From contig JACPPC010000001.1 of the NCBI GenBank assembly GCA_016191225.1, positions 248,001-312,000 of the forward strand: a stretch of DNA of 64,000 nucleotides, written 5' to 3'. This document shows, piece by piece, positions 1-64,000 of this stretch. Position 1 is the stretch's first letter. The number at the start of each line of letters is the position of its first letter. This stretch comes from Gemmatimonadota bacterium (GTDB lineage: Bacteria; Gemmatimonadota; Gemmatimonadetes; Gemmatimonadales; Gemmatimonadaceae). The position numbers and the translations under genes are program-made. The notes under the pieces are model-generated. The model worked only from the letters and a program-made list of their open reading frames with translations, was not told where the DNA came from and did not search any database.

Positions 1-300
1 GGCGATGCTGCTGCCGTGCAGGCGATTGACGACGGGGGCGGGACGAGCGACGCAACCGGGCTGCGTGTCCCGGGCGCGGCGTCCGAGTCGCGTCTTCCAG
101 GTCGGGCGCCCGTTCCACGCACGCCCCGTCCTCACCACGGGCCGCACATCGACCATTGCGGTCACGGCCACGGCGTGGCCCGTCCCCCGGCCATGACCCC
201 GTCGGCGACACCGCCCGCGCACGCCGGAACGCCGGCGGCGGCGCCCGCGCGACCGATGAGCGTGGAGCAGCCCCCCCGGCTCCGACCGCCGATTCTGTAA
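1..300 (+). CDS. small His/Cys-containing protein, 5' end outside window
   Basis: This frame is open from the window edge to a TAA at 298-300 with G/C-rich third positions. The visible C-terminal part has a His/Cys cluster (HHGPHIDHCGHGHG) followed by a Pro/Ala-rich tail ending SVEQPPRLRPP. A comparable small protein with a Cys/His cluster and Pro-rich end (8620-9024) sits at the same place ahead of the second efflux module, and an 11-bp-stem hairpin begins 6 bases after this stop. Both points support a real gene end. It is probably a periplasmic accessory protein of the metal-efflux block, perhaps metal-binding; that is inference. The family is not recognised, and other frames here are also open. 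Confidence 0.42.
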   Translation, partial: GDAAAVQAIDDGGGTSDATGLRVPGAASESRLPGRAPVPRTPRPHHGPHIDHCGHGHGVARPPAMTPSATPPAHAGTPAAAPARPMSVEQPPRLRPPIL

Positions 301-305
301 GACCT

Positions 306-357
306 CGCCGTGACTCCCCGCCCGCGCACTCCTCCGGGCGAAGGGTGAGTCACGGCG
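306..357 (+). terminator. hairpin after the small His/Cys ORF
   Basis: A perfect 11-bp inverted repeat (CGCCGTGACTC at 306-316, GAGTCACGGCG at 347-357), with further G/C pairing possible inside, starts 6 bases after the TAA at 300. No T-tract follows, so it may act as a terminator, attenuator or RNA-stability element. A similar hairpin follows the second small ORF at 9024-9055. Confidence 0.5.
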
Positions 358-445
358 GCGCTCGCGCGCGGCACCGGGTGCGCGCGACGATGCGCCCATC
401 CCCTCAATCGGCCGGTCGCGGTAGCGTCGCACGCGCGCGTGCCGA

Positions 446-460
446 AACGGCACGACTTCT
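446..460 (+). promoter_or_regulatory. sequence shared upstream of both channel genes (copy 1)
   Basis: AACGGCACGACTTCT here resembles AACGGAACACTTCTC at 9165-9179, each between the small-ORF hairpin and the channel gene start. It may be a promoter or regulator site. It is short, so chance similarity is possible. Confidence 0.22.
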
Positions 461-516
461 CGTCAGCGCTCGGGCGCAACCCGAGCGCCGAGCGCAATGG
501 ATGCCATGGAGGCACT

Positions 517-1855
517 GTGTACGTCTGTCTTTCCCGCGTGTTTGCACGGGCCGTGATCACGGCGATCGCGGCCGGGCGACTGGTCGCCCAGCCGCCCGCA
601 CCCGCCATGCGGACCGCCGAACCCGACACGCTTCGGCTCACTGTCGAGGATGCACGCGCGCTGGCGCAGCGACAGAACCCCGATCTCGCCGTCGCCAGCC
701 TCGACGTCGCGATCGCGCAGGGGCAGCTCCGGCAGGCGCGAGCCATCCGGGCGAATCCGTTCCTCGACGTCCTCGCCGGCGGACCTGGTGGGACCGGTCC
801 CGAACTCTCGCTCGCACAGGAAGTGGAAGTCGCCGGCCAGCGCGGGCTCCGCACGGCGGCCGCCGAAGCGGAACTGACCCGAACGCGGTTCACGACCGCC
901 GACCGGACGCGACTCGTGATCCACGCGGTCGATCGAGCCTTCTATACAGGTGTTCGCCGCCAGTCGCCGCGCCGAACTGTCGCGCGACGTGCTGGCGCTG
1001 AATGAGCGCCTGAGCGACGTGGCTCGCCGCCAGCTGCGCGAGGGCGAGATCAGCAAGCTGGACTTCAACCTCGCGGTCATCGAACTCGGCCGCTCGCGAG
1101 CCCGGACCGTGGGAGCGGCGCGGGATCGAGACGACGCGGACCTGGAATTGCGCCGCCTGCTCGGGCTCGATCGACGTGCCGTCATCCAGCCGATCGTGGA
1201 CAGCGCGCATCGGCACCTGGCGCTCGACTCCACGGGAGCCGTCGTGCCAGGGGCGGGAGCGCTGGCCGCCGGCGGACGCTCGGTCGATGCGCTCACGGCG
1301 AGCGCGATCACGCGGCGACCCGACCTGCTGGCCCGCGATGCCGCGGTGGCGCGTGCCGCTGCCGAGGTCAGCCTGGCGGGTCGGGAGGCATTCCCCAATC
1401 TGATCGCACGACTGACCACCGAGGGCGCCGTGACGGGCGGCAGCACGGTGCCCCGGGTGGGCATCGGACTCGCGGTGCCGATCCTCAACCGCAACGGCGG
1501 TGCGATCGACGCCCGGGGCGCCGCCCACCGGCAGCTGCAGCGTGACCGCGCGAGCACGGTGCAGCGCATTCGTGCCGAAGTGGAGGCGGCCGTCCGGGCC
1601 TACGTCGCGGCGACCACGGAAGTCGAGCTCCTGGAATCGACCGTGCTCCTCCCCGCTCGCGAGAACCGGCAGCTCCTCGAGGCCGCCTACCGCGAGGGAA
1701 AGGTCGGCCTCCCGGTCCTGCTCCTCATTCGCAATCAGGTCATCGACGCGGAGCAGGCGTATTGGTCGGCCTGGCTCGCCGAGCGGGAGGCGCTGGCGGC
1801 GCTGGCCGCGGCCACCGGCGAGAATGCTTCCACGCCCTCCGGAGCCCGGCCATGA
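517..1855 (+). pseudogene. TolC/CzcC-family outer-membrane efflux channel, frameshifted
   Basis: The outer-membrane component of the first RND efflux system. The GTG at 517 is chosen because GGAGG lies at 508-512 and the following residues form a signal peptide. The first frame (to a stop at 1005) holds the signal peptide and start of the first TolC repeat (LTVEDARALAQRQNPDLAVA). The rest, through the second repeat (ITRRPDLLARDAAVARA), lies in another frame from about 947 to 1855. Deleting one A at 946 restores FYQVFAASRRAEL and one ~445-aa channel, the usual family length. This is either a real null allele or a sequence error. The end overlaps the adaptor start by 4 bases, so the genes are co-transcribed. 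It exports across the outer membrane with the adaptor and pump that follow. Confidence 0.85.
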
Positions 1856-3033
1856 AGCCGATTCCGCGCAAGCGAGCGCTCGTCGCGGGCGGCGCGCTCC
1901 TCCTTGTCGCCCTTGCCGTCCTCACATACCGCTCGACCGGTTCGCCCGCGGCGGTACCACCGTCCAACGCCGGCTCGCCGCCCAGCGCCGGGGACACGGT
2001 CGTCACGCTCGACTCCGCGGCGCAGCAGCTGGCCGGCGTCGAGCTGCTCACGGTCGGTTCCGGCAGTCGGAGCGCGCTCACCGTAAACGGCTCGATCACC
2101 TTCGACGCCGAGCGCGTCTCCGTGATCGCCCCGAGGGCCGAGGGCCGGCTCCTGCGGATGCAGGCCGACCTCGGCCAGCAGGTCGCGCCCGGGCAGGTGC
2201 TCGCCGTCGTCGAGAGTCCGGAGATCGGCCAGATTCGCGGCGACCTCGAGCGCGCGCGCGCGGCCGTCGACATCGCCAAACGCAACTACGAACGGGAGAA
2301 GCGGCTCTTCGAGCAGAACATTTCTCCGCAGAAGGAAATGCTCGACGCCGAGCTGCTGTATCGCACCGCGGAGGCCGACGGGCGAAGCGCGGCGGCCAAG
2401 CTGGAGACGTACGGCGCCACGGCGGGTCATGGTGGCAGCTATGGCCTGAGCTCCGCCGTGGCCGGCACCGTGGTCGAGCGGAATGGATCGCCGGGGCAGA
2501 TCGTGGGACCGACGACGAATGTCTTCACCGTGGCCGACCTTCATCACGTCTGGATCATCGTCGACGTCTACGAGGCGGACTTCACGCAGGTGCGCCCGGG
2601 CGCCGACGTGATCGTCACTCCGGTGGCATTTCCGGGCGAGTCCTTCCGCGGAACGGTTCGCCTGATGGGCGGCGTGGTCGACACCGCCAGCCATACGTTC
2701 AAGATCCGCGTGGTCGTCGAGAACCCCGACCGGCGGCTTCGCCCCGGCATGTTCGCGCAAGTCCGTATCGGCACCCGCGCACTCGCCTCGACGGCGAGCG
2801 CGGTCTCGATCCCCGACATCGCGGTGCAGGACATCGACGGCCGGCCGGTCGTGTTCGTGGCCTCCAGCACGGCGGGGCGGTTTGTGGTCCGGCTGGTGGA
2901 ACTCGGCCCCCGCACGGGCGACGGGTCGGTCGTGGTCACCCGCGGGCTGCGCGCTGGCGAGCGCCTCGTGGTGAAGGGCGCCTTTCAGCTCAAGGCCGAG
3001 CTGACCAAGGCCAGCTCGGGCGGAGGGGAGTGA
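1852..3033 (+). CDS. RND efflux periplasmic adaptor (CusB/CzcB family)
   Basis: A 393-aa membrane-fusion protein linking the inner-membrane RND pump to the TolC channel. The ATG at 1852 overlaps the end of the channel gene. Residues ~8-25 form a hydrophobic N-terminal anchor or signal. A lipoyl/barrel-sandwich region follows (APRAEGRLLRMQADLGQQV), then an α-hairpin (~134-163), a second lipoyl half (SAVAGTVVERNGSPGQIV), a β-barrel and a C-terminal membrane-proximal domain (PDIAVQDIDGRPVVFV). No extra N- or C-terminal metal-binding domain is seen. GGAGGGGAG at 3022-3030, near its 3' end, is the ribosome-binding site of the pump gene. Confidence 0.93.
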   Translation: MKPIPRKRALVAGGALLLVALAVLTYRSTGSPAAVPPSNAGSPPSAGDTVVTLDSAAQQLAGVELLTVGSGSRSALTVNGSITFDAERVSVIAPRAEGRLLRMQADLGQQVAPGQVLAVVESPEIGQIRGDLERARAAVDIAKRNYEREKRLFEQNISPQKEMLDAELLYRTAEADGRSAAAKLETYGATAGHGGSYGLSSAVAGTVVERNGSPGQIVGPTTNVFTVADLHHVWIIVDVYEADFTQVRPGADVIVTPVAFPGESFRGTVRLMGGVVDTASHTFKIRVVVENPDRRLRPGMFAQVRIGTRALASTASAVSIPDIAVQDIDGRPVVFVASSTAGRFVVRLVELGPRTGDGSVVVTRGLRAGERLVVKGAFQLKAELTKASSGGGE

Positions 3034-3036
3034 GCG

Positions 3037-6000
3037 ATGATCGACCGCGTGCTCGGGTTCTCGCTCAGGAGTCGCCTGCTCATCGCGCTGCTCGCGCTCG
3101 GGGTCATTGGCGGCGGCGCATTCGCGCTCGGCCAGCTGCCGATCGACGCGTTCCCCGATGTCTCGCCCACCCTCGTCCAGGTCGTGACCGAGGCGCCGGG
3201 GTTGGCGCCGGAAGAGGTCGAGAAGCTCATCACCTACCCGATCGAAGTCTCGATGAACGGGATGCCGGGCGTCGAGCAGGTGAAGTCGATCTCGGCGTTC
3301 GGCATTTCGCAGGTCTCCGTCTACTTCCGTGACGATGTCAACATCTACTTCGCCCGGCAGCTGTCGCTCGAGAAGCTGCAGGACGCGAAGAGCCAGATCC
3401 CTCCGGGACTCGGGGAGCCGAAGCTCGGGCCGATCACGACCGGGCTCGGCCAGGTCTACCAGTACGTCGTGACGGGCGCCGGCCGGGATCCGACCGAGCT
3501 CCGCACGCTGCAGGACTGGCTCGTGAAGTACAACCTCCGGACCGTTCCCGGGGTGACGCAAGTGCTCTCGTTCGGCGGAGACGTCAAGCAGTACCAGGTG
3601 CAGGTCGACCCCCGCGCGTTGCTGCAGTACCGCGTCACCCTGACGCAGGTTCGCGACGCCGTTCGCGCGAACAATCGCAACGTCGGTGGGGGCTTCATCG
3701 AGCGCGGCCCGGAGGAGTACCTGATTCGCGGGATCGGGCTCGCCGAGACGCTGGGCGACCTCGAGAGCGTCATCGTCGCCGAGCGCAACGGGACGCCGGT
3801 GTATGTGCGCAACGTGGCCGTCGTGGCGATCGGCCCGGAAGTGCGCCGCGGCGCGGTCACGATGAATGGCGGCGGCGAAGCCGTGACCGGCATCGTGCTC
3901 AAGCGCATCTACGAGAACACGTCGCAAGTCATCGCGGCGGTCAAGGACAAGGTGGGCGACATCAATCGCTCGCTCCCGCCGGGCGTGCGCGTGCGCCCGT
4001 TCTACGACCAGGCGGAGCTCGTCGACCGCGCGGTCGGGACCGTCCGGGACGCGCTCATCGAGGGCGCGGTGCTGATCGTCGTGATCCTGTTCCTGTTCCT
4101 CGGCAATGTGCGCAGCGCGCTCATCGTCACGACGATGCTGCCGCTCTCGCTGTGCCTCGCCGTCGCGCTCATGGCGTTCTCGGGGTTCAGCGCGAACCTC
4201 ATGAGCCTGGGTGGCCTCGCCATCGGGATCGGCATGATGGTGGACGGGGGGGTCGTGATGGTCGAGAACGTCTACCGCCAGCTCTCGGAGGCGCGGCACG
4301 CGCACGCGGGCGCGGTGTCCGCCGAGGCGAAGCGGCAGATGATTCTCGCGTCCGCGACGGAGGTCGGCCGCCCGATCGCCTTCGCGATCGCGATCATCAT
4401 CATCGTCTTCCTGCCGTTGTTCACGCTCCAGGGCGTCGAGGGCAAGATGTTTCGGCCGATGGCGTTCGCCATCTCCTTCGCCATGGTCGGCTCGCTCGTC
4501 TTCTCGCTGACCGTGATCCCGGTGCTCTGCTCGTTCTTCCTCCGGGGCGGCCGCGAGGCGGACACCTGGATCATGCGGCAGGTCAAGCGGCCATACCTGC
4601 CCGCCCTGCAGTGGTCCCTGCGCAACCGCAAGGCGATGCTCGGTGGCGCGGTCGCCGCCCTCGGCATCAGCCTCGCCCTGCTGCCGTTTCTCGGCACGGA
4701 GTTCGTGCCGATCCTCGAGGAGGGGTCGATCCTGTACCGCGCGACCCTCGCCCCGTCGGCCGGCCTCAGCGAGGGAATCCGCACCGCGACCGCCCTGGAG
4801 ACAATGGCGAAGGCGTTTCCCGAGGTCGACGAGGTCATCTCGAAGATCGGGCGCGCCGAGGCGGGCGGCGACCCGGAGCCGGTGAACAACATCGAAGCCA
4901 TCGTCACCCTCAAGGCCGGGCAATTTCGCAAGACCGGTCGCGACAAGGCGGCGCTGGTCGAGGCGATGGACAAGGCGTTCGCGCAGTACCCCGGCGTGGC
5001 GTTCAACTTCTCCCAGCCGATCGCCAATCGCGTCGATGAGCTGCTGAGCGGCGTCAAGGCGCAGCTGGCGATTCAGCTGTTCGGCGACGACCTCGACCGG
5101 CTGGTGGAGTCCGCCCGGCAGATCCAGCGCGTCGTCGCCGCCGTGCCGGGCGCGGTGGATGTCCAGGTCGAGCAGGTGACTGGGCAGCCGCAACTGCAGG
5201 TCCGGATCGACCGCGCCGCGATCGCGCGCTACGCGCTCAACGTGGAGCACGTGCAGGAGGCCATCGAACTGGCCGTCGGGGGCGAGCGGGCCGGCCAGGT
5301 CTTCGAGGGCGTCCGCCGGTTCGACATCACCGTGCGCCTGCAGGACGTCCACCGCAACAACGTCGATGCCATTGGCCGGTTGCTGATTCCGACGCCCGAT
5401 GGGCGGGCGCGCGTGCGGCTGTCGCAACTCGCCCGGATTCGCGTCGTGACGGGGCCGAAGCAGATCAGTCACAACGACGGCCAGCGACGGATCGTGATCC
5501 AGCTCAACGTCCGCGGCCGAGACATGGGCGGGTTCGTGGCCGAGGCGCAGGAGCGACTCGCTGCGACCGTTCGCCTGCCCACCGGCTACTTCCTCAAGTG
5601 GGGTGGGCAGTTCGCGAACCAGCAGCGCGCGATGCGGCGGCTCGCCGTGATCGTGCCACTCACGGTCGGCCTCATCTACCTGCTGCTCTTTTCCAGCTTC
5701 GGGTCGCTCACGCAGGCCGGGCTGATCATCCTCAACGTGCCGTTCGCGATGATCGGCGGCATCCTTGGCCTCGCCCTCTCGCGGCAGTATCTCTCGGTGC
5801 CCGCGTCGGTGGGCTTCATCGCACTGTTTGGCGTCGCCGTCCTGAACGGGGTCGTCCTCGTGAGTTGCATCAACGCGCTGCGCCGCGACGGCATGGATCT
5901 CCGTGAGGCGGTGTATCGCGGCACCGTGCTCCGGTTGCGTCCGGTGCTCATGACGGCGACCGTCGCGATCCTCGGGCTCCTCCCCCTGCTGTTCTCCACC

Positions 6001-6156
6001 GGCGCGGGCTCGGAAGTGCAGCGGCCCCTCGCCGCTGTCGTCGTCGGCGGACTGATCACCTCCACGATCCTGACGCTGGTACTCCTCCCGACACTCTACA
6101 ACTGGGTCGAGGAACGGGGGCCGGCCGCCGCCGAGACCGTTGCGGAGGGCATATGA
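3037..6156 (+). CDS. heavy-metal efflux RND pump (CzcA/CusA family), system 1
   Basis: A 1039-aa inner-membrane proton/metal antiporter of the HME-RND family. It shows the N-terminal helix, the conserved periplasmic start (IDAFPDVSPTLVQVVTEAPG), two large periplasmic loops and two six-helix bundles, at full family length. TM4 reads LGGLAIGIGMMVDGGVVMVEN (aspartate near residue 402). This lacks the DFG signature of Zn/Co/Cd-type CzcA pumps, so the substrate is probably not the same as that of system 2. Which metal it exports cannot be read with confidence. It has its own strong SD 3 bases after the adaptor stop and overlaps the ATPase gene by 4 bases. It is expected to work with 1852-3033 and a TolC partner, whose own gene here is frameshifted. 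Confidence 0.95.
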   Translation: MIDRVLGFSLRSRLLIALLALGVIGGGAFALGQLPIDAFPDVSPTLVQVVTEAPGLAPEEVEKLITYPIEVSMNGMPGVEQVKSISAFGISQVSVYFRDDVNIYFARQLSLEKLQDAKSQIPPGLGEPKLGPITTGLGQVYQYVVTGAGRDPTELRTLQDWLVKYNLRTVPGVTQVLSFGGDVKQYQVQVDPRALLQYRVTLTQVRDAVRANNRNVGGGFIERGPEEYLIRGIGLAETLGDLESVIVAERNGTPVYVRNVAVVAIGPEVRRGAVTMNGGGEAVTGIVLKRIYENTSQVIAAVKDKVGDINRSLPPGVRVRPFYDQAELVDRAVGTVRDALIEGAVLIVVILFLFLGNVRSALIVTTMLPLSLCLAVALMAFSGFSANLMSLGGLAIGIGMMVDGGVVMVENVYRQLSEARHAHAGAVSAEAKRQMILASATEVGRPIAFAIAIIIIVFLPLFTLQGVEGKMFRPMAFAISFAMVGSLVFSLTVIPVLCSFFLRGGREADTWIMRQVKRPYLPALQWSLRNRKAMLGGAVAALGISLALLPFLGTEFVPILEEGSILYRATLAPSAGLSEGIRTATALETMAKAFPEVDEVISKIGRAEAGGDPEPVNNIEAIVTLKAGQFRKTGRDKAALVEAMDKAFAQYPGVAFNFSQPIANRVDELLSGVKAQLAIQLFGDDLDRLVESARQIQRVVAAVPGAVDVQVEQVTGQPQLQVRIDRAAIARYALNVEHVQEAIELAVGGERAGQVFEGVRRFDITVRLQDVHRNNVDAIGRLLIPTPDGRARVRLSQLARIRVVTGPKQISHNDGQRRIVIQLNVRGRDMGGFVAEAQERLAATVRLPTGYFLKWGGQFANQQRAMRRLAVIVPLTVGLIYLLLFSSFGSLTQAGLIILNVPFAMIGGILGLALSRQYLSVPASVGFIALFGVAVLNGVVLVSCINALRRDGMDLREAVYRGTVLRLRPVLMTATVAILGLLPLLFSTGAGSEVQRPLAAVVVGGLITSTILTLVLLPTLYNWVEERGPAAAETVAEGI

Positions 6157-8606
6157 CGGAATTCGTCCGGCTCGACCTTCCGGTGTTGCTGCCGGGCGTG
6201 CAGGACGACCAGGACGCGTGCGTGGCGCGACTGGTCGCGCTCCTCGAGGCGCGCGACGGAATCGGTCGGGTCCACGTGACGCACGAACACGGCGCGGCGG
6301 CGGTCGAGCATGACGCCGGCACGCATCCGGACGACGGGCCGCCGGCGCCCGGGGCCCTCTGCGTGCACTACGATCCGGCTCGGATCTCGCTCGGGCGCAT
6401 CACGGAGCTTGCCGAGAGCGCCGGTGCGACGATCACGCAGCGGTTCGGCCACGCGGTCATTCCGTTCCGCGCGGTCGGTGCGGAAGATGGTGGGACGCGG
6501 ATCGAGGCGGCGTTGCGCTCCCTGCCGGGTGTGACCGCCGCGGTCGTCAACTTCCCCGCGCAGCTGGTCCGTGTCGAATTCGACACCGGCGCGACCACGA
6601 TCGCCGCCGTTCGCGAGGCGCTGGTCGGCTTGGGCGCCCCCACCGCGGGCCTCGACCCGGATGCGGCGCCCGACTGGTACGCGCGCCACCGCGAGATCGT
6701 CTGGAGCGTAGCCGGCGGCGCGTTCACGCTGGCCGGCGCGCTGGTCGGCCGCGTCGCCGCGATCCCGGCTCCGGTCGCGATCGCCCTCTATGGCGTCGCG
6801 TATTTCTTCGGCGCGCGCGACCTCCTCGGCCATCTCGCCAGCGACCTGCGGCGCCGCCACTTCCGCTTCAACATCGACCTCCTCATGGTCGTCGCGGCAG
6901 CCGGCGCGGCGGTCCTTGGCGCGTGGGCCGAGGGTGCCTTGCTGCTGTTCCTGTTCAGCATGGGCCACGCCCTGGAGCACTACGCTATGGGACGGGCGCG
7001 GAACGCAATCAGGGCGCTCGCCGAGCTGGCGCCGCAGACGGCCACGGTGCGTCGCGGCGGGGCTGATCGCGCCGTACCGATCGGCCAGGTGCGCTCCGGA
7101 GACCTCGTCGTCGTGCGGCCGGGGGAGCGCGTCTCCGTCGACGGCATCGTGCGGGAGGGCCGGTCGGCCGTGAACCAGGCCCCGATCACCGGCGAGAGCG
7201 CACCGGTCGACAAACAGGCGTCCGACAAGGTGTTCGCGGGCTCGGTCAACGGCGAGGGCGTCCTCGTCGTCGAGGTATCGGCCGCCGTCGGTGACCGCAC
7301 GCTGGACCGGATCATCAAGCTCGTCGCGGAGGCGGAGACGCAGAAGGCACCGACGCAGCAGTTCACGGACCGGTTCGAGCGCGTGTTCGTGCCGGTGGTG
7401 CTGGCCGTGGACGTGCTCCTGATCGTGGTGCCGCCGCTCGTCGGCCTCTGGACGTGGTCCGACGCCTTCTATCGGGCGATGGCCCTGCTGGTGGCGGCGT
7501 CCCCGTGCGCACTCGCGCTCGGGACGCCCGCAGCGGTGCTCGCGGGCATCGCGCAGGCGGCGCGCAACGGCGTCCTCATCAAGGGCGGCGCCCATCTCGA
7601 GGCACTCGGCTGCATCGACACGATCGCGCTCGACAAGACGGGCACGATCACCCGGGGCGAGCCGGCGGTCACCGACCTCGTCCCCGGCAGCGCGGTCGGG
7701 GACACGGCGCTGCTCACCCTGGCCGCCGCGCTCGAGCAACAGTCGCAGCATCCGGTGGCGCGCGCGATCGTCCGGGCCGCGGAGGCGCGGGCCCTCGCGG
7801 TGCCTGTGGCCTCGGACGTCCAGGCCGTCACCGGGCGCGGCCTCCGCGCGCGCGTCGATGGCGCGGTCGTCGAGGTCGGCCGCCTGGCGCTGTTCGACGA
7901 CGCGACCGGCACGCCGCCCGCATCGATGCCCGCCACGATCCGGGAGGCCGTGCGGCGACTGGAGGCTGCGGGCCGTACCACGATGGTCGTTCGCGCCGCC
8001 GGGCGTTCGCCCGAATGGCTCGGCGTCATCGGCGTGGCCGACGAACCGCGCGACGGCATTCGCGAGACCCTGGCTGCGCTCCGACAGATGGGGATCGGCC
8101 GCATCGTGATGCTGACGGGTGACAACGCCGGCGTTGCCGACACGATAGGCCGTGCGGTCGGCCTCGACGACGTACGTGCCGACCTGATGCCGGAGGACAA
8201 GGTCGCCGCCATCCGTCAACTGGCGTCGCAAGGTCGCGTGGCGATGGTCGGCGACGGTGTCAACGATGCCCCGGCGCTGGCGCACGCCACGGTCGGGATC
8301 GCCATGGGGGGGGCGGGCACCGCCGCGGCCCTCGAAACCGCCGATGTCGCGCTCATGAGCGACGACTTGAGCCGGCTGCCGTTCGCCGTGGGACTGTGCC
8401 GTGCCGCGCGTTCGGTCATCCGGCAGAACCTTCTCGTCTCGCTGTCGGTTATCGCGGTGCTCGCGGTGGCCACGATCGGGGGCTGGGCGCGCATCGGTCC
8501 CGCCGTGATCGTCCATGAGGGAAGCACCCTCGTGGTGATCGGGAATGCCCTTCGCCTGCTGCGCTATCGGGAAGGGGGCGTGGCGCGGACGCGACCACCC
8601 GACTAG
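6153..8606 (+). CDS. P1B-type heavy-metal ATPase with SPC and HEGST motifs
   Basis: An 817-aa cation-exporting P-type ATPase. Visible motifs are SPCALALGTP in TM6 (~450), phosphorylation site DKTGT (~492), the HP motif (QHPVARA), MVGDGVNDAPALA (~699) and C-terminal HEGST (~787). An SPC transport motif together with HEG[G/S]T is the pattern described for the P1B-4 class (Co, Zn, Fe and related ions) rather than CPC copper or ZntA pumps. About 180 N-terminal residues look like two ferredoxin-fold HMA domains, but both lack the CxxC pair. SD GGAGGG (6144-6149) precedes an ATG overlapping the RND stop. It probably moves metal from cytoplasm to periplasm, where the RND system can pick it up. Confidence 0.93.
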   Translation: MTEFVRLDLPVLLPGVQDDQDACVARLVALLEARDGIGRVHVTHEHGAAAVEHDAGTHPDDGPPAPGALCVHYDPARISLGRITELAESAGATITQRFGHAVIPFRAVGAEDGGTRIEAALRSLPGVTAAVVNFPAQLVRVEFDTGATTIAAVREALVGLGAPTAGLDPDAAPDWYARHREIVWSVAGGAFTLAGALVGRVAAIPAPVAIALYGVAYFFGARDLLGHLASDLRRRHFRFNIDLLMVVAAAGAAVLGAWAEGALLLFLFSMGHALEHYAMGRARNAIRALAELAPQTATVRRGGADRAVPIGQVRSGDLVVVRPGERVSVDGIVREGRSAVNQAPITGESAPVDKQASDKVFAGSVNGEGVLVVEVSAAVGDRTLDRIIKLVAEAETQKAPTQQFTDRFERVFVPVVLAVDVLLIVVPPLVGLWTWSDAFYRAMALLVAASPCALALGTPAAVLAGIAQAARNGVLIKGGAHLEALGCIDTIALDKTGTITRGEPAVTDLVPGSAVGDTALLTLAAALEQQSQHPVARAIVRAAEARALAVPVASDVQAVTGRGLRARVDGAVVEVGRLALFDDATGTPPASMPATIREAVRRLEAAGRTTMVVRAAGRSPEWLGVIGVADEPRDGIRETLAALRQMGIGRIVMLTGDNAGVADTIGRAVGLDDVRADLMPEDKVAAIRQLASQGRVAMVGDGVNDAPALAHATVGIAMGGAGTAAALETADVALMSDDLSRLPFAVGLCRAARSVIRQNLLVSLSVIAVLAVATIGGWARIGPAVIVHEGSTLVVIGNALRLLRYREGGVARTRPPD

Positions 8607-8619
8607 GTTGGCACAACGC

Positions 8620-9024
8620 ATGCTCCGCTCCGGGTCCCGGTTGTCCCGCATCGCCAGCCTCGGCACCGCCCTCATGACGACGTGGTGCCTGGCGTGTCGC
8701 GCCTATGAGCCGCTCGCGGAGGATCTCCTCGGCCGGACGATCGAGGCCAGGGCGGCCTCTGCCGGTGACGAGGATGGTTCGAGGACATCTCGGGTGTCGG
8801 CCGGGGATGCCTCGGTCATGGGCGTGATCGCCGCGACAGCAAACGCCATGGCACCCGATTGCGCGTGCAGCATCCTGTGCTGCCACGCCGACCCGGCACA
8901 CGCGTCGGCGCCGCTCGTCGCGCCGCCGGCGCCGAAGGCGACCGTGCTCGAGGTGGCGTCGCTGTCCAGCGTCGATCGCGCGCCACTCGTACCGCCCCCG
9001 CAAGCGCCTCCGTTCGGGGTGTAG
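8620..9024 (+). CDS. small Cys/His-containing secreted protein of the efflux block
   Basis: A 134-aa product starting at ATG 8620, 13 bases after the ATPase stop, so probably in the same operon. It begins with a basic, hydrophobic lipoprotein- or signal-like segment (LGTALMTTWCLAC). In the middle is a tight Cys/His cluster (DCACSILCCHADPAH), and the tail is Pro-rich (PLVPPPQAPP). This resembles small uncharacterised proteins often found beside RND metal-efflux genes. A metal-sensing or periplasmic metal-binding role is inference. It is followed directly by a hairpin and then by the second channel gene, mirroring the layout at 1-517. A start at 8545 inside the ATPase gene is less likely. Confidence 0.6.
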   Translation: MLRSGSRLSRIASLGTALMTTWCLACRAYEPLAEDLLGRTIEARAASAGDEDGSRTSRVSAGDASVMGVIAATANAMAPDCACSILCCHADPAHASAPLVAPPAPKATVLEVASLSSVDRAPLVPPPQAPPFGV

Positions 9025-9055
9025 TGCGCCCGCGTGCCTCCCAGGCGAGGCGCAC
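9024..9055 (+). terminator. hairpin after the second small ORF
   Basis: GTGCGCC (9024-9030) pairs with GGCGCAC (9049-9055), with extra G/C pairing between, starting on the last base of the TAG at 9022-9024. There is no T-tract. Its position matches the hairpin at 306-357, which suggests partial termination or attenuation ahead of each efflux module. Confidence 0.45.
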
Positions 9056-9164
9056 GGTCGGACAAGGCGGGAGCGAGGCCCCGTCGGGCTGCCCGCCGCG
9101 CGCAGACTCCAAAGCGATCGGCTGGTCGCGCACGCGGGCGGCTGGCGCCGACCGTCCTTCCGCG

Positions 9165-9179
9165 AACGGAACACTTCTC
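9165..9179 (+). promoter_or_regulatory. sequence shared upstream of both channel genes (copy 2)
   Basis: AACGGAACACTTCTC, 12 bases before the ATG at 9191, is the counterpart of 446-460. Function is unknown and it may be chance. Confidence 0.22.
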
Positions 9180-9190
9180 CGGGTCACCTG

Positions 9191-10564
9191 ATGCAGCTGC
9201 TCTCATCCGCGGCGGTCCGCCGCGCGATCAGTCGACTTTCCCTGGTTTCGCTGGCCGTGCTGCCCGCGCCGTGCGCGGCGCAGGCCACGCCGACCGCACC
9301 GCCCGCATCCGGGCCGCTCACGTTGCGCCAGGTCTTCGATCTCGCGGCATCCCAGCCGCTGCTGCAAGCCGCGCGGGCCCGCGTGAGAGCGGCCGGCGGG
9401 AGTCGCGCCACGGCCGGCGCCTTCGGCAATCCGGTGTTGTCGTACCAGGTCGAGAACGCGCCGCTGTCGGCGAACACCGCGCCCTCCGTGGACCGCGAGG
9501 TGACGACGACGGCCCTGTTGCCGCTCGAACCGCTCTATCAGCGCGGGCCACGGGTACAGCGGGCCGACGCTGCGGTCCGGGCCGCCGGGGCGGACGTCGT
9601 GTCGACGCGACAACGCCTCCTCGTGGACGCCGCGCGCGCCTATCACCGCACCGGCGTCGCGCAGGAAGGCGCGGCGGTCGCGCGCGACCTGCTGGCGTGG
9701 CTCGACTCACTGGTCAGCTACAATCGCGCCCGTGCCCGCGAAGGGGCCGCCGCCGAGGCCGACCTGCTCCGCGCCGAACTTGAGCGCGATCGTGCCGAAG
9801 CCGACCTCGCGATGCAGGAGGCCGACCTGGCGCGCGCGCGCGCCGACCTCGCGGTCTATGTCGGCGACGAGGGCACGCGGCACGGCGCCCGACGGGTTAC
9901 CGCGATCACTGCGCCGTTCACCATGCCTGTCGGCGCCAATCAAGTGGCCGTGCCGGACTCAGCCGACCGGCTGCGTGTGATCCACGCACTGGCCGTGCGC
10001 GCCGACGTGCGGGGTGCGCGCGAGCGGGTCACGGCCGCGGAGGCCGGCGTGAGCGGCGAGCGCGCGATGCTCGTCCGGCAGCTGCGCGCGACGGTCGGCA
10101 CCAGGAGCGGCGCCGGCAACACCTACGTCGTGGCGGGCCTCAGCGTTCCGCTCCCATTGTTCGACCGGAACAGGGGAGAGATTGAGCGCGCGTCCGGCGA
10201 GCGCGACGCCGCCCTCCTCGAACTCGCGGCGACGGAACGTGGCGTTCGTGCCGATGTCGTTGGCGCGTTCGACGCGGCGCAGGTGCTGACCGCGCGCGCG
10301 GGAAGCCTCGCTCGACCGGATTCGAGCGGCACCGTCGCGTTCCTCGCCAAGGCCGACGAGGCGCGCCGCATCGCACTCGGGGCGTATCGCGAGGGAGCGA
10401 TTCCGCTGATTCAGGTGCTCGACGCCGCACGGGCGTGGGGTGACTCGCACGCCACCTATGTTCGCCTGATCGCGGCGCAACGCGACAGCATCGTCGCCCT
10501 CCTCGCCGCGCTCGGCGTCGACCTGGCGACGTGGGACATGAGCACTCTTCACGCGAGCCGATGA
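9191..10564 (+). CDS. TolC/CzcC-family outer-membrane efflux channel, system 2
   Basis: A 457-aa outer-membrane channel. It has a signal peptide (~1-33, ending near CAAQA) and two outer-membrane-efflux repeats (LTLRQVFDLAASQPLLQAAR and, around residue 270, ALAVRADVRGARERVTAAEAG), with long helical segments between. The C-terminal half carries the usual VPLPLFDRNRGEIERA block before the last helices. It is intact, unlike its counterpart at 517-1855, so it might serve both RND pumps. The stop overlaps the adaptor ATG (ATGA at 10561-10564). It acts with 10561-11916 and 11918-15031. Confidence 0.92.
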   Translation: MQLLSSAAVRRAISRLSLVSLAVLPAPCAAQATPTAPPASGPLTLRQVFDLAASQPLLQAARARVRAAGGSRATAGAFGNPVLSYQVENAPLSANTAPSVDREVTTTALLPLEPLYQRGPRVQRADAAVRAAGADVVSTRQRLLVDAARAYHRTGVAQEGAAVARDLLAWLDSLVSYNRARAREGAAAEADLLRAELERDRAEADLAMQEADLARARADLAVYVGDEGTRHGARRVTAITAPFTMPVGANQVAVPDSADRLRVIHALAVRADVRGARERVTAAEAGVSGERAMLVRQLRATVGTRSGAGNTYVVAGLSVPLPLFDRNRGEIERASGERDAALLELAATERGVRADVVGAFDAAQVLTARAGSLARPDSSGTVAFLAKADEARRIALGAYREGAIPLIQVLDAARAWGDSHATYVRLIAAQRDSIVALLAALGVDLATWDMSTLHASR

Positions 10565-11916
10565 TGAACACGCACTTCCACACGCGGTCGCGTGCGCGGC
10601 GCACGCACCGCCCCGCCGTCCTCCGCACATCGCGGTCGCTTCTCCCGCTTGCCGCGCTTGCCGCGCTTGCCGCGCTTGCCTGCCCGGGCGAACGCGCCGG
10701 CAAGGCGGCGCCCGTCGGCGCGACCCGCGACAGCGCGGCCGTGGCGGCGACATCGGGCATGGCCATGCCCGACGCGCCGAAGCGGTCGGTCATTCCCGGA
10801 GCCGAGGCGCAGGAGCCACCGGGCGACAACGGCGAGCGAGTCGCGCTCTCGGCCGCGCAGGTGGCGAAGGGGAGCGTAGAGTGGGCGCCGGCACGGGCGG
10901 GCGTCCTGGGCGCGACGGCGACGGTTCCCGGGCAGGTGGTACCGAACGAGGATCGCACCGCACGCCTTGGCGCGCCCGCTCGCGGTCGCGTGCTGGCGGT
11001 GGCTGTGCGGCCGGGAGACCGCGTGGTGGCGGGCCAGCTGCTGGTCACGCTTGCGAGCCCCGAGGCCGGCACCGCGCAGTCAGACGCAGCCAAGGCCGAG
11101 GCGGAGCTTGTGTCCCGTCGCGCCCAGGCCACTTTCGCCACGAACGCCCGCGAGCGCAGCGAGCGACTCCTCGCGCTCAAGGCCATTCCTCGCCAGGAGT
11201 ACGAGCGCGCCGTCGCCGACAACGCGCTCGCGACAGCCGCCCTTTCGCAGGCCGAGGCGGAGGCAAGACGGGCGCGCAGCACCGCCGAGCAGCTCGGCGT
11301 GTCCGAGTCGCCCTCCGGGCAGGTGCGCCTCCGTTCGCCGCTCACGGGCGTCGTCCTCACGCGCACGGCGGTGCCCGGCGCCGTTGTCGAGGCCGGCACT
11401 CCGCTGACCGTCGTGACGGATCCGTCGAGCCTGTGGTTGCAAGTCCAGGCACCGGAGCCGCTCACGGCGCTTTTCCGGATCGGCGCGCTGCTCCGTTTCA
11501 CCGTGCCGGCATCTCCTTCGGACACGTTCAGCGCCCGGATCGATGCCGTCGGCGCGGCCCTCGATCCGGGCACGCGCACGCTCCCGGTTCGGGCGTTCGT
11601 GGCCAACCGCGACGGGCGCCTGATGCCGGAAATGCTCGCCAGCGTCAGCGTGCAGGGTGCGCGCACGACCGCCACCATCGTGCTGCCGGAAGATGCCGTG
11701 CAGCTGCTCGACGGACAGTCGGTCGTGTTCGTCGCGACGCCGGACGGGCACGGCGGCGCGCGGTTCGCGCCGCGTGTCGTGGGCACCGGCCCGCGAAGCA
11801 ACGGGCGCATCGGCGTCACGCGCGGCCTCAGGGAAGGCGAGCTCGTCGCGACGCGCGGAGCGTTCGCGATCAAGGCGCAGCTCAAGAAGGGCTCCATGAA
11901 GGACATGGAGACGTGA
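10561..11916 (+). CDS. RND efflux periplasmic adaptor, lipoprotein type, system 2
   Basis: A 451-aa CusB/CzcB-family membrane-fusion protein. The N-terminus ends in a lipobox (LAALAC, Cys ~41), so it is probably anchored by lipid. The adjoining stretch has a Met-containing segment (TSGMAMPDAPKRS) and a short linker. The barrel-sandwich halves (LGAPARGRVLAVAVRPGDRV and LRSPLTGVVLTRTAVPGAVV) flank an α-hairpin. The C-terminal part ends PEDAVQLLDGQSVVFVATP, then the RGLREGELV motif. ATG codons at 10561 and 10564 are both usable; the first gives the 4-base overlap common in this operon. The pump gene starts one base after its stop. Confidence 0.92.
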   Translation: MMNTHFHTRSRARRTHRPAVLRTSRSLLPLAALAALAALACPGERAGKAAPVGATRDSAAVAATSGMAMPDAPKRSVIPGAEAQEPPGDNGERVALSAAQVAKGSVEWAPARAGVLGATATVPGQVVPNEDRTARLGAPARGRVLAVAVRPGDRVVAGQLLVTLASPEAGTAQSDAAKAEAELVSRRAQATFATNARERSERLLALKAIPRQEYERAVADNALATAALSQAEAEARRARSTAEQLGVSESPSGQVRLRSPLTGVVLTRTAVPGAVVEAGTPLTVVTDPSSLWLQVQAPEPLTALFRIGALLRFTVPASPSDTFSARIDAVGAALDPGTRTLPVRAFVANRDGRLMPEMLASVSVQGARTTATIVLPEDAVQLLDGQSVVFVATPDGHGGARFAPRVVGTGPRSNGRIGVTRGLREGELVATRGAFAIKAQLKKGSMKDMET

Positions 11917-11917
11917 G

Positions 11918-14900
11918 ATGACCCCGCCCACGGGTGTCATCGCACGGCTGATCGCCGCGGCGCTCGCCCACCGGCGCGCAGTCGTGGTCGGCGCATGCGG
12001 GCTCGCCGGCGCCGGCGTCTGGGCCTTCGCCACGCTGAACACCGATGCGTTTCCGGACCTGACACCGAATCAGGTCCTTGTGATCACCACGGCACCCGGA
12101 CTCTCGCCCGAGGAGGTCGAGCAGCAGGTCACGTACCCGATGGAGATCGCCATGCTCGGCCTTCCCCGCACGGTCAAGGTGCGGTCGATTTCCAAGGTCG
12201 GGCTGTCGGTGGTCTCGGTCATCTTCGAGGACGACGTCGACCTCTATTTCGCCCGCGCGCAGGTGCAGCAACGCATGCTCGACGCGTTGGCGCAGCTGCC
12301 GCCGGGCGCCCAGCCGATGCTTGGACCGCCGGCCACGGCCATGGGCGAGGCTTTCGTGTACCTCGTCGAACCGACCGGCGAGGCCCGAGACACGCTGACG
12401 CTGGTCGAGCTCACGAACGTGCACGAATACGTCATCAAGCCGATGCTGCGCACCGTGCCGGGCGTCGCCGACGTGAACTCGTGGGGCGGCATGCAGCAGC
12501 AATTCCAGGTGCTCGCCGACCCCGCCAAGCTCGCCGGGTATCGCCTGACGCTGGCCGACCTGCAGGCCGCACTGGCGCGCAACAACGCCAATTTCGGCGC
12601 GGGGTACATCGAGGATCGGAGCGAACGCCTCACGGTGCGCGGCATCGGACGCGTGGCCGACACCGCCGACCTGGCCCGCGTCGTCGTCGCGACGCGCGGC
12701 GCGACACCGGTGCTGGTCCGCGACGTGGCGCGCGTTGCGATCGGGCCGCAGCCGCGTTTCGGCGCCGTGACCCGCGACGGCTCCGGCGAGGCCCTCTCCG
12801 CGACGATCCTCGTCCTCAAGGGGGCGAACAGCCGGGAGGTGGTGCAGCGTGTCGTCGAGCGCATCGACGACATCCGGCCGTTGCTCCCCAAGGGCGTGCG
12901 CATCCGGCCCTTTTACAACCAGGGCGAGGTCGTCGACCGCACGACGCGCACCGTTGTCCGCAACCTGGTGGAGGGCGCGCTGATGGTGATCGCGATCCTC
13001 CTCCTCTTCCTGCGCGACTGGCGCGCGTCGCTGCTGACCGCATCCGTCATTCCGCTCTCCCTGCTTGCCGCCTTCCTCGCCATGAAGGCGTTGGGGGTCA
13101 CCGCCAACCTGATGAGCCTCGGCGCGCTCGACTTCGGACTGATCGTCGACGCCAGCGTGGTCATGGTCGAGAACTCGGTGCGGCGCCTGGCCGGCCCGCG
13201 CCACTCCGCCGGCGGCGCCGCGGATCGCGGGGACCTCCTGCGCGACGCGGCGTTCGAGGTCGGCCGCCCGATCGTTTTCGGTGTGGCGATCATCGTCGCG
13301 GTCTATATCCCGATCTTCACGCTGCAAGGGCTCGAGGGGCGCATGTTCCGCCCCATGGCGTTCACCGTCTGCGCCGCGGTCCTGGCATCGCTGCTCCTCG
13401 CCCTGACGTACGTGCCGGCCGTCTCGCAGTATCTGCTGACCACCGGGCACTTGGACGCGCACGCCGACGCGCGGTGGCTCGAGGCGGCGCGGAAGCGCTA
13501 CGCGCGCGCGCTCGGCCTGGCGCTCTCGCATCGCCGCACGGTGATCGGCGGCGCCCTGGGCCTGCTCGCCGTCGCGCTCGCGTCGGTGCCGTTCCTCGGC
13601 ACCGAGTTCATGCCCAAGCTCGACGAAGGGTACCTGCTCATCCAGACCCGTCGGGCGCCGAGCATCTCGCTGCCGGCGGGCGTCGCCGTCTCCGGCGAAG
13701 TGGAGCGGACGCTTCGCCGCTTTCCGGAGGTGGCCAGCGTCGTCACGAACCTCGGCCGTCCCCAAGGGGCCACGGAGACGATGGCGCTCAACCAGGCCGA
13801 CGTATACGTGACCTTCGCACCGCCGCCCACGGGACGGGCCCGCTCGCTCGACGCGCTCATCCCGCTCATGGACTCCGCGCTCGCCGACATTCCGGGGCTC
13901 ACGTACAGTTTCACCGCCCCCATGCGGATGCGACTCGATGAGGTCATCTCGGGCGTGCGGACGGACCTCGGCGTGCGGATCTACGGCGACAGCCTGCCGC
14001 TCATGCGGGAGAAGGCCGATGACATCGTCGGCGTCATCCGGAACATTCGCGGCGCGGAAGGCGCGGCGGCGGCAGGGAGCGCGGGCGCGATGCAGCTGCA
14101 GGTCGACCTCGACCGACCGGCCATCGCGCGCGCCGGACTGAGCGTCGCCGACGTGCGCGAAGCGGTCGAGCTGAGTGTCGGCGGCATGGAGGGGACAGTG
14201 GTGATCGACGGCAGGCGGCGCATTCCCGCGGTCGTGAGGCTCGACGCGGCCTTTCGGTCGACTCCGGATCAGGTCGGGCAGACGCTTCTCCGCACGCCAG
14301 ATGGCGGAACGCTCACGCTCTCGCAGGTTGCGCACCTGCGCGTCGCGGAGGCGCCCGAGGTCATCGAGCATGAGGCGGGCGGCCGATATGTCGTGGTGCA
14401 GGTGAACGTGCGCGGCCGGGACCTCGGCGGGTTCGTGGCCGACGTGCGTCGCGCAATTGCCGCGCAGGTCGCGCTGCCGGCCGGATACTACCTCGCCTAC
14501 GGCGGCCAGTTCGAGAATCAGGCGCGCGCCATGCGGCGCCTCGGCCTGATCGTACCGCTCGTCCTCCTGCTGATCGCCGGCCTCCTGTACGCGAGTTTCG
14601 GAACGACTCGTCACGCCCTGCTTGTGATGCTCAACGTGCCCTTCGCCCTGGTCGGCGGGATCGCCGCGCTTTGGATACGCGGACTGCACCTGAACCTGAG
14701 CGCCGCGATCGGCTTCATCGCACTGGCCGGCGTGGCCGTGCTGAACGGCGTGGTGCTCGTGACATACATCAACCAGCTGCGTGCCGCCGGGCACTCGCTG
14801 GCCGACGCCGTCCGCGACGGCGCCGCGGACCGCCTGCGCCCTGTGCTCATGACGGCCCTCGTCGCCGGGTTCGGGTTCATCCCGATGGCGCTGTCGACGA

Positions 14901-15031
14901 GCGCCGGAGCGGAGGTGCAGCGGCCACTCGCCACGGTCGTCATCGGCGGCCTGCTGTCGTCGACGATTCTCACGCTGCTGGTACTGCCGACGATGCTGGT
15001 CTGGGTCGAGGAACGCCTGGCCCGCGAGTGA
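11918..15031 (+). CDS. heavy-metal efflux RND pump, CzcA type, system 2
   Basis: A 1037-aa HME-RND proton/metal antiporter. The periplasmic start NTDAFPDLTPNQVLVITTAP and TM4 segment DFGLIVDASVVMVEN (from ~404) match the DFG...D...VMVEN signature of CzcA-type pumps for divalent cations (Zn/Co/Cd/Ni), although GA is replaced by AS. The whole molecule is present with two six-TM bundles and the LNVPFALVGGI motif near the end. It clearly differs in sequence from the pump at 3037-6156, so this is not a recent duplicate. It works with the intact channel and lipoprotein adaptor just upstream. Confidence 0.95.
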   Translation: MTPPTGVIARLIAAALAHRRAVVVGACGLAGAGVWAFATLNTDAFPDLTPNQVLVITTAPGLSPEEVEQQVTYPMEIAMLGLPRTVKVRSISKVGLSVVSVIFEDDVDLYFARAQVQQRMLDALAQLPPGAQPMLGPPATAMGEAFVYLVEPTGEARDTLTLVELTNVHEYVIKPMLRTVPGVADVNSWGGMQQQFQVLADPAKLAGYRLTLADLQAALARNNANFGAGYIEDRSERLTVRGIGRVADTADLARVVVATRGATPVLVRDVARVAIGPQPRFGAVTRDGSGEALSATILVLKGANSREVVQRVVERIDDIRPLLPKGVRIRPFYNQGEVVDRTTRTVVRNLVEGALMVIAILLLFLRDWRASLLTASVIPLSLLAAFLAMKALGVTANLMSLGALDFGLIVDASVVMVENSVRRLAGPRHSAGGAADRGDLLRDAAFEVGRPIVFGVAIIVAVYIPIFTLQGLEGRMFRPMAFTVCAAVLASLLLALTYVPAVSQYLLTTGHLDAHADARWLEAARKRYARALGLALSHRRTVIGGALGLLAVALASVPFLGTEFMPKLDEGYLLIQTRRAPSISLPAGVAVSGEVERTLRRFPEVASVVTNLGRPQGATETMALNQADVYVTFAPPPTGRARSLDALIPLMDSALADIPGLTYSFTAPMRMRLDEVISGVRTDLGVRIYGDSLPLMREKADDIVGVIRNIRGAEGAAAAGSAGAMQLQVDLDRPAIARAGLSVADVREAVELSVGGMEGTVVIDGRRRIPAVVRLDAAFRSTPDQVGQTLLRTPDGGTLTLSQVAHLRVAEAPEVIEHEAGGRYVVVQVNVRGRDLGGFVADVRRAIAAQVALPAGYYLAYGGQFENQARAMRRLGLIVPLVLLLIAGLLYASFGTTRHALLVMLNVPFALVGGIAALWIRGLHLNLSAAIGFIALAGVAVLNGVVLVTYINQLRAAGHSLADAVRDGAADRLRPVLMTALVAGFGFIPMALSTSAGAEVQRPLATVVIGGLLSSTILTLLVLPTMLVWVEERLARE

Positions 15032-15549
15032 TGCACGATCCCTTCCCGGCGACGAGCGCCTTCCATGGGCATCCGTGACGATGGTGCGCCGTTCGTGCTC
15101 GTGGTATCGACGGCGCGCGCCGGGCGCACCGACGTGTCCGCGCCCGGGCCTCGGCCATCCGACGGTGATGGCCGGTGGGTCGACCCGGCCCGGGCACCGG
15201 GCGTCGACACGCCGGTGCTGGGGGCCGGCGCCGGATGGCGCTTGCCGCTCCCGTCGGATCCGGGGACGCACCGATGCGGCCGGTCCTGCGTGCCTCGCCA
15301 CCGAGGAGCGGCGCGATGGATCATCGTACCCGTCCGGCGCGATCGCGGGCACGGCCCGCCCGCCGCTCGCTTGTCATCGCCGCGCGCGACGCCGGCTCGT
15401 GCGACCCGCCGCTCGCGGGGCGCGGGCGATGGCCGACCGGGTTCCGCTGGAGCGCGTACCGTGACACCTGAAGTGGTTGGAGCGCCGATCGCCTTGCCGG
15501 CGCGGTGCTCGTTGGCCCCCAGGCGCCGCGGGGCGCCGCGAGGCCGGCA
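15032..15549 (+). other. spacer between RND pump 2 and ATPase 2, no supported gene
   Basis: A 518-base stretch. Several frames are open (for example 15065-15553 and 15075-15464) but none has a recognisable domain, convincing start or continuous coding bias, and they overlap each other. It may contain the promoter of the following ATPase or a decayed small gene like those ahead of the channel genes. No clear hairpin or repeat was seen. Confidence 0.4.
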
Positions 15550-17694
15550 ATGACGGCGCAGGGCGGCGGCGGCGCACCAGCGGGGCAGGAGACGGGACGG
15601 CTTGATGTTCGCGTCGCGAATCTCGACTGCGCGAACGATGCGAGCCGAATCGAGCGCGCGCTGCGAGCGCTCCCCGGTGTGACGTCCCTCGCCGTGCATC
15701 CGCAATCGGCGCGCGTTGACGTGTCGTACGCCCCGGCGGCGACCTCGGCCGAGGCCATTCTCGGCACGCTGCGTGACCTGGGGTTCCCGCCCCGGACCGG
15801 CCCGGGGGCGCCGGGCGTGCCGCGACCGTGGAAGAACCCGAAGGTTCTGGCATCGGTCGCCTCGGGCGTGCTGCTTTTCGCGGGCTGGCTCCTGAGTTGG
15901 GCGGGCGGGCCGGACGGGGCCACGCTCACGCTCTACCTCGTGTCGCTTCTCGTCGGTGGGTATTACTTCGGCCGCGAGGCGCTCGAAGACCTGGTGTTCG
16001 CGCGCGTGGTCGGCATCGAGCTCCTGATGACCGTGGCCGCGGTGGTCGCGGTGGTGATGGGCGAGCCCGGCGAGGGCGCGATGCTCGCGTTTCTCTACTC
16101 GATATCGGAGGCGGCCGAAGGCTATACCGAGGAGAAGACCCGCTCGGCGATTCGGGCGCTCATGGATCTTGCCCCGAAGACGGCATTCGTCCGCCGTGAC
16201 GGGCGCGAATTCGACCTTCCCCTGGACCAGCTGGTCGTGGGGGACGTCTTCATCGTCAGGCCCGGCGAATCCATCGCGACGGACGGGGAGGTGCTGCTGG
16301 GAACATCGAGCGTGAACCAGGCCCCCGTCACGGGAGAGAGCGTACCCGTCGAGAAGGCCGTTGGCGACACGGTCCTCGCCGGCACCATCAACGCCGAGGG
16401 CTCGCTGGAAGTGCGCGCCACGAGGGCATTCGCGGAGAACACCATCGCGCGGATCATCCGCATGGTCGAGGAGGCGCAGGAGCGGAAGGGAGCCAGTGAG
16501 CGGTTCATCGAGCGGTTCGGCAAGCGGTACAGCCCCGCGGTGCTCGCCGCCGGGGTCCTCATGGCGGCCCTCCCGCCGCTGTTCTTCGACGTGGCGTGGC
16601 ATCCATGGATCATGCGGGCGACGGTGTTCGTGGTGGCCGCGGCGCCGTGCGCGCTCGTCATCTCGATTCCGATCACCCTGGTTGCCGCGCTCGGCACGGG
16701 CGCGAGGCAAGGTGTCCTGATCAAGGGCGGCGCGTACCTCGAGGCGCTCGCGAACATCTCGGTCGTGGCGCTCGACAAGACCGGCACCGTGACGCATGGC
16801 GCGCCCGAAGTGGCGGCGGTCATCCAGGTTGGTGCCGAGCCGCTGCACAGCGTGCTCGCCATCGCCGCCGGCATCGAATCGCGAAGCCAGCACCCGCTCG
16901 CGGCCGCCGTCGCGCGGCACGCCGAGGCGCAGGGAATACAACGGGCCACGGTGACGGACTTTCAGTCACTCACCGGCGCCGGGGCGACCGCGCGCGCTGG
17001 CGACAGGGCCGTGTATGTGGGTAGCCCGAGGCTCTTCGAAGCCCGGCTGGGCATCGACCTCGGACCGGCGCGCGAAGAGATCGCGACACTCGAGCGTGCC
17101 GGGAACACCGTGATCGTGGTGGGCGGTGAGGGTGCCGCGTGGTCGCTCATCGCGATCCGGGACAACGTGCGCCCGACCGCGCGAGCGGCCATCGCGGCCC
17201 TGCGCGGGACAGGCGTGGACAGGATCGTGATGCTTACGGGGGACAACGAGCGGACCGCGCGCGCTATCGCCGCCGAAGTCGGTATCGATGAGGTCTACGC
17301 CGGCCTCGCGCCCGAGGACAAGGCGGCCAAGGTGCGTGAGCTGTCAGGTGCGTACGGCCACGTCGCGATGGTTGGCGATGGTGTCAACGACGCCCCAGCG
17401 CTCGCCGAGGCGGCGGTCGGCATCGCCATGGGGGCCGCCGGTACCGACGTCGCCCTCGAGACGGCGGACGTGGCCCTGATGGCCGACAATCTCGAGAGAC
17501 TCGTGTACGCGCTGCAGCTCGCGAGGCGGAGCCGGCGCGTCGTTCGGCAGAACCTCGCGCTGTCCATCGTGGTGATCGCCGTGCTGGTTGCCGGCGCGGT
17601 GTCCGGTCGATTCACGCTTCCCGTGGCGGTCGTCGGCCATGAGCTGAGCGAGTTCATCGTGATCGCGAGCGCCTTGCGCATGCTGCGCGCGTAG
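15550..17694 (+). CDS. P1B-type heavy-metal ATPase with APC and HELSEF motifs
   Basis: A 714-aa metal-transporting P-type ATPase. The N-terminus has one HMA-like domain (DVRVANLDCANDASRIERAL) keeping only the first Cys of the CxxC pair. Further on are APCALVISIP in the transport helix (Cys ~364), DKTGT (~407), SQHPLAAA, MVGDGVNDAPALAEAA and the C-terminal motif GHELSEFIVI (~696). The APC plus HELSE combination differs from the SPC/HEGST pair of the first ATPase, which points to a different ion or P1B subgroup. Related enzymes are usually annotated Zn/Cd/Co exporters; I cannot fix the metal. ATG 15550 is chosen since it starts the HMA domain naturally. An in-frame extension to 15505 is possible. 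Confidence 0.92.
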   Translation: MTAQGGGGAPAGQETGRLDVRVANLDCANDASRIERALRALPGVTSLAVHPQSARVDVSYAPAATSAEAILGTLRDLGFPPRTGPGAPGVPRPWKNPKVLASVASGVLLFAGWLLSWAGGPDGATLTLYLVSLLVGGYYFGREALEDLVFARVVGIELLMTVAAVVAVVMGEPGEGAMLAFLYSISEAAEGYTEEKTRSAIRALMDLAPKTAFVRRDGREFDLPLDQLVVGDVFIVRPGESIATDGEVLLGTSSVNQAPVTGESVPVEKAVGDTVLAGTINAEGSLEVRATRAFAENTIARIIRMVEEAQERKGASERFIERFGKRYSPAVLAAGVLMAALPPLFFDVAWHPWIMRATVFVVAAAPCALVISIPITLVAALGTGARQGVLIKGGAYLEALANISVVALDKTGTVTHGAPEVAAVIQVGAEPLHSVLAIAAGIESRSQHPLAAAVARHAEAQGIQRATVTDFQSLTGAGATARAGDRAVYVGSPRLFEARLGIDLGPAREEIATLERAGNTVIVVGGEGAAWSLIAIRDNVRPTARAAIAALRGTGVDRIVMLTGDNERTARAIAAEVGIDEVYAGLAPEDKAAKVRELSGAYGHVAMVGDGVNDAPALAEAAVGIAMGAAGTDVALETADVALMADNLERLVYALQLARRSRRVVRQNLALSIVVIAVLVAGAVSGRFTLPVAVVGHELSEFIVIASALRMLRA

Positions 17695-18190
17695 CGATCC
17701 CCTTCCGGGCGTGACCCGACCCGGCGTCCCGCTCACCATGACTCGCATATCGATGCAAGCCATCCCCCGGGGGCCAAGCGGGCGCAGCCAGGTGCATGGC
17801 GCTCCACGGCGGAGCCCGGCGCGCCGCCGCTGGTCGATGCCGGACTGGCGCGCCGGGAAGGCGAGGCCGCCATCCAGGCCGCCAACGTGGCCGATGCGCC
17901 GCGCGACCCCGATGACCGCGTACGGACGCACGCCGCATTCAGCCTCGACCGCCGTGGCTCGGTTGCGCCGGACCTGTCGCAGCGCATGCGCCAGCTGGCG
18001 GGGGTGTGGACCCCGGCGCGCGGCTGCCATGTTGGTCTGGCCCAGCTGCGTTATCGAAAGCCGTTCGCTGACCGGCATCGGTGTGCAGGCACTCCCCGAC
18101 ACGAGCGCGCGTCGCGGTGGCGCGGTCGGAGCGCACGTCGGGACGGTCGTTCGACCCTGCGTCGCCGTCGATGGCACATGGACCAACGCG
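17695..18190 (+). other. spacer between the metal block and tRNA-Pro
   Basis: About 500 bases with no gene I can support. The ATPase frame stays open past its stop for about 1 kb, right through the antisense of the tRNA, so openness alone means nothing here. Between 17821 and 18090 this frame reads REGEAAIQAANVADAPRD and DDRVRTHAAFSL, faintly like a HEAT-repeat fragment. It could be the remnant of a lost gene. Confidence 0.35.
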
Positions 18191-18227
18191 AAAGCCCGGC
18201 GACGCTCGCAAGAGCTTGCCGGGCTTC
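18191..18227 (-). terminator. intrinsic terminator of tRNA-Pro
   Basis: AAGCCCGGC (18192-18200) pairs with GCCGGGCTT (18218-18226), 14 bases past the 3' end of the tRNA on the minus strand. The minus-strand copy runs into a short T-containing tail (GGGCTTTCG). Confidence 0.7.
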
Positions 18228-18240
18228 CGTTTGCATTCCA

Positions 18241-18314
18241 TCGGGACGGCGGGATTCGAACCCGCGACCCCCTGAACCCCATTCAGGTGCGCTACCGGAC
18301 TGCGCTACGTCCCG
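18241..18314 (-). tRNA. tRNA-Pro (anticodon GGG)
   Basis: The minus strand folds as a 74-base tRNA. The acceptor is CGGGACG/CGTCCCG with discriminator A, the D-arm is GCGC...GCGC, the anticodon stem is CCTGA/TCAGG with loop ATGGGGT (anticodon GGG), and the T-arm GCGGGTTCGAATCCCGC is perfect. CCA is not encoded. It reads CCC and CCT proline codons. It lies at the right-hand edge of the metal-efflux block, a common site for island insertion. Confidence 0.96.
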
Positions 18315-18587
18315 TCCGTACACCGTCTCGGACAGGAGGGGGAACCTAACCGGACACACGGCGGCACACCACCACGCCGCCCGATCGGCTGCAGCTTCCC
18401 CGACCTGCGGGCCCGCCCCTTCGGGACGGCATTCCGGCCGAAACCCGCTCCGCGCCGCGCGCGTCCTGTTCCGAACATGGCCCACGACCGCCCGGAGGGA
18501 TTCCGCCATCGCCGCCGCGAGCACGGCGCGCGCACGCCGCAACCGCGGCGGCTCAGGCCGCCCGCACTCTCGTCATCGTCTCCCACT

Positions 18588-19555
18588 CGCCCTCGTCGAG
18601 GCGGTGCACGCCTACCCGTACACGATCGTCTCGCACGATCCGGTCCGCCGCGCCCGTGACGCGTTCGTGGCCGCGCTGGTGCAGCCGGTGGACCGCGTGC
18701 AGCTCTCCATTCCGGCGTAGAAGCTCCTCGCCCTGATGGGCGATGGCCACACCCCAGTGTACCAGCCGCAGCAGCCCCTCGACGCATTCCCCGCCCCCGC
18801 GGCCGGATCCTCCCCCTCGGCGCGCGGTGACCCCGGCCGGGTTCACCGTGAGGACGTCCCCCGACACCGCGGCGCACATGGGCGACCTCGTGGCAGGCGT
18901 GAACGGCCGGCCCATCGACTCGCTGGCGCGGGCGTTCGGCGCCGAGATCCCCGCCGAGCTCGAGCCGCGGCGCCGGACCCGGATCGCGGCGAGCTTCTCG
19001 GCGCGACTGATGCTGCGCGAGGAATGGAAGACGAGCGCCGTGTACCTGGCCCACATGGCGAGCCAGGCGAGCCCGTGGATCCGCTGGCTGCCGTTCACCT
19101 GGTTCGGGGGGCAGGCTCGCCAGTTGTTCGGTGGCCCCGACGGCAAGGTCGCGGTGCTCGGATCGGGGGAGCTCGGCGACCGGGGGCCGCCGGAGAACCC
19201 GCGGCGGGTGCTGCGCCCCTTTTGCGTGCTGATCGGCCCGGGGACCTTCTCGGGCGCCATGCTGCTGGCCAACAGCATCAAGCAGGGGAAGCTCGGCACC
19301 CTGGCGGGGGAGCCGAGCGGGAAGCCGCCCAGCTCGTTCGGGGAGGTCTACGCCTTCTTGCTCCCCCGGTCAGCGCTCCGGGGGCAGCTGTCGGGTGCGG
19401 CATTCGGGCTCGACCCCGACACCCTTGGCGGGCGCAGGCTGGGGGTGTTGCCGGATATGGAAGTCGCCCGGACGGCGGACGACGTGCGCGCGGGACGTGA
19501 CCCGGCGCTCGACCGCGCGCGCGAGTGCGCGCTGCGGCCGCGGGAAGACCGGTAG
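18588..19555 (+). pseudogene. S41-family peptidase, decayed
   Basis: Pieces of one S41 (tail-specific-protease-like) gene in order. An N-terminal S41 segment (LVEAVHAYPYTIVSHDP) runs to an in-frame TAG at 18718-18720. The same frame then continues as LLALMGDGHTPVYQPQQPL, containing the GDGHT motif. The frame next shifts, and from ~18830 reads TPAGFTVRTSPDTAAHMGD and VNGRPIDSL, which are PDZ-like. The C-terminal catalytic part follows (VLIGPGTFSGAMLLANSIK with the nucleophile region TFSGA, then GVLPDMEVARTADDVRAGRD). The central block with the usual NGGG loop is missing: FSARLML joins directly to REEWKTSA. A nonsense codon, a frameshift and an internal deletion together make a dead gene. A frame open from 18743 could still give a 270-aa fragment. 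Confidence 0.78.
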
Positions 19556-19762
19556 CTACGCGGTCGCGGGCAGGTCGTCGTCGTCGGGCGCGCAGGTCGC
19601 GGCGGCCATCAGCTCCATCACGGGCGAGAAATCGACGTTGAGGGCATCCGGCGCCCGCTCCGTCTTCTCGCTGGTGAAGAAGTGGCCGATCACCGCGTCC
19701 GCCACCCCGCCAATCGGCAGGGCAGCCAGCACGATCGCCGGGACAACAATTGGGTCAGGCAT
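19556..19762 (-). CDS. small orphan protein with one hydrophobic segment, 68 aa
   Basis: The minus-strand ATG at 19762 is preceded by a very strong ribosome-binding site (GGGAGGAGG, 8 bases upstream), unusual in this window. The product has a hydrophobic N-terminal stretch (~5-27, VVPAIVLAALPIGGVADAVI), a charged middle (TSEKTERAPD) and an acidic end (CAPDDDDLP). No family is recognised. It is divergent from the response regulator at 19972, with 209 bases between them. It could be a small membrane-associated protein. The ribosome-binding site is the main support that it is translated. Confidence 0.6.
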   Translation of the reverse strand: MPDPIVVPAIVLAALPIGGVADAVIGHFFTSEKTERAPDALNVDFSPVMELMAAATCAPDDDDLPATA

Positions 19763-19971
19763 TCGCTGATCCTCCTCCCGGCAGTATCGGCACGGTGCCG
19801 AACCACGCCGGGCAGCTCTCACCCGATATACGCAGCATATTCCGTGCCAGTTTCCGGTCGGCGGTGACGTCTCGATTACGATCGCCTCACGGGCCGCCCG
19901 TGAGCCGCAGCTAACTCCCGCCGCCGCAATTCTCTGGCGCGCCTCGCTAACACGCCACAGATTTCCCCTCA

Positions 19972-20700
<729 letters not shown>

Positions 20701-20841
20701 CGCCCTCCGCACCTTAACAACCCGTCCCGGGGGGGCACTAACTCGGCGCAGGGGCGGCGCACCGTGGCCGCCGACGCGGACTCATGGCGCTTGCAGAACT
20801 CCCCGCGCCGCCAGTCGAATTACCGAGAGAGGAGACACACG

Positions 20842-21714
20842 ATGCACTCGAACACCTACCGCATGGTGGCTGTCGCGGCAGTGGCCGTGACCCTCGCCGC
20901 CTGCAACAGCAGCGACTCGACCAGCGCGGCCCTGACCACGCAGTCGCTGGTGATCAGTCAGGACTTGGCGAACGAGCAGGGCGCCACCGTGGGCGAGGCG
21001 GTCCAGAACGTGCTGGGCGCCGAGGCATACACGGGCGCGAGCTCGATGATGGCGCCGGCGTCGCTGGTGGCCGTGGGAGGCACCGCCGACCTGCGCACCT
21101 GCTCGGGCCCCGACGCCAGCGGCTGGTTCAGCTGCACGAACGAGATCGAGGACGGGTTCACGGTGGCGCGCTCGCACCGGTTCTTCAACTCCACCGGCTT
21201 CGCGCTGGGGTGGGGCCCGGGGGTGGACTCGGCGCAGTACCGCTGGAGCGAGACGGGCACCGACAGCGTGTCGGCCGACCGCCGGCCGGCCGGCGTGACC
21301 TCGATCGTGCGCTGGGTGAACCGCGGCGACTCGGCATCGCTCCGGCCGATCCGGACGGTGGGCTCCGAGGCGCGCATCTGGAACTTCCGCGGCGCGCGGA
21401 ACGACTCCAGCCTGGTCAAGGGCGACCGGGGGAGCCGCTTCTACAAGATCGCGGGCAGCCGCACCGGCACGAACGTGACCTGGCTGCTGCCGAGGCTGAC
21501 GCACCCTTGGCCGGCGTCGGGGACGATCGCGCAGAGCTACACGGCCACGGTGATCTTCACCAACGCCGGCGCGACCAAGGCCGACACCACGGTCCGGACG
21601 GGATCGGCGAGCGTGACCTTCAACGGCACGCAGACGGTGCCGGTGATCGTGGGCGCGATGAGCTGCTCGCTCGACCTCCTGACACGGAAGGTGTCGGGGT
21701 GCACGGGGAGCTGA
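20842..21714 (+). CDS. predicted lipoprotein of unknown function
   Basis: A 290-aa product. ATG 20842 follows GAGAGGAGA by about 7 bases. The signal sequence ends in the lipobox TLAAC (Cys 21), so it is predicted to be lipidated and exported. The mature part is Ser/Thr/Gly-rich. It contains a Cys pair (RTCSGPDASGWFSCTNE, ~95-110) and another near the C-terminus (MSCSLDLLTRKVSGCTGS), likely forming disulfides. Several β-strand-like stretches are seen. No family is recognised. A strong hairpin terminator follows, so it is probably monocistronic. Confidence 0.82.
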   Translation: MHSNTYRMVAVAAVAVTLAACNSSDSTSAALTTQSLVISQDLANEQGATVGEAVQNVLGAEAYTGASSMMAPASLVAVGGTADLRTCSGPDASGWFSCTNEIEDGFTVARSHRFFNSTGFALGWGPGVDSAQYRWSETGTDSVSADRRPAGVTSIVRWVNRGDSASLRPIRTVGSEARIWNFRGARNDSSLVKGDRGSRFYKIAGSRTGTNVTWLLPRLTHPWPASGTIAQSYTATVIFTNAGATKADTTVRTGSASVTFNGTQTVPVIVGAMSCSLDLLTRKVSGCTGS

Positions 21715-21744
21715 CCCGGGACGGAACCGATGCGAGGAAGGACG

Positions 21745-21777
21745 ACGCCCGCCGGTGCGCATGCGCCGGCGGGCGTT
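21745..21777 (+). terminator. intrinsic terminator after the lipoprotein gene
   Basis: ACGCCCGCCGG (21745-21755) pairs perfectly with CCGGCGGGCGT (21766-21776), 30 bases after the lipoprotein stop. The following TTCCGTTC is only weakly T-rich. Confidence 0.7.
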
Positions 21778-21885
21778 CCGTTCAATGGCGTTTCGCAACC
21801 GTCGATGCGAAATGCGCTCGCGAGATTCGCGAGCGCATGACGGAGGAGGGGCGAAGGAAGGCGGGTGGGCGAGCGGGTACGCGAG

Positions 21886-23244
21886 CTAGACGGGCAAAGC
21901 GGATCCTTCGCTTCGCTCAGGATGACCGTCGGACGGCTCAGGATGACTGCGTGACTCGACCGCCGCGTTAGCCAGATAACGCCTGAGCGAGAGCAGCCAC
22001 CCCACCGACACGGCGCAGAACGCCGCTCCCGCGATGGCCGCGGCCGCCGGGATCGCCCCCATCCCGCCGAGCACGAGCGCCACAACGCCAAGGACAGTGT
22101 GGCGGGCGGCCTCGGGAACGATCGCCCAGTCGCGCCCCTCGAGCAGGATGGCGAGGTTGCTGAGCGTCAGCACCACATAGAAGGCGAGGGCCGCCAGCTG
22201 GTCCATGGGGAGGGAGCCCTGGACCTTGAGGACGCCGAGGCTGGCGAAGAGGGCGGCGAGGAACTGGGCAAAGGCGTACCAGAGCACCGGCGGCGCCACC
22301 TCGGGGTCGTACTGACGGGCGGTGGCGCGCGTGACCTCGGGGGCGACGATGCTCGGGCCGACGTCGGCGGGGCGCCAGCTGGGGCTGGCCCAGATCACCC
22401 GCCACTTGTCGCGCCAGCGGCGCGTGGCCTTGAAGGTGCGCCAGAGCTCCACGAACACGTGGACGTTGGCCCAGACGGGATTCCAGCTGGCCAGCGGCTT
22501 GGTGATGCCGTAGACCGGCTCCTCCTCCTCGGGAACCCAGGTGCCGAACCACTTGTCCCAGACAATGAAGACGCCGGCGTAGTTCTTGTCCTGGTACTTG
22601 GGGTTCACGCCGTGGTGCACCCGGTGGTGCGAGGGGGTGTTCCAGACGGCTTCGATCGGCGCCGGGAGCCGGCCCACGGCGCGGGTGTGGATCCAGAACT
22701 GGTAGACAAGGTTGATGGCGTGGCAGGAGATGAAGACCTCGGCGGGCACCCCGGCGAAGGCCAGCGGCAGGTAGAAGACCCAGGTGAAGAGGCCGTGGAG
22801 GGAGCTCTGCCGGAGGGCGACGGCGAGGTTGTACTCCTCGCTCGAGTGGTGGACCACGTGCCCGGCCCAGAGGATGTGGACCTCGTGCGAGAGGCGGTGC
22901 AGCCAGTAGTAGGCGAAGTCCACGAGCACGAAGGCCACGGTCCATCCCAGCAGGTTGGCGAGGTGGACCTGGAGGCCGCCGGCGAAGGTCACGGGAGGGC
23001 CGCTTGGCCAGGCCGGGATGGCGCTGCTCAAGCGCTGGACGGAGGCGTGCTGGACGATGAGGTAGTAGGCGCCCAGCTGGATGAGCTTGGTGAAGATCCC
23101 GGCCAGCTGGCTGGTGATGCCGAGGCTCAGGTCGGAGATCGAGTCATTGAGCCGGAAGAGGCGCCGGTGCCCGAGGCGGGCGACGACGAGCTCGATCCCC
23201 ATGAGGAGGAAGAAGAAGGGGATCGAGTAGGTGATGATGCCCAT
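21886..23244 (-). CDS. sterol desaturase/fatty-acid hydroxylase family protein
   Basis: A 452-aa integral-membrane di-iron oxygenase. The eight-His pattern is present: HRLSH (~116), HVVHH (~129-133) and HHRVHH (~201-206). Multiple membrane helices lie at both ends, and an extra C-terminal membrane part follows the catalytic core, as in alkylglycerol-monooxygenase-like members. The reaction is probably hydroxylation or desaturation of a lipid; the substrate is unknown. The last ~20 residues (PEPSDGHPERSEGSA) are translated from a dispersed DNA repeat, so the original C-terminus was likely shorter or has been replaced. It starts 23 bases after the PilT-like gene on the same strand. Confidence 0.9.
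   Translation of the reverse strand: MGIITYSIPFFFLLMGIELVVARLGHRRLFRLNDSISDLSLGITSQLAGIFTKLIQLGAYYLIVQHASVQRLSSAIPAWPSGPPVTFAGGLQVHLANLLGWTVAFVLVDFAYYWLHRLSHEVHILWAGHVVHHSSEEYNLAVALRQSSLHGLFTWVFYLPLAFAGVPAEVFISCHAINLVYQFWIHTRAVGRLPAPIEAVWNTPSHHRVHHGVNPKYQDKNYAGVFIVWDKWFGTWVPEEEEPVYGITKPLASWNPVWANVHVFVELWRTFKATRRWRDKWRVIWASPSWRPADVGPSIVAPEVTRATARQYDPEVAPPVLWYAFAQFLAALFASLGVLKVQGSLPMDQLAALAFYVVLTLSNLAILLEGRDWAIVPEAARHTVLGVVALVLGGMGAIPAAAAIAGAAFCAVSVGWLLSLRRYLANAAVESRSHPEPSDGHPERSEGSALPV
21901..21926. repeat. dispersed repeat, TCGCTTCGCTCAGG family, copy 1
   Basis: Contains CCTTCGCTTCGCTCAGGATG, shared with the copies at 55749 and 60292. It encodes the C-terminal HPERSEGSA of the desaturase. 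A second partial unit (CGGACGGCTCAGGATGAC) follows at 21930-21947. Confidence 0.65.
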
Positions 23245-23267
23245 GGGCGGATACTAGCGCCGAGCGA

Positions 23268-24416
23268 CTACGCGTGCTGCTGCCCCGGCCGGGTGGTCAC
23301 CCCGCCCCGGAGCTGCGTCCGCACATCCGCCGGGTTCACGCTCAGGCTGATGGCCACGTCGGGGCCGATCTTGCCGTCCAGCGCCAGCTCGGCCAACGAC
23401 TGGTCGAAGGTGTGCGTCCCCACGTCGGCGCGGTGCCTGGCGAGCTGGGCCCGGATGTCGAGGAAGGCGCCGGCGTCCATGAGCAATTGCTCGAACTCGG
23501 GGGAGGCCAGGTACAGCTCCGTGGCGAGCACGCGGCCGCCGTCGTTGGCGGCCACGAGCTTGTGGGCGAGGATCCCGCGCACCGTCTTGGCGATGCGGAG
23601 GCGGATGGCCGACTGGTTCTGCGTCGGCACGCCGGAGACGAGGTGCCGCAGGGTGTCGGTGACGTCGTGGGCGTCGACCTTGGCGATCACGAGGCTCCCA
23701 GCCTCGGCGGCCCGCAGGAGCGACTCGAGCTGGTGGGGGTCCACCCGGTCGAGGGCGATGATGTCGGTGCGGTGCTCGATCGCGGCGTCGAGGGCGCTCT
23801 CGACCGAGTCGGTGTCGATCCCCAGCTCGCGCTGGGTGATGGTGCACTTGCGGTCCTTGAGCAGGAACCGGGTCTTGGTCTCGATGATGACGATGTGGCG
23901 GCGGCGCTCCGAGGTCTCGTTGAGGTGCGAGAGCAGCGCGGCGAGGGTGGTGGAGCGGCCGGAGCCCTGGGTGCCGCTGAGGAGCAGGAGCCCCGAGGGA
24001 TAGTCGAGGGCGCGGGCCAGTTCGGCCGGGATGTGCAGGGACTCGAGGGAGGGCACGACGTGCGGGATGACCCGCAGCAGGACCATGAATGTCGATCGCT
24101 GCTTCACGACGCTCGCGCGGAACCGCCCGACGCTCGGCACGCTCCAGGTGAGGGTCAGGTCGCGCAGCCGGTCGTGCGGGGGAACATCGCCGGGGGCCGC
24201 CTCGCGGAGCCGCTCGACGAAGTGGATCATGTCGTCGGCCGAGAAGATGTGGGCCCCGATGCCGACGAGCTCGCCGTCCACGCGGCTGCGCATGATGTCG
24301 CCGGCGCGCACATGCACGTCGGTGCCCCCGCGCCGGACCGCCTCGAGCAGGAGGGCATCGAGGGTCGAGCGCGCCTCGTGTGGCGAGAGCACGGGACGTG
24401 GAATCTGGTCAGCCAT
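23268..24416 (-). CDS. PilT-like ATPase with altered catalytic motifs
   Basis: A 382-aa member of the PilT/GspE type II/IV secretion ATPase family, with a PilT-like N-terminal domain (RRGGTDVHVRAGDIMRSRVD) and a RecA-like core. The Walker A reads GTQGSGRSTT, with Arg in place of the invariant Lys (~152). The Walker B region reads DIIALDRVDPHQLE instead of PDVILVGEMRD, and the His box STLHT is replaced by IAKVDAHD. ITQRELGIDTDS is kept. The protein may bind nucleotide poorly and act as a regulatory or non-hydrolysing partner; that is inference. No other pilus genes are nearby. ATG 24416 is preferred over 24503 because it starts at the domain boundary. Confidence 0.82.
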   Translation of the reverse strand: MADQIPRPVLSPHEARSTLDALLLEAVRRGGTDVHVRAGDIMRSRVDGELVGIGAHIFSADDMIHFVERLREAAPGDVPPHDRLRDLTLTWSVPSVGRFRASVVKQRSTFMVLLRVIPHVVPSLESLHIPAELARALDYPSGLLLLSGTQGSGRSTTLAALLSHLNETSERRRHIVIIETKTRFLLKDRKCTITQRELGIDTDSVESALDAAIEHRTDIIALDRVDPHQLESLLRAAEAGSLVIAKVDAHDVTDTLRHLVSGVPTQNQSAIRLRIAKTVRGILAHKLVAANDGGRVLATELYLASPEFEQLLMDAGAFLDIRAQLARHRADVGTHTFDQSLAELALDGKIGPDVAISLSVNPADVRTQLRGGVTTRPGQQHA

Positions 24417-24626
24417 GAGCTGCGTTGCCCCGGTTGTTCGATGCGTGCCAGAGTGAGTATCGGGTGCTGTGACGGAAACCCGGCGTACTTCGTCCCTTCT
24501 CACGACATTCCCCGATACGCCTGTAAAGTACTAGACGGCTACGGGGATGCGACGTAACCAGCCAAGCCGCTGTCGCAACACGTGATAGCGACCCCCGGCG
24601 GGCCAACTCCGGTCGGGCCCCTCCCC

Positions 24627-25145
24627 ATGCCCCCCTCCACGCGATTCCGCCGCACGTCCCGCCGAGTGATCGACCTGGCCGTGTTCGCGGCCGGCCTGCT
24701 GCTGGCGTGGAGGCTGGTGCGGCACTCCCCGATCGTGCTGGGCACGTCGGTGGCCGGGATGGGGCTCACGCTGTGGTGGTTCCGCCGGCGCGAGCTGCGC
24801 GCCCTGGGCTACCTGCGGGGACGCTTCCAGTGGCGCGACCTGCTGCTGGCCGGGCTGCTGGTGGGAGGGCTCTGGCTGGGGCTCTACCTGGTCTTCAGCC
24901 TGGGCGACGTGGGCGTGTCGTCGGGAACGGGGACGCGGATTCCGATCGGGCGCGACGCGGCGGCCCTCTCCATGGGCGACATGCTGATGGCGGGACTCGC
25001 GGCGACGGTCTGCACCATGGCGCTGGCGTTCCCCTTCCGGTCGACCACGAGGTCGCGGCGCGACGTGCGGGAGACCGCACTCGTGGGAGGACCGCCGGGT
25101 GACGCGAGCAAGAGTACTCCCGCGAAGGGGAGTTCCGCGCAGTAG
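24627..25145 (+). CDS. small membrane protein of unknown function
   Basis: A 172-aa product with three or four predicted membrane segments: VIDLAVFAAGLLLAWRL (~14-30), PIVLGTSVAGMGLTLWWF (~37-54), DLLLAGLLVGGLWLGLYL (~74-92), and a further one around MLMAGLAATVCTMALAF (~125-141). The tail is basic and Ser-rich. No family is recognised. The start is 210 bases from the divergently transcribed PilT-like gene. An in-frame start at 24582 is less likely. Confidence 0.68.
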   Translation: MPPSTRFRRTSRRVIDLAVFAAGLLLAWRLVRHSPIVLGTSVAGMGLTLWWFRRRELRALGYLRGRFQWRDLLLAGLLVGGLWLGLYLVFSLGDVGVSSGTGTRIPIGRDAAALSMGDMLMAGLAATVCTMALAFPFRSTTRSRRDVRETALVGGPPGDASKSTPAKGSSAQ

Positions 25146-25180
25146 GCGAGGGCCGAGGAGGAAGGGCGAGGAAGAAGAGC

Positions 25181-25455
25181 GAGGAAGATGAGCAGGGCGC
25201 AACCACGGAGTCACGGAGACTCACGGAGGTTCACGGAGGAGGCAACTGCGGGCGCTCTCGGGGTGCCGATTCGGGCACTCGTGCCGGGGGGACGCGAAGG
25301 GTGCGCCGTCTGGGCGGTCGGTGCGGGGCTCGCGCCGAGGAACGCCCCTCGCCCATGCGATGTGTTCCCACGAATCAGCTGCCGTTGATCTCGCTTCCTC
25401 CGTGAACCTCCGCGCCCCTCCGCGACTCCGTGGTTGCGCCTTCCTCATCTTCCTC
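25181..25455. repeat. long imperfect inverted repeat in the intergenic region
   Basis: Arms at 25181-25240 and 25396-25455 are reverse complements with few mismatches. Both carry GGCGCAACCACGGAGT and GGTTCACGGAGGA, with GAGGAAGATGAG at the outer ends. Inside each arm the unit CACGGAG recurs. The ~155 bases between contain no supported gene. It could form a large stem after the wzc-like gene or be a degenerate non-autonomous mobile element. The whole stretch 25146-25473 otherwise looks non-coding. Confidence 0.75.
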
Positions 25456-25473
25456 TGCCCACGCCTCCGCCGC

Positions 25474-27984
25474 TCACGAGCCCGACAACAGCTTGGACAG
25501 TCTCCGCCGCCAGGTCGTGGGCGCGGCGCCGTTGCCCGCCTCCCCACCGTAGCGCTCGCTGTACTCCCCCCGGTAGCCGTAGTAGTCGTACCCCGTGCCG
25601 CCGCGGGTGCGGTAGTCGCGCTGGAAGATGAAGTCGTTGAGCACGAAGCCGAGCACCGGCGCGCGCACGGCCCGCATCTGGTCCACCGCGAACTGCAGGG
25701 CGGCACGCTCGGTGTGGTTGGCCCGACCCACGATCACCACGCCGGCGGCCTTGGCCCCCAGCAGCGCGGCGTCAGTCACGAGGTTGAGCGGCGGCGAGTC
25801 GAAGATCACGAAATCGTACCAGCGCTCGAATTCCTGGATCAGCTGGTGGATGCGGTCACCCCCCAGCAGCTCGGCGGGGTTGGGCGGGAAGACGCCCGCC
25901 GGGATGACGTCGAGCTGGTGGTCCTCGCCGAGTTCCACGCGCTTGATGCAGTCGGCCGCGCGCGTGCCCCCCACGAGCAGGTTGCTGAGCCCCGGCTGCT
26001 GGTCGATCTCGAACACCCTGTGCACGGTGCCGCGCCGCATGTCGGCGTCGATCAGCAGCACCTTGAGGCGCTGGTAGGCAAGGACGATGGCGAGGTTGCT
26101 GGCCGTGGTCGTCTTGCCGTCGCGCGGGGAGGGCGAGGTGAAGACGACGGTCTTGGGGCCGGGGTCGGGGCGGGCGAAGGTCAGGTTGGTGCGCAGCGTG
26201 CGATAGGCCTCGACGATCGGGTTGCCGGGGTCGGCGGCCGAGATGATGCGCTCGCTCCGGAACGCGCCGCTGGCCCGGGTGGCGTCGGGACTGATGCCGG
26301 GGATCATCTGTGACGCCACGTACCGGAAGTCGGTCGTGCTGGCGAGGCGGATGTGCGGGATGAGGCCGAGGGCGCTCGCGCCGACGATCTGCTGCATGTC
26401 CTCGTTGATGTGGACCGTGCTGTCGAGCATCTCGCGCAGGAAGGCGAGGGCGAGGCCGAGGGCGAGGCCGACGAAGATCGACAGCTTGAGGTAGCGTCCC
26501 TTGTCGGGCTTGATCGGCGCGCCGCCGAACTCGGCGGGGTCGAGGATGCGGAGCCGCGCGTCGTCCACCGAGAGTGCGATCTCGGCTTCCTTGAGGCGGG
26601 CCTGGACCATGGTGTAGAGCTGCTCGATGACCTTGTTCTGCCGCTCGAGGCGGGCGAGGTCGAGCTGCGCCACCGGCTGCGCCGCGGTCTCGCGTCCGCT
26701 CTCGGAGAGGGTGGAGTCGATGATCGCGACCTGGCGCCCGAGGTCGAGCAGGTGTCGCCGCGTCAGGTAGTCGATCTGGGTCTCGATCTCGCGGATGCGC
26801 CCGGTGATCTGCTGCACCTCGGGGACGTCGCGGGTGCGGCGCACGAGCAGGGTGGCCCGCTGGTTCTCCTGGTCGCTCAGCGCCGACAGGCGCGGCTGGA
26901 TCGTGGGAAGGAGCCGCGGGAAGGCCATCAGGCGCCAGTAGGCCGAGGTGCTGTCGGGGCCGCGCGTCTTCGCGGCGGCCTGGACCTCGGCGAGCACCTG
27001 CGTGAGGGACTGCAGTTCCACCTGCCGGTCCACGCGGTCCTGCTGGAGCTTTCCGACGTCGCGGTCCGGCCGGGCGGCCGCGGTGGAGCGGGCGAGGAGC
27101 CCCGGGTTGCGGCCGCGGAAGGCGACGAGGCGGTCCTCGGTCTGGGCCAGTTGCTGGCCGAGGGTGTCGAGCTGCTGCCGCAGGAAGTGCACGGTGCTGC
27201 GGGCCTCGGTCTTGTTGATCTCGCGGCGCAGGTAGATGAAGCGGGTGAGGAGGGCGTTGGGGACGTCGCGAACGAGGGTCGGGTCGGCGCTCTGGTAGGT
27301 GACGGCGACGGTGTTGACGTCGCGCGAAGGGCGGCGGACGTCGAGGGTGCCGCGGAGCTCGGCGACGGCGTCGGCGAACGGGATCACGTCGAGAATGACG
27401 TCGGGATAGTCGCGGGCGGAGTCGGAGAGCACCACCCGCAGGTCGCCGAGGGCGGCGGGCTGCCCGGCCGTGAGCTTGGCGACCGGCTTTCCCGACTCGC
27501 GATCGGTGACGATCACGGTGTCGCGCTTCCCGCGCGTCATGCGGTACTGCGCGGGGCGGGCGTCGCGCGGGGCGATGACGGCCGTGAACATGCGGGCGCG
27601 CGGCACCGGGCGTGGCGGCGAGAGGATGGCGCCCCCGCGCAGCACCTCGAACGGCCGGGTGACCCGCACGTGCAGGGCCAGGGAGTCGGCGGTGGCCTCG
27701 GCCATGGTGCGCGAGCCGAGGAGCTCGATTTCGGCGGCGACGTCGACCTTGTCGAGCCGGTTCGGGTCGATGAGCGAGGGAACGGGGGCCTGCTTCTTCT
27801 CGATGCTGACCGTGGCCGTGCCCTCGTACACCGGGGTCACGAGCGACGCCAGCACCCACGAGAGGAGCGGGGTGAAGAGGAGGGCGGCGAGGATGAGGAA
27901 GCGGTTCCGGGCGATGAGGCTCCAGAACTGCCGGTTGGACGCCTCCCCGCTGCGCGCCGCGGCCGGGGCCTGCTCGGTGGCCAT
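25474..27984 (-). CDS. Wzc-like exopolysaccharide co-polymerase and tyrosine autokinase
   Basis: An 836-aa BY-kinase fused to a Wzz-type chain-length domain. TM1 is at ~30-50. A long periplasmic part with coiled-coil stretches (~190-450) follows, then TM2 at ~498-518. The cytoplasmic kinase has Walker A (SPRDGKTTT, ~617-625), A' (VLLIDADMRR) and B (VIFDSPP). The C-terminal tail has a cluster of six Tyr (YDYYGYRGEYSERY, from ~800), the usual autophosphorylation sites. It controls chain length and export of the polymer made by the genes at 28.7-55.8 kb. It lies 3 bases after the Wza-like gene on the same strand. Confidence 0.95.
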   Translation of the reverse strand: MATEQAPAAARSGEASNRQFWSLIARNRFLILAALLFTPLLSWVLASLVTPVYEGTATVSIEKKQAPVPSLIDPNRLDKVDVAAEIELLGSRTMAEATADSLALHVRVTRPFEVLRGGAILSPPRPVPRARMFTAVIAPRDARPAQYRMTRGKRDTVIVTDRESGKPVAKLTAGQPAALGDLRVVLSDSARDYPDVILDVIPFADAVAELRGTLDVRRPSRDVNTVAVTYQSADPTLVRDVPNALLTRFIYLRREINKTEARSTVHFLRQQLDTLGQQLAQTEDRLVAFRGRNPGLLARSTAAARPDRDVGKLQQDRVDRQVELQSLTQVLAEVQAAAKTRGPDSTSAYWRLMAFPRLLPTIQPRLSALSDQENQRATLLVRRTRDVPEVQQITGRIREIETQIDYLTRRHLLDLGRQVAIIDSTLSESGRETAAQPVAQLDLARLERQNKVIEQLYTMVQARLKEAEIALSVDDARLRILDPAEFGGAPIKPDKGRYLKLSIFVGLALGLALAFLREMLDSTVHINEDMQQIVGASALGLIPHIRLASTTDFRYVASQMIPGISPDATRASGAFRSERIISAADPGNPIVEAYRTLRTNLTFARPDPGPKTVVFTSPSPRDGKTTTASNLAIVLAYQRLKVLLIDADMRRGTVHRVFEIDQQPGLSNLLVGGTRAADCIKRVELGEDHQLDVIPAGVFPPNPAELLGGDRIHQLIQEFERWYDFVIFDSPPLNLVTDAALLGAKAAGVVIVGRANHTERAALQFAVDQMRAVRAPVLGFVLNDFIFQRDYRTRGGTGYDYYGYRGEYSERYGGEAGNGAAPTTWRRRLSKLLSGS

Positions 27985-27987
27985 CGG

Positions 27988-28647
27988 CTACCTCGAGGTG
28001 ATCAGCACGATCTGCACGATCGAGAGGGTACTGAAGGTCACGAACTGGAGGAGGCCGGCGGGGGTCCAGCCGTTGCGCGCCGCCCAGCCCCCCTTTGGAA
28101 TGCGCAACTCGTCGCCGGCCTTGGTGTCGAGCTGGCCGATGAAGGCGCTGGTCGGCACCTGACCGTACACGAGGGTGCTGTCGCGCCACAGTTCGAGCGG
28201 GCCCTGGGCCGCCGCCTCGGCGGTGCGGCCCCCGGCGAGGGCCACGGCGTCGCCCACGGTCATGGTCGCGTCCATGGGATAGAGCCCGGGGGCGCGCGCC
28301 GCCCCCTGCACCGCGATCCGCCGCAGGAAGGTGACCTGCACCGACGGGTCCTTGACGCTCGAGGCGAGGTCGGTCTCGAGCTGCCTTTGCAGGGCGTCGG
28401 AGGCGATGCCGAGCACCACGCGGGCGCCAAGGAGGGGGAGCGAGACCTTGCCGTACTCGTCCACGATGAAGTCCCCCGAGAGCTCGGGCTCCCGCCAGAC
28501 GCGAATGCGCACCACGTCGCCGGGGCGCAGGCCGAAGCTCCGCGGCAGGGGGGCGGCGGCGAGCGCGGGCCCGCCGGGCGGGCTGGCGCAGGCGCCCAGC
28601 GTCAGGGCGCCGACCAGCACGAGGAAAGAGAGTCGCAGTCGGGACAT
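27988..28647 (-). CDS. Wza-like polysaccharide export lipoprotein
   Basis: A 219-aa outer-membrane export protein. ATG 28647 gives a signal peptide ending in lipobox TLGAC (Cys ~19). The polysaccharide-export domain follows (LRPGDVVRIRVWREPELSGD, VDEYGKVSLPLLG), then one SLBB-like domain (GLYPMDATMTVGDAVALAGG). The hydrophobic end (VTFSTLSIVQIVLITSR) probably crosses the outer membrane, as in Wza, although that segment sits at the extreme C-terminus here. It is shorter than E. coli Wza and has fewer SLBB repeats. It is probably co-transcribed with the wzc-like gene. Confidence 0.93.
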   Translation of the reverse strand: MSRLRLSFLVLVGALTLGACASPPGGPALAAAPLPRSFGLRPGDVVRIRVWREPELSGDFIVDEYGKVSLPLLGARVVLGIASDALQRQLETDLASSVKDPSVQVTFLRRIAVQGAARAPGLYPMDATMTVGDAVALAGGRTAEAAAQGPLELWRDSTLVYGQVPTSAFIGQLDTKAGDELRIPKGGWAARNGWTPAGLLQFVTFSTLSIVQIVLITSR

Positions 28648-28730
28648 GAGGGTGGCCAAGGGCGTCCGGCACGAAACGTCGCCGGTGACACAACCATTGA
28701 ACGATTCGTCTGCCAGTAGGCAACTCCTGA

Positions 28731-29954
28731 GTGTTCGCCTCCGGGGCCGAATGCCCCGGGGCGCGTCGCTTGGCGCTCGCCGTGCGCCCACGCCCCCTCC
28801 GCACCCCACTCGTGCCCGCCCTCCTCCGCCGGATCGTGACCCGCCTTGCCGGACTGCTCACGCGCCGGCAGGTGGTGTTCCTGCCGCGAGTGGCCGGCGC
28901 CGAGGCGCGACTGCTCGACCTGCGCGCCCCGTACCGCGTGGATGCGACGTCGGTGGCGATCGCGGTGACCGACGGGCGTGTCGGGGAAATGACGATCGCG
29001 GTGCGCGGGTACTCGGGGCACTTTCCGGGGCGGGCGGTGTGGCGGCCGTGGGCGTTCGCGCACGCGGGCCCGTGCACCTACACCCTCGACCTCGCCACGG
29101 GGACGCTGTGGCGGGGCGTGGCGATGGTGGCACAGGCAGGCAAGGCCATTACGTTCCCGTCGCGGCGATTCGCGATCGACTGGGGGCTCGAGACGCCGTC
29201 GGGGGAGGTGGCGGAGCGGCAGACGGGGCACTACCGGCCGGGGGGCGACGAGCCCGTGGACGCGGCGTACTTCGGCGGTGGCAACTACGTGGACCACGAG
29301 GCCGAGAGCGCGGGGGAGCACCCGGCGGTGGTGCGGCTGCTCAAGTCGCATGGAGCCGGCCCGCGGGTGCTCGAGATCGGCTGCGCCACGGGGGGACTCG
29401 TGGCGGCGCTGCGCGCGGCGGGCTTCGACGCCGTGGGGGCCGACTTCTCGGAGTGGGCGGTCGGCCAGGCGACCGCACGCCTGGGAGGTGCGCACGCCTG
29501 GCAGTGGAACGTGGAGCGCGACCCGGCGCCGGCGGCGCTCGCTGGGCGCGGCCCATTCGATGCGCTCGTGCTGTGGGTGACGCTCGAGCACTTTCGCGCG
29601 CCGTGGGCGGCGCTGGCGGCGCTCGCCCCGCTTTGCGCGCCGGGAGCGAGGCTGTTCATCAAGACGACGAATGCCGACTCGCTCACGCACCAGCTGTTCG
29701 GCGGGGACTGGGAGGGCTTCTACGACTGGACGCACCATGGGGTGTCGGAGGTGGGGGTGCGCTCGCTGCGCGAGCGGCTCCCCGCGCTCGGCTGGCGCGT
29801 GCGCGCGTGCGCGACCGAGCTGGTGTGGGACGGGAGCGCCGACCCGCTGCACGCGACGGTGCGCGAGTGGCACACGCACGACGCCCGGTTTCGCCGGCTG
29901 CTCGTCGAGCGCGAGCTGGGCGACCTGGTGACCGTCGTGGCGGAGCGCGGGTGA
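28731..29954 (+). CDS. class I SAM-dependent methyltransferase
   Basis: About 407 aa. An N-terminal ~170-residue domain of unknown type precedes a class I methyltransferase fold (motif I VLEIGCATGGL at ~213; VLWVTLEHF acting as motif IV), with a C-terminal helical part. It probably methylates a sugar or sugar-linked intermediate of the polymer. This is the first gene of the rightward polysaccharide operon, divergent from wza with an 83-base spacer that must hold both promoters. The start is uncertain: GTG 28731 or GTG 28812. The end overlaps the next gene by 4 bases. Confidence 0.82.
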   Translation: MFASGAECPGARRLALAVRPRPLRTPLVPALLRRIVTRLAGLLTRRQVVFLPRVAGAEARLLDLRAPYRVDATSVAIAVTDGRVGEMTIAVRGYSGHFPGRAVWRPWAFAHAGPCTYTLDLATGTLWRGVAMVAQAGKAITFPSRRFAIDWGLETPSGEVAERQTGHYRPGGDEPVDAAYFGGGNYVDHEAESAGEHPAVVRLLKSHGAGPRVLEIGCATGGLVAALRAAGFDAVGADFSEWAVGQATARLGGAHAWQWNVERDPAPAALAGRGPFDALVLWVTLEHFRAPWAALAALAPLCAPGARLFIKTTNADSLTHQLFGGDWEGFYDWTHHGVSEVGVRSLRERLPALGWRVRACATELVWDGSADPLHATVREWHTHDARFRRLLVERELGDLVTVVAERG

Positions 29955-31279
29955 AGGTCGCCCTCGTGGTGGGCTGGTACTACCCCGACGGACGCGGCGG
30001 CACGGAAGCGTACGTGGCGGCGGTGGCGGCCTTCCTGCGCACGGCGGGGCACGAGGTGCGCGTGGCGGCGCCGGAGGCCGGGCTGGCCGGGACGCGGGGC
30101 TACGAGCACGAGGGGATACCGGTGTGGCGCTACGGAGTGACCGCGACGCCCACCCGCGAGGAGGGGCGCGGCACGATCGCGGCGCGGGGAGCGGAGGCGC
30201 TGCACCAGTGGTTCGGGCGCGAGAAGCCGGACGTGGTGCACGTGCACGCGTTCGTGACGGGGCTCGGGCTGGCCGAGGTGCAGGCGGCGCGCGCCGCGGG
30301 GGCGCGGGTGTTCGTGACGACGCATGCGGCGCGACTGGGCTGGATCTGCGAGCGGGGGACGATGCTGCACGACGGGGTGGCGCTGTGCGACGGGATCGCC
30401 GAGCCCGGCAAGTGTGCCGCCTGCGTGCTGCCGGAACGCGGAGCGCCGGTGGCGGTGGCGGGGGCGGTGGCGGCGCTGGGCGCCGGGGCGAGCGGTGTGG
30501 CTCGCGACCTGCTGCCGGGGCGCGCGTCGACGATGATCGGCATGCCGGCCCTCGTGCGCGAGAATCTCGAGCGGCAGCGGGCACTGTACGAGTGCACGGA
30601 GAAGTTCGTGGTGCTCACCGAGTGGGCGCGCCGCACCCTGATCGCCAACGGGGCGCCGCGCGACCTGGTGGTGCTCAATCGGCTGGGCGCGGTCCCCCCG
30701 CGCGGCGGCCCGAAGCCGGGACCGGAGGTGCGCCCCACCGTTCCGCCGGTGACGGTCGGCTACGTGGGGCGCATGGACCGCGTGAAGGGTGCCGACGTGC
30801 TGGCGCGCGCCGTGACCCTGGTTCCACGGCCGGCGGCGCTGCGAGTGATCTTTCGCGGGGCGGCGGACACGCCCGCCGAGCGGGCGGTGGTGGGCGAGCT
30901 GCAGTCGATCGTTGGCGGCGACCCGCGCGTCGAGTTCGGCGGTGAGGTCGCGCGGGCCGAGATGGGCGGCGTGCTGCGCTCGCTCGACGTCCTCTGCTGC
31001 CCGTCGCGCACGGTCGAGGGGGGGCCCACGATCGCGATCGAGGCGCAGGCGGTGGGCACGCCGGTGATCGGATCGGCGATCGGCGGGCTCGCCGAGCTCG
31101 TGATCGACGGGCTCGACGGCCGGCTGGTGCCCCCCGACGACGCGGCCGCCCTGGCGGAAGTGCTGCGCGCCCTGGCGGCGAACCCGGCGGCGATCGTGGA
31201 TGGCTGGCGCCGCGAACTCCCACCCACGCGCTCCATGGACGACGTGGCGCGCGACACACTGGAGATGTACCTCGGATGA
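29951..31279 (+). CDS. glycosyltransferase family 4
   Basis: A 442-aa GT-B enzyme starting at GTG 29951, which overlaps the previous stop. The N-terminal Rossmann half opens VALVVGWYYPDGRGGTEAYV, with HVHAFVTG in the acceptor domain. The C-terminal half has VGYVGRMDRVKGADVLARA and the E-x7-E-type motif EGGPTIAIEAQAVGTPVIG (~356). The centre has a Cys-containing stretch (CDGIAEPGKCAACVLPE, ~155-172) seen in some GT4 enzymes of this kind. It transfers a sugar from an activated donor to the lipid-linked repeat unit. Confidence 0.92.
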   Translation: MKVALVVGWYYPDGRGGTEAYVAAVAAFLRTAGHEVRVAAPEAGLAGTRGYEHEGIPVWRYGVTATPTREEGRGTIAARGAEALHQWFGREKPDVVHVHAFVTGLGLAEVQAARAAGARVFVTTHAARLGWICERGTMLHDGVALCDGIAEPGKCAACVLPERGAPVAVAGAVAALGAGASGVARDLLPGRASTMIGMPALVRENLERQRALYECTEKFVVLTEWARRTLIANGAPRDLVVLNRLGAVPPRGGPKPGPEVRPTVPPVTVGYVGRMDRVKGADVLARAVTLVPRPAALRVIFRGAADTPAERAVVGELQSIVGGDPRVEFGGEVARAEMGGVLRSLDVLCCPSRTVEGGPTIAIEAQAVGTPVIGSAIGGLAELVIDGLDGRLVPPDDAAALAEVLRALAANPAAIVDGWRRELPPTRSMDDVARDTLEMYLG

Positions 31280-32043
31280 TTCCCGACCAATCGACGGCCG
31301 ACGGGCAGGCATCGGGCGTGACGCGCGACAACATCGCCCGGTTCGCCGCGCCGTGGAGCGTGGAGCAGTACGCCCGTGGCGAGGCGACGCTGTTTCCGCA
31401 CGAGGCGAGACAGGTGGCGGCGCACTTCCCGCCCCCGCCGGCCCGGGTGCTCGACCTGGGCTGCGGCGCCGGGCGCACGACGATCCCGCTGGCGGCGCTC
31501 GGCTACACCGTGACGGGCATCGACTTGTCGCCCGAGCTGATCGCCGAGGGCAAGGAGCGGGCGCCCACGCTCGACCTGCGCGTGATGGACGCCTCCCAGC
31601 TCGAGTTCGCGGACCAGTCGTTCGACGCGGCGTTGTTCAGCGCCAACGGGATCGACTGCATCTATCCCCTGGCCGCCCGCGAGCGCTGCCTGCGCGAGGT
31701 GCGACGGGTGCTGCGGCCCGGAGCACCGTTCGTCATGAGCAGCAACAGCCTCGTGGGGCGCTGGTTCAGCGGGGGCTTCTTCTACCTCGCGGGGCACCTG
31801 CGCACGGCGCGCTTCCTGCTCGACCAGTTGGGCAATCCGCTCCGGCGCGAGCGCTACTTCTCGTTTCGCGACGGGTCCGGGCGGTACCGGCTGTACTTCG
31901 GCAACCCCTCGCTCACGATGGGCCAACTCCGCACCGCGGGGTTCGTGGACGTGCAGGCCGTGGGGCGTGGGGGGCAGGCCGACCCGCGGTGGATCTACTG
32001 GCACGAGGCGCACGTGCAATACGCGGCTCGGGTGCCGCGATGA
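31276..32043 (+). CDS. class I SAM-dependent methyltransferase
   Basis: A 255-aa methyltransferase of the Methyltransf_11/25 type. Motif I is VLDLGCGAGRTTIPL (~57), the acidic residue ending β2 is in GIDLSPELI, and a post-I block reads DASQLEFADQSFDAALFSAN. It overlaps the preceding glycosyltransferase by 4 bases. It probably O-methylates a sugar or a donor intermediate; the acceptor is unknown. After its stop, 51 bases of spacer lead to the deacetylase gene. Confidence 0.88.
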   Translation: MIPDQSTADGQASGVTRDNIARFAAPWSVEQYARGEATLFPHEARQVAAHFPPPPARVLDLGCGAGRTTIPLAALGYTVTGIDLSPELIAEGKERAPTLDLRVMDASQLEFADQSFDAALFSANGIDCIYPLAARERCLREVRRVLRPGAPFVMSSNSLVGRWFSGGFFYLAGHLRTARFLLDQLGNPLRRERYFSFRDGSGRYRLYFGNPSLTMGQLRTAGFVDVQAVGRGGQADPRWIYWHEAHVQYAARVPR

Positions 32044-32094
32044 GCGCCGCGCGATGACGCTCGGCCACGGGCGCGCGATGGCGCGCTCGGCCCG

Positions 32095-33015
32095 ATGAGG
32101 GTGCCATTCGCGGGAACGATCAAGCGGTTGGCCTGGGCGACCGGGTACTATGAGCGCGCCCTCGCCCGGCGGTCGTTCCCGGGCGTCGCGGTGCTCTGCT
32201 ACCATGGGGTGACGGTCGCGGCGGCAAGGCGCGACAGGCTGCCCCATGCCGGGCTGCACGTCGACGCCGGCGAGTTCGAAGCGCACTGCGCGCTGATCGC
32301 CGCGCACTGCCAGCCGCTCGCACTGCGGGAGGCGATGGCCATCTGGGCCGGCGAGGCGGCGCCCCTTCCGCGTCCGGTGCTGGTGACCTTCGACGACGGC
32401 TACCGGTCGCTGCTGCAGGTGGCGCTGCCGATCCTGAGGCGGCATGGCGTGCCCGCGACCGTCTTCGCCTGCACCGGCCCGATCGCGAACGGGACGGCAT
32501 TCTGGTTCGACGACCTCGCCCGGTCGCGGGGCGAGAGCGCCGCCGAAGCGGCCAAGGCGCTGCCGTACGCGGAATGGCGGGCGCTGGTGGAAACGACCGG
32601 CGGCCTGGCGACCCGGCACCTCAGCGGCGACCCGCTCGCGCCGCTCTCCGTGGCCGAGTTCACCGCACTGGCCCACGACCCGCTGGTGAGCGTCGGGGCG
32701 CACACGGCCACGCACCCGATTCTCGCGCGGGCGCCGGAGGCGGTGCAACGCGACGAGATCGCGCGATCGCTCGACGCGATCGCCGGCTGGACCGGCGCTC
32801 GTCCGACGAGCTTCGCCTACCCGAACGGCCGCCCCGGCGCCGATTACGACGACCGCACCCGCTCGGCCCTGCGCGACGCCGCCGTCACGGTGGCGTTCAG
32901 CACGCACGAGGGCTGGGCGCACTGCGGCGAGCCGCCGCTGGATCGCTCGCGGTTCGTGATGCGCCATGGCACGAGCGCCGCCGAGCTCGCGCACCGGATG
33001 TGCCACTCGTGGTGA
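32095..33015 (+). CDS. polysaccharide deacetylase (CE4/NodB family)
   Basis: A 306-aa carbohydrate esterase 4. The metal-binding motif TFDDGYRS (~97) and the H-x3-H pair HTATH (~202) are present, with AYPNGRPGADYD further on and the C-terminal RHG motif. It removes N-acetyl groups from GlcNAc-type sugars, here probably in the repeat unit or on a precursor. No signal peptide is obvious, so it may act in the cytoplasm on the lipid-linked unit. The ORF start ATG 32095 lacks a clear SD. Confidence 0.9.
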   Translation: MRVPFAGTIKRLAWATGYYERALARRSFPGVAVLCYHGVTVAAARRDRLPHAGLHVDAGEFEAHCALIAAHCQPLALREAMAIWAGEAAPLPRPVLVTFDDGYRSLLQVALPILRRHGVPATVFACTGPIANGTAFWFDDLARSRGESAAEAAKALPYAEWRALVETTGGLATRHLSGDPLAPLSVAEFTALAHDPLVSVGAHTATHPILARAPEAVQRDEIARSLDAIAGWTGARPTSFAYPNGRPGADYDDRTRSALRDAAVTVAFSTHEGWAHCGEPPLDRSRFVMRHGTSAAELAHRMCHSW

Positions 33016-33373
33016 CGAGCCGGGAGATCGAGTCCTGCGACGCGGCCCGCGCGACGCCGAGCCCGGGCCCCGTGCCGGGGAGCGGTTCGCCGCCAGCGTG
33101 GCGTCGAACGACCCGGAGCCACTGCCGTGGTGCGAGTCGGCCCAGGCGCCGTTCGCGTCCCCGACCGGGGCGCGCGGGGCGGAGCTCGGCTGCGGCCACC
33201 GCGAATCGCTCGAGGTGATGCGCCGTCGCGGACTGGACCGGCGCGGCTGCGTCGCGCTGGCGCGGGGCCATGCGCCTCCGCGCCGGCGGCTGGCCCCGGG
33301 CACCTTGTGCACGATCGACCGGGGGCGCGGCCTCGGCGAGCTCGTGCTCGGCGCCGCCGTACGCGAGGGCTGA
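33012..33373 (+). pseudogene. decayed small gene, possible methyltransferase remnant
   Basis: The deacetylase stop overlaps a GTG at 33012 (GTGA), as at most junctions here. That frame reads TSREIESCDAARA and then loses coding character near 33080. The strong coding bias moves to another frame, which continues to a TGA at 33371-33373, 2 bases before the next gene. That part contains GAELGCGHRESLEVMRRRGL, like motif I of a class I methyltransferase, but the fold is cut short. It is probably a frameshifted, truncated methyltransferase, possibly related to its neighbours. The 135-aa ORF from 32966 is an alternative reading. Confidence 0.42.
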
Positions 33374-33375
33374 CC

Positions 33376-34602
33376 ATGGCGCGCATCGCGATCGTCACGT
33401 CGGGGCACCTGTCGACGAGCCCGCGCGTCTGGCGCGAGGCCGACGCGCTGGCGGCCGCGGGGCACGCCGTGACGGCCACCGGCGTCTGGCTCGATGCCCG
33501 GCAGGCGGAGTGGGACCTCGCGCTGCTGGCCGGCCGCGGCTGGAGCTGGTCGGTGGCCGCCGACCTGCGGGGGGGCACGATCGGCTCGCGGCTGGCGCGC
33601 ACGCGGGCACGGGTGCGATCGCGCGCGGGACGCAGCCGGGTGCGCCTGCGCCTCGGCGACGACCCGCACGCGCTCGGCTATGCGGTGGACAAGCTGGAGC
33701 GCGTGGCGCGGCGCGAGCACGCCGACCTGACGATCCTGCACCTCGAGCCCGCCCTCTGGATCGGAGAACGGCTGCTGGCGCGGGGCTGGCGAATCGCGGT
33801 CGACATCGAGGACTGGTACAGCGAGAACCACCCGGAGCTGGCGCGCCGCGACCCACAGGTGGCACAGCTCGCGCGGCTGGAGTCGCGCGTCTTTCGCGCC
33901 GCCCGCTCGGCGACCACGACCTCGGCGGCGATGGCCCGGGCGCTGGCGGCCGCGCATGGCATGGCGCCACCGGCGGTCGTCTACAACAGCCTCCGCGAGG
34001 CGCCGCTGGCGAACGCGGCGCCATCCGACGAGCTGCGACTGCTCTGGCTGTCGCAGACCGTGGGGATGGGGCGCGGGCTCGAGGACCTGGTGGCGGCGCT
34101 GCGCCGGCTCCCCGCGTCGTGGCGGCTGACGCTGGTCGGATCGGCCCCCGCGGCGATGCGCGCCTGGGCCCGGGCGCAGCTCGGCGACGCCCTGTTCGAA
34201 CGGGTGAGGTGGCAGTCGCGGGTGGCGCCACAGGACCTCGACGCGATCGTGACCGCGCACGACGTGGGGTTGGCGCTCGAGGTGCCGGTGTGCCGCAACA
34301 AGGACCTCACCGTGAGCAACAAGCTCCTTCACTACCTGCAGGGCGGACTCGCGGCGCTGGCGAGCGACACCGCGGGCCAGCGGGAGGTGATGGAGCAGGT
34401 GCCGGGAGCCGGGGCGGTCTACCGTGCCGGCAACGCCGACGCCCTCGCCGGGTCGCTCGCCCCGTGGCTCGAGAACCCGGCGGCCGTGCAGGCGGGGCGC
34501 GCGGCGCGCCACCGCGCGGCGAACGACGCGCTGGGCCTGCACACGCAGGTGCCGCGACTGGTGGCGAGCGTGGCGCGCGCCCTCGACGGGGCGGGCGCAT
34601 GA
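33376..34602 (+). CDS. glycosyltransferase family 4
   Basis: A 408-aa GT-B enzyme. The N-terminal half has RIAIVTSGHLSTSPRVWREA and a VDIEDWYSE block. In the C-terminal half are LRLLWLSQTVGMGRGLEDLV and the donor-site region VCRNKDLTVSNKLLHYLQGG, which replaces the classic E-x7-E motif in this subgroup. It adds one sugar of the repeat unit; donor and acceptor are unknown. Start ATG 33376 comes 2 bases after the remnant at 33012-33373. The end overlaps the next gene by 4 bases. Confidence 0.87.
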   Translation: MARIAIVTSGHLSTSPRVWREADALAAAGHAVTATGVWLDARQAEWDLALLAGRGWSWSVAADLRGGTIGSRLARTRARVRSRAGRSRVRLRLGDDPHALGYAVDKLERVARREHADLTILHLEPALWIGERLLARGWRIAVDIEDWYSENHPELARRDPQVAQLARLESRVFRAARSATTTSAAMARALAAAHGMAPPAVVYNSLREAPLANAAPSDELRLLWLSQTVGMGRGLEDLVAALRRLPASWRLTLVGSAPAAMRAWARAQLGDALFERVRWQSRVAPQDLDAIVTAHDVGLALEVPVCRNKDLTVSNKLLHYLQGGLAALASDTAGQREVMEQVPGAGAVYRAGNADALAGSLAPWLENPAAVQAGRAARHRAANDALGLHTQVPRLVASVARALDGAGA

Positions 34603-35654
34603 GCGCGGCGCTGCGCGTGGCGATCACCGCCGACCCGTACATCCCCGTGCCCCCGGTGCACTACGGGGGCATCGAGCGGGTGATCGACTTCCTCGTGCGC
34701 GGGCTCGCGTCACGCGGGCACGAGGTCACGCTCGTGGCGCACCCGGGGAGCCGCACGCCCGCGGCGCTGGTGCCGTACGGCTCGGGGAGACACTTCGGGC
34801 GGGCCGAGCGCCTCGCGGAGCTGGCGCAGGTGGGCGGCGCCCTGTGGGCGCGACGGGACCGCGTGGACGTGGTGCACTCGTTCGGGCGGCTCGCCGCGTT
34901 GCTGCCGGTGCTGCCGATGCGCCGGGTCGGCAAGGTGCAGAGCTACCAGCGGGAGTCGGTCCCGTGGGGGAGCTGCGCGGTCGCCGCGGCGCTGGCCGGC
35001 GACTCGCTGCGCTTCACGGGGTGCGGCACGCACATGTGGGACCGCGACGAGAACGGCGATCGCGCGCGCTGGCGCACCGTGTTCAACGGCGTGGAGCTGG
35101 CGCGGTACCCGTTCAGGCCGGCGGTGCCGGCCGACGCGCCCCTCGTCTTTCTCGGCCGCCTCGACCGGATCAAGGGGGCGCACCACGCGATCGACGTCGC
35201 GCGGGCGAGCGGCCGGCGGCTGGTGCTGGCCGGGCCGCGGACGGAGCACGGCGACGAGGCCGCGTACTTCGACCGGGCAATCGCGCCGCACGTCGACGGC
35301 GCGGCGGTGTCGTGGATCGGGCCGGTGGACGACGCGCGGAAGGCGGCCCTGCTCGGTGGCGCGGCGGCCCTGCTGATGCTGGTGGAGTGGGACGAGCCCT
35401 TCGGCATCGTGATGGCCGAGGCGCTCGCCTGCGGCACGCCGGTGATCGGCTTCGCACGCGGCAGCGTGGGCGAGGTGGTGCGCGACGGCGTGACGGGCTT
35501 CACCTGCCGCGACGCGAACGGGGCCGTGGCGGCCGTGGCACGGCTCGGCTCGATCGACCGCGCGGCCGCGCGCGCCGACTGCGAGGCGCGGTTCTCGAGC
35601 GAGTCGATCGTGGCACAGTACGAGTCGCTCTATCGCGAGGTCGGGCACCGGTGA
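34599..35654 (+). CDS. glycosyltransferase family 4
   Basis: A 351-aa GT4. The N-terminal part has DPYIPVPPVHYGGIERVI, typical of GT4 enzymes annotated near UDP-sugar transferases. The C-terminal part has LVFLGRLDRIKGAHHAIDVA and the E-x7-E motif EPFGIVMAEALACGTPVIG. It is one of a run of retaining glycosyltransferases building the polymer repeat. ATG 34599 overlaps the previous stop, and its own stop overlaps the following GTG, both by 4 bases. Confidence 0.92.
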   Translation: MSAALRVAITADPYIPVPPVHYGGIERVIDFLVRGLASRGHEVTLVAHPGSRTPAALVPYGSGRHFGRAERLAELAQVGGALWARRDRVDVVHSFGRLAALLPVLPMRRVGKVQSYQRESVPWGSCAVAAALAGDSLRFTGCGTHMWDRDENGDRARWRTVFNGVELARYPFRPAVPADAPLVFLGRLDRIKGAHHAIDVARASGRRLVLAGPRTEHGDEAAYFDRAIAPHVDGAAVSWIGPVDDARKAALLGGAAALLMLVEWDEPFGIVMAEALACGTPVIGFARGSVGEVVRDGVTGFTCRDANGAVAAVARLGSIDRAAARADCEARFSSESIVAQYESLYREVGHR

Positions 35655-36439
35655 TCGGGGCGCCGTTGCGTGGCCGGCCCGCCAGCGGCCCCGGGCCGGG
35701 CGTGCCCGGGGGCAGCCGCGCGCCCACCGTGCGGCAGCGGCTTGGCGCGTGGATTCACGCCCACGCGCCGGCCAGCCGGTCGTCCGTTTCGCTGCTGCGC
35801 GACGAACTGGCCGCGGTGCGCGTGCGCCTCGCGTACGCGCTGCTTCCGTGGTGGCGCGCGCGGGCCCGGGCGCTGCGCCGCGCGCGCGACGTGCGCGTGA
35901 ACGTGGGGTGCGGGCCGTTCGTGCTGCCGGGCTTCCTGAACCTCGACGTGGCGGCCGCGGCGCCGGGAGTCGTTCGCTGGGATTGCCGCACGAGCCTCCC
36001 GCTCGCGGACGGCGCGGCGGCGGGAATCCGCATCGAGCACTTCTTCGAGCACGTGGACCCGCGCGATCACGCGCCGCGCCTGCTCGCGGATTGCCACCGG
36101 GCGCTCGCTCCGGGAGGCACGCTGCGGGTCATCGTCCCCGATGCCGGCGCGTACCTTGCAGCGTACGCCGCGCCGGGCACGGACGCGCTCGCCGCGATCG
36201 GCGTGCCGGTCCCCTTTCCCGACGACCTGCCGACGCGCATGGACGTGATCGCCTTTGCCTTTCACCAGTGGCACGAGCACCGCTGGGGCTACGACGCCGA
36301 GTCGCTGCAGCAGCGGCTGCGCGCGGCCGGCTTTCGCGAGGTGACGCGCGTGCGGCACGGCGAGGGGCATGACGCCCGGCTGGCGCAGGATCGCGCCGAG
36401 CACCGGCCGTACTCCCTGTATGTCGAGGGACGGAAGTGA
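35651..36439 (+). CDS. SAM-dependent methyltransferase, short type
   Basis: A 262-aa product from GTG 35651. The first ~75 residues are basic and poorly conserved. The catalytic core opens VNVGCGPFVLPGFLNLDV (~81), followed by IRIEHFFEHVDP, ALAPGGTLRVIVPDAGAYL and a C-terminal WHEHRWGYDAESL block. This matches methyltransferases often found in O-antigen and capsule loci, some of which may bind SAM without methylating a sugar. Function is likely modification of the repeat unit. It overlaps both neighbours by 4 bases. Confidence 0.85.
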   Translation: MIGAPLRGRPASGPGPGVPGGSRAPTVRQRLGAWIHAHAPASRSSVSLLRDELAAVRVRLAYALLPWWRARARALRRARDVRVNVGCGPFVLPGFLNLDVAAAAPGVVRWDCRTSLPLADGAAAGIRIEHFFEHVDPRDHAPRLLADCHRALAPGGTLRVIVPDAGAYLAAYAAPGTDALAAIGVPVPFPDDLPTRMDVIAFAFHQWHEHRWGYDAESLQQRLRAAGFREVTRVRHGEGHDARLAQDRAEHRPYSLYVEGRK

Positions 36440-37812
36440 CGGCCCGACGCGTGTTGATGGTCAGCCCGCACTTCCCGCCCGACACGAGCGCGGCCACGCA
36501 CCGCGTGCGGCTGCTCGCGCCGGCCGTCGCCGCGGCCGGCTGGGAACCGGTGGTGCTCACCCTCACGCCCGGGAGCTACGAGGGGAGGCTGGAGCCGGCG
36601 CTGCTCGACCTCGTGCCGCCGTCACTGCGCGTGGAGCGGGTGCCGGCGTGGCCCCCGTCGCGCACCCGGTGGCTCGGCGTCGGCGACCTTGGCCTGCGCG
36701 CGTGGACGGCACTGCGCGCGCGGGCGCGGGCCCTGCTGGCCGCCGAGCGGTTCGACGCCGTCTTCTGGACGGTGTACCCGAGCTGGCCGGCGTCGAGCGG
36801 ACCGGGGCTGGCGCACGAGGCGGGCGCCGCGTTCGTGCTCGACCTGCAGGATCCGTGGGTCGGGGCCTGGGGCCGCACCGTGGGGGGCGGCCCAGGCGGC
36901 ACGCCCGACCTCAAGAGCCGCGTCACGCGCCTCCTCAGCCTGCCGCTCGAGCGACGCACCGTGTGCGCGGCCGACGGGCTGTCGGGAGTGTCGAACGGAA
37001 CCCTCGATGAGGTGCTCGCGCGGGTGCATCCGCCGCGCGACCTGCCGCGGGCGCAGCTGCCGCTGGTGGCCAACGCCGCCGACGTCGCCCTGGCACGGCG
37101 CACCCCGCTGCTCACGCCGCCGTGGAACGCCGGCGACGGCCGCACCCACCTCGTCTGGCTCGGCACCCTCCTGCCGGCCGGCATCGTGGTGATGCAGGCG
37201 ATCCTGGCGGCGCTCCACCAGGCGGTGGAGCGCGACCCCTCGCTCGCCGACCGCCTGCGCCTGCACTGCTTCGGCACCAGCAACGAGACGCGGATCGGCG
37301 CGCCGGGGCGAGTGATGCCGATCGCCCGCGAGGCCGGGGTCGAGGGGCTTGTCACCGAGCAGGCGGAGCGCCTCGACTACCTCGACGCACTGCGCATCCT
37401 CGTGCGCGCCGACGCGATCGTGCTGGGCGGAAGCACCGAGCCGCACTACACGGCGAGCCGGATCTACCCCGCCCTCCTCGCGCAGCGGCCGCTGATCGCG
37501 ATCTACCTCGAGGGGAGCCACTCGGCGCGCGCCCTGCGCATGTCGCTGGCCGTGCCGTCGCTGCGGCTGGTGACCTTCGGCGGGTCGAGCCCGCAGGCCG
37601 GCGAGGTGGCGGAGCTGGCGGCCGCGATCACCGACGTCGCCCACGGCCTGGCCTGGCGCGCGGGCGACCACCGGCCGGCGTCGGCCGGGGCGCCCGATGC
37701 GCTCGAGGTGGGCCGGCGGCTGGCGGACCTGCTCGAACGCGCCTGCGCCGCCCACGCGGCGCGGGTTGGCGACGGGGCGGCGACCGGGCCGGCGCCCGGC
37801 GGCTCGCGGTGA
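36436..37812 (+). CDS. glycosyltransferase (GT4-like)
   Basis: A 458-aa protein from GTG 36436. The N-terminal Rossmann half opens RVLMVSPHFPPDTSAATHRV with the acceptor-side block VLDLQDPWVGAWG. The second half has HLVWLGTLLPAGIVV and a donor-site region SRIYPALLAQRPLIAIY without the standard E-x7-E. The C-terminus is Ala/Gly-rich. It is a divergent GT-B enzyme, probably working on the cytoplasmic lipid-linked intermediate. It overlaps both neighbours by 4 bases. Confidence 0.82.
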   Translation: MTARRVLMVSPHFPPDTSAATHRVRLLAPAVAAAGWEPVVLTLTPGSYEGRLEPALLDLVPPSLRVERVPAWPPSRTRWLGVGDLGLRAWTALRARARALLAAERFDAVFWTVYPSWPASSGPGLAHEAGAAFVLDLQDPWVGAWGRTVGGGPGGTPDLKSRVTRLLSLPLERRTVCAADGLSGVSNGTLDEVLARVHPPRDLPRAQLPLVANAADVALARRTPLLTPPWNAGDGRTHLVWLGTLLPAGIVVMQAILAALHQAVERDPSLADRLRLHCFGTSNETRIGAPGRVMPIAREAGVEGLVTEQAERLDYLDALRILVRADAIVLGGSTEPHYTASRIYPALLAQRPLIAIYLEGSHSARALRMSLAVPSLRLVTFGGSSPQAGEVAELAAAITDVAHGLAWRAGDHRPASAGAPDALEVGRRLADLLERACAAHAARVGDGAATGPAPGGSR

Positions 37813-38726
37813 CGGCGGTGCGCGAGGCGACGGCGCACCCGCCGGTCGTGCGCGAGCTCGACGCCGGCGCGCCGGAGATCGCGGGGGCGTGGAAGTGGCA
37901 TCGCTTCCACCCGCGGTGGATTCCCGACCGCCTGGTGGCGCGGCTGGCGGAGCGGGCGCTGCGGGCGTGGGCCGAGCCGGTGGTGGTGCGCCTTCCCGCG
38001 GGCTTTCGCATGCGGCTCGACCTGCGCGACGACATCCAGTGCACGATCGCACACAACGGCGACTGGGAGGGGGAGATCTTCGACGCCTGCGCCGCGCGCG
38101 TCCGGCCCGGCGACACGGTGCTCGACGTGGGTGCGCACACCGGTTACGCGACGCTCCGGTTCGCGCAGTGGGTGGGGGATCGCGGACGCGTGGTCGCACT
38201 TGAGCCGTTGCCCGGGCACGTGGCGGCGATCCGCCGCAACCTCGAACTCAATGGCTGGCTTGCCCGTGCGACGATCGTCGAGGCGGCGGCGGGCGACCAC
38301 ACCGGCGGGGGCCGCTTCATCGCTGGGAGCGGCCTCAACCTCGGCGTCGGCGCCCTCGCCACCGCGACGCCGGATGGCACCGCCGGCGAGCCGCTCACGG
38401 TCGCCACGGTCGCGCTCGACGACTGGCTGGAGGCCGGCGCGATCACCCGCGTCGCGTTGTGCAAGATCGACATCGAGGGGGCCGAGGGACTCGCGCTGCG
38501 CGGCCTCGCGCGTGCGTGCGCGGCTCGGCGCATCGCGGCCCTGCTCGTCGAGGTGCACCCGGCCACCCTCCCCGCGTTCGGCGACTCGGTGCCGGGAATC
38601 GCGTCGTGGTGCGAGGCGCACGGCTATCGCATCAGCTGGTGGAACAACGCCGGGGCGTTCGTCGCACCGCCGGCGCCGGCCGGTGCGACCTACCTGCTGG
38701 CGGTGGCGCCGGAGGGAGCGCGATGA
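37809..38726 (+). CDS. FkbM-family methyltransferase
   Basis: A 305-aa SAM-dependent O-methyltransferase from GTG 37809. Features are VLDVGAHTGYATLRFAQ (motif I, ~105), VALEPLPGHVAAIRRNLELN, and the FkbM signature KIDIEGAEGLALRG (~218). The first ~90 residues form an N-terminal cap. In polysaccharide clusters this family usually methylates sugar hydroxyls. The stop overlaps the ATG of the fused glycosyltransferase. Confidence 0.9.
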   Translation: MTAVREATAHPPVVRELDAGAPEIAGAWKWHRFHPRWIPDRLVARLAERALRAWAEPVVVRLPAGFRMRLDLRDDIQCTIAHNGDWEGEIFDACAARVRPGDTVLDVGAHTGYATLRFAQWVGDRGRVVALEPLPGHVAAIRRNLELNGWLARATIVEAAAGDHTGGGRFIAGSGLNLGVGALATATPDGTAGEPLTVATVALDDWLEAGAITRVALCKIDIEGAEGLALRGLARACAARRIAALLVEVHPATLPAFGDSVPGIASWCEAHGYRISWWNNAGAFVAPPAPAGATYLLAVAPEGAR

Positions 38727-41152
38727 CCCTGGCGCTGCCGCCGGTGCGCCTCACGGTGGTGATGACGCATCCCGTGCAGTACTTCTCCCCATGGTTCCGC
38801 GCCATCGCAGCCTCGGAACCGCGGCTCGCGCTCACGGTGCTCTACGGCGCCACGCCAACGCCGGAGCGCCAGGGCACGGGCTACGCGCGCCCGGTGGCGT
38901 GGGAAGTGCCGCTCACCGAGGGCCACGACTGCCGCGTGCTGCACCCGGCGAGCGACATGGACGTGGGGGCCGACTCGCTGGAGGGCGTCGACGCGCCGGG
39001 GATCGGCGCGGCCATCGACGCGTCGGCTCCCGACGTGGTGATGGTGATGGGTTGGCACGCCAGGGTGCAGCGGCGCGCGATCGTGCACTGCCGGCGCCGC
39101 GGGATCCCGCTCGTCTATCGCGGCGACAGCAACCTCGGCAACCGCCCCCCCGGCCTGCGCGGCCTGCTCTGGCGCCGCCGCACGGCGTTCCTGCTCGGCC
39201 AGTTCGGCGCCGCGCTCTCGGTGGGGCACCGGGCACGGCTCTACCTGCTCACCTGCGGCGTCGACCCGACGCGCATCTTCGCCTCGCCGCATTGCGTGGA
39301 CTCGGCGTACTTCGCGCGCACGGCTGCGCCGTGGGCGGGGCCCGCGGGACGCCGCGCGGCCCGCGCGACCTTCGGCATCGCCGCCGATGCGCCCACGCTC
39401 GTGTTCGCCGGCAAGCTCGAGCAGCGCAAGCAGCCGGCCGACCTGCTGCGGGCGGCGGCCCGCCTTGGCGACGGCACCGAAGTCCTGTTCGCGGGCGACG
39501 GCCCCGAGCGGGCGGCCCTCGGGGCGGAGGCGGCCCGCCTCGGCGTGCGCGCGACCTTCGCCGGGTTCCTGCCGCAGGGGGAGCTGGCGCGCGCCTATCG
39601 CGCCGGCGACTGCCTGGTGCTGCCGAGCACGGGGCACACCGAGACGTGGGGGCTGGTGGTCAACGAGGCGCTCGCGGCGGGAACGCCGGTGGTGGTGAGC
39701 GAGCGCTGCGGCTGCGTGGACGACCTGGTGCGGCACCCGGGTGGTGGCGGCAGGCGGTTCGCGCCCGGCGACGTGGCCGGCCTCGCCACCGCGGTGCGTG
39801 AACTGCGAGCGCGCGTGGCCTCGGGCGAGGACATCGAGGCCAGCTGCCGCTTCTCCGTGAGCGAGAGCACCTTCGCCCTCGCCACCGAGGGGCTCGTGGC
39901 CGCCTGCCATGTTCTGGCGCCCGGCACCTGGCGGCACCGGGCGTCGCCGCCGCTGCCGCACATGAGCGTGATCACCCCCTGTGGCGGGATGGCGATCGCC
40001 GGCGGCCTCGAGCGGGCGACCTTCGAGGTGCTGCGCGTGTCGCGGCTGGCCGGGGCGCACGTGCACGTGATCACCAACTCGTGGGCGGTGGGCGACGGGC
40101 CCCGGGGCCGGCACCCGATCGCCGCGCTCGCCGAGGACATGGGGGCGAGCTGGAACCCGGGCTACTACACCCACCGCCTCACGCGCCACACGCGCAACCC
40201 GTGGGCACTCTGGCTCATGCTGCAGGACATCGTGCGCACCAGCGCCGGGTTGCTGCGCGACGCCTGGCACGTGCACCCCACGCACTCGCTCAGCCCGGAG
40301 CACACCTCGCTGATCCGCAACGCGCCGGCGCTCGGGGTCCTCCGCGCCACCGGGGTGCGAACCATGCTCCGGGTTGGCAATGCCCCCGCGCCGGGCCGGT
40401 TCTACGAGTGGCTCTGGCGCTGGGTGATCAGCCCGCCGGTGCACGCCTTCATCGGCAATTCGCGGTACGTGGTGCGCGAGCTCGTCGCGCACGGAGTGCC
40501 GGCGAGCAAGGCGCTCTACATCCCGAACCACCTCCATCGCCACGGCGAGCCCGATGCCACGCTGCCGCGCGACCGCGGCAAGGTGCTCTACGTCGGCCAG
40601 CTGATCCGCGAGAAGGGAGTGCACCTGCTGCTCGAGGCGATGGGCATCCTCGCCGCCCGCGGCGAGCCGGCCACCTGCGACGTGGTGGGCGACCTCGAGG
40701 CGTGGGAGCCGGCCCCCGGCTACATCGCCGCGCTGCGCGAGCGGGCGTCGCGCCCCGACCTCGCCGGTCGGGTGCGGTTCCTTGGCAAGCGGTCGGACGT
40801 GATGCGCCTCATGTCGGCCGCGACGGTGCTGGCGGTGCCCTCGCTGCCGGAGATGCTCGAGGGAATGCCGGGGGTGGTGATCGAGGCCAAGGCGGCGTCG
40901 CTTCCCACCGTCGCCTTCGACCTCGGCCCCTTTCCCGAGATGATCGCGCACCGGGTGAACGGCTGGCTCGCCAGCCCGGTGGGGGCCGCGTCGCTCGCCG
41001 AGGGGCTGGCCTGGTTCCTCGCCGACCCCGCGCGGCGCGACGCCGCGGGCGAGGCCGCGCGCGCGAGCGGCGACGAGTACTCCCGCGAGCGGTTCGAGGC
41101 GCGCGTGCTCGAGGCCCTCACTGGCGCGGGTGTGGAGGCGGCGCATGGCTGA
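38723..41152 (+). CDS. tandem double glycosyltransferase (GT4-GT4 fusion)
   Basis: An 809-aa single ORF holding two complete GT4 enzymes. Domain 1 (~1-400) starts LTVVMTHPVQYFSPWFRAIA and ends with the donor-site motif ETWGLVVNEALAAGTPVVV (~304). Domain 2 (~412-809) starts MSVITPCGGMAIAGGLERAT, has KVLYVGQLIREKGVHLLLEA and the motif EGMPGVVIEAKAASLPTVA (~710). The two are joined by a short Pro/Arg linker (TWRHRASPPLP) with no stop codon between them, so the chain either makes two successive linkages or resulted from loss of a stop. A separate start at ATG 39963 cannot be excluded. It overlaps the next gene by 8 bases. Confidence 0.88.
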   Translation: MTLALPPVRLTVVMTHPVQYFSPWFRAIAASEPRLALTVLYGATPTPERQGTGYARPVAWEVPLTEGHDCRVLHPASDMDVGADSLEGVDAPGIGAAIDASAPDVVMVMGWHARVQRRAIVHCRRRGIPLVYRGDSNLGNRPPGLRGLLWRRRTAFLLGQFGAALSVGHRARLYLLTCGVDPTRIFASPHCVDSAYFARTAAPWAGPAGRRAARATFGIAADAPTLVFAGKLEQRKQPADLLRAAARLGDGTEVLFAGDGPERAALGAEAARLGVRATFAGFLPQGELARAYRAGDCLVLPSTGHTETWGLVVNEALAAGTPVVVSERCGCVDDLVRHPGGGGRRFAPGDVAGLATAVRELRARVASGEDIEASCRFSVSESTFALATEGLVAACHVLAPGTWRHRASPPLPHMSVITPCGGMAIAGGLERATFEVLRVSRLAGAHVHVITNSWAVGDGPRGRHPIAALAEDMGASWNPGYYTHRLTRHTRNPWALWLMLQDIVRTSAGLLRDAWHVHPTHSLSPEHTSLIRNAPALGVLRATGVRTMLRVGNAPAPGRFYEWLWRWVISPPVHAFIGNSRYVVRELVAHGVPASKALYIPNHLHRHGEPDATLPRDRGKVLYVGQLIREKGVHLLLEAMGILAARGEPATCDVVGDLEAWEPAPGYIAALRERASRPDLAGRVRFLGKRSDVMRLMSAATVLAVPSLPEMLEGMPGVVIEAKAASLPTVAFDLGPFPEMIAHRVNGWLASPVGAASLAEGLAWFLADPARRDAAGEAARASGDEYSRERFEARVLEALTGAGVEAAHG

Positions 41153-41927
41153 CCGGTCGCCGGCGGAGCTCGCGAGGGCGTACGACGTGATCCACGCACG
41201 GTGGCCGGAGGTGCCGGCCGCCGACGATCCGTGGCACCTGTGGCTGCGCGAGTCGCTCGACCTCGCCCGCGACGTGCGTGGCAAGGCGGTGCTCGAGGCG
41301 GGCGCGGGACGCGGCGGCTTCGCCCTCTGGCTCGCGGAGGCGGGGGCCCCCGGAACGCTGGTGGCGACCGACTTCGCTCCCGTCGCGCTCGGCATGGCGG
41401 CCCGCGCCGCGACCGGCCGCCCCGCGCCGGCGGGCTGGCCCGCGGCCGACGTCGGCCTCCTCCCGTTCGCCGACGCGACCTTCGACACCGTGGTCTGCTG
41501 CGAGACGATCGAGCACGTGATCGACCCGCCGGGGGTGGCGCGCGAGCTGGCGCGCGTGCTGCGGCCCGGCGGCCGGCTCTACCTCACCACGCCGTCGTAC
41601 CTGAACGCGACCGGCCTCTACCGCGGCTACCTGCGCCTCGTCGGGCGCCGCTACGACGAGGGGGGCCAGCCGCTCTGCCACTTCACCATGCTGCCGCTCA
41701 CCATCGGCTGGCTGCGGCGCGCCGGGCTCGACATCGAGCGGGTGGACGGCGTCGGCCACTACCTGCCGTGGCCGGGGCGGTCGCCGATCCGGCTCGCGGG
41801 ACTCGACGCCCGCGGGCCGAGGGCCGTGCTCAAGTGGGTCGCGCTGCACAGCGCGATCGTGGCGCGGCGACCGGCGGCGCGGCTTACGACGGGCGAAGGC
41901 CCCGGCTCGCGCGGAGCGCGCGAATGA
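41145..41927 (+). CDS. class I SAM-dependent methyltransferase
   Basis: A 260-aa methyltransferase. Motif I is VLEAGAGRGGFALWLAEA (~48), the β2 acidic end is VATDFAP, the post-I block is VGLLPFADATFDTVVCCETI, and EHV follows. The C-terminal half is RLYLTTPSYLNATGLYRGYL. It is of the UbiE/Methyltransf_11 type; the sugar or lipid acceptor is unknown. ATG 41145 is preferred over the in-frame ATG 41130, as it gives the small overlap typical of this operon. Confidence 0.87.
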   Translation: MADRSPAELARAYDVIHARWPEVPAADDPWHLWLRESLDLARDVRGKAVLEAGAGRGGFALWLAEAGAPGTLVATDFAPVALGMAARAATGRPAPAGWPAADVGLLPFADATFDTVVCCETIEHVIDPPGVARELARVLRPGGRLYLTTPSYLNATGLYRGYLRLVGRRYDEGGQPLCHFTMLPLTIGWLRRAGLDIERVDGVGHYLPWPGRSPIRLAGLDARGPRAVLKWVALHSAIVARRPAARLTTGEGPGSRGARE

Positions 41928-43810
41928 GCGGCTTCCTGGCCTGGCTCCCCGACACGCCCCGCGCGGACTCCCGCGCCGTCGCCTCCGCGATGGCGGCGGC
42001 GCTGCGCGTGCACGAGGGGCAGGGGATGGCGTGGTGGCTGGCCGACGAGCTGTGCGTCGGCCTGCTGGCGAGCGGCAGCAGCGGCGACGTGGCGCGGCAG
42101 CTCGCCCCGGCCGTGTCGGGCGACGGCCAGCGCCTGCTCTGGCTCGCGGGCGAGGTGTACGCCTCGTCCAACCCCGCGCCGGGGGTGAACGCGCGGAGCT
42201 CGACGTCCCTCGACTTCCGGCGGCGCCTCCTCCTCGCCCTCGACGCGGCCGCCGCGACGAGCCTCGGCGCCGCCGACGCGATCATCGGCGCCCTCGACGG
42301 GGAGTTCGTGGCGCTGCTCTGGGACCGCAGGTCGCACACCCTCACCCTCTGGACCGACCGGCTCGGTTCCCTCCCCGCCTTCTGGTCGCGCGGCCACGCC
42401 GGCACCGCCATGGCGAGTGGCGTGCGCGGCGTGCTCGCCGCCCCGGCGGTCGGTGCCGACCCGGACCTCGAAGCGCTCCGCGAGGCGGTGAGCTACGGCG
42501 GCTATCGGCTCGGGGCACGCACCAACGTGCGGGGCGTGAGCTTCGTGGGTGACGCCCGGCGCCTGAGGGTCATGCCGGCGGCGCCGGCAAGGCTCACGCG
42601 CTGGTGGCACTGGCGCGACATCAAGCCGGTGCGGCCCGCGAGCCTCGCCGACGCGGTGGCCGAACTCCAGGGACACTGGGTGCGCGCCGTCGCCTCGCGG
42701 CTCGACGGCGCCGACAGGCCGGGGCAGACGCTGAGCGGCGGGCTCGACAGCCGCGCGATCCTCGCCGAGGCCGCGCCGCGGGCCCGGTCGTGGCGCGCCC
42801 TCACGTACGGCGTGCCCCGGTGCGACGACGTGCGATTCGCGAGCCAGGCGGCGCTCGCCGCCGGCGTGACGCTCGACGTGCACGCGCTCTACCATGGCGG
42901 CGACCCGGGGTGGCTCGACGCCCGGCTGGCGCATGTGCAGGAGACCGACGGCCTGCTCGACCTTGGCGACCTGATGCACGCCGAGGCCCTGCCGTGGATG
43001 CGCCGGCACCTCGACGCGATCGTGTCGGGGTACATCGGCGACGTGATCGTGGGACCGACGTACGGCACGATCGAGACGCCGGCCGACGTGCTGGCGGCCC
43101 TGCCCTGGTACGGCGGGATTCTCGGCGAGCCGCACGCGGCGGCGCTCGCGCGGGCGGCGGCGATGATTGGCGCCCTCGACGGCGCTCCTCCCCGGTTCAC
43201 CCTGCTCGAGGACAAGCGGCCGCAGAGCACGAACCTGGCCCACGGCGCCCTGTACCGTCCGTACGTGCTCGTGCGTCGTCCCTTCATCGCCCATGCCTTT
43301 CTCGACTTCTGCCAGGGGCTCGACCCCGCCTGGCGCACCAGCCGCGGCCTGCAGGGGGCGTGGCTGCGCACGCACTACCCCCTCCTGTTCGCGCACATCC
43401 CGCACCAGAAGACGGGGGTCGCCGCGAACGCGCCGCGCTGGAGGTGGCATGTCGCGCGTGGCACGCGCGTGTCCGCCCGGATGGCGTCGCGCGCGCTGCG
43501 CGCGCTCGGGCTCCCGGTCGCCCCGCGCGTGCGCGGCTTCACCGACGACGCGACGCACTGGCGCGCCCACCACGCGCGCGCGCGCATCGGCGCGCTGCTG
43601 CGCGCCCCCGACGCCGCGCACCGCGCCGCCTTTCCCGCTGGTGCGGTCGAGCAGGTGCTCGACGACTGGGAGCGAGCCGGCGCCGCGCCGGCGCAGGTGA
43701 TCGGGGCCTTGGCCGTGTTCGAGCACTACCACCGCGGGCTGGGCACCCACCTTGCCGCGGCGCGGCGCGCCGAGCCCCTGGCGCCGGCGCCACTGACGGT
43801 GGCGCCGTGA
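41924..43810 (+). CDS. asparagine-synthase-like protein lacking the amidotransferase Cys
   Basis: A 628-aa member of the asparagine-synthetase B family. The C-terminal synthetase domain keeps the PP-loop SGGLDSR (~270), used to adenylate a carboxylate, plus GYIGDVIVGPTYG. The N-terminal domain (~1-220) still looks like a class II glutamine amidotransferase fold (ALDGEFVALLWDRRSHTL), but the protein begins MSGFLAW, so the Cys-2 nucleophile is absent. It should not use glutamine directly. It may instead transfer an amine from another donor, or be a non-catalytic partner of 48917-50794. It probably modifies a uronic or other acidic sugar. Confidence 0.85.
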   Translation: MSGFLAWLPDTPRADSRAVASAMAAALRVHEGQGMAWWLADELCVGLLASGSSGDVARQLAPAVSGDGQRLLWLAGEVYASSNPAPGVNARSSTSLDFRRRLLLALDAAAATSLGAADAIIGALDGEFVALLWDRRSHTLTLWTDRLGSLPAFWSRGHAGTAMASGVRGVLAAPAVGADPDLEALREAVSYGGYRLGARTNVRGVSFVGDARRLRVMPAAPARLTRWWHWRDIKPVRPASLADAVAELQGHWVRAVASRLDGADRPGQTLSGGLDSRAILAEAAPRARSWRALTYGVPRCDDVRFASQAALAAGVTLDVHALYHGGDPGWLDARLAHVQETDGLLDLGDLMHAEALPWMRRHLDAIVSGYIGDVIVGPTYGTIETPADVLAALPWYGGILGEPHAAALARAAAMIGALDGAPPRFTLLEDKRPQSTNLAHGALYRPYVLVRRPFIAHAFLDFCQGLDPAWRTSRGLQGAWLRTHYPLLFAHIPHQKTGVAANAPRWRWHVARGTRVSARMASRALRALGLPVAPRVRGFTDDATHWRAHHARARIGALLRAPDAAHRAAFPAGAVEQVLDDWERAGAAPAQVIGALAVFEHYHRGLGTHLAAARRAEPLAPAPLTVAP

Positions 43811-44907
43811 GCGGCGGCACGGGGAGGACGGCCGCCGGCGCCGCCGGCCACGCCACGGCAAGCCCCGCCGACGCGGGCGTCGCCACCTCCCGGCTGCACA
43901 TCGTCGACGCGCTGCGCGGCCCCGCCGCCCTGGCCGTCGCCTGCTACCACGTCACGAACGGCAATGTCAGGCTCCTGCAGGGGAACGCGCTCGCCGCCGC
44001 CGGCTCGTATGGCTGGCTCGGCGTCGACGTCTTCTTCGTCATTTCGGGGTTCGTGATCCCGTACGCGCTCGCCAGCGGCGGCTACCACTGGCGCGACGCG
44101 GGCCGGTTCCTCCTCAAGCGCATCATCCGGCTCGACCCGCCCTACCTCGTCACCCTCGCGGTGGCCCTGCTGCTGGCGTGGGTGTCGGCGCAGCTCCCGA
44201 CGTACCGCGGCAAGGGATTCGCCGCCGATCCGCTCACGATCGCGCTCCACCTCGGCTACCTGACGGAGATCTTCGGCCGCACCTGGTTCGTGCTGGTCTT
44301 CTGGACGCTCGCGCTCGAGTTCCAGTTCTACCTGTCGATGGCGGTGCTGCAGCCCTTCGTGGTGCACCGGCGCACGGTGGTGCGCGCCCTGCTCGTGGCA
44401 TCGATGATCGCCGGCTCGGCGCTGTCGCACGTGCGGGCGTTCGTGCCGATGTGGGGCGCCTGGTTCGCGTTGGGCGTGCTGGCCTTCCTGCTGCGCTCGG
44501 GGCGCCTGTCGCGAGCGGCCTACGCGGTGGGGCTGCTCGCCGCCGCCGGCACGATCGGCGTGGAGGCGACCCCCGTGCAGGGAATCGTGGCGGGCCTCAC
44601 CTCGCTCGTGATCGGCACGGTGCACCTCGACCGCCCGCGCTTCGCCACGCTGGGCGCGCTGTCGTACTCGCTCTACCTCGTGCATGAGCCGATCGGGGGG
44701 CGGGTGGTGAACCTCGCCGTGCACTGGGACCGGCGCCCCTGGTTCGTGAACGTGGCGGTGGTCGCCGCCGCCCTCGCGGTGTCGCTCGGCGCCGCCTGGC
44801 TGCTGCACCACGGCGTGGAACGGCCGGCCCAGCGGTGGGCGTCGCGCATCCGGTATCGCGCGCCGCGCCCGGCCGGCGCGACCGCGGCTCGCCCGCCCGG
44901 CCGATGA
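43807..44907 (+). CDS. acyltransferase 3 family membrane protein
   Basis: A 366-aa integral-membrane O-acyltransferase from GTG 43807. The R-x10-H motif is seen near the first helix (DALRGPAALAVACYH), followed by DVFFVISGFVI and LKRIIRLDPPYLV. About ten helices follow, and SYSLYLVHEPI is near the end. It transfers acetyl or other acyl groups to sugar hydroxyls of the polymer at the membrane. The first ~25 residues are a low-complexity Ala/Gly lead. It overlaps both neighbours by 4 bases. Confidence 0.92.
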   Translation: MSGGTGRTAAGAAGHATASPADAGVATSRLHIVDALRGPAALAVACYHVTNGNVRLLQGNALAAAGSYGWLGVDVFFVISGFVIPYALASGGYHWRDAGRFLLKRIIRLDPPYLVTLAVALLLAWVSAQLPTYRGKGFAADPLTIALHLGYLTEIFGRTWFVLVFWTLALEFQFYLSMAVLQPFVVHRRTVVRALLVASMIAGSALSHVRAFVPMWGAWFALGVLAFLLRSGRLSRAAYAVGLLAAAGTIGVEATPVQGIVAGLTSLVIGTVHLDRPRFATLGALSYSLYLVHEPIGGRVVNLAVHWDRRPWFVNVAVVAAALAVSLGAAWLLHHGVERPAQRWASRIRYRAPRPAGATAARPPGR

Positions 44908-46442
44908 CCGCCACGCCGCCGGCCGCCGGCGTGCGCCCCACGCCGCGCAGCCACCGCCGCACGGTGCTCACCCACGGCGCCGCCTGGAACGCGATCGCCG
45001 AGGTCGCGCAGTTCTGCTTCAACTTCGCCGCGATGCTGGTGCTGGTGCGCATCATCGCCCCCGCCGAGTACGGCAAGGCGGCGGCGGTGTCGAGCGTCCT
45101 GCTCCTCCTCAATGCGTTCAGCGCGTCCAGCGTGCTCGCCCACACCGTGCAGCTGCGCGAGGGCGAGCACCCCGACTGGACGTTGCACTGGCATGCGGCG
45201 TTCGTCCTGCAAGGTGGGCTGTTCGCGGCGGCAAACCTCGTGGCCGGGGTGTGCTGGCTGCTCCCTGCGTACCGCCCGGTCGCCCCGCTCCTGCACATCG
45301 GGTCGATCGGCTGCCTGCTGAACCTGCCGCACCTGTTCGCGTACGCGCTCCTGCAGCGCGAGCTCGACTTTGCCCGGTCGCGACTCGGCGTGATCCTGTC
45401 GAGCCTGCTGAGCACCCTGACGACCGTGGCACTCGGGCTCGCGGGGTGGGGCGCCTATGCCATCGTCATCGGGACACACGTGTCGGGCCTCCTGCCGCTG
45501 CCGATCTACCTGCTTGCGATGCGCCGCTGGCGCCCCGACGGGCCCTGGTTCCGCTGGCCCCACTGGCGGCGGCATGGCGCGCCGCTGCGCTTTGGCGGGC
45601 AGCAGATGGCGATGTCCCTCCTCTTCTCGGCGCGCGGCGCGCTCGAAGCCGCGGTGCTCCCCGGAACCCTTGGCTTCGCCGCGCTGGGGCTCCTCGGTCG
45701 CGCGCAGTCGCTGCACGCGCAGACCGCGGGGCGGGTCGGCGCCGTGCTGCGCGACACCGTCTACCCGCTGCTGCCGCGCTCGGCCGGGGACGCGCCGACC
45801 TTCGCCCGCCACGCCACCCTCTTCCTGCTCGTCGCGGTGCTGGCCGGCGTGGCCGGCGCCGCGTTCGTGGGACTCGAGGGGCCGCAGCTCTCGCGCCTGC
45901 TGTTCGGCGAGAAGTGGCGCGAGGCGGACCCGCTGATCTGGCCCGCCGTGGTGGCCGCCCTCGCCGTCGGCCTGTTCCAGGTGGCGACGCTGCTCCTGCA
46001 GTCGGCCCGCCGGATGCGCCCCCTGTTCGCGCTCACGGTGCTCGAGGCCGCGATCTGCGCCCCGCTGGTGCTGACCACGGTGCTCGGCCTGTCGCTGCGC
46101 CGCTACGCCTGGGTCGTGGCGGGAGCCGAGGCGTTCACGGCGCTGGTCGCCCTGCGCGTGGCGTCGCGTCACCTCGCCCCGCGCTGGCTGGAGACGACCC
46201 TGCTGCCGCCCTTCGTGGCGGTGGGACTGGCGGCGGGCGCCACCGCCCTGCTGCGGCAGGCGCTCGTGGGGCAGCCCCCCTGGGTCGTGCTGGCGCTGAC
46301 CGCGCCGGTGTACGCGAGCCTCGTGGTGGCGGCGCTGCGGGCGCTCTACCCGGCGATCCTCGTGGCGGTGCTGACGCGCCTTCGCGGGGGGGTGGCGGTG
46401 CTCCGGCTGCTCCGCCTCGGCACGATGCGGGTGGACGCATGA
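44904..46442 (+). CDS. polysaccharide flippase (Wzx-like, MOP superfamily)
   Basis: A 512-aa protein with about 12-14 membrane helices. It starts with the conserved AAWNAIAEVAQFCFNFAAML and MLVLVRIIAPAEYGKAAAV blocks of the polysaccharide_synt/MVIN family. GGQQMAMSLLFSARGALEAA and LFGEKWREADPLIWP follow later. It moves the undecaprenyl-linked repeat unit across the inner membrane for polymerisation. The next gene is the likely polymerase, which completes the Wzx/Wzy pair. It overlaps both neighbours by 4 bases. Confidence 0.9.
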   Translation: MTATPPAAGVRPTPRSHRRTVLTHGAAWNAIAEVAQFCFNFAAMLVLVRIIAPAEYGKAAAVSSVLLLLNAFSASSVLAHTVQLREGEHPDWTLHWHAAFVLQGGLFAAANLVAGVCWLLPAYRPVAPLLHIGSIGCLLNLPHLFAYALLQRELDFARSRLGVILSSLLSTLTTVALGLAGWGAYAIVIGTHVSGLLPLPIYLLAMRRWRPDGPWFRWPHWRRHGAPLRFGGQQMAMSLLFSARGALEAAVLPGTLGFAALGLLGRAQSLHAQTAGRVGAVLRDTVYPLLPRSAGDAPTFARHATLFLLVAVLAGVAGAAFVGLEGPQLSRLLFGEKWREADPLIWPAVVAALAVGLFQVATLLLQSARRMRPLFALTVLEAAICAPLVLTTVLGLSLRRYAWVVAGAEAFTALVALRVASRHLAPRWLETTLLPPFVAVGLAAGATALLRQALVGQPPWVVLALTAPVYASLVVAALRALYPAILVAVLTRLRGGVAVLRLLRLGTMRVDA

Positions 46443-47896
46443 GCACGATCGTCAACGCCGCCCCCGACGCGCGCCGCCCCCTCGTGCACCTCCCCGCCGG
46501 GACGCTGCCGGTGGTGGCCGTGGTGACGTCGTACCTGACGACCGACGACTGGCTGGTGGCCTTCGCCCTCGCGGTGCTGCTGGCCGGCTGGCGGCTCCTG
46601 CGGCCGCAGCGGGGGACGCCGGTGCTGGCCGTCGCCTTCACCTACCAGTGGATGCAGGCCGCGTCGGGGATGTTCTACTTCCACCTCACCGGGCGGCAGC
46701 TGACCCCGATGCGCGAGGTCGACTGGCGGCCCGAAGTGGTGGTGGCGCTCGTTGCGCTGCTCGCACTCGCGGCGGGGCTCCACGCCGGCGTGCGCCTCGT
46801 GCGGGGCGAGCGCGCCCGCGGGATGCGCGAGTCGGCCCTGACGTCGCGGCAGCTGCTGATCATCTACGTGCTCGCCACGCTCACCTCGTACATGTTCCTC
46901 GAGCTGACGACGAGCTTCGAGGCCTTCGAGGGGCTCTACCAGGGGGCGGTCTTCTTCGCCTTCGCGCGCATCGCGGTGCTCTACCTCGTCTTTCGCCGGC
47001 TCCTCCAGCCGCCGGTGCACCTCGGGCTGTTCGCGGTGCTGGTGCTGTTCGAGATCTCGATCGGGATCACGGGGTACTTCGCGAGCTTCCGCGAGGTGAT
47101 CGTGGTCGCGGCACTGGCCGTGCTCGAGGTGTTCGACACCCGCCGCCTGTCGCACTGGATGATCTGCGCGGTGCTGGGGTCGGCGCTGGTGGTGACCGGG
47201 CTCGCCTGGACGGGGATCAAGTCCGAGTATCGCGCCGCCTACGACGCCGACGCGGCCCTCTCGACCTCGCGCAGCGAGAAGCTCGACCTCGTGGGGCGGC
47301 TCGCCTCGCGCTGGCTGGCGCAGGGCTCGGCGGCGGTGGCGGCCACCACCGACGCCGCCTTCGACCGCCTCTGGCAGGTCTACTACCCGGCACTGGCGCT
47401 GCATCGCGTGCCGCGGCGCGTCGCCCACAGCAACGGCGCCTTCCTCTGGAACGCGATCGTGCACGTGCTCACGCCGCGCTTCTTCTTCGAGGACAAGTCG
47501 GCCCTCCTCTCCGACTCCGACAAGGTGCGCCGCTACGCGGGGGTGAACGTGGCCGGCGCCGAGCGCAACACGTCGATCGCGTTCGGCTACGTGGCCGAGA
47601 GCTACGTGGACTTCGGGCTCCCGTTCATGTACCTGCCGATCTTCCTCTGGGGCATGGTGGCGGGGCTCGCCTACCAGTGGGGCTGGCGCCTCTTCGTGCA
47701 CCGCGACGTCGCCACGGGGGCCCTCAGCACCGTCTTCTGGCTCGGCCTCTACCTCTTCGAGCGGTCGTGGGACCGCTCGCTCGGCGTCTCGATCACCACC
47801 GCCCTGTTCGTCGGGGGGGCGGCGCTCGTGCTCGACCGCTTGCTGGTGGAGCTCGAGGCCATGAATGCCCGCGCCGGCGCGGCGCGGACCGGCTGA
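46439..47896 (+). CDS. Wzy-like polysaccharide polymerase
   Basis: A 485-aa membrane protein with roughly ten helices and a large central loop (about residues 260-400), as in O-antigen/EPS polymerases. Such proteins share topology rather than sequence. The call rests on helix layout, the long outside loop (ALHRVPRRVAHSNGAFLWNA and TPRFFFEDKSALLSDSDKVR), and position between Wzx and more glycosyltransferases. It would join repeat units on the periplasmic side. The start ATG 46439 overlaps the flippase stop. Confidence 0.8.
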   Translation: MSTIVNAAPDARRPLVHLPAGTLPVVAVVTSYLTTDDWLVAFALAVLLAGWRLLRPQRGTPVLAVAFTYQWMQAASGMFYFHLTGRQLTPMREVDWRPEVVVALVALLALAAGLHAGVRLVRGERARGMRESALTSRQLLIIYVLATLTSYMFLELTTSFEAFEGLYQGAVFFAFARIAVLYLVFRRLLQPPVHLGLFAVLVLFEISIGITGYFASFREVIVVAALAVLEVFDTRRLSHWMICAVLGSALVVTGLAWTGIKSEYRAAYDADAALSTSRSEKLDLVGRLASRWLAQGSAAVAATTDAAFDRLWQVYYPALALHRVPRRVAHSNGAFLWNAIVHVLTPRFFFEDKSALLSDSDKVRRYAGVNVAGAERNTSIAFGYVAESYVDFGLPFMYLPIFLWGMVAGLAYQWGWRLFVHRDVATGALSTVFWLGLYLFERSWDRSLGVSITTALFVGGAALVLDRLLVELEAMNARAGAARTG

Positions 47897-47906
47897 GGCG
47901 CCCCCG

Positions 47907-48917
47907 GTGCGCGTGGTGCATGTGCAGCGCCGGCCGCGCGCGCAGGCCAACTTCAGCGTCGAGTCCACCTTCGCCCTCGTGCGCGACGCCCTCGCCCCCA
48001 CGCTGCCGGTCACGCTTGCCGTGCCGAGCCGCGAGAGCCGCGGACTCGCCGACCGGTGGCGGATCGTGCGCGAAATGCGCGCCCGGCAGGGCGACGTGAC
48101 GCACGTGCTCGGCGACATCACCTTCGTCGCCGCCGCCCTCGTCCCCGCCCGCACGGTCGTGACCGTGCTCGACTGCGTCCAGGAGACGCTGCCGGGGGCG
48201 CTGCGGCGGGCGATGATCGACCTGCTCTGGCTCCGGCTGCCGGTGGCCCGGGCGGCGCGCGTGACCGCGATCTCGGCCTTCACCGCCGACCGCGTGGCCG
48301 CCATCACGGGACACCCGCGGGGCGCGATCGACGTGATCCCGCCGGCCGTGTCGCCGGCGTTCACGCGCGCCGAGCGCGCGATCGAGGCGCACCTGCCGCG
48401 CGTCCTGCTGGTGGGCACCACCCCCAACAAGAACACGGCCCGCGCGGTCGCGGCCCTCGCCGAGATTCCCTGCGTCGCGGTGATCGTGGGCGTGATCGAT
48501 GCGCCGCTCGCGCGCGCCATCAAGGGGGCCGGCCTCACGGTCGAGCACCACGAGCGGCTGCCCGAGGCGGGGATGCGCGCGCTGTACGCCGGCGCCGACC
48601 TGCTCCTCTTCCCGTCCACGTACGAGGGCTTCGGGCTGCCGATCGTGGAGGCGCAGGCCACGGGGCGCCCGGTGGTGACGTCCGGCCTTGGCGCGATGCC
48701 GGAGGCCGCCGGCGACGCCGCCACCTTCGTCGACCCGCTCGACGTCGCCTCGATCCGCGCCGGCGTGCGCCGCGTGCTGATGGACCCCGGCCAGCGCGAC
48801 GCCCTCGTGGCGCGCGGCCTCGACAATGCGCGCCGGTTCGCCCCCGGTCCCATCGCCGCGCGGTACGCCGCCATCTACCACGACGTCCACGCGCGCGCCG
48901 GCGCGCGGAAGGGCTGA
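47907..48917 (+). CDS. glycosyltransferase family 4
   Basis: A 336-aa GT4. GTG 47907 is chosen to start at VRVVHVQRRP; an in-frame ATG at 47865 would overlap the polymerase more. The C-terminal half has RVLLVGTTPNKNTARAVAAL and the E-x7-E motif EGFGLPIVEAQATGRPVVTS. The N-terminal half is short and has TVLDCVQETLPGALRR. It adds one sugar of the repeat. Its TGA shares one base with the ATG of asnB. Confidence 0.9.
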   Translation: MRVVHVQRRPRAQANFSVESTFALVRDALAPTLPVTLAVPSRESRGLADRWRIVREMRARQGDVTHVLGDITFVAAALVPARTVVTVLDCVQETLPGALRRAMIDLLWLRLPVARAARVTAISAFTADRVAAITGHPRGAIDVIPPAVSPAFTRAERAIEAHLPRVLLVGTTPNKNTARAVAALAEIPCVAVIVGVIDAPLARAIKGAGLTVEHHERLPEAGMRALYAGADLLLFPSTYEGFGLPIVEAQATGRPVVTSGLGAMPEAAGDAATFVDPLDVASIRAGVRRVLMDPGQRDALVARGLDNARRFAPGPIAARYAAIYHDVHARAGARKG

Positions 48918-50794
48918 TGTGCGGCATCGCCGGCATCGCCGGCCACGTGCCGGGCGACGCGCCCGGGGCCGCCGTCGACCGCGTGCATGTCATGGTGAGG
49001 GCCCTCGCCCACCGCGGCCCCGACGATGAGGGCATCCTCGGCGACGCCGACGTGCCGTACGTGTTCGGCCACCGCCGCCTCGCCGTGATCGCCCCCAGCG
49101 CGGCCGGCCACCAGCCCATGCGCCACCTCGACAGCGGCTGCGTGGTCACCTTCAACGGCGAGATCGTCAACTATCGCGAGTTGCGCGACGAACTCGGCGC
49201 CCTCGGCCGACGCTGCGAGACCGACACCGACACCGAGGTGCTCCTCGCGGCGTGGGCCGAGTGGGGGGCGGCCTGCGTGACCAGGCTGCGCGGCATGTTC
49301 GCCTTCGCGATCTGGGACCCCGGCCGTGGCGAGCTGTCGCTGGTGCGCGACCACCTCGGCGTGAAGCCGCTGTACTACTGGTGGGGAGGGCGCGCGCTCG
49401 CCTTCGCCTCCGAAGTGCGCGCCCTCCTCGCCGCCGGCGTGCCGGGACGGTCGCTCTCGCCGCGCGCCCTCCACTCGCTGCTCGCCTTCGGGTCGGTGCA
49501 GGACCCGTGGACCCTGGTGGACGGCGTGCGCTCCCTCCCGCCGGCGCACATCGCGACCTGGGGCGCGGGCACGCTGCGCCTGCACCGCTATTGGACGCTG
49601 CCGCGGCCGCCGGCGCGCTCGAGCGGCCCGCTCGAGCCGGTCACCCGGGTGGCACAGCAGCTCGCCGCCAGCGTGCGGTCGCAACTGGTGAGCGACGTGC
49701 CCCTCGGCGCCTTCCTCAGCGGCGGGATCGACTCGAGCGCGATCGCCGCGCTGATGGCGCACGGCGGCGAGTCGCCGCACACCCTCTCGGTCGTCTTCGA
49801 CGAGCCGACGCACGACGAGTCGCGGTGGTCGCGCGCCGTGGCGGCCACCCTCGGCACCGCACACACCGAGCTGCGCCTCACCGGCGACGACGTGCGGCGC
49901 GACCTCGCCGCCGCCCTCGCCGCGTACGACCAGCCGAGCCTCGACGGGCTCAACACCTGGTTCGTGGCGCGCCTCGCGCGCGAGGCCGGGCTCACCGTGG
50001 CCCTCTCCGGCGCCGGGGGCGACGAGCTGTTCGCCGGCTACGACGGCTTTCGCCGCGCCCTGCGCGCCGAGCACTTCGCGGCCGGCGTGTCGGGGCTGCC
50101 GCGGGGCCTGCGCCGCGCCGCCGCCCGCCTCGCCGGCCTGCTGCCCGGCGAGGGGGCGCGCAAGGCCGCGCAGTTGCTCGAGGGGAGCGAGGCGCCGGCC
50201 CTCGTGGCGCGGCGGCTCTTCTCGCCGGCGCAGGTCGGCGCCCTGCTCGCCCCCGACCTGCTGGCCCGCAGCCGCGACTGGCAGCCCGATGCGCTGGCCG
50301 AGCTCGCCACCTTCACCGCCGGCCTCGATCCCGTCAATCGGGCCAGCGCGTACGAACTCTCCACCTACCTCGTCAGCACCATCCTGCGCGACACCGACCA
50401 GATGAGCATGGCCCACGCCCTCGAGGTGCGGGTCCCGCTGCTCGATCCCGACCTGGTGTCGCTGGTCTTTTCCATCCCCGGCTCGATGAAGGTCAGCGAG
50501 CGGACCTCGAAGCCCCTGCTCGTGCACGCCATGGCCGACCGCCTGCCTCCGCAGAGCGTCAACCGGCCCAAGCGCGGCTTCGAGCTGCCGTTCGAGCACT
50601 GGCTGCGCGGCCCCCTGCACCATGAGATGGCACGGTCGTTCGCCGCGGTGTCCGAGGCCGAGGCCTGGCCGTTCCGCGCCGCGGCGCTGCGCGACTGCTG
50701 GCGGCAGCACGAGGCGGGACGACTGGGCTGGGGACGCGTGTGGACACTGTACGTGGTGCGCGACTGGCTGGCGCGCCACCGGCTCGCCGCATGA
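48917..50794 (+). CDS. asnB: asparagine synthase (glutamine-hydrolysing), asnB type
   Basis: A 625-aa enzyme with both halves intact. Cys-2 of MCGIAGIAGH is the glutamine nucleophile, ALAHRGPDDEG and FNGEIVNYRELRDEL build the amidotransferase domain, and LSGGIDSSAIAALM (~267) is the PP-loop of the synthetase domain. SGAGGDELFAGYDGFRRA and DTDQMSMAHALEVRVPLLD follow. In exopolysaccharide and PEP-CTERM loci such proteins often amidate a carboxylated sugar rather than make asparagine. That role fits here, with a Cys-less paralogue at 41924. TGATG joins it to the previous gene. Confidence 0.92.
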   Translation: MCGIAGIAGHVPGDAPGAAVDRVHVMVRALAHRGPDDEGILGDADVPYVFGHRRLAVIAPSAAGHQPMRHLDSGCVVTFNGEIVNYRELRDELGALGRRCETDTDTEVLLAAWAEWGAACVTRLRGMFAFAIWDPGRGELSLVRDHLGVKPLYYWWGGRALAFASEVRALLAAGVPGRSLSPRALHSLLAFGSVQDPWTLVDGVRSLPPAHIATWGAGTLRLHRYWTLPRPPARSSGPLEPVTRVAQQLAASVRSQLVSDVPLGAFLSGGIDSSAIAALMAHGGESPHTLSVVFDEPTHDESRWSRAVAATLGTAHTELRLTGDDVRRDLAAALAAYDQPSLDGLNTWFVARLAREAGLTVALSGAGGDELFAGYDGFRRALRAEHFAAGVSGLPRGLRRAAARLAGLLPGEGARKAAQLLEGSEAPALVARRLFSPAQVGALLAPDLLARSRDWQPDALAELATFTAGLDPVNRASAYELSTYLVSTILRDTDQMSMAHALEVRVPLLDPDLVSLVFSIPGSMKVSERTSKPLLVHAMADRLPPQSVNRPKRGFELPFEHWLRGPLHHEMARSFAAVSEAEAWPFRAAALRDCWRQHEAGRLGWGRVWTLYVVRDWLARHRLAA

Positions 50795-50831
50795 CGCGCC
50801 GCCGCGACGCCGTGTCGCCTCGGGATGCAGC

Positions 50832-52019
50832 ATGGGAAGCGTGACCTGCGCGGTGCACGCCGTTGTCAGCCTGCGCGCGTCGTACGGCGGGCCGGCACGC
50901 AGCGTTCCCGCCCTCTGCGACGCGCTCGCCGCGCGTGGCGTGCGCACGCACCTGCTCACGATCGACAACGCCGGTCCCGGCGATGCCCTGCTCACGCCGC
51001 GCAACCCCGCGGTCGCGGTGACGCGCGTTCCCGCCGTCACCGGCCCCAACGGCCTCGTGCGGTGGGCACCGCGCCTTCGTCACGCGCTCGAGCGCGCCGT
51101 GGACGACACGTCGATAGGCTCCGGCCGCGTCGTGCTGCACGACCACGGCCTCTGGCGTCCGACCAATCGCGCCATGGCCCGCGCCGCGCGGCGGGGCCGG
51201 CTCCAGCTCGTGGTCAGCACGCGAGGCATGCTCGAGCCGTGGGCCCTCGCCCACCGCGCCTGGCGCAAGCGCATCGCGTGGGCGCTCTACGCCCGCCGCG
51301 ACCTCGAGGCGGCGGCGCTCCTGCACGCCACGAGCGAGGGCGAGGCTCGATCGCTCCGCGCCCTCGGCCTGCGCACGCCGATCGCGGTGATCCCCAACGC
51401 CGTCGAACTGCCGGCGGCGGTGACGCCCCCCGATCCCGCGCGGCGGCAACGCCAACTCGTCTTCATTGGCCGCCTCGCGCCGGTCAAGGGGCTCGTCACC
51501 CTCGTGGAGGCGTGGGCGCTCGCCCATCCCGCCGGCTGGCGGCTGGCCATCGCCGGCCCCGACGAGGGCGGCCATCGCGCCGAAGTGGAGCAGGCGATCG
51601 CGCGGCATGGCGTCGGCGACAGCGTGTCCCTCCTCGGCCCCGTGACCGACGCCGGCAAGTGGGCCCTCCTCGCCACCAGCGACGCCCTCGTGCTGCCGAG
51701 CGCGAGCGAAAGCTTCGGCGTGGTCGTGGCCGAGGCGCTCGCCGCCGGCCGCCCCGCCATCACCAGCACCGGGACACCGTGGCGCCGCCTCGTCGCCGAG
51801 CGTTGCGGCTGGCACGTCGAGCCGACAGCCAACGAGATCGCGCTCGCGATTCGCGGCCTGTCGAGCCTGAGCGACCGCGTGCGCGCCGAGATGGGCCGGC
51901 ATGCGCGGGCCCTGGCCCAGCGGGAGTTCTCCTGGGCGGGCGTCGCGGCACGCATGCACGCCGCGTACGACTGGCTCCTCGACGGCGGGCCCCCACCCGC
52001 CGACGTGCGGCGCGCATGA
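50832..52019 (+). CDS. glycosyltransferase family 4
   Basis: A 395-aa GT4. The N-terminal half has VSLRASYGGPARSVPALCDA and HDHGLWRPTNRAMA. The C-terminal half has QLVFIGRLAPVKGLVTLVEA and the E-x7-E motif ESFGVVVAEALAAGRPAITS. The overall pattern matches GT4 enzymes in exopolysaccharide loci that act on lipid-linked sugars. ATG 50832 is 37 bases after asnB, one of the few real gaps in the operon. It overlaps the next gene by 4 bases. Confidence 0.92.
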   Translation: MGSVTCAVHAVVSLRASYGGPARSVPALCDALAARGVRTHLLTIDNAGPGDALLTPRNPAVAVTRVPAVTGPNGLVRWAPRLRHALERAVDDTSIGSGRVVLHDHGLWRPTNRAMARAARRGRLQLVVSTRGMLEPWALAHRAWRKRIAWALYARRDLEAAALLHATSEGEARSLRALGLRTPIAVIPNAVELPAAVTPPDPARRQRQLVFIGRLAPVKGLVTLVEAWALAHPAGWRLAIAGPDEGGHRAEVEQAIARHGVGDSVSLLGPVTDAGKWALLATSDALVLPSASESFGVVVAEALAAGRPAITSTGTPWRRLVAERCGWHVEPTANEIALAIRGLSSLSDRVRAEMGRHARALAQREFSWAGVAARMHAAYDWLLDGGPPPADVRRA

Positions 52020-53287
52020 CGGCCGGCGTCGCGAAGGGCGGGGCGCCTGCCGCCGCGCTCCCCCGGGTCCTCTTCCTCAACCGCTTCTACTGGCCCGACG
52101 TTGCCGCCACCGGGCAGATGCTCGCCGACCTCGCCGAGGACCTCGCCGCCGCGGGCTGGGACGTGCAGGTGATCGCGAGCATGGGTGCGTACGCCGCCGG
52201 GGGCGCCGCCCTCCCCCGCAACGAGGTCCGCAACGGGGTGCGCATCCATCGCGTCGCCGCGACCCGGTTCGGGCAGGGCACGCTGGCGGGACGCCTCGGC
52301 GACTACCTCGCCTACCTGGGCGGCGCCTGCCTGGCCGCCCTCCGCGCACCACGCCCCGACCTCGTGGTGGCCATGACCGACCCGCCGATCACGGTGGCGC
52401 TCGCGGCGTACATCGCCCGCCGGCGCGGCGTGGCGGCCGTGTACTGGGTGCAGGACGTCTATCCGCAGCTCGCCGCCGCGCTCGGCGTCGTCGCCCCGGG
52501 ATCGCTCCCGTACCGCGCCTCGCTCGCCGTGGCGCGGTGGGCCCATGCGCGGTGCGCGGCGGTGATCACGCAGGGGCCGCGCATGACGCGCATCCTGGTC
52601 GCGAACGGCGCCCCGCCGGCACGCACCCGCGACGTCGCCAACTGGGCGGACGCGGCGGCGATCGTCCCCGTACCGCCGGGGGAAAACGCCTTCCTGCACG
52701 AGCAGGGGCTCGCCGGGCAGTTCGTGGTCCTCTACTCGGGAAACGCCGGCCGGGGGCACACCTTCGAGGCCGTTCTCGGCGCCATGGAACGGCTGCGCGA
52801 CGATTCCGGCATCTCGTTCGTCTTTGTCGGGGGCGGGCAGCAACGTCCGTTCCTCGAGGCGGAGGTCGCGCGCCGCGGGCTCACCCGGGCGCGCTTCCTC
52901 GACTACCTGCCGCGCGCGATGCTCGCCCAGTCCCTCTCGGCGGCGAGCGTCTCGCTCGTCACGGAGCGCCCCGAGGCGGCCGGGCTGCTCCTCCCCAGCA
53001 AGACGTTCGGCATCATGGCCAGCGGGCGTCCGATACTCTTCGTGGGTGCCGTGGACAGCGATGTCGCCGCCGTGATCCGCTCCGCCGACGCCGGCGTGAT
53101 CGTCGCTCCCGACGACCCCGACGGCCTGGCGCGCGAACTGCGGCGGTTGCGCGACGACCCGGCCGAGGCGGCCCGCCTCGGCGCCAATGGGCGGCGCGCG
53201 GCGGAACGGACGCACGCGCGCTCAGTGGCCACGGCCGCCTGGGCCACCACGGTGCGCACCCTGACCGGCCGGATCGGGACTCCCTGA
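52016..53287 (+). CDS. glycosyltransferase family 4 (WcaI-like)
   Basis: A 423-aa GT4 of the type annotated WcaI/colanic-acid transferase. The N-terminal half has VLFLNRFYWPDVAATGQMLA and YWVQDVYPQLAAALG. The C-terminal half has VVLYSGNAGRGHTFEAVLGA and LLLPSKTFGIMASGRPILF, the variant donor site of this subgroup. Probably a fucosyl- or related transferase, which would agree with the GDP-fucose synthase gene downstream. The last base of its TGA is the first base of the next ATG. Confidence 0.9.
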   Translation: MTAGVAKGGAPAAALPRVLFLNRFYWPDVAATGQMLADLAEDLAAAGWDVQVIASMGAYAAGGAALPRNEVRNGVRIHRVAATRFGQGTLAGRLGDYLAYLGGACLAALRAPRPDLVVAMTDPPITVALAAYIARRRGVAAVYWVQDVYPQLAAALGVVAPGSLPYRASLAVARWAHARCAAVITQGPRMTRILVANGAPPARTRDVANWADAAAIVPVPPGENAFLHEQGLAGQFVVLYSGNAGRGHTFEAVLGAMERLRDDSGISFVFVGGGQQRPFLEAEVARRGLTRARFLDYLPRAMLAQSLSAASVSLVTERPEAAGLLLPSKTFGIMASGRPILFVGAVDSDVAAVIRSADAGVIVAPDDPDGLARELRRLRDDPAEAARLGANGRRAAERTHARSVATAAWATTVRTLTGRIGTP

Positions 53288-54804
53288 TGCTCCTCGTCAA
53301 CCTGGTCGCCATTGCCGTCGCCTTCGCCACGACCTCGGCGCTCGTGCCGCTGATCGTGCGCTACACGCACTTCAAGCCCCTCATGCACCGGTCGGAGGAC
53401 GGGGTGCGGCGCCCCGACTCCCCCCTCGTGCCTCGGCTCGGCGGGGTGGCGGTCTTCGGGGGCACGGTGCTGGCGGTCGCGGTGGCGCTGCTCCTGCGCG
53501 ACACCGGCGTACGCGTGCCCATCGGCTGGATCGGCCTCGCGCCGTACATGATTCCCGCCGCCACGATCGTGTTCGTGCTGGGGCTCGTGGACGACGTGCG
53601 TGGCGTGCCCCCGCTCGCGAAGCTGATCGCGCAGTCGCTCGCCGCCGGCGCCGCCTGGGCGGCGGGCGTGCACATCGACATCCTCGCCTTCCCGCCGGGG
53701 ACGGCGATCGCCCTCGGCAGCTTTTCGTTCCCGGTCACGGTGCTCTGGATCGTGGGGGTGTCGAACGCCCTCAACCTCGTCGACGGCCTCGACGGCCTCG
53801 CCGGCACCGTCACGCTGATCGCCCTGCTCTGCGTGGCCGGCGCGGCGCTGGTGCTCAGCAACAACGGCGTGCTGCTGCTGGCGAGCGCGATGTTCGGGGC
53901 GACGGCCGCCTTCCTGCGCTCCAACTGGCACCCGGCGCGGATCTTCCTCGGCGACTCCGGGGCGCTGGTGGTGGGCTTCATGCTGTCGGTGGCCACGATC
54001 GAGGCCTCGCGCCGGCCCGACGACGCGGTGCTCACCCTCGTCCCCGTCCTCGCCCTCGCCTATCCCCTGCTCGACACGCTGATCTCGATCCTGCGCCGCT
54101 TCCTGCGCCGCGAACCCCTCGCCCGCGCCGACGGTCGGCACATCCACCAGCAGCTGGTCGCCCTGGGCTACTCGCAGCCGCAGGCGGTGCGCTTCATCGC
54201 CGCCTTTGCGGCAATCCTTGGCGCGCTCGCCCTCGCCGTCACCTTCGCCACCCCCGCCGTGAGCCTGCTGATCGCGATCACCGCCCTGCTCGTGCTCCTC
54301 GCGGTCTTCGCGTGGGGGCTCCGCTGGCTGCGGTACGACGAGTTCAGCGAGGCGGGAGCCGCCATGCTCCTTGTCGCACGCACCGGGCGCGACCGGCTGC
54401 GGCTGAACATCCTCGTGCGCGACCTCGAGCGCCGGCTCGCCGACATGACATCCGTGCGCGCCCTCGACGCGCTGCTGGCCGAGTCCGCCGATGGACTCGG
54501 CGTCGTCCACCTGCGCCTCTGTCGCGAGTCGGCGCGGCGTCGCCTCCCCGAGGGCGCCAGCCACCGGGCGCCCGACGCGTACAAGGTGGACGTGCCGCTC
54601 GCCGACCTCGATCCCTCGGACCCGCCCGATCCGGTGGTGCTCCGCGTCTGGGCCCGCAGCGCCGACGGCGGCGCCGAGCGCGTGGCGCGGATGCTGGCGC
54701 CGGCCGTGCGCGACAAGCTCCGCGCCTGGCCGCTCGAGCAGGTGATCGACTTCCTCCCCCACACGCGCACCGGCGCCGCACGCGCCCCCGCCTCCCGCGA
54801 GTGA
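53287..54804 (+). CDS. WecA/MraY-like sugar-1-phosphate transferase with C-terminal extension
   Basis: A 505-aa polyprenyl-phosphate N-acetylhexosamine-1-phosphate transferase, the likely initiating enzyme that loads the first sugar on undecaprenyl phosphate. The membrane core (~1-345) has LVDDVRG (~101), NLVDGLDGLAG (~162), FLGDSGALVVGF (~219) and GRHIHQQL (~283). WecA is normally ~360 aa. Here ~150 extra cytoplasmic residues follow (LRLNILVRDLERRLADMTSV onward), without a domain I recognise. They could regulate activity or tether other enzymes. Confidence 0.92.
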   Translation: MLLVNLVAIAVAFATTSALVPLIVRYTHFKPLMHRSEDGVRRPDSPLVPRLGGVAVFGGTVLAVAVALLLRDTGVRVPIGWIGLAPYMIPAATIVFVLGLVDDVRGVPPLAKLIAQSLAAGAAWAAGVHIDILAFPPGTAIALGSFSFPVTVLWIVGVSNALNLVDGLDGLAGTVTLIALLCVAGAALVLSNNGVLLLASAMFGATAAFLRSNWHPARIFLGDSGALVVGFMLSVATIEASRRPDDAVLTLVPVLALAYPLLDTLISILRRFLRREPLARADGRHIHQQLVALGYSQPQAVRFIAAFAAILGALALAVTFATPAVSLLIAITALLVLLAVFAWGLRWLRYDEFSEAGAAMLLVARTGRDRLRLNILVRDLERRLADMTSVRALDALLAESADGLGVVHLRLCRESARRRLPEGASHRAPDAYKVDVPLADLDPSDPPDPVVLRVWARSADGGAERVARMLAPAVRDKLRAWPLEQVIDFLPHTRTGAARAPASRE

Positions 54805-54811
54805 CCCGCCC

Positions 54812-55753
54812 GTGACCCCCTTCTGGCCCGCCCAGCGCGTCTTCCTCACCGGGGGCCACGGCTTCCTCGGCGCCCACCTGCTCCCGCGGCTGCAGGCCAC
54901 CGGGGCGACCGTCTCCGCGCCCAGCCACGAGGAGCTCGACCTGCTCGACGTGGCGCGGGTGCACCGGGCGCTGCGGGAGTGGCGCCCCACGATGATCGTC
55001 CACCTCGCCGCGCGGGTGGGCGGGATCGGCGCCAACCGCGAGAACCCCGGGCGCTTCTTCTACGAGAACGCGATGATGGGGGTGCAGCTCATCGAGTCGG
55101 CGCGCCTTCTCGGCGTCGCCAAGTTCGTCTGCCTCGGCACCGTGTGCGCCTATCCCAAGTTCACGCCCACGCCGTTTCGCGAGGACGACCTCTGGAACGG
55201 CTACCCCGAGGAGACGAACGCGCCCTATGGCCTGGCCAAGAAGATGCACCTCGTGCAGCTGCAGGGGTACCGCGCGCAGTACGGCTTCAACGGCATCTAC
55301 CTCCTCCCCGCCAACCTGCACGGCCCGGGAGACAATTTCGACCCGGCGCATTCGCACGTGATCCCGGCGCTGGTGCGCAAGTTCGTCGAGGCCCGCGACG
55401 CCGGGCAGCAGCCGGTCGAGATCTGGGGGACGGGGGCGGCGTCGCGCGAGTTCCTCTACGTCGAGGACTGCGCCGAGGCGATCGTGCTCGCGGCCGAGCG
55501 CTACGACGGCGGAGACCCGGTGAATGTCGGCACCGGCGACGAGATCACGATCAAGGACCTCGCGGCGGCGATCGCGCGGCTGGTGGGGCACACCGGCGGG
55601 ACGCGCTTCAACGCCGCCTACCCCGACGGCCAGCCGCGCCGGCGGCTCGACACCGCGCGCGCGGCCGCGCTCTTCGGCTTCCGGGCCCACACCTCGCTCG
55701 AGGACGGGCTCGTCCGCACGATCGAGTGGTACGAGCGCACCCGGTCGGCCTGA
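54812..55753 (+). CDS. fcl: GDP-L-fucose synthase
   Basis: A 313-aa NAD(P)-dependent epimerase/reductase of the extended SDR family, which makes GDP-L-fucose from GDP-4-keto-6-deoxymannose. It shows the Rossmann motif GGHGFLGAHL, RVGGIGANRENPGRFF, GTVCAYPKFTPTPF and the catalytic YGLAKK. NGYPEETNAPYG is typical of bacterial GMER. The enzyme needs GDP-mannose dehydratase (Gmd), which is not in the window. The start is GTG 54812. It is the last gene of the rightward operon, and its stop lies inside a dispersed repeat. Confidence 0.94.
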   Translation: MTPFWPAQRVFLTGGHGFLGAHLLPRLQATGATVSAPSHEELDLLDVARVHRALREWRPTMIVHLAARVGGIGANRENPGRFFYENAMMGVQLIESARLLGVAKFVCLGTVCAYPKFTPTPFREDDLWNGYPEETNAPYGLAKKMHLVQLQGYRAQYGFNGIYLLPANLHGPGDNFDPAHSHVIPALVRKFVEARDAGQQPVEIWGTGAASREFLYVEDCAEAIVLAAERYDGGDPVNVGTGDEITIKDLAAAIARLVGHTGGTRFNAAYPDGQPRRRLDTARAAALFGFRAHTSLEDGLVRTIEWYERTRSA

Positions 55754-55772
55754 GCGAAGCGAGGGACCTGCT
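55749..55772. repeat. dispersed repeat, copy 2, at the fcl stop codon
   Basis: The reverse complement reads AGCAGGTCC then CTCGCTTCGCTCAGG, with 23 of 24 bases matching the copy at 60292-60315. The TGA of fcl (55751-55753) is part of it. Confidence 0.75.
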
Positions 55773-55953
55773 CCCCCGGGTTCGAGTTATCCGGGTCGCG
55801 CCCGGCCGAGCCCATTCCCCGTGCGGCAGCTCGGGCACTCCGGCGCACGGCGCAGCCCACCGCGCGGCGCGATGGGTGCAAGCGGCGCGCGAGCCGCATC
55901 CCCGATCGCCGCCACCGGCCCCCCAACGGGCCTTCTGCCAGCCCGAAGGTGCC

Positions 55954-56394
55954 TTACTTCACCGTGAAGGTGACCGACACGGGCCTGGGCGACGCCAGCC
56001 GCTGGTGCCCGTTGTTCGCCGCCACGACCGTGATCGTGTGCCTGCCCGGCGTGAGCTCCATCTCCCGCCGGTCGAACGGCTCCTTGCCCGCGTGCACGTA
56101 GCGCGTGGTCGAGTCGAGCGGGATCATCGCGCCGACCTTCACGTTGCCCGCCGGTACGTCGATGAAGAAGTGCAGGTGCCCCTCGCCATCCTTGAGCGGC
56201 GAGCCCGCCGCCACGAGCGTGAGCCCCCTCACCTCCACCTGCACCATCACCTTGGGGCCGGGCGCCGTCGCGTGCGCCTTGGGCGACACGACCTTCATCG
56301 AGCCCCCCTTGGCCGGCGACAGGCCCAGCGCGCCCATCGAGGCGAGGACCAGGGCCAAAGCGAGCAGGCGTGGTGCCCTCCGTCGTCCGTTCAT
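55954..56394 (-). CDS. secreted DUF4399-type protein
   Basis: A 146-aa product with a signal peptide (~1-25, LLALALVLASMGALGLS). The mature part is β-rich with the DUF4399-like pattern EGHLHFFIDVPAG and LTPGRHTITVVAANNGHQ. It is predicted to be periplasmic, function unknown. ATG 56394 follows a GAG-rich stretch on the minus strand. It lies downstream of the secreted protein at 56432 on the same strand, 37 bases away, so the two may be co-transcribed. Confidence 0.82.
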   Translation of the reverse strand: MNGRRRAPRLLALALVLASMGALGLSPAKGGSMKVVSPKAHATAPGPKVMVQVEVRGLTLVAAGSPLKDGEGHLHFFIDVPAGNVKVGAMIPLDSTTRYVHAGKEPFDRREMELTPGRHTITVVAANNGHQRLASPRPVSVTFTVK

Positions 56395-56431
56395 GGTGTC
56401 ACTCCCGCGGTTCGATGTGGGTTGTGCCGGC

Positions 56432-57058
56432 TCACGGGTTCATGCTCGGCTGGAACATGATGTGCGCCTTGGGCGTGCCCGGCAACATCAGCCACGGCCC
56501 GTCCTTCTGCGGCTGGGTGCTGAGCCCCGTCGTCTGCGTGGTCGCGTAGGGCACGTACACCACGTACAGCCGCTGCGCCCCGGTGAGCTTCCCCGTGGCC
56601 GCGTCCCACTGGCTGGACTTGGCGAACAGCTGGTACAGCGCCGCGGCCTGCGTGGGCAGCTTGAGCTTCCCCTCCTTCACTTCCTTGAAGCGCACCGTGT
56701 CCACCTGGTCTCCCTTCACACCCTGCAGGCGCAGCTCTCGCCCACGGGCCATGAATGGCTCCATCGAGTTGGCATAACAGGCCGCGTGAAAGCGGTCGTC
56801 CCCGGGCTCGTCGGCCAGGCAGGTCATGTCGTTCGTGCCGGGACGCAGCTGCACCAGCTTGCCGTCGGTGCCGTAGCCGAGCACGCGCGCGCCGGCGCGC
56901 ATCGCCTCCGGCAGCGACAGCACCGCCCCCGCCACCTGCTCGGCCGCCGGAGGCGGCGGGGCCGCCATCGCGGGTCCGCCCTGGGCTCCCGCCTCGCGGG
57001 ACCGGACTCCCGTGCACACCAGCAGCACCACGCCAGCTGCCGCCATCGCTCTCGTCAT
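56432..57058 (-). CDS. secreted protein of unknown function
   Basis: A 208-aa product. ATG 57058 has the SD-like GAGGGGACGGA just upstream and opens a signal peptide (MAAAGVVLLVCTGVRSREAG, ~5-24). The mature part includes NDMTCLADEPGDDRFHAACY (a Cys pair), FMARGRELRLQGVKG and TPKAHIMFQPSMNP near the end. No family is recognised. The frame stays open further upstream, but the SD and the signal peptide favour this start. It overlaps by 4 bases the TGA of a probable broken gene (57055-57386). Confidence 0.78.
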   Translation of the reverse strand: MTRAMAAAGVVLLVCTGVRSREAGAQGGPAMAAPPPPAAEQVAGAVLSLPEAMRAGARVLGYGTDGKLVQLRPGTNDMTCLADEPGDDRFHAACYANSMEPFMARGRELRLQGVKGDQVDTVRFKEVKEGKLKLPTQAAALYQLFAKSSQWDAATGKLTGAQRLYVVYVPYATTQTTGLSTQPQKDGPWLMLPGTPKAHIMFQPSMNP

Positions 57059-57386
57059 TCCGTCCCCTCGGTCAGTGCCCGCGTGAGGTGAACTCCTTCG
57101 GTGCCCTGCGCCCGCCGCAATTGCCCGCCAGGCGTCAGCGTCGCCCCGCGTCGAGTGGTGGTCGACGCCCTCCTGCGGCGCCCCCTCGACGTGAATGAAC
57201 CTGATCCAGCGCCGCCCGAACGCCGAGAGCGCCGCGACGATCGCGTCGAGACCCCGGCCCACGCGGTGCGTCCTGAACTCCTGCGGCGACTCCATGGTGG
57301 TGCGCGCGCCCCCCAATCGCGGCGCACGGCACCGCCAGCGCCGCCCCCGCGGCAGCCGCCGCGCGTCGCATCGTCCGGGTGTCCAT
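57055..57386 (-). pseudogene. small secreted-protein gene, probably frameshifted
   Basis: Three coding-like pieces follow each other in different frames on the minus strand. First is a signal peptide from ATG 57386 (RRAAAAAGAALAVPCAAIGG). A run of six G near 57320 then changes the frame to TTMESPQEFRTHRVGRGLDA and AALSAFGRRWIRFIHVEG. A second shift gives TLTPGGQLRRAQGTEGVHL, ending at a TGA that overlaps the next ATG by 4 bases. Reading them together restores a plausible ~110-aa secreted protein. This is inference from coding bias; no family was recognised. Confidence 0.35.
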
Positions 57387-57395
57387 CGGCGACGG

Positions 57396-57403
57396 CAAAG
57401 CTA
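57396..57403 (-). promoter_or_regulatory. possible TAnnTTTG promoter element (minus strand)
   Basis: TAGCTTTG on the minus strand, 10 bases before the ATG at 57386. It matches the TAnnTTTG -7 element known from Bacteroidetes. No clear -33 partner is seen. Confidence 0.25.
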
Positions 57404-57527
57404 CGGCCCGCGCCCGGCCGCCGCAGCCCGCTCCCGGCACGCGCGGCCACGATCGCACCGGCCGCCGGGCGCACATCCCCACCTGCGAGCCACCCTCGCC
57501 CCGCCTGCCGGGCGCACCACCGCCGTG

Positions 57528-57535
57528 TATCTTTG
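57528..57535 (+). promoter_or_regulatory. possible TAnnTTTG promoter element (plus strand)
   Basis: TATCTTTG, 52 bases before the ATG at 57588, matches the same consensus as 57396-57403, and the two are arranged divergently. No clear -33 partner is seen. Confidence 0.27.
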
Positions 57536-57587
57536 CCCTGCGCCCGAGCGGCGCCGTTATCCGCCCACTCCGCGAGGCCCCCGAGCC

Positions 57588-57686
57588 ATGCCCCAGGCGC
57601 ACTGGATCAACATCAGCGTGTTCACCGGACTGATCGTCGCCACGCTCGCCTACAGCGTCTTCCGGATGCTCACCGCCCGGAAATAG
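57588..57686 (+). CDS. single-helix membrane peptide, 32 aa
   Basis: MPQAHWINISVFTGLIVATL continues as a hydrophobic helix (~8-26) and ends with a basic tail (RMLTARK). The size and charge layout are those of small inner-membrane proteins. It ends 4 bases before a hairpin that also covers the stop of the convergent RMD1-like gene. The start is ATG 57588. A longer upstream frame exists but has no support. Confidence 0.5.
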   Translation: MPQAHWINISVFTGLIVATLAYSVFRMLTARK

Positions 57687-57690
57687 CGCA

Positions 57691-57708
57691 CCGGGCTCCT
57701 CAGCCCGG
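57691..57708. terminator. bidirectional hairpin between convergent genes
   Basis: CCGGGCT (57691-57697) and AGCCCGG (57702-57708) with a four-base loop, placed right after the 32-aa ORF and over the TGA (57700-57702) of the convergent RMD1-like gene. It probably ends transcription from both sides. Confidence 0.55.
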
Positions 57709-58827
57709 ACCCCGGTAGAGCGCCATCGCCAGCTCGGCCACGATCAGCACCACGATCATCCACTCCAGCAATTCCGACCGCCCCGCCTGCGCCTCGGCGT
57801 TGAGCATGCCGTAGGTGTCGCGGATGATCCCGAGCTTCCGGTCCACGTCGGCCCGCCATTCGCGGGCGCGAAAGATCTCCATCGCCGCGCCGTAGATCCG
57901 CGCCAGGTACACGTCGTTCGTGACCTTGAGCGCCCCCTCGGCGCGCTCCACGACCTCGGTCGTGTCGGCGTTCACGCGATACAGCCGGCCCAGGAGCTTC
58001 CCGAACCGCCGGCGGAACAACCACCGCCCCCGGCGCCGCGCCGCCTCGATCTCGGCATACAGCCGCGGCAGGTCCTCCCCGAGCCGCGTGTCGTAGTACC
58101 GGAGCTCGAGCAGCTGCGCATTGGCGAACTCCAGCACCCACTCCACGTCGCTCTCCTCCAGCCCCGGCGCCATCACGAGGGCGTGCTCCCAGCTCAGCAC
58201 CGCCAGGTCGTCGGCGTAGTAACTGAACCGGTGCGGCAACAGTGCCCTGGTCGTCGCCGCGTTCACCGGCCGAGCCTCCTGCAGCAGGAGGCTCGTGAGC
58301 GCCGCGTCCGGGATCGTGTCGAGGGCCGCCGGCGCGCCATCGGCCAGCGTCCACTCGGCGAGGCGAAAGACGCAGTAGTCCTCGGTCACCTCCGACAGGT
58401 CCGGCCGGTCGATCGCGGGCCCGAGTCGCGCGCACAGGCCGACGATCGCGTCGTGAAAGGCCGTCGTCGTCGCCAGTGCCGCCGTCACCCGGTTGCCGAA
58501 GGCGCTGAACTCGTCCCACGACCGCGGGCCGGCGTGCTCCCCGACGCGCAGCCGCATCGCGATCACGCCAAAGTCGTACACCCGCGCCGAGAGCGTGGCG
58601 GGCACGCCGGCGAGCGCCCCGCCAAGCGCCACTGCTCCGAGGTGCACCACGAGCGGCGGGCGCGGAATGCTGAGGGCGCTCGCAACCTCCGGCGACGGCA
58701 CGAAGCGCGTGAGCTGCTCCGCCGGCACGCGCGCGGCCACCTGCGCGAGGTCGATCTCGTAGCCGACGTCGTAGAGCCGGTAGCCGATCGCGCACCCGCG
58801 CACGTGCGAGCCGGACACGGTGACCAT
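57700..58827 (-). CDS. RMD1/DUF155-family protein
   Basis: A 375-aa protein of the RMD1/YunA/DUF155 family, known from yeast mitochondria and bacteria but without an assigned biochemical role. The order matches the family: N-terminal β part (GYRLYDVGYEIDLAQVAARV), VYDFGVIAMRLRV, a helical middle (YYDTRLGEDLPRLYAEIEAA), and a C-terminal single membrane helix (LEWMIVVLIVAELAMALY). It is probably anchored to the inner membrane by that helix. ATG 58827 is the first start in frame with the domain. Confidence 0.85.
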   Translation of the reverse strand: MVTVSGSHVRGCAIGYRLYDVGYEIDLAQVAARVPAEQLTRFVPSPEVASALSIPRPPLVVHLGAVALGGALAGVPATLSARVYDFGVIAMRLRVGEHAGPRSWDEFSAFGNRVTAALATTTAFHDAIVGLCARLGPAIDRPDLSEVTEDYCVFRLAEWTLADGAPAALDTIPDAALTSLLLQEARPVNAATTRALLPHRFSYYADDLAVLSWEHALVMAPGLEESDVEWVLEFANAQLLELRYYDTRLGEDLPRLYAEIEAARRRGRWLFRRRFGKLLGRLYRVNADTTEVVERAEGALKVTNDVYLARIYGAAMEIFRAREWRADVDRKLGIIRDTYGMLNAEAQAGRSELLEWMIVVLIVAELAMALYRGPG

Positions 58828-58904
58828 GCGCGGAATATCGCGCCGCCGCTGCGCGGCACCATCGGGGAAACGCCGCCGCGCCCCGGGTCGGCGGGGGTGA
58901 AACG

Positions 58905-58941
58905 CCAGCGCGCCGGCCCAGAGTGGGAGCCGGCGCGCCGG
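58905..58941 (-). terminator. terminator hairpin after the PEP-CTERM gene
   Basis: GCGCGCCGGC (58908-58917) pairs with GCCGGCGCGC (58929-58938), 25 bases past the PEP-CTERM stop on the minus strand. No strong T-tract. Confidence 0.6.
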
Positions 58942-58965
58942 TGGAGCCGTAACTGCAGGTGCGCG

Positions 58966-59751
58966 CTACCGCACGCGGCGCCGGCGCGCAACGAGGCCGA
59001 GCCCCGCCAGCCCGGTGGCCACGAGCGCGATGCTCGCCGGCTCGGGAACGACCTCGGCGCCGTACAGGCGGAACGCGGCGTTGGGCGAGGCGCCTTCCCA
59101 GGCGCTGTGGTCCATGCGCAACGTCGTGATGTTGGAGCCGCTGTCGTAGACGAAGTCGTAGGTGAGGGCGTAGCCGGCGCCGCTCCAGCCCAGGAACTCG
59201 TGCTGCCCCATCCCGGTCCCCGACGAGGACCAGTCGCCGTACATCTGGACCTCCAGCATGTAATCGATCGGCGAGCCCAGGTAGCCCGAGCCGCCGCCAA
59301 GGAAGTCGAGGGTGTAGCGGCCGTTGTGGACTCCCGCCACGATCCAGCTGTCAGCGAAGCTCGTCGCGATGTCGGTGTAGTATCCGACCGTCAGGAAACC
59401 CGTGCCCGGGCCCGTCTTGGTCATGGTGAGCGTGGTCCCGCCGGGACCGACGGGCGGGTAGGTGAGGCCCGCGGCCAGGAGGGTGCTCGAGAAGAAGCCG
59501 TACTGGGCCGCCTTGACGCCGAGCGCGAACGTCGCCGAGGAGCCGGTCGCGGACGGCGTGATGTCGAAGCCGATGGAGTACCTGGCGGTCGCGTCGGAGA
59601 AGCGGTTGTTGTCCGAGAACGTCAGCAAGTACGCCGACTGCCGCTCGGCGGCGCAGAAGCCGGTGCACTGCGCACGGGCCGCGGCCGGCCAGAACGCGAC
59701 GGCGGCGAGCACGGCTGCAACGAGGTATCGAACGCTGCGAGCAAGGCTCAT
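58966..59751 (-). CDS. PEP-CTERM sorting-domain protein
   Basis: A 261-aa exported protein. ATG 59751 (GAGGG about 6 bases upstream) opens a signal peptide ending ARAQ (~28). The mature region is β-rich, with Gly/Ser/Thr stretches and a Cys pair right after the signal (CTGFC). The C-terminus is a textbook sorting signal: VVPEPAS, then a helix (ALVATGLAGLGLVA) and a basic end (RRRRVR). Such proteins are cut at PEP by exosortase and are tied to exopolysaccharide production. No exosortase gene is in the window, though the polysaccharide locus lies 3 kb away. Confidence 0.92.
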   Translation of the reverse strand: MSLARSVRYLVAAVLAAVAFWPAAARAQCTGFCAAERQSAYLLTFSDNNRFSDATARYSIGFDITPSATGSSATFALGVKAAQYGFFSSTLLAAGLTYPPVGPGGTTLTMTKTGPGTGFLTVGYYTDIATSFADSWIVAGVHNGRYTLDFLGGGSGYLGSPIDYMLEVQMYGDWSSSGTGMGQHEFLGWSGAGYALTYDFVYDSGSNITTLRMDHSAWEGASPNAAFRLYGAEVVPEPASIALVATGLAGLGLVARRRRVR

Positions 59752-60007
59752 CGGGGACCCTCGGGGGGCGGGTGGAGGCGTGACGGGAGGGGAGGTGATC
59801 GCAGGCGCTATGCCGGATGGAGGGCACGTCTGTGCAATCATCGCGCCCGCAAACATCTGATGCCAACGGCAAGCACGGCCGCAGCAGCCAAGGCATTGTG
59901 CCGAATTGGCTTGGATGCGCGAGCGCGAGGCGCGTCCGCGCGTCACTTGGTGTGGGCCGGTGCGCCTCGGTGTTGGCGGCGCTCGTCGGCGCGGAGCCAC
60001 AGAATCG

Positions 60008-60045
60008 GGACGCCCCGCCGGGCGCGTGGGCCTGGCGGGGCGTCC
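60008..60045 (-). terminator. terminator of tRNA-Gly
   Basis: GGACGCCCCGCC (60008-60019) pairs perfectly with GGCGGGGCGTCC (60034-60045), 20 bases downstream of the tRNA on the minus strand. It is followed on the minus strand by CGATTCTG. Confidence 0.7.
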
Positions 60046-60064
60046 ATGATCTCGACTGCCGCAG

Positions 60065-60137
<73 letters not shown>

Positions 60138-60189
60138 AAGGTGCCTGCAACGGAAGGATACCAGCGGCGCGGGGGCCGGACAAGCGTCG

Positions 60190-60316
60190 TGATCTCGACC
60201 GGAGCACGGCGAAGCCGTGCGGAGTGGAGAGATCTCATGAGGTCAGCCGCCCGTCATCCCGGACACTGCGAAGGATCCGCTCGTGCCGAGAAGCAGGTCC
60301 GTCGCTTCGCTCAGGA
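60190..60316. repeat. dispersed repeat cluster, copy 3
   Basis: Two elements side by side. Bases 60190-60236 are a palindrome-like unit with GATCTC/GAGATC ends and a perfect GCACGGC-GAA-GCCGTGC hairpin (60204-60220). Bases 60292-60315 repeat the 24-base unit seen at 55749-55772 (23 of 24 bases). Such units are probably REP-like non-autonomous elements. Confidence 0.65.
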
Positions 60317-60347
60317 CAACAACTCCGGGGGCTTGCGCAATTCCCGA

Positions 60348-60373
60348 TACTGTATTACTGCTGTAACACAGTA
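60348..60373 (+). promoter_or_regulatory. 26-bp palindromic operator of the GntR regulator
   Basis: TACTGTATTAC and GTAACACAGTA flank TGCT. Twenty-two of 26 positions pair across the dyad, with mismatches only at pairs 7/20 and 12/15. It is AT-rich in a very GC-rich region and ends 26 bases before the GntR start. YtrA-type GntR regulators usually bind such dyads in their own promoters, so autoregulation is likely. It probably overlaps the promoter -10. Confidence 0.72.
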
Positions 60374-60399
60374 GCCCATCATTCATTTACTGCCTCGCC

Positions 60400-60777
60400 A
60401 TGCTCGAGCAGGTCGATCCCCGTCTCCCCACCCCCCTCTACGCCCAGATCGCCGAGGGCGTCCGCGTGGCCATTGCGCGCGGCGAGCTCGGCGCGGGCGA
60501 CGGACTCCCCTCCGTGCGACAACTCGCCGCGCAGCTCCGCATCAACCCCGCCACCGTCTCGCAGGCCTATCGCGACCTCGAGCACGACGGCCTCGTCGAG
60601 CTCCGGCAGGGCGCCGGCACCTTCGTCACCGCGGTGGCGCACGAGCGCAAGGCGAGCGAACGTCAGGCCCGGCTGCGCCACGCCGTTCGCGACCTGCTGG
60701 CCGGCGCGGCCAGGCTGGGCGCCTCCACCGCCGAGGTCCGCGCCGCCATGGATGCCGAACTGGGAAGGGGCACATGA
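60400..60777 (+). CDS. GntR-family regulator, YtrA subfamily
   Basis: A 125-aa regulator with an N-terminal winged helix (PTPLYAQIAEGVRVAIARGE, GLPSVRQLAAQLRINPATVS, YRDLEHDGLVELRQGAGTFV; ~1-80) and only a short helical tail (~85-125). That is the size and layout of the YtrA subfamily, which controls ABC transporter operons. The stop overlaps the ATG of the ABC ATPase. It probably represses the operon through the palindrome at 60348-60373. The effector is unknown. Confidence 0.93.
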   Translation: MLEQVDPRLPTPLYAQIAEGVRVAIARGELGAGDGLPSVRQLAAQLRINPATVSQAYRDLEHDGLVELRQGAGTFVTAVAHERKASERQARLRHAVRDLLAGAARLGASTAEVRAAMDAELGRGT

Positions 60778-61688
60778 TCACCGAGCTCTCGATCGAACTG
60801 TCGGGCGTAGCCGTGCACTACGGCAGGACCTTCGAGCTCAAGGATCTCGACCTCAAGGTCCCCGCCGGTGCGGTGTACGGGTTCCTCGGCCCCAACGGCT
60901 CCGGCAAGACGACCACCATCAAGACCCTCGTCGGCCTCCTCCGCGCCGACCGCGGCACCGTGCGCGTGCTCGGCTACGACATCGCCCGCGAGGCGCCGCG
61001 CGCGCTGTTGCGCACCGGCTACGTGCCCGAGCGCCCGCACTTGTACAAGGAGCTCACCGTCGCCGAGTCGCTGCGCTACCACGGGGCCTGGTACCCCACC
61101 TGGGACGCGCGCTGGGCCGACCAGCTGCGTGGCGCCTTCGGCCTCGACCTCGACGCCCGCGTGGGGCGCCTCAGCAAGGGCGAGACCGGCAAGCTGATGA
61201 TCCTCCTCGCCATCGCCCAGCGCCCCGAGCTGCTCGTGCTCGACGAGCCGACCGACGGCCTCGACCCCGTGGTGCGGCGCGACGTGCTGAGCGCGGTGCT
61301 CGACTACGTGAGCGAGACCAACGCCACGGTGTTCATCAGCAGCCACCTGATCCACGAGCTGGAGCGCATCTGCGACTGGGTGGGGGTGCTCGAGTCGGGG
61401 GCCCTCGTGGCCGAGTTGCCGATGCACACCTTCAAGGAAGGGATCAAGCGCCTGCGTGTCTCGGGCGCGCCGGCGCAGCTGCCCACGGCCCCCTTCGTGC
61501 TGCTCGCCCGCGGCACCGGGCTCGGCAGCGCCGAGGAGTGGGTGGTGCGCGGTTGGCAGCCGCCCATGCAGGTCTGGTTCGAGGGGATCGGCGCGAACCT
61601 CCGCGACGTGGTGGACCTGGACCTCGAGGAGAGCTTCGTGGAGCTGTTGCGCACCGCACGCGCCGCGCGGCGGCGGGGGGTGGCCTGA
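60774..61688 (+). CDS. ABC transporter ATP-binding protein
   Basis: A 304-aa ATPase. Walker A is GPNGSGKTTT (~39), the Q-loop region is RTGYVPERPHLYKEL, the signature is LSKGETGK (~131, in place of LSGGQ), Walker B is LLVLDEPTDGLDP (~152) and the switch His is SSHLIHELE. The C-terminal ~70 residues form an extra domain. It is of the YtrB/CcmA-type exporter subfamily that pairs with GntR(YtrA) regulators. It overlaps the regulator by 4 bases and meets the permease start at a shared base. Confidence 0.93.
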   Translation: MITELSIELSGVAVHYGRTFELKDLDLKVPAGAVYGFLGPNGSGKTTTIKTLVGLLRADRGTVRVLGYDIAREAPRALLRTGYVPERPHLYKELTVAESLRYHGAWYPTWDARWADQLRGAFGLDLDARVGRLSKGETGKLMILLAIAQRPELLVLDEPTDGLDPVVRRDVLSAVLDYVSETNATVFISSHLIHELERICDWVGVLESGALVAELPMHTFKEGIKRLRVSGAPAQLPTAPFVLLARGTGLGSAEEWVVRGWQPPMQVWFEGIGANLRDVVDLDLEESFVELLRTARAARRRGVA

Positions 61689-62341
61689 TGTTCCGCGCCG
61701 TGATGATGACGCACTGGAAGTGGAGCCGCTGGGGTGTGTACCTGCTCGTTGCCGCCCTCTTCTCCACGCCGGTCGTGCTGCTCGGCGTGCTCGGGACGCG
61801 GGACCTCACCCTGATCCCCGTCTGGGAAGTGCTGGGCCCGACGTCGGGTGCCGGCGCCGCCTACCTGGTCTTCTCGCTCTTCACGGGGCTCTGGCTCGCG
61901 GCGAGTGCGTGGAACGTGGACACCGCGCAGGACGCGGTGTACGCGCTCACCCGGCCCGTGCCGCGCTGGTACTTCGTGCTCATGCGCCTCGGCAGCGGCG
62001 TCGCCCTGTCCCTCGTGCCGATCCTCGCCGTCCTGGCCGGCGCGCTGTTCGCCGCGCTCGTCACCACGCGCCCGCCGGAGATGCGCGTCTTTCCGGTGGC
62101 ACTGACGGCCAAGTTCGCGGTGGCCACCTGGCTGGCGTACGGATTCTGCTTCGGCGGCTTCACCGGCTTCCGCCCGCGCACCGCGGCGCGGAATGTTCGA
62201 CCGCTGGTCGTCATCCTCTCCGGGGTGCTCATCGACGCGGCCACCGGATCGCACGTCACGACTGTCATCGGCAACTGGCTCACCGGGCCGTGGAGCCCCA
62301 TCGGCGTTTTCTTCGGGCGCTGGAACCTGTTCGATGTCTAG
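61688..62341 (+). CDS. ABC transporter permease
   Basis: A 217-aa membrane protein with about five or six helices (WGVYLLVAALFSTPVVLLGV, AAYLVFSLFTGLWLAASAW, SGVALSLVPILAVLAGALFA, ATWLAYGFCFGGFTG and a C-terminal one). It has no known catalytic motif, which fits an ABC-2-type permease. ATG 61688 begins at the last base of the ATPase stop (TGATG). It probably exports a peptide, lipid or drug with the ATPase; the substrate is unknown. It overlaps the following hypothetical gene by 8 bases. Confidence 0.82.
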   Translation: MFRAVMMTHWKWSRWGVYLLVAALFSTPVVLLGVLGTRDLTLIPVWEVLGPTSGAGAAYLVFSLFTGLWLAASAWNVDTAQDAVYALTRPVPRWYFVLMRLGSGVALSLVPILAVLAGALFAALVTTRPPEMRVFPVALTAKFAVATWLAYGFCFGGFTGFRPRTAARNVRPLVVILSGVLIDAATGSHVTTVIGNWLTGPWSPIGVFFGRWNLFDV

Positions 62342-63533
62342 GCTCGCACCGCGACGCCGGCTGGCGTCCGTCGTGGCGCTGCTGATCGGCGCCACGGCCG
62401 GCGCGGCGCCCGCGCAGCGCATGCGCGCGAGTGCCCCTGCCCTCGTGCCCGCCCCGGCGGCGCCGACCTCGTCGATCCGACGCTCGTTCGACGCGCTCCA
62501 GGACTCGGTGCGGGTCGCCGCAGACGAGGACGCCGAACGGCGCCGCCGGGAGCGCGAGGTGCGGCGCGACACGATACGCGCCGGCGCGCTCATCGTGGCC
62601 GCCGACCCCCCATGGGCGGGCGCCGCGGCGGTGGGGGCGGTGGGGGCGCGGGCCCGGCTCGAGCCGCTCTTCGGGGCCGAGCGCCTCGCGCGCATCCTCG
62701 ACCAGGTGGTGATCGTCGTCGCCACGCAGGATACGGGCGGCGTGCGCCTCACCGCGCTCGAGCCCGAGATCCGCGCCGTCCGCGGCCCGGTGGTCATTCG
62801 CGGCACGGACGAGCTGCCGCGCGACGAGCACTGGCTCCCCCACGCGATCGAGCGCTGGCTCGTGAACGCGATCACCGCCGAGATCAGCGACCACGCCGAC
62901 CGGGCCCTGATTCGCTGGCGCGAGCTGCCGACGCCCGACAGCGTGCTGCACGCGCAGGCCCTGTCGGCGGCGTACGTGGACCTCACCTTCGCCGCGTCCA
63001 TTCCAGCCCGTCGCTGCTTTACCGGCGACACCGGCGGTTGCGCCGTCGCCCTGGGCATCGTGCCCGCCCCCACCGTGCTCGACAGCCTCTTCACGCGCGA
63101 CGACCGGCGCGCCCTCGGCCGGATCCGGTGGCGCGCGCTCCACCTGCGCGCGGCCGGCTCCGACACCGCCACGAATCCTTGTGACGCCGTGCCCGCCACG
63201 CCGGCCTGCGAACGCTTCGTGCGCGGACTGCCACAGGCCCAGTGGCCGGCGCCAATGGGAAAGCTCCCCCGCGAGGTGCTGATCGGCACCGCCTTCGAGC
63301 TCGGGGGTGCCGGGGCGGCAGATCGCCTGCTGGCCGACAGCACCGCGCCGCTCGTGGCGCGCCTCGAGCGCGCCGCCGGCGTGCCGCGCGACTCGCTGCT
63401 GCGTGTCTGGCAGCGGCGCATGATCGCCGCGCGCCCGACGCCGATGCCGTTGCGCCGGCGCGACGTGTTCCTCGCCCTCGCCAGCGTGGTGGTCGTGGCG
63501 GGAGCCGGCCTCGTTCGCTGGAGCCGCCCGTGA
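62334..63533 (+). CDS. exported protein of unknown function with C-terminal helix
   Basis: A 399-aa product. The N-terminus is a signal peptide (~1-27, VVALLIGATAGAAPAQ). A basic/acidic helical stretch follows (DEDAERRRREREVRRDTIRA, ~60-80). The centre has two Cys pairs (RRCFTGDTGGC and NPCDAVPATPAC) and DEHWLPHAIERWLVNAITAE. A single membrane helix lies at the end (VFLALASVVVVAGAGL), so the body is probably periplasmic and anchored. No family is recognised. It overlaps the permease by 8 bases and the next gene by 4, so it belongs to the same transcription unit. Confidence 0.72.
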   Translation: MSRLAPRRRLASVVALLIGATAGAAPAQRMRASAPALVPAPAAPTSSIRRSFDALQDSVRVAADEDAERRRREREVRRDTIRAGALIVAADPPWAGAAAVGAVGARARLEPLFGAERLARILDQVVIVVATQDTGGVRLTALEPEIRAVRGPVVIRGTDELPRDEHWLPHAIERWLVNAITAEISDHADRALIRWRELPTPDSVLHAQALSAAYVDLTFAASIPARRCFTGDTGGCAVALGIVPAPTVLDSLFTRDDRRALGRIRWRALHLRAAGSDTATNPCDAVPATPACERFVRGLPQAQWPAPMGKLPREVLIGTAFELGGAGAADRLLADSTAPLVARLERAAGVPRDSLLRVWQRRMIAARPTPMPLRRRDVFLALASVVVVAGAGLVRWSRP

Positions 63534-64000
63534 GCAGCGCCCGGAAGGCGACCCTCGTGGGTACGATCGCTGTTGCGCTCGTGGCGCTCGTGGTGTGGCG
63601 CCTGGGCCCCGCCCCCGGGGCTCGCGCCGACGCACGGCGCGCTCGCGACCAACGATCCAGTGCAACAGGCGCACTGCGGGATCGGCTCGACCGCGCGACG
63701 GAACTGCTCGTGCTCGCCGAGCGCCGCGACTCGATCATGCGACTGCTGGCCGGTCGCGAGTGGCCTGCCGAGTCGCTCCTCGTGCTCGCTGACCCCGGGC
63801 TGCCAGCCTGGCGCGTCCAGGCGAGCGTGCAGCCCATGCGGCGGCAGTGGGAGTCGGCGCAGCCCGTCACGCCCGGATATCGGGTCGCGTTCGTGCTCGT
63901 CTCCGCCACGTCCTTGGCGATCCATGGCATTTATCGGGGGGCCGGGGCCGCCCGCGTGCGACATGTCCTGCCAGACGCGACCGACGGGCGCACCTGCCTC
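63530..64000 (+). CDS. membrane-anchored protein, 3' end outside window
   Basis: A frame open from GTG 63530 to the window end (157 codons seen). The N-terminus has one membrane helix (LVGTIAVALVALVVWRLG), followed by an Arg-rich helical stretch (ALRDRLDRATELLVLAERRD). A second hydrophobic segment may occur near YRVAFVLVSATSLAIHGIYR (~120-140). It overlaps the previous stop by 4 bases. No family is recognised; its function may be linked to 62334-63533. Confidence 0.6.
   Translation, partial: MSSARKATLVGTIAVALVALVVWRLGPAPGARADARRARDQRSSATGALRDRLDRATELLVLAERRDSIMRLLAGREWPAESLLVLADPGLPAWRVQASVQPMRRQWESAQPVTPGYRVAFVLVSATSLAIHGIYRGAGAARVRHVLPDATDGRTCL

Follow-up and report, generated by a model that had tools for sequence, protein, structure and literature searches.

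The window analysed here, that is, the whole stretch of 64,000 nucleotides from a Gemmatimonadota bacterium (contig JACPPC010000001.1, positions 248,001 to 312,000), carries on its reverse strand a PilT-family gene with degenerate catalytic motifs, referred to below as R-PilT. The gene belongs to a Wza/Wzc exopolysaccharide (EPS) locus, a setting that the preliminary description of this DNA had missed. The features of the locus and the basis on which each was assigned are as follows:

21886..23244 (-): fatty acid hydroxylase-family protein, which also adjoins R-PilT in L040, the locus of the same-genus orthologue (gene call, Pfam)
23268..24416 (-): R-PilT, 382 aa, a PilT-family protein whose catalytic motifs are degenerate (ORF, profile, PDB and fold matches)
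23664..23705 (-): degenerate HIS box, residues 238-251, EAGSLVIAKVDAHD for ETGH...TLHT (alignment)
23745..23750 (-): degenerate Walker B, residues 223-224, DR for GE, the next Arg absent (alignment)
23949..23975 (-): degenerate Walker A, residues 148-156, GTQGSGRST, Arg154 for Lys (alignment)
24582..25145 (+): cl42, a small membrane protein in the EPS locus, probably related to cl8 of the other R-PilT EPS loci (hhalign)
25474..27984 (-): Wzc-like polysaccharide co-polymerase with a kinase-type ATPase domain (Wzz, GNVR, AAA_31)
27988..28809 (-): Wza-like polysaccharide export protein (Poly_export, SLBB)
28812..29954 (+): methyltransferase, opening a divergent run beyond Wza (gene call, Pfam)

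An alternative GTG start of R-PilT lies further upstream, at 24503. In the translated reading frame, GSGRST occupies residues 151-156, LDRVDPHQLE stands where the GE.RD stretch is expected, and AKVDAHD stands where the TLHT stretch is expected. The AIRNLIRE motif at the C-terminus of PilT is absent from the window protein, which reads PEFEQLLMD; most R-PilT sequences have a VRD/VRE-type motif at this place, and their nearest relatives likewise depart from AIRNLIRE. The NCBIfam PilT/PilU model TIGR01420 matches residues 19-363 with 216 bits (E 8.3e-64), which falls short of its curated cutoff of 319.1, while Pfam T2SSE is matched at 52.5 bits, exceeding the cutoff of 24.9, and solved PilT chains in the PDB are found by sequence search with E down to 2.9e-52. 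The AlphaFold2 model of the protein has a mean pLDDT of 79.3 and a pTM of 0.64, with pLDDT below 50 in residues 1-15, 181-201 and 374-382, and the top Foldseek matches of this model are the Thermus and Geobacter PilT (E 2.3e-34, TM 0.75). In the predicted structure the PilT fold is therefore kept, and the earlier claim that the rest of the fold is retained is borne out by the model and its PilT matches.

R-PilT is carried by 31 of the 179 genomes of the window's family (identity 39-73%, E ≤4.7e-77 by sequence search); the matches listed below this set have an identity of at most 37%, and the step in E value is small there (4.7e-77 to 1.5e-73). In a profile search of 370 genomes of the phylum that are at least 85% complete, 23 match at E ≤4.1e-164, all of them in the window's family, and the next-best match is at 5.8e-140, which leaves a wide gap after the R-PilT set. 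Genomes less than 85% complete took part only in the family searches for R-PilT, the sugar transferase, PilB and the spacer 14-mer described below. No relatives of R-PilT were found by a contig scan with the single protein, and among the best 80 loci listed by an alignment-based contig scan there was one R-PilT (L080, apparently a contig of G034), the others being different PilT-type loci.

Motifs were counted over 31 distinct R-PilT sequences rather than one per genome, after identical sequences and matches spanning fewer than 300 model positions had been removed; G027 contributes two sequences, and the copy of G028, which carries GSGR, is absent from the kept rows. The 134 "other" PilT-like rows used for comparison come from profile matches on fetched loci (127 on named loci, many of them Pseudomonadota) and do not form a census; L088 is counted among them, yet it is labelled T in the tree. 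The Walker A Lys occurs in none of the 31 R-PilT, all of which have Arg, in 27 of the 28 nearest relatives and in 134 of the 134 others. The corresponding counts are 0/31, 24/28 and 134/134 for the Walker B Arg, 0/31, 23/28 and 133/134 for the HIS-box His, 0/31, 23/28 and 132/134 for the ETGH His, and 0/31, 1/28 (mostly Asn) and 132/134 for the ASP-box Asp. The change of the Walker A Lys to Arg noticed in the preliminary description is thus confirmed by the alignment of orthologues that had been set beforehand as its check, and orthologues with canonical motifs, which would have marked this copy as simply decaying, did not occur. The loss of Walker B and the HIS box, also claimed there, holds in the window; across the clade, the loss of the Walker B Glu does not, this position being Glu in 21 sequences, D in 5, A in 2, R in 2 and S in 1, and the change of GE to DR being confined to the window and its same-genus orthologue.

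Of the 31 sequences, 11 have Ala or Gly instead of Ser directly after the Walker A Lys position, the second ASP-box Glu is retained in 24, and QRE and RFR are invariant in all. At the former active site basic residues have appeared, with Arg at the ETGH His position in 29 of 31 (Ser in the window's genus) and Lys or Arg at the TLHT Thr position in 30 of 31.

In a tree of 86 rows with a midpoint root, the 31 R-PilT rows form a single clade (support 100/100) with a long stem branch of 1.2, and this clade groups with the trpS-linked PilT of the phylum to the exclusion of the other rows (support 100/99); the direction of change is read from the motifs. Since the trpS-linked group of 28 rows has a support of only 91/74, R-PilT may be sister to this group or may come from within it. 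The trpS-linked copies are the nearest relatives of R-PilT and, like it, stand apart from the other rows, but they differ from it in mostly keeping the Walker A Lys and the HIS-box His, and in their location between trpS and dapA/purA instead of in an EPS locus. This linkage was seen in the copies whose neighbours were called, a subset of the 28, and the genes were named from Pfam matches in L067 to tRNA-synt_1b, DHDPS and Adenylsucc_synt. G000, the window's own genome (a 3.04 Mb assembly), has nine T2SSE matches, eight of them above the cutoff. Among its copies, the canonical PilT adjoining PilB (L005/L001) has GSGKST, GEMRD and TLHT, and the PilT in the trpS-MgtC-PilT-dapA-purA setting (L060) keeps the Lys, with a HIS box reading SMDAA. 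In the three trpS-linked copies of the window's genus (L060, L064 and L210) the HIS-box His is Asp in 3/3 with the Walker A Lys kept, and the Walker B Glu is Asp in 2/3. The trpS-linked PilT of another Gemmatimonadota bin (L085, BJHH01000001.1) has GSGR and TLPT, that is, a change of Lys to Arg outside the R-PilT clade.

Dependence of R-PilT on a trpS-linked PilT is unsupported: of three carriers examined, G125 has such a copy, and no copy of this type is among the T2SSE matches of G036 (100% complete) and G030. That R-PilT is an orthologue of PilU was rejected on the tree, in which the PilU-type rows (labelled from their motif and a PilT neighbour) and the PilB-adjoining PilT of G000 are placed elsewhere.

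The surroundings of R-PilT were read from genes called with an in-house codon-usage script, which performed poorly on L087, L195 and L199; for G027 and G028, adjacency was taken from search coordinates. In the window and in L040, Wza, Wzc and R-PilT share a strand, with cl42 between them on the opposite strand. In the other genera, the usual order is a DNA glycosylase, an epimerase, a CpsB/CapC phosphatase and then R-PilT, which is convergent with these genes and divergent from a sugar transferase, Wza, Wzc, the small membrane protein cl8 and a Wzy/ligase-type protein. The comparison of cl42 with cl8 by hhalign gave a probability of 91.7 and an E value of 7.6e-7, scores that can be inflated for membrane proteins, and no Pfam match was obtained for cl42. 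Small membrane proteins of this kind, having no Pfam match, accompany these EPS loci (window 24582-25145, L050:14945-15589), and a very small ORF lies near the locus in both R-PilT carriers of the window's genus (window 19556-19732, L040:10325-10483). In at least four loci (L043, L045, L046 and L055) flagellin, FliW, CheY-like and CheZ-type genes, identified in L045, stand on the other flank, and therefore non-pilus motility genes, too, border on this neighbourhood.

In 28 of 31 genomes (counted by eye), R-PilT shares its contig with the EPS sugar transferase or with Wzc, and in the remaining carriers, G006, G038 and G123, R-PilT is at the contig end or at most 300 bases from it. The transferase is matched at E 1e-60 in 58 of the 179 genomes; a close match (E ≤2.2e-155 and identity of at least 53%, with the next match at 2.7e-97, a cutoff set after the list had been seen) occurs in 30, of which 29 are R-PilT carriers. 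Accordingly, 29 genomes have both genes, 2 have R-PilT alone, 1 has the transferase alone and 147 have neither (Fisher p 6e-30, ignoring relatedness), and the numbers with both and with neither are 12 and 6 in genus g7, 9 and 2 in g29, and 5 and 12 in g31. In G000 and G094, Wza and Wzc are present and the sugar transferase is absent. In G005, a genome that is 77% complete, the transferase is accompanied by Wza, Wzc and the neighbouring TPR gene (64% identical), but no R-PilT lies between them, and tblastn found no R-PilT remnant at this site (L200, about 4420-5145, from the TPR gene to the transferase); EPS genes can therefore exist without R-PilT. Near-identical R-PilT/transferase junctions occur on two contigs of G027 (C141 and C280), and may be either a real duplication or a strain mixture (contamination 6).

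Outside the window's genus, the spacer between R-PilT and the divergent sugar transferase is conserved. When aligned in 8 loci, it has one strictly conserved stretch, the rest being poorly alignable. The 14-mer TTTCGTCCAGTRTA (for example L045:8600-8613) is found in this spacer in 10 of the 179 genomes, all of them R-PilT carriers of genera g29 and g22, and G123 has it twice, on two contig ends carrying R-PilT and the transferase; the reversed control gave 0 occurrences in the 179 genomes. Within the 550 bases preceding R-PilT, the dyad CTGG-N11-CCAGTGT is present in 11 of 31 genomes, compared with a shuffled mean of 0.002 genomes under a null that ignores relatedness. Either the exact dyad or the 14-mer is upstream of R-PilT in 20 of 31; for two of the 31, hardly any upstream sequence is available. 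Both are absent in exact form from G000, G094, G001, G030, G031, G036, G139, G140 and G146. In the window, the 14-mer has 0 matches with up to 2 mismatches, and the dyad has 3 one-mismatch matches against 1.3 expected, one of them roughly 1 kb beyond the 3′ end of R-PilT and none in the spacer upstream of it. The dyad looks like a shared operator or promoter of the R-PilT/EPS loci outside the window's genus.

With regard to pilus motors, PilB-family matches at E 1e-60 occur in 176 of the 179 family genomes (136 above the curated cutoff), and 7 of 14 control genomes also give matches to this search, though beneath the cutoff, so that co-occurrence of PilB with R-PilT is uninformative about the partnership with another PilT or PilB that the preliminary description put forward as a possibility. 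Among the 439 genes called on 34 R-PilT stretches there is one other PilT/PilB-type gene, and physical linkage of R-PilT to pilus motors is therefore rare. This gene, in G123 (L193:2974-5760), encodes a 928-aa MshEN-T2SSE-receiver-GAF protein about 7 kb from R-PilT.

Compared with known systems, R-PilT shares with PilT (TIGR01420; PDB 5fl3, 6ojx) its length, domain order, predicted fold and the QRE and RFR residues, and its identity to the solved PilT/PilU chains in the Foldseek list is 25-31%. It differs in the clade-wide loss of the Walker A Lys, the Walker B Arg, the HIS-box Thr and His and the ASP-box Asp, in its score below the curated cutoff of the family, and in its EPS-locus setting. 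It has been reported that V. cholerae carrying the natural PilT variant R206S, a change adjoining Walker B, is hyperpiliated (PMC6762196), and that P. aeruginosa PilT E204A and H229A lose twitching (PMC6858323); from these effects it may be expected that the motif losses of R-PilT abolish motor function, and the protein has probably lost its ATPase activity. PilU, the PilT-dependent accessory retraction ATPase, is like R-PilT a further PilT-type copy beside the canonical PilT, but it is reported to require intact Walker motifs (PMC6762196), which R-PilT does not have. In the open-licence papers searched, neither a PilT pseudo-ATPase or degenerate-Walker PilT nor biochemical or genetic work on R-PilT was found.

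Pairwise dN/dS values within genera (NG86) bear on whether such a protein is still in use. For R-PilT they are 0.030-0.144 in genus g29 (36 pairs, 9 sequences), 0.049 in g31 (one pair) and 0.077-0.090 in g7 (three pairs), and for the trpS-linked PilT of g7 they are 0.024-0.077 (six pairs); that is to say, outside the window's genus R-PilT pairs are under strong purifying selection, near the level of canonical PilT. Simple decay of a redundant PilT copy could draw on the long stem branch and on the window R-PilT, which against its same-genus orthologue gives 0.345. The trpS-linked PilT of the window's genus is likewise fast (0.238-0.406), and therefore the faster rate there touches both PilT copies. 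With open frames in the clade, the fixed Arg and purifying selection in other genera, decay is very improbable and was rejected, and the retained, non-motor role proposed in the preliminary description is well supported. It is also quite unlikely that the site has been altered so that the Arg and the new basic residues hold some other anionic ligand, be it a different nucleotide, a sugar nucleotide or a cyclic dinucleotide: the basic residues are conserved at the Walker A Lys, ETGH His and TLHT Thr positions and the Walker B Glu is mostly kept, but the ETGH His is Ser in the window's genus, and the Ser next to the Walker A Lys position is replaced in 11 of 31. Modulation of retraction, in which mixed or stacked rings with the active PilT would lower or tune retraction and the EPS linkage would reflect co-regulation of sessile functions, is unlikely as well. 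PilT and PilU, described as separate homohexamers, may form a complex, and PilU is dependent on PilT (PMC6821130, PMC6762196); G036 has, as well as R-PilT, a PilT next to a PilB that shares 82% identity with the PilB-adjoining PilT of G000. Against this, the subunit contacts of Geobacter PilT are reported to be made by T221, H230 and D161 (PMC6858323), whose equivalents, when mapped onto the alignment, are missing in 31 of 31 R-PilT, and the joint loss or gain with the EPS transferase within three genera would be hard to explain.

The strongest rival is an EPS export scaffold with no pilus link, in which an R-PilT ring would dock under Wzc or the sugar transferase and guide assembly non-catalytically; this is possible, though doubtful. 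It would suit the linkage of R-PilT to EPS genes, with a pilus-type ATPase nearby in one genome only, and has a precedent in the BY pseudokinase EcpK of M. xanthus, proposed as a non-catalytic guide of EpsV assembly cycles (PMC12004946). EcpK is, as R-PilT probably is, a dead enzyme fold in an EPS pathway, but it belongs to the BY-kinase fold family and its reported partner is the PCP EpsV (PMC12004946). The scaffold is made less attractive by the kinase-type ATPase domain that the window's Wzc has of its own, and by the one genome (G005) that keeps the locus without R-PilT. In addition, PilT relatives otherwise act on pilus platforms. The present data do not separate such a scaffold from pilus-to-EPS signalling.

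The reading preferred here, held tentatively, is that R-PilT is a non-hydrolysing PilT paralogue which regulates EPS synthesis or export, most likely by relaying the state of the pilus. R-PilT would have arisen once, probably by duplication of a PilT resembling the trpS-linked copy of the phylum, and would then have joined the Wza/Wzc locus, retaining the PilT fold while losing the residues for ATP hydrolysis. It would act as a non-hydrolysing ring or subunit that controls EPS synthesis or export, and most likely would bind either a component of the type IV pilus or a further hexamer of the PilT family, through which the state of the pilus could be relayed to the EPS machine. Because the ATP-using parts are lost, selection persists and the setting is one of EPS genes, R-PilT looks like a motor turned EPS regulator or scaffold; the linkage suggests the EPS role, and oligomer formation is presumed. 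Against this reading, some residual nucleotide binding may persist, and the Walker B Glu is kept in most of the clade.

A precedent for regulation comes from M. xanthus PilB, whose Walker A mutant K327A is reported to have no ATPase activity, to be dominant and to turn EPS on in a pilin mutant, an effect that the Walker B mutant is described as lacking; nucleotide-free PilB was proposed as the signalling state, and for the corresponding Walker A mutant from Thermus the Kd for MANT-ATP is 1.23 μM versus 0.17 μM (PMC5544727). A later review repeats PilB-EPS signalling and cautions that more biochemistry is needed (PMC11656802). Like R-PilT, this PilB is a member of the pilus ATPase family tied to EPS, but it is described as an active motor for extension that carries a c-di-GMP-type domain at its N-terminus, its dead form having been made by mutation (PMC5544727). 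The EPS-regulator reading is thus favoured by the motif loss, the single clade, the low dN/dS, the EPS linkage and co-occurrence, the spacer dyad and 14-mer, the K327A phenotype and the MshEN-T2SSE PilB-like ATPase near R-PilT in G123. Against it stand the rarity of nearby PilT/PilB-type genes and a PilB family too widespread to discriminate, the G005 locus, the absence of the sugar transferase and the spacer dyad from the window's genus, the transcription of R-PilT opposite to the EPS genes outside that genus, and a precedent that is PilB rather than PilT, with Lys changed to Ala rather than to Arg. A bolder form of the EPS-regulator reading, and a rather speculative one, is a dedicated signalling pseudo-ATPase, that is, a pilus-to-slime switch whose ring would be held nucleotide-free or would bind a new anionic ligand through the conserved basic residues.

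In summary, R-PilT is a conserved, EPS-linked and probably catalytically dead branch of the PilT family, and no new kind of machine. By analogy, it looks like a natural, fixed counterpart, on the PilT branch, of the M. xanthus PilB Walker A mutant, and if the signalling pseudo-ATPase were true, it would be the natural fixed version of that EPS-activating mutant. In the literature found, signalling from a pilus motor ATPase to EPS rests on one Myxococcus PilB study. The R-PilT clade offers a natural test of whether motor ATPases signal or scaffold without hydrolysis, and through it the PilT family would join the pseudo-enzymes that take part in EPS pathways.
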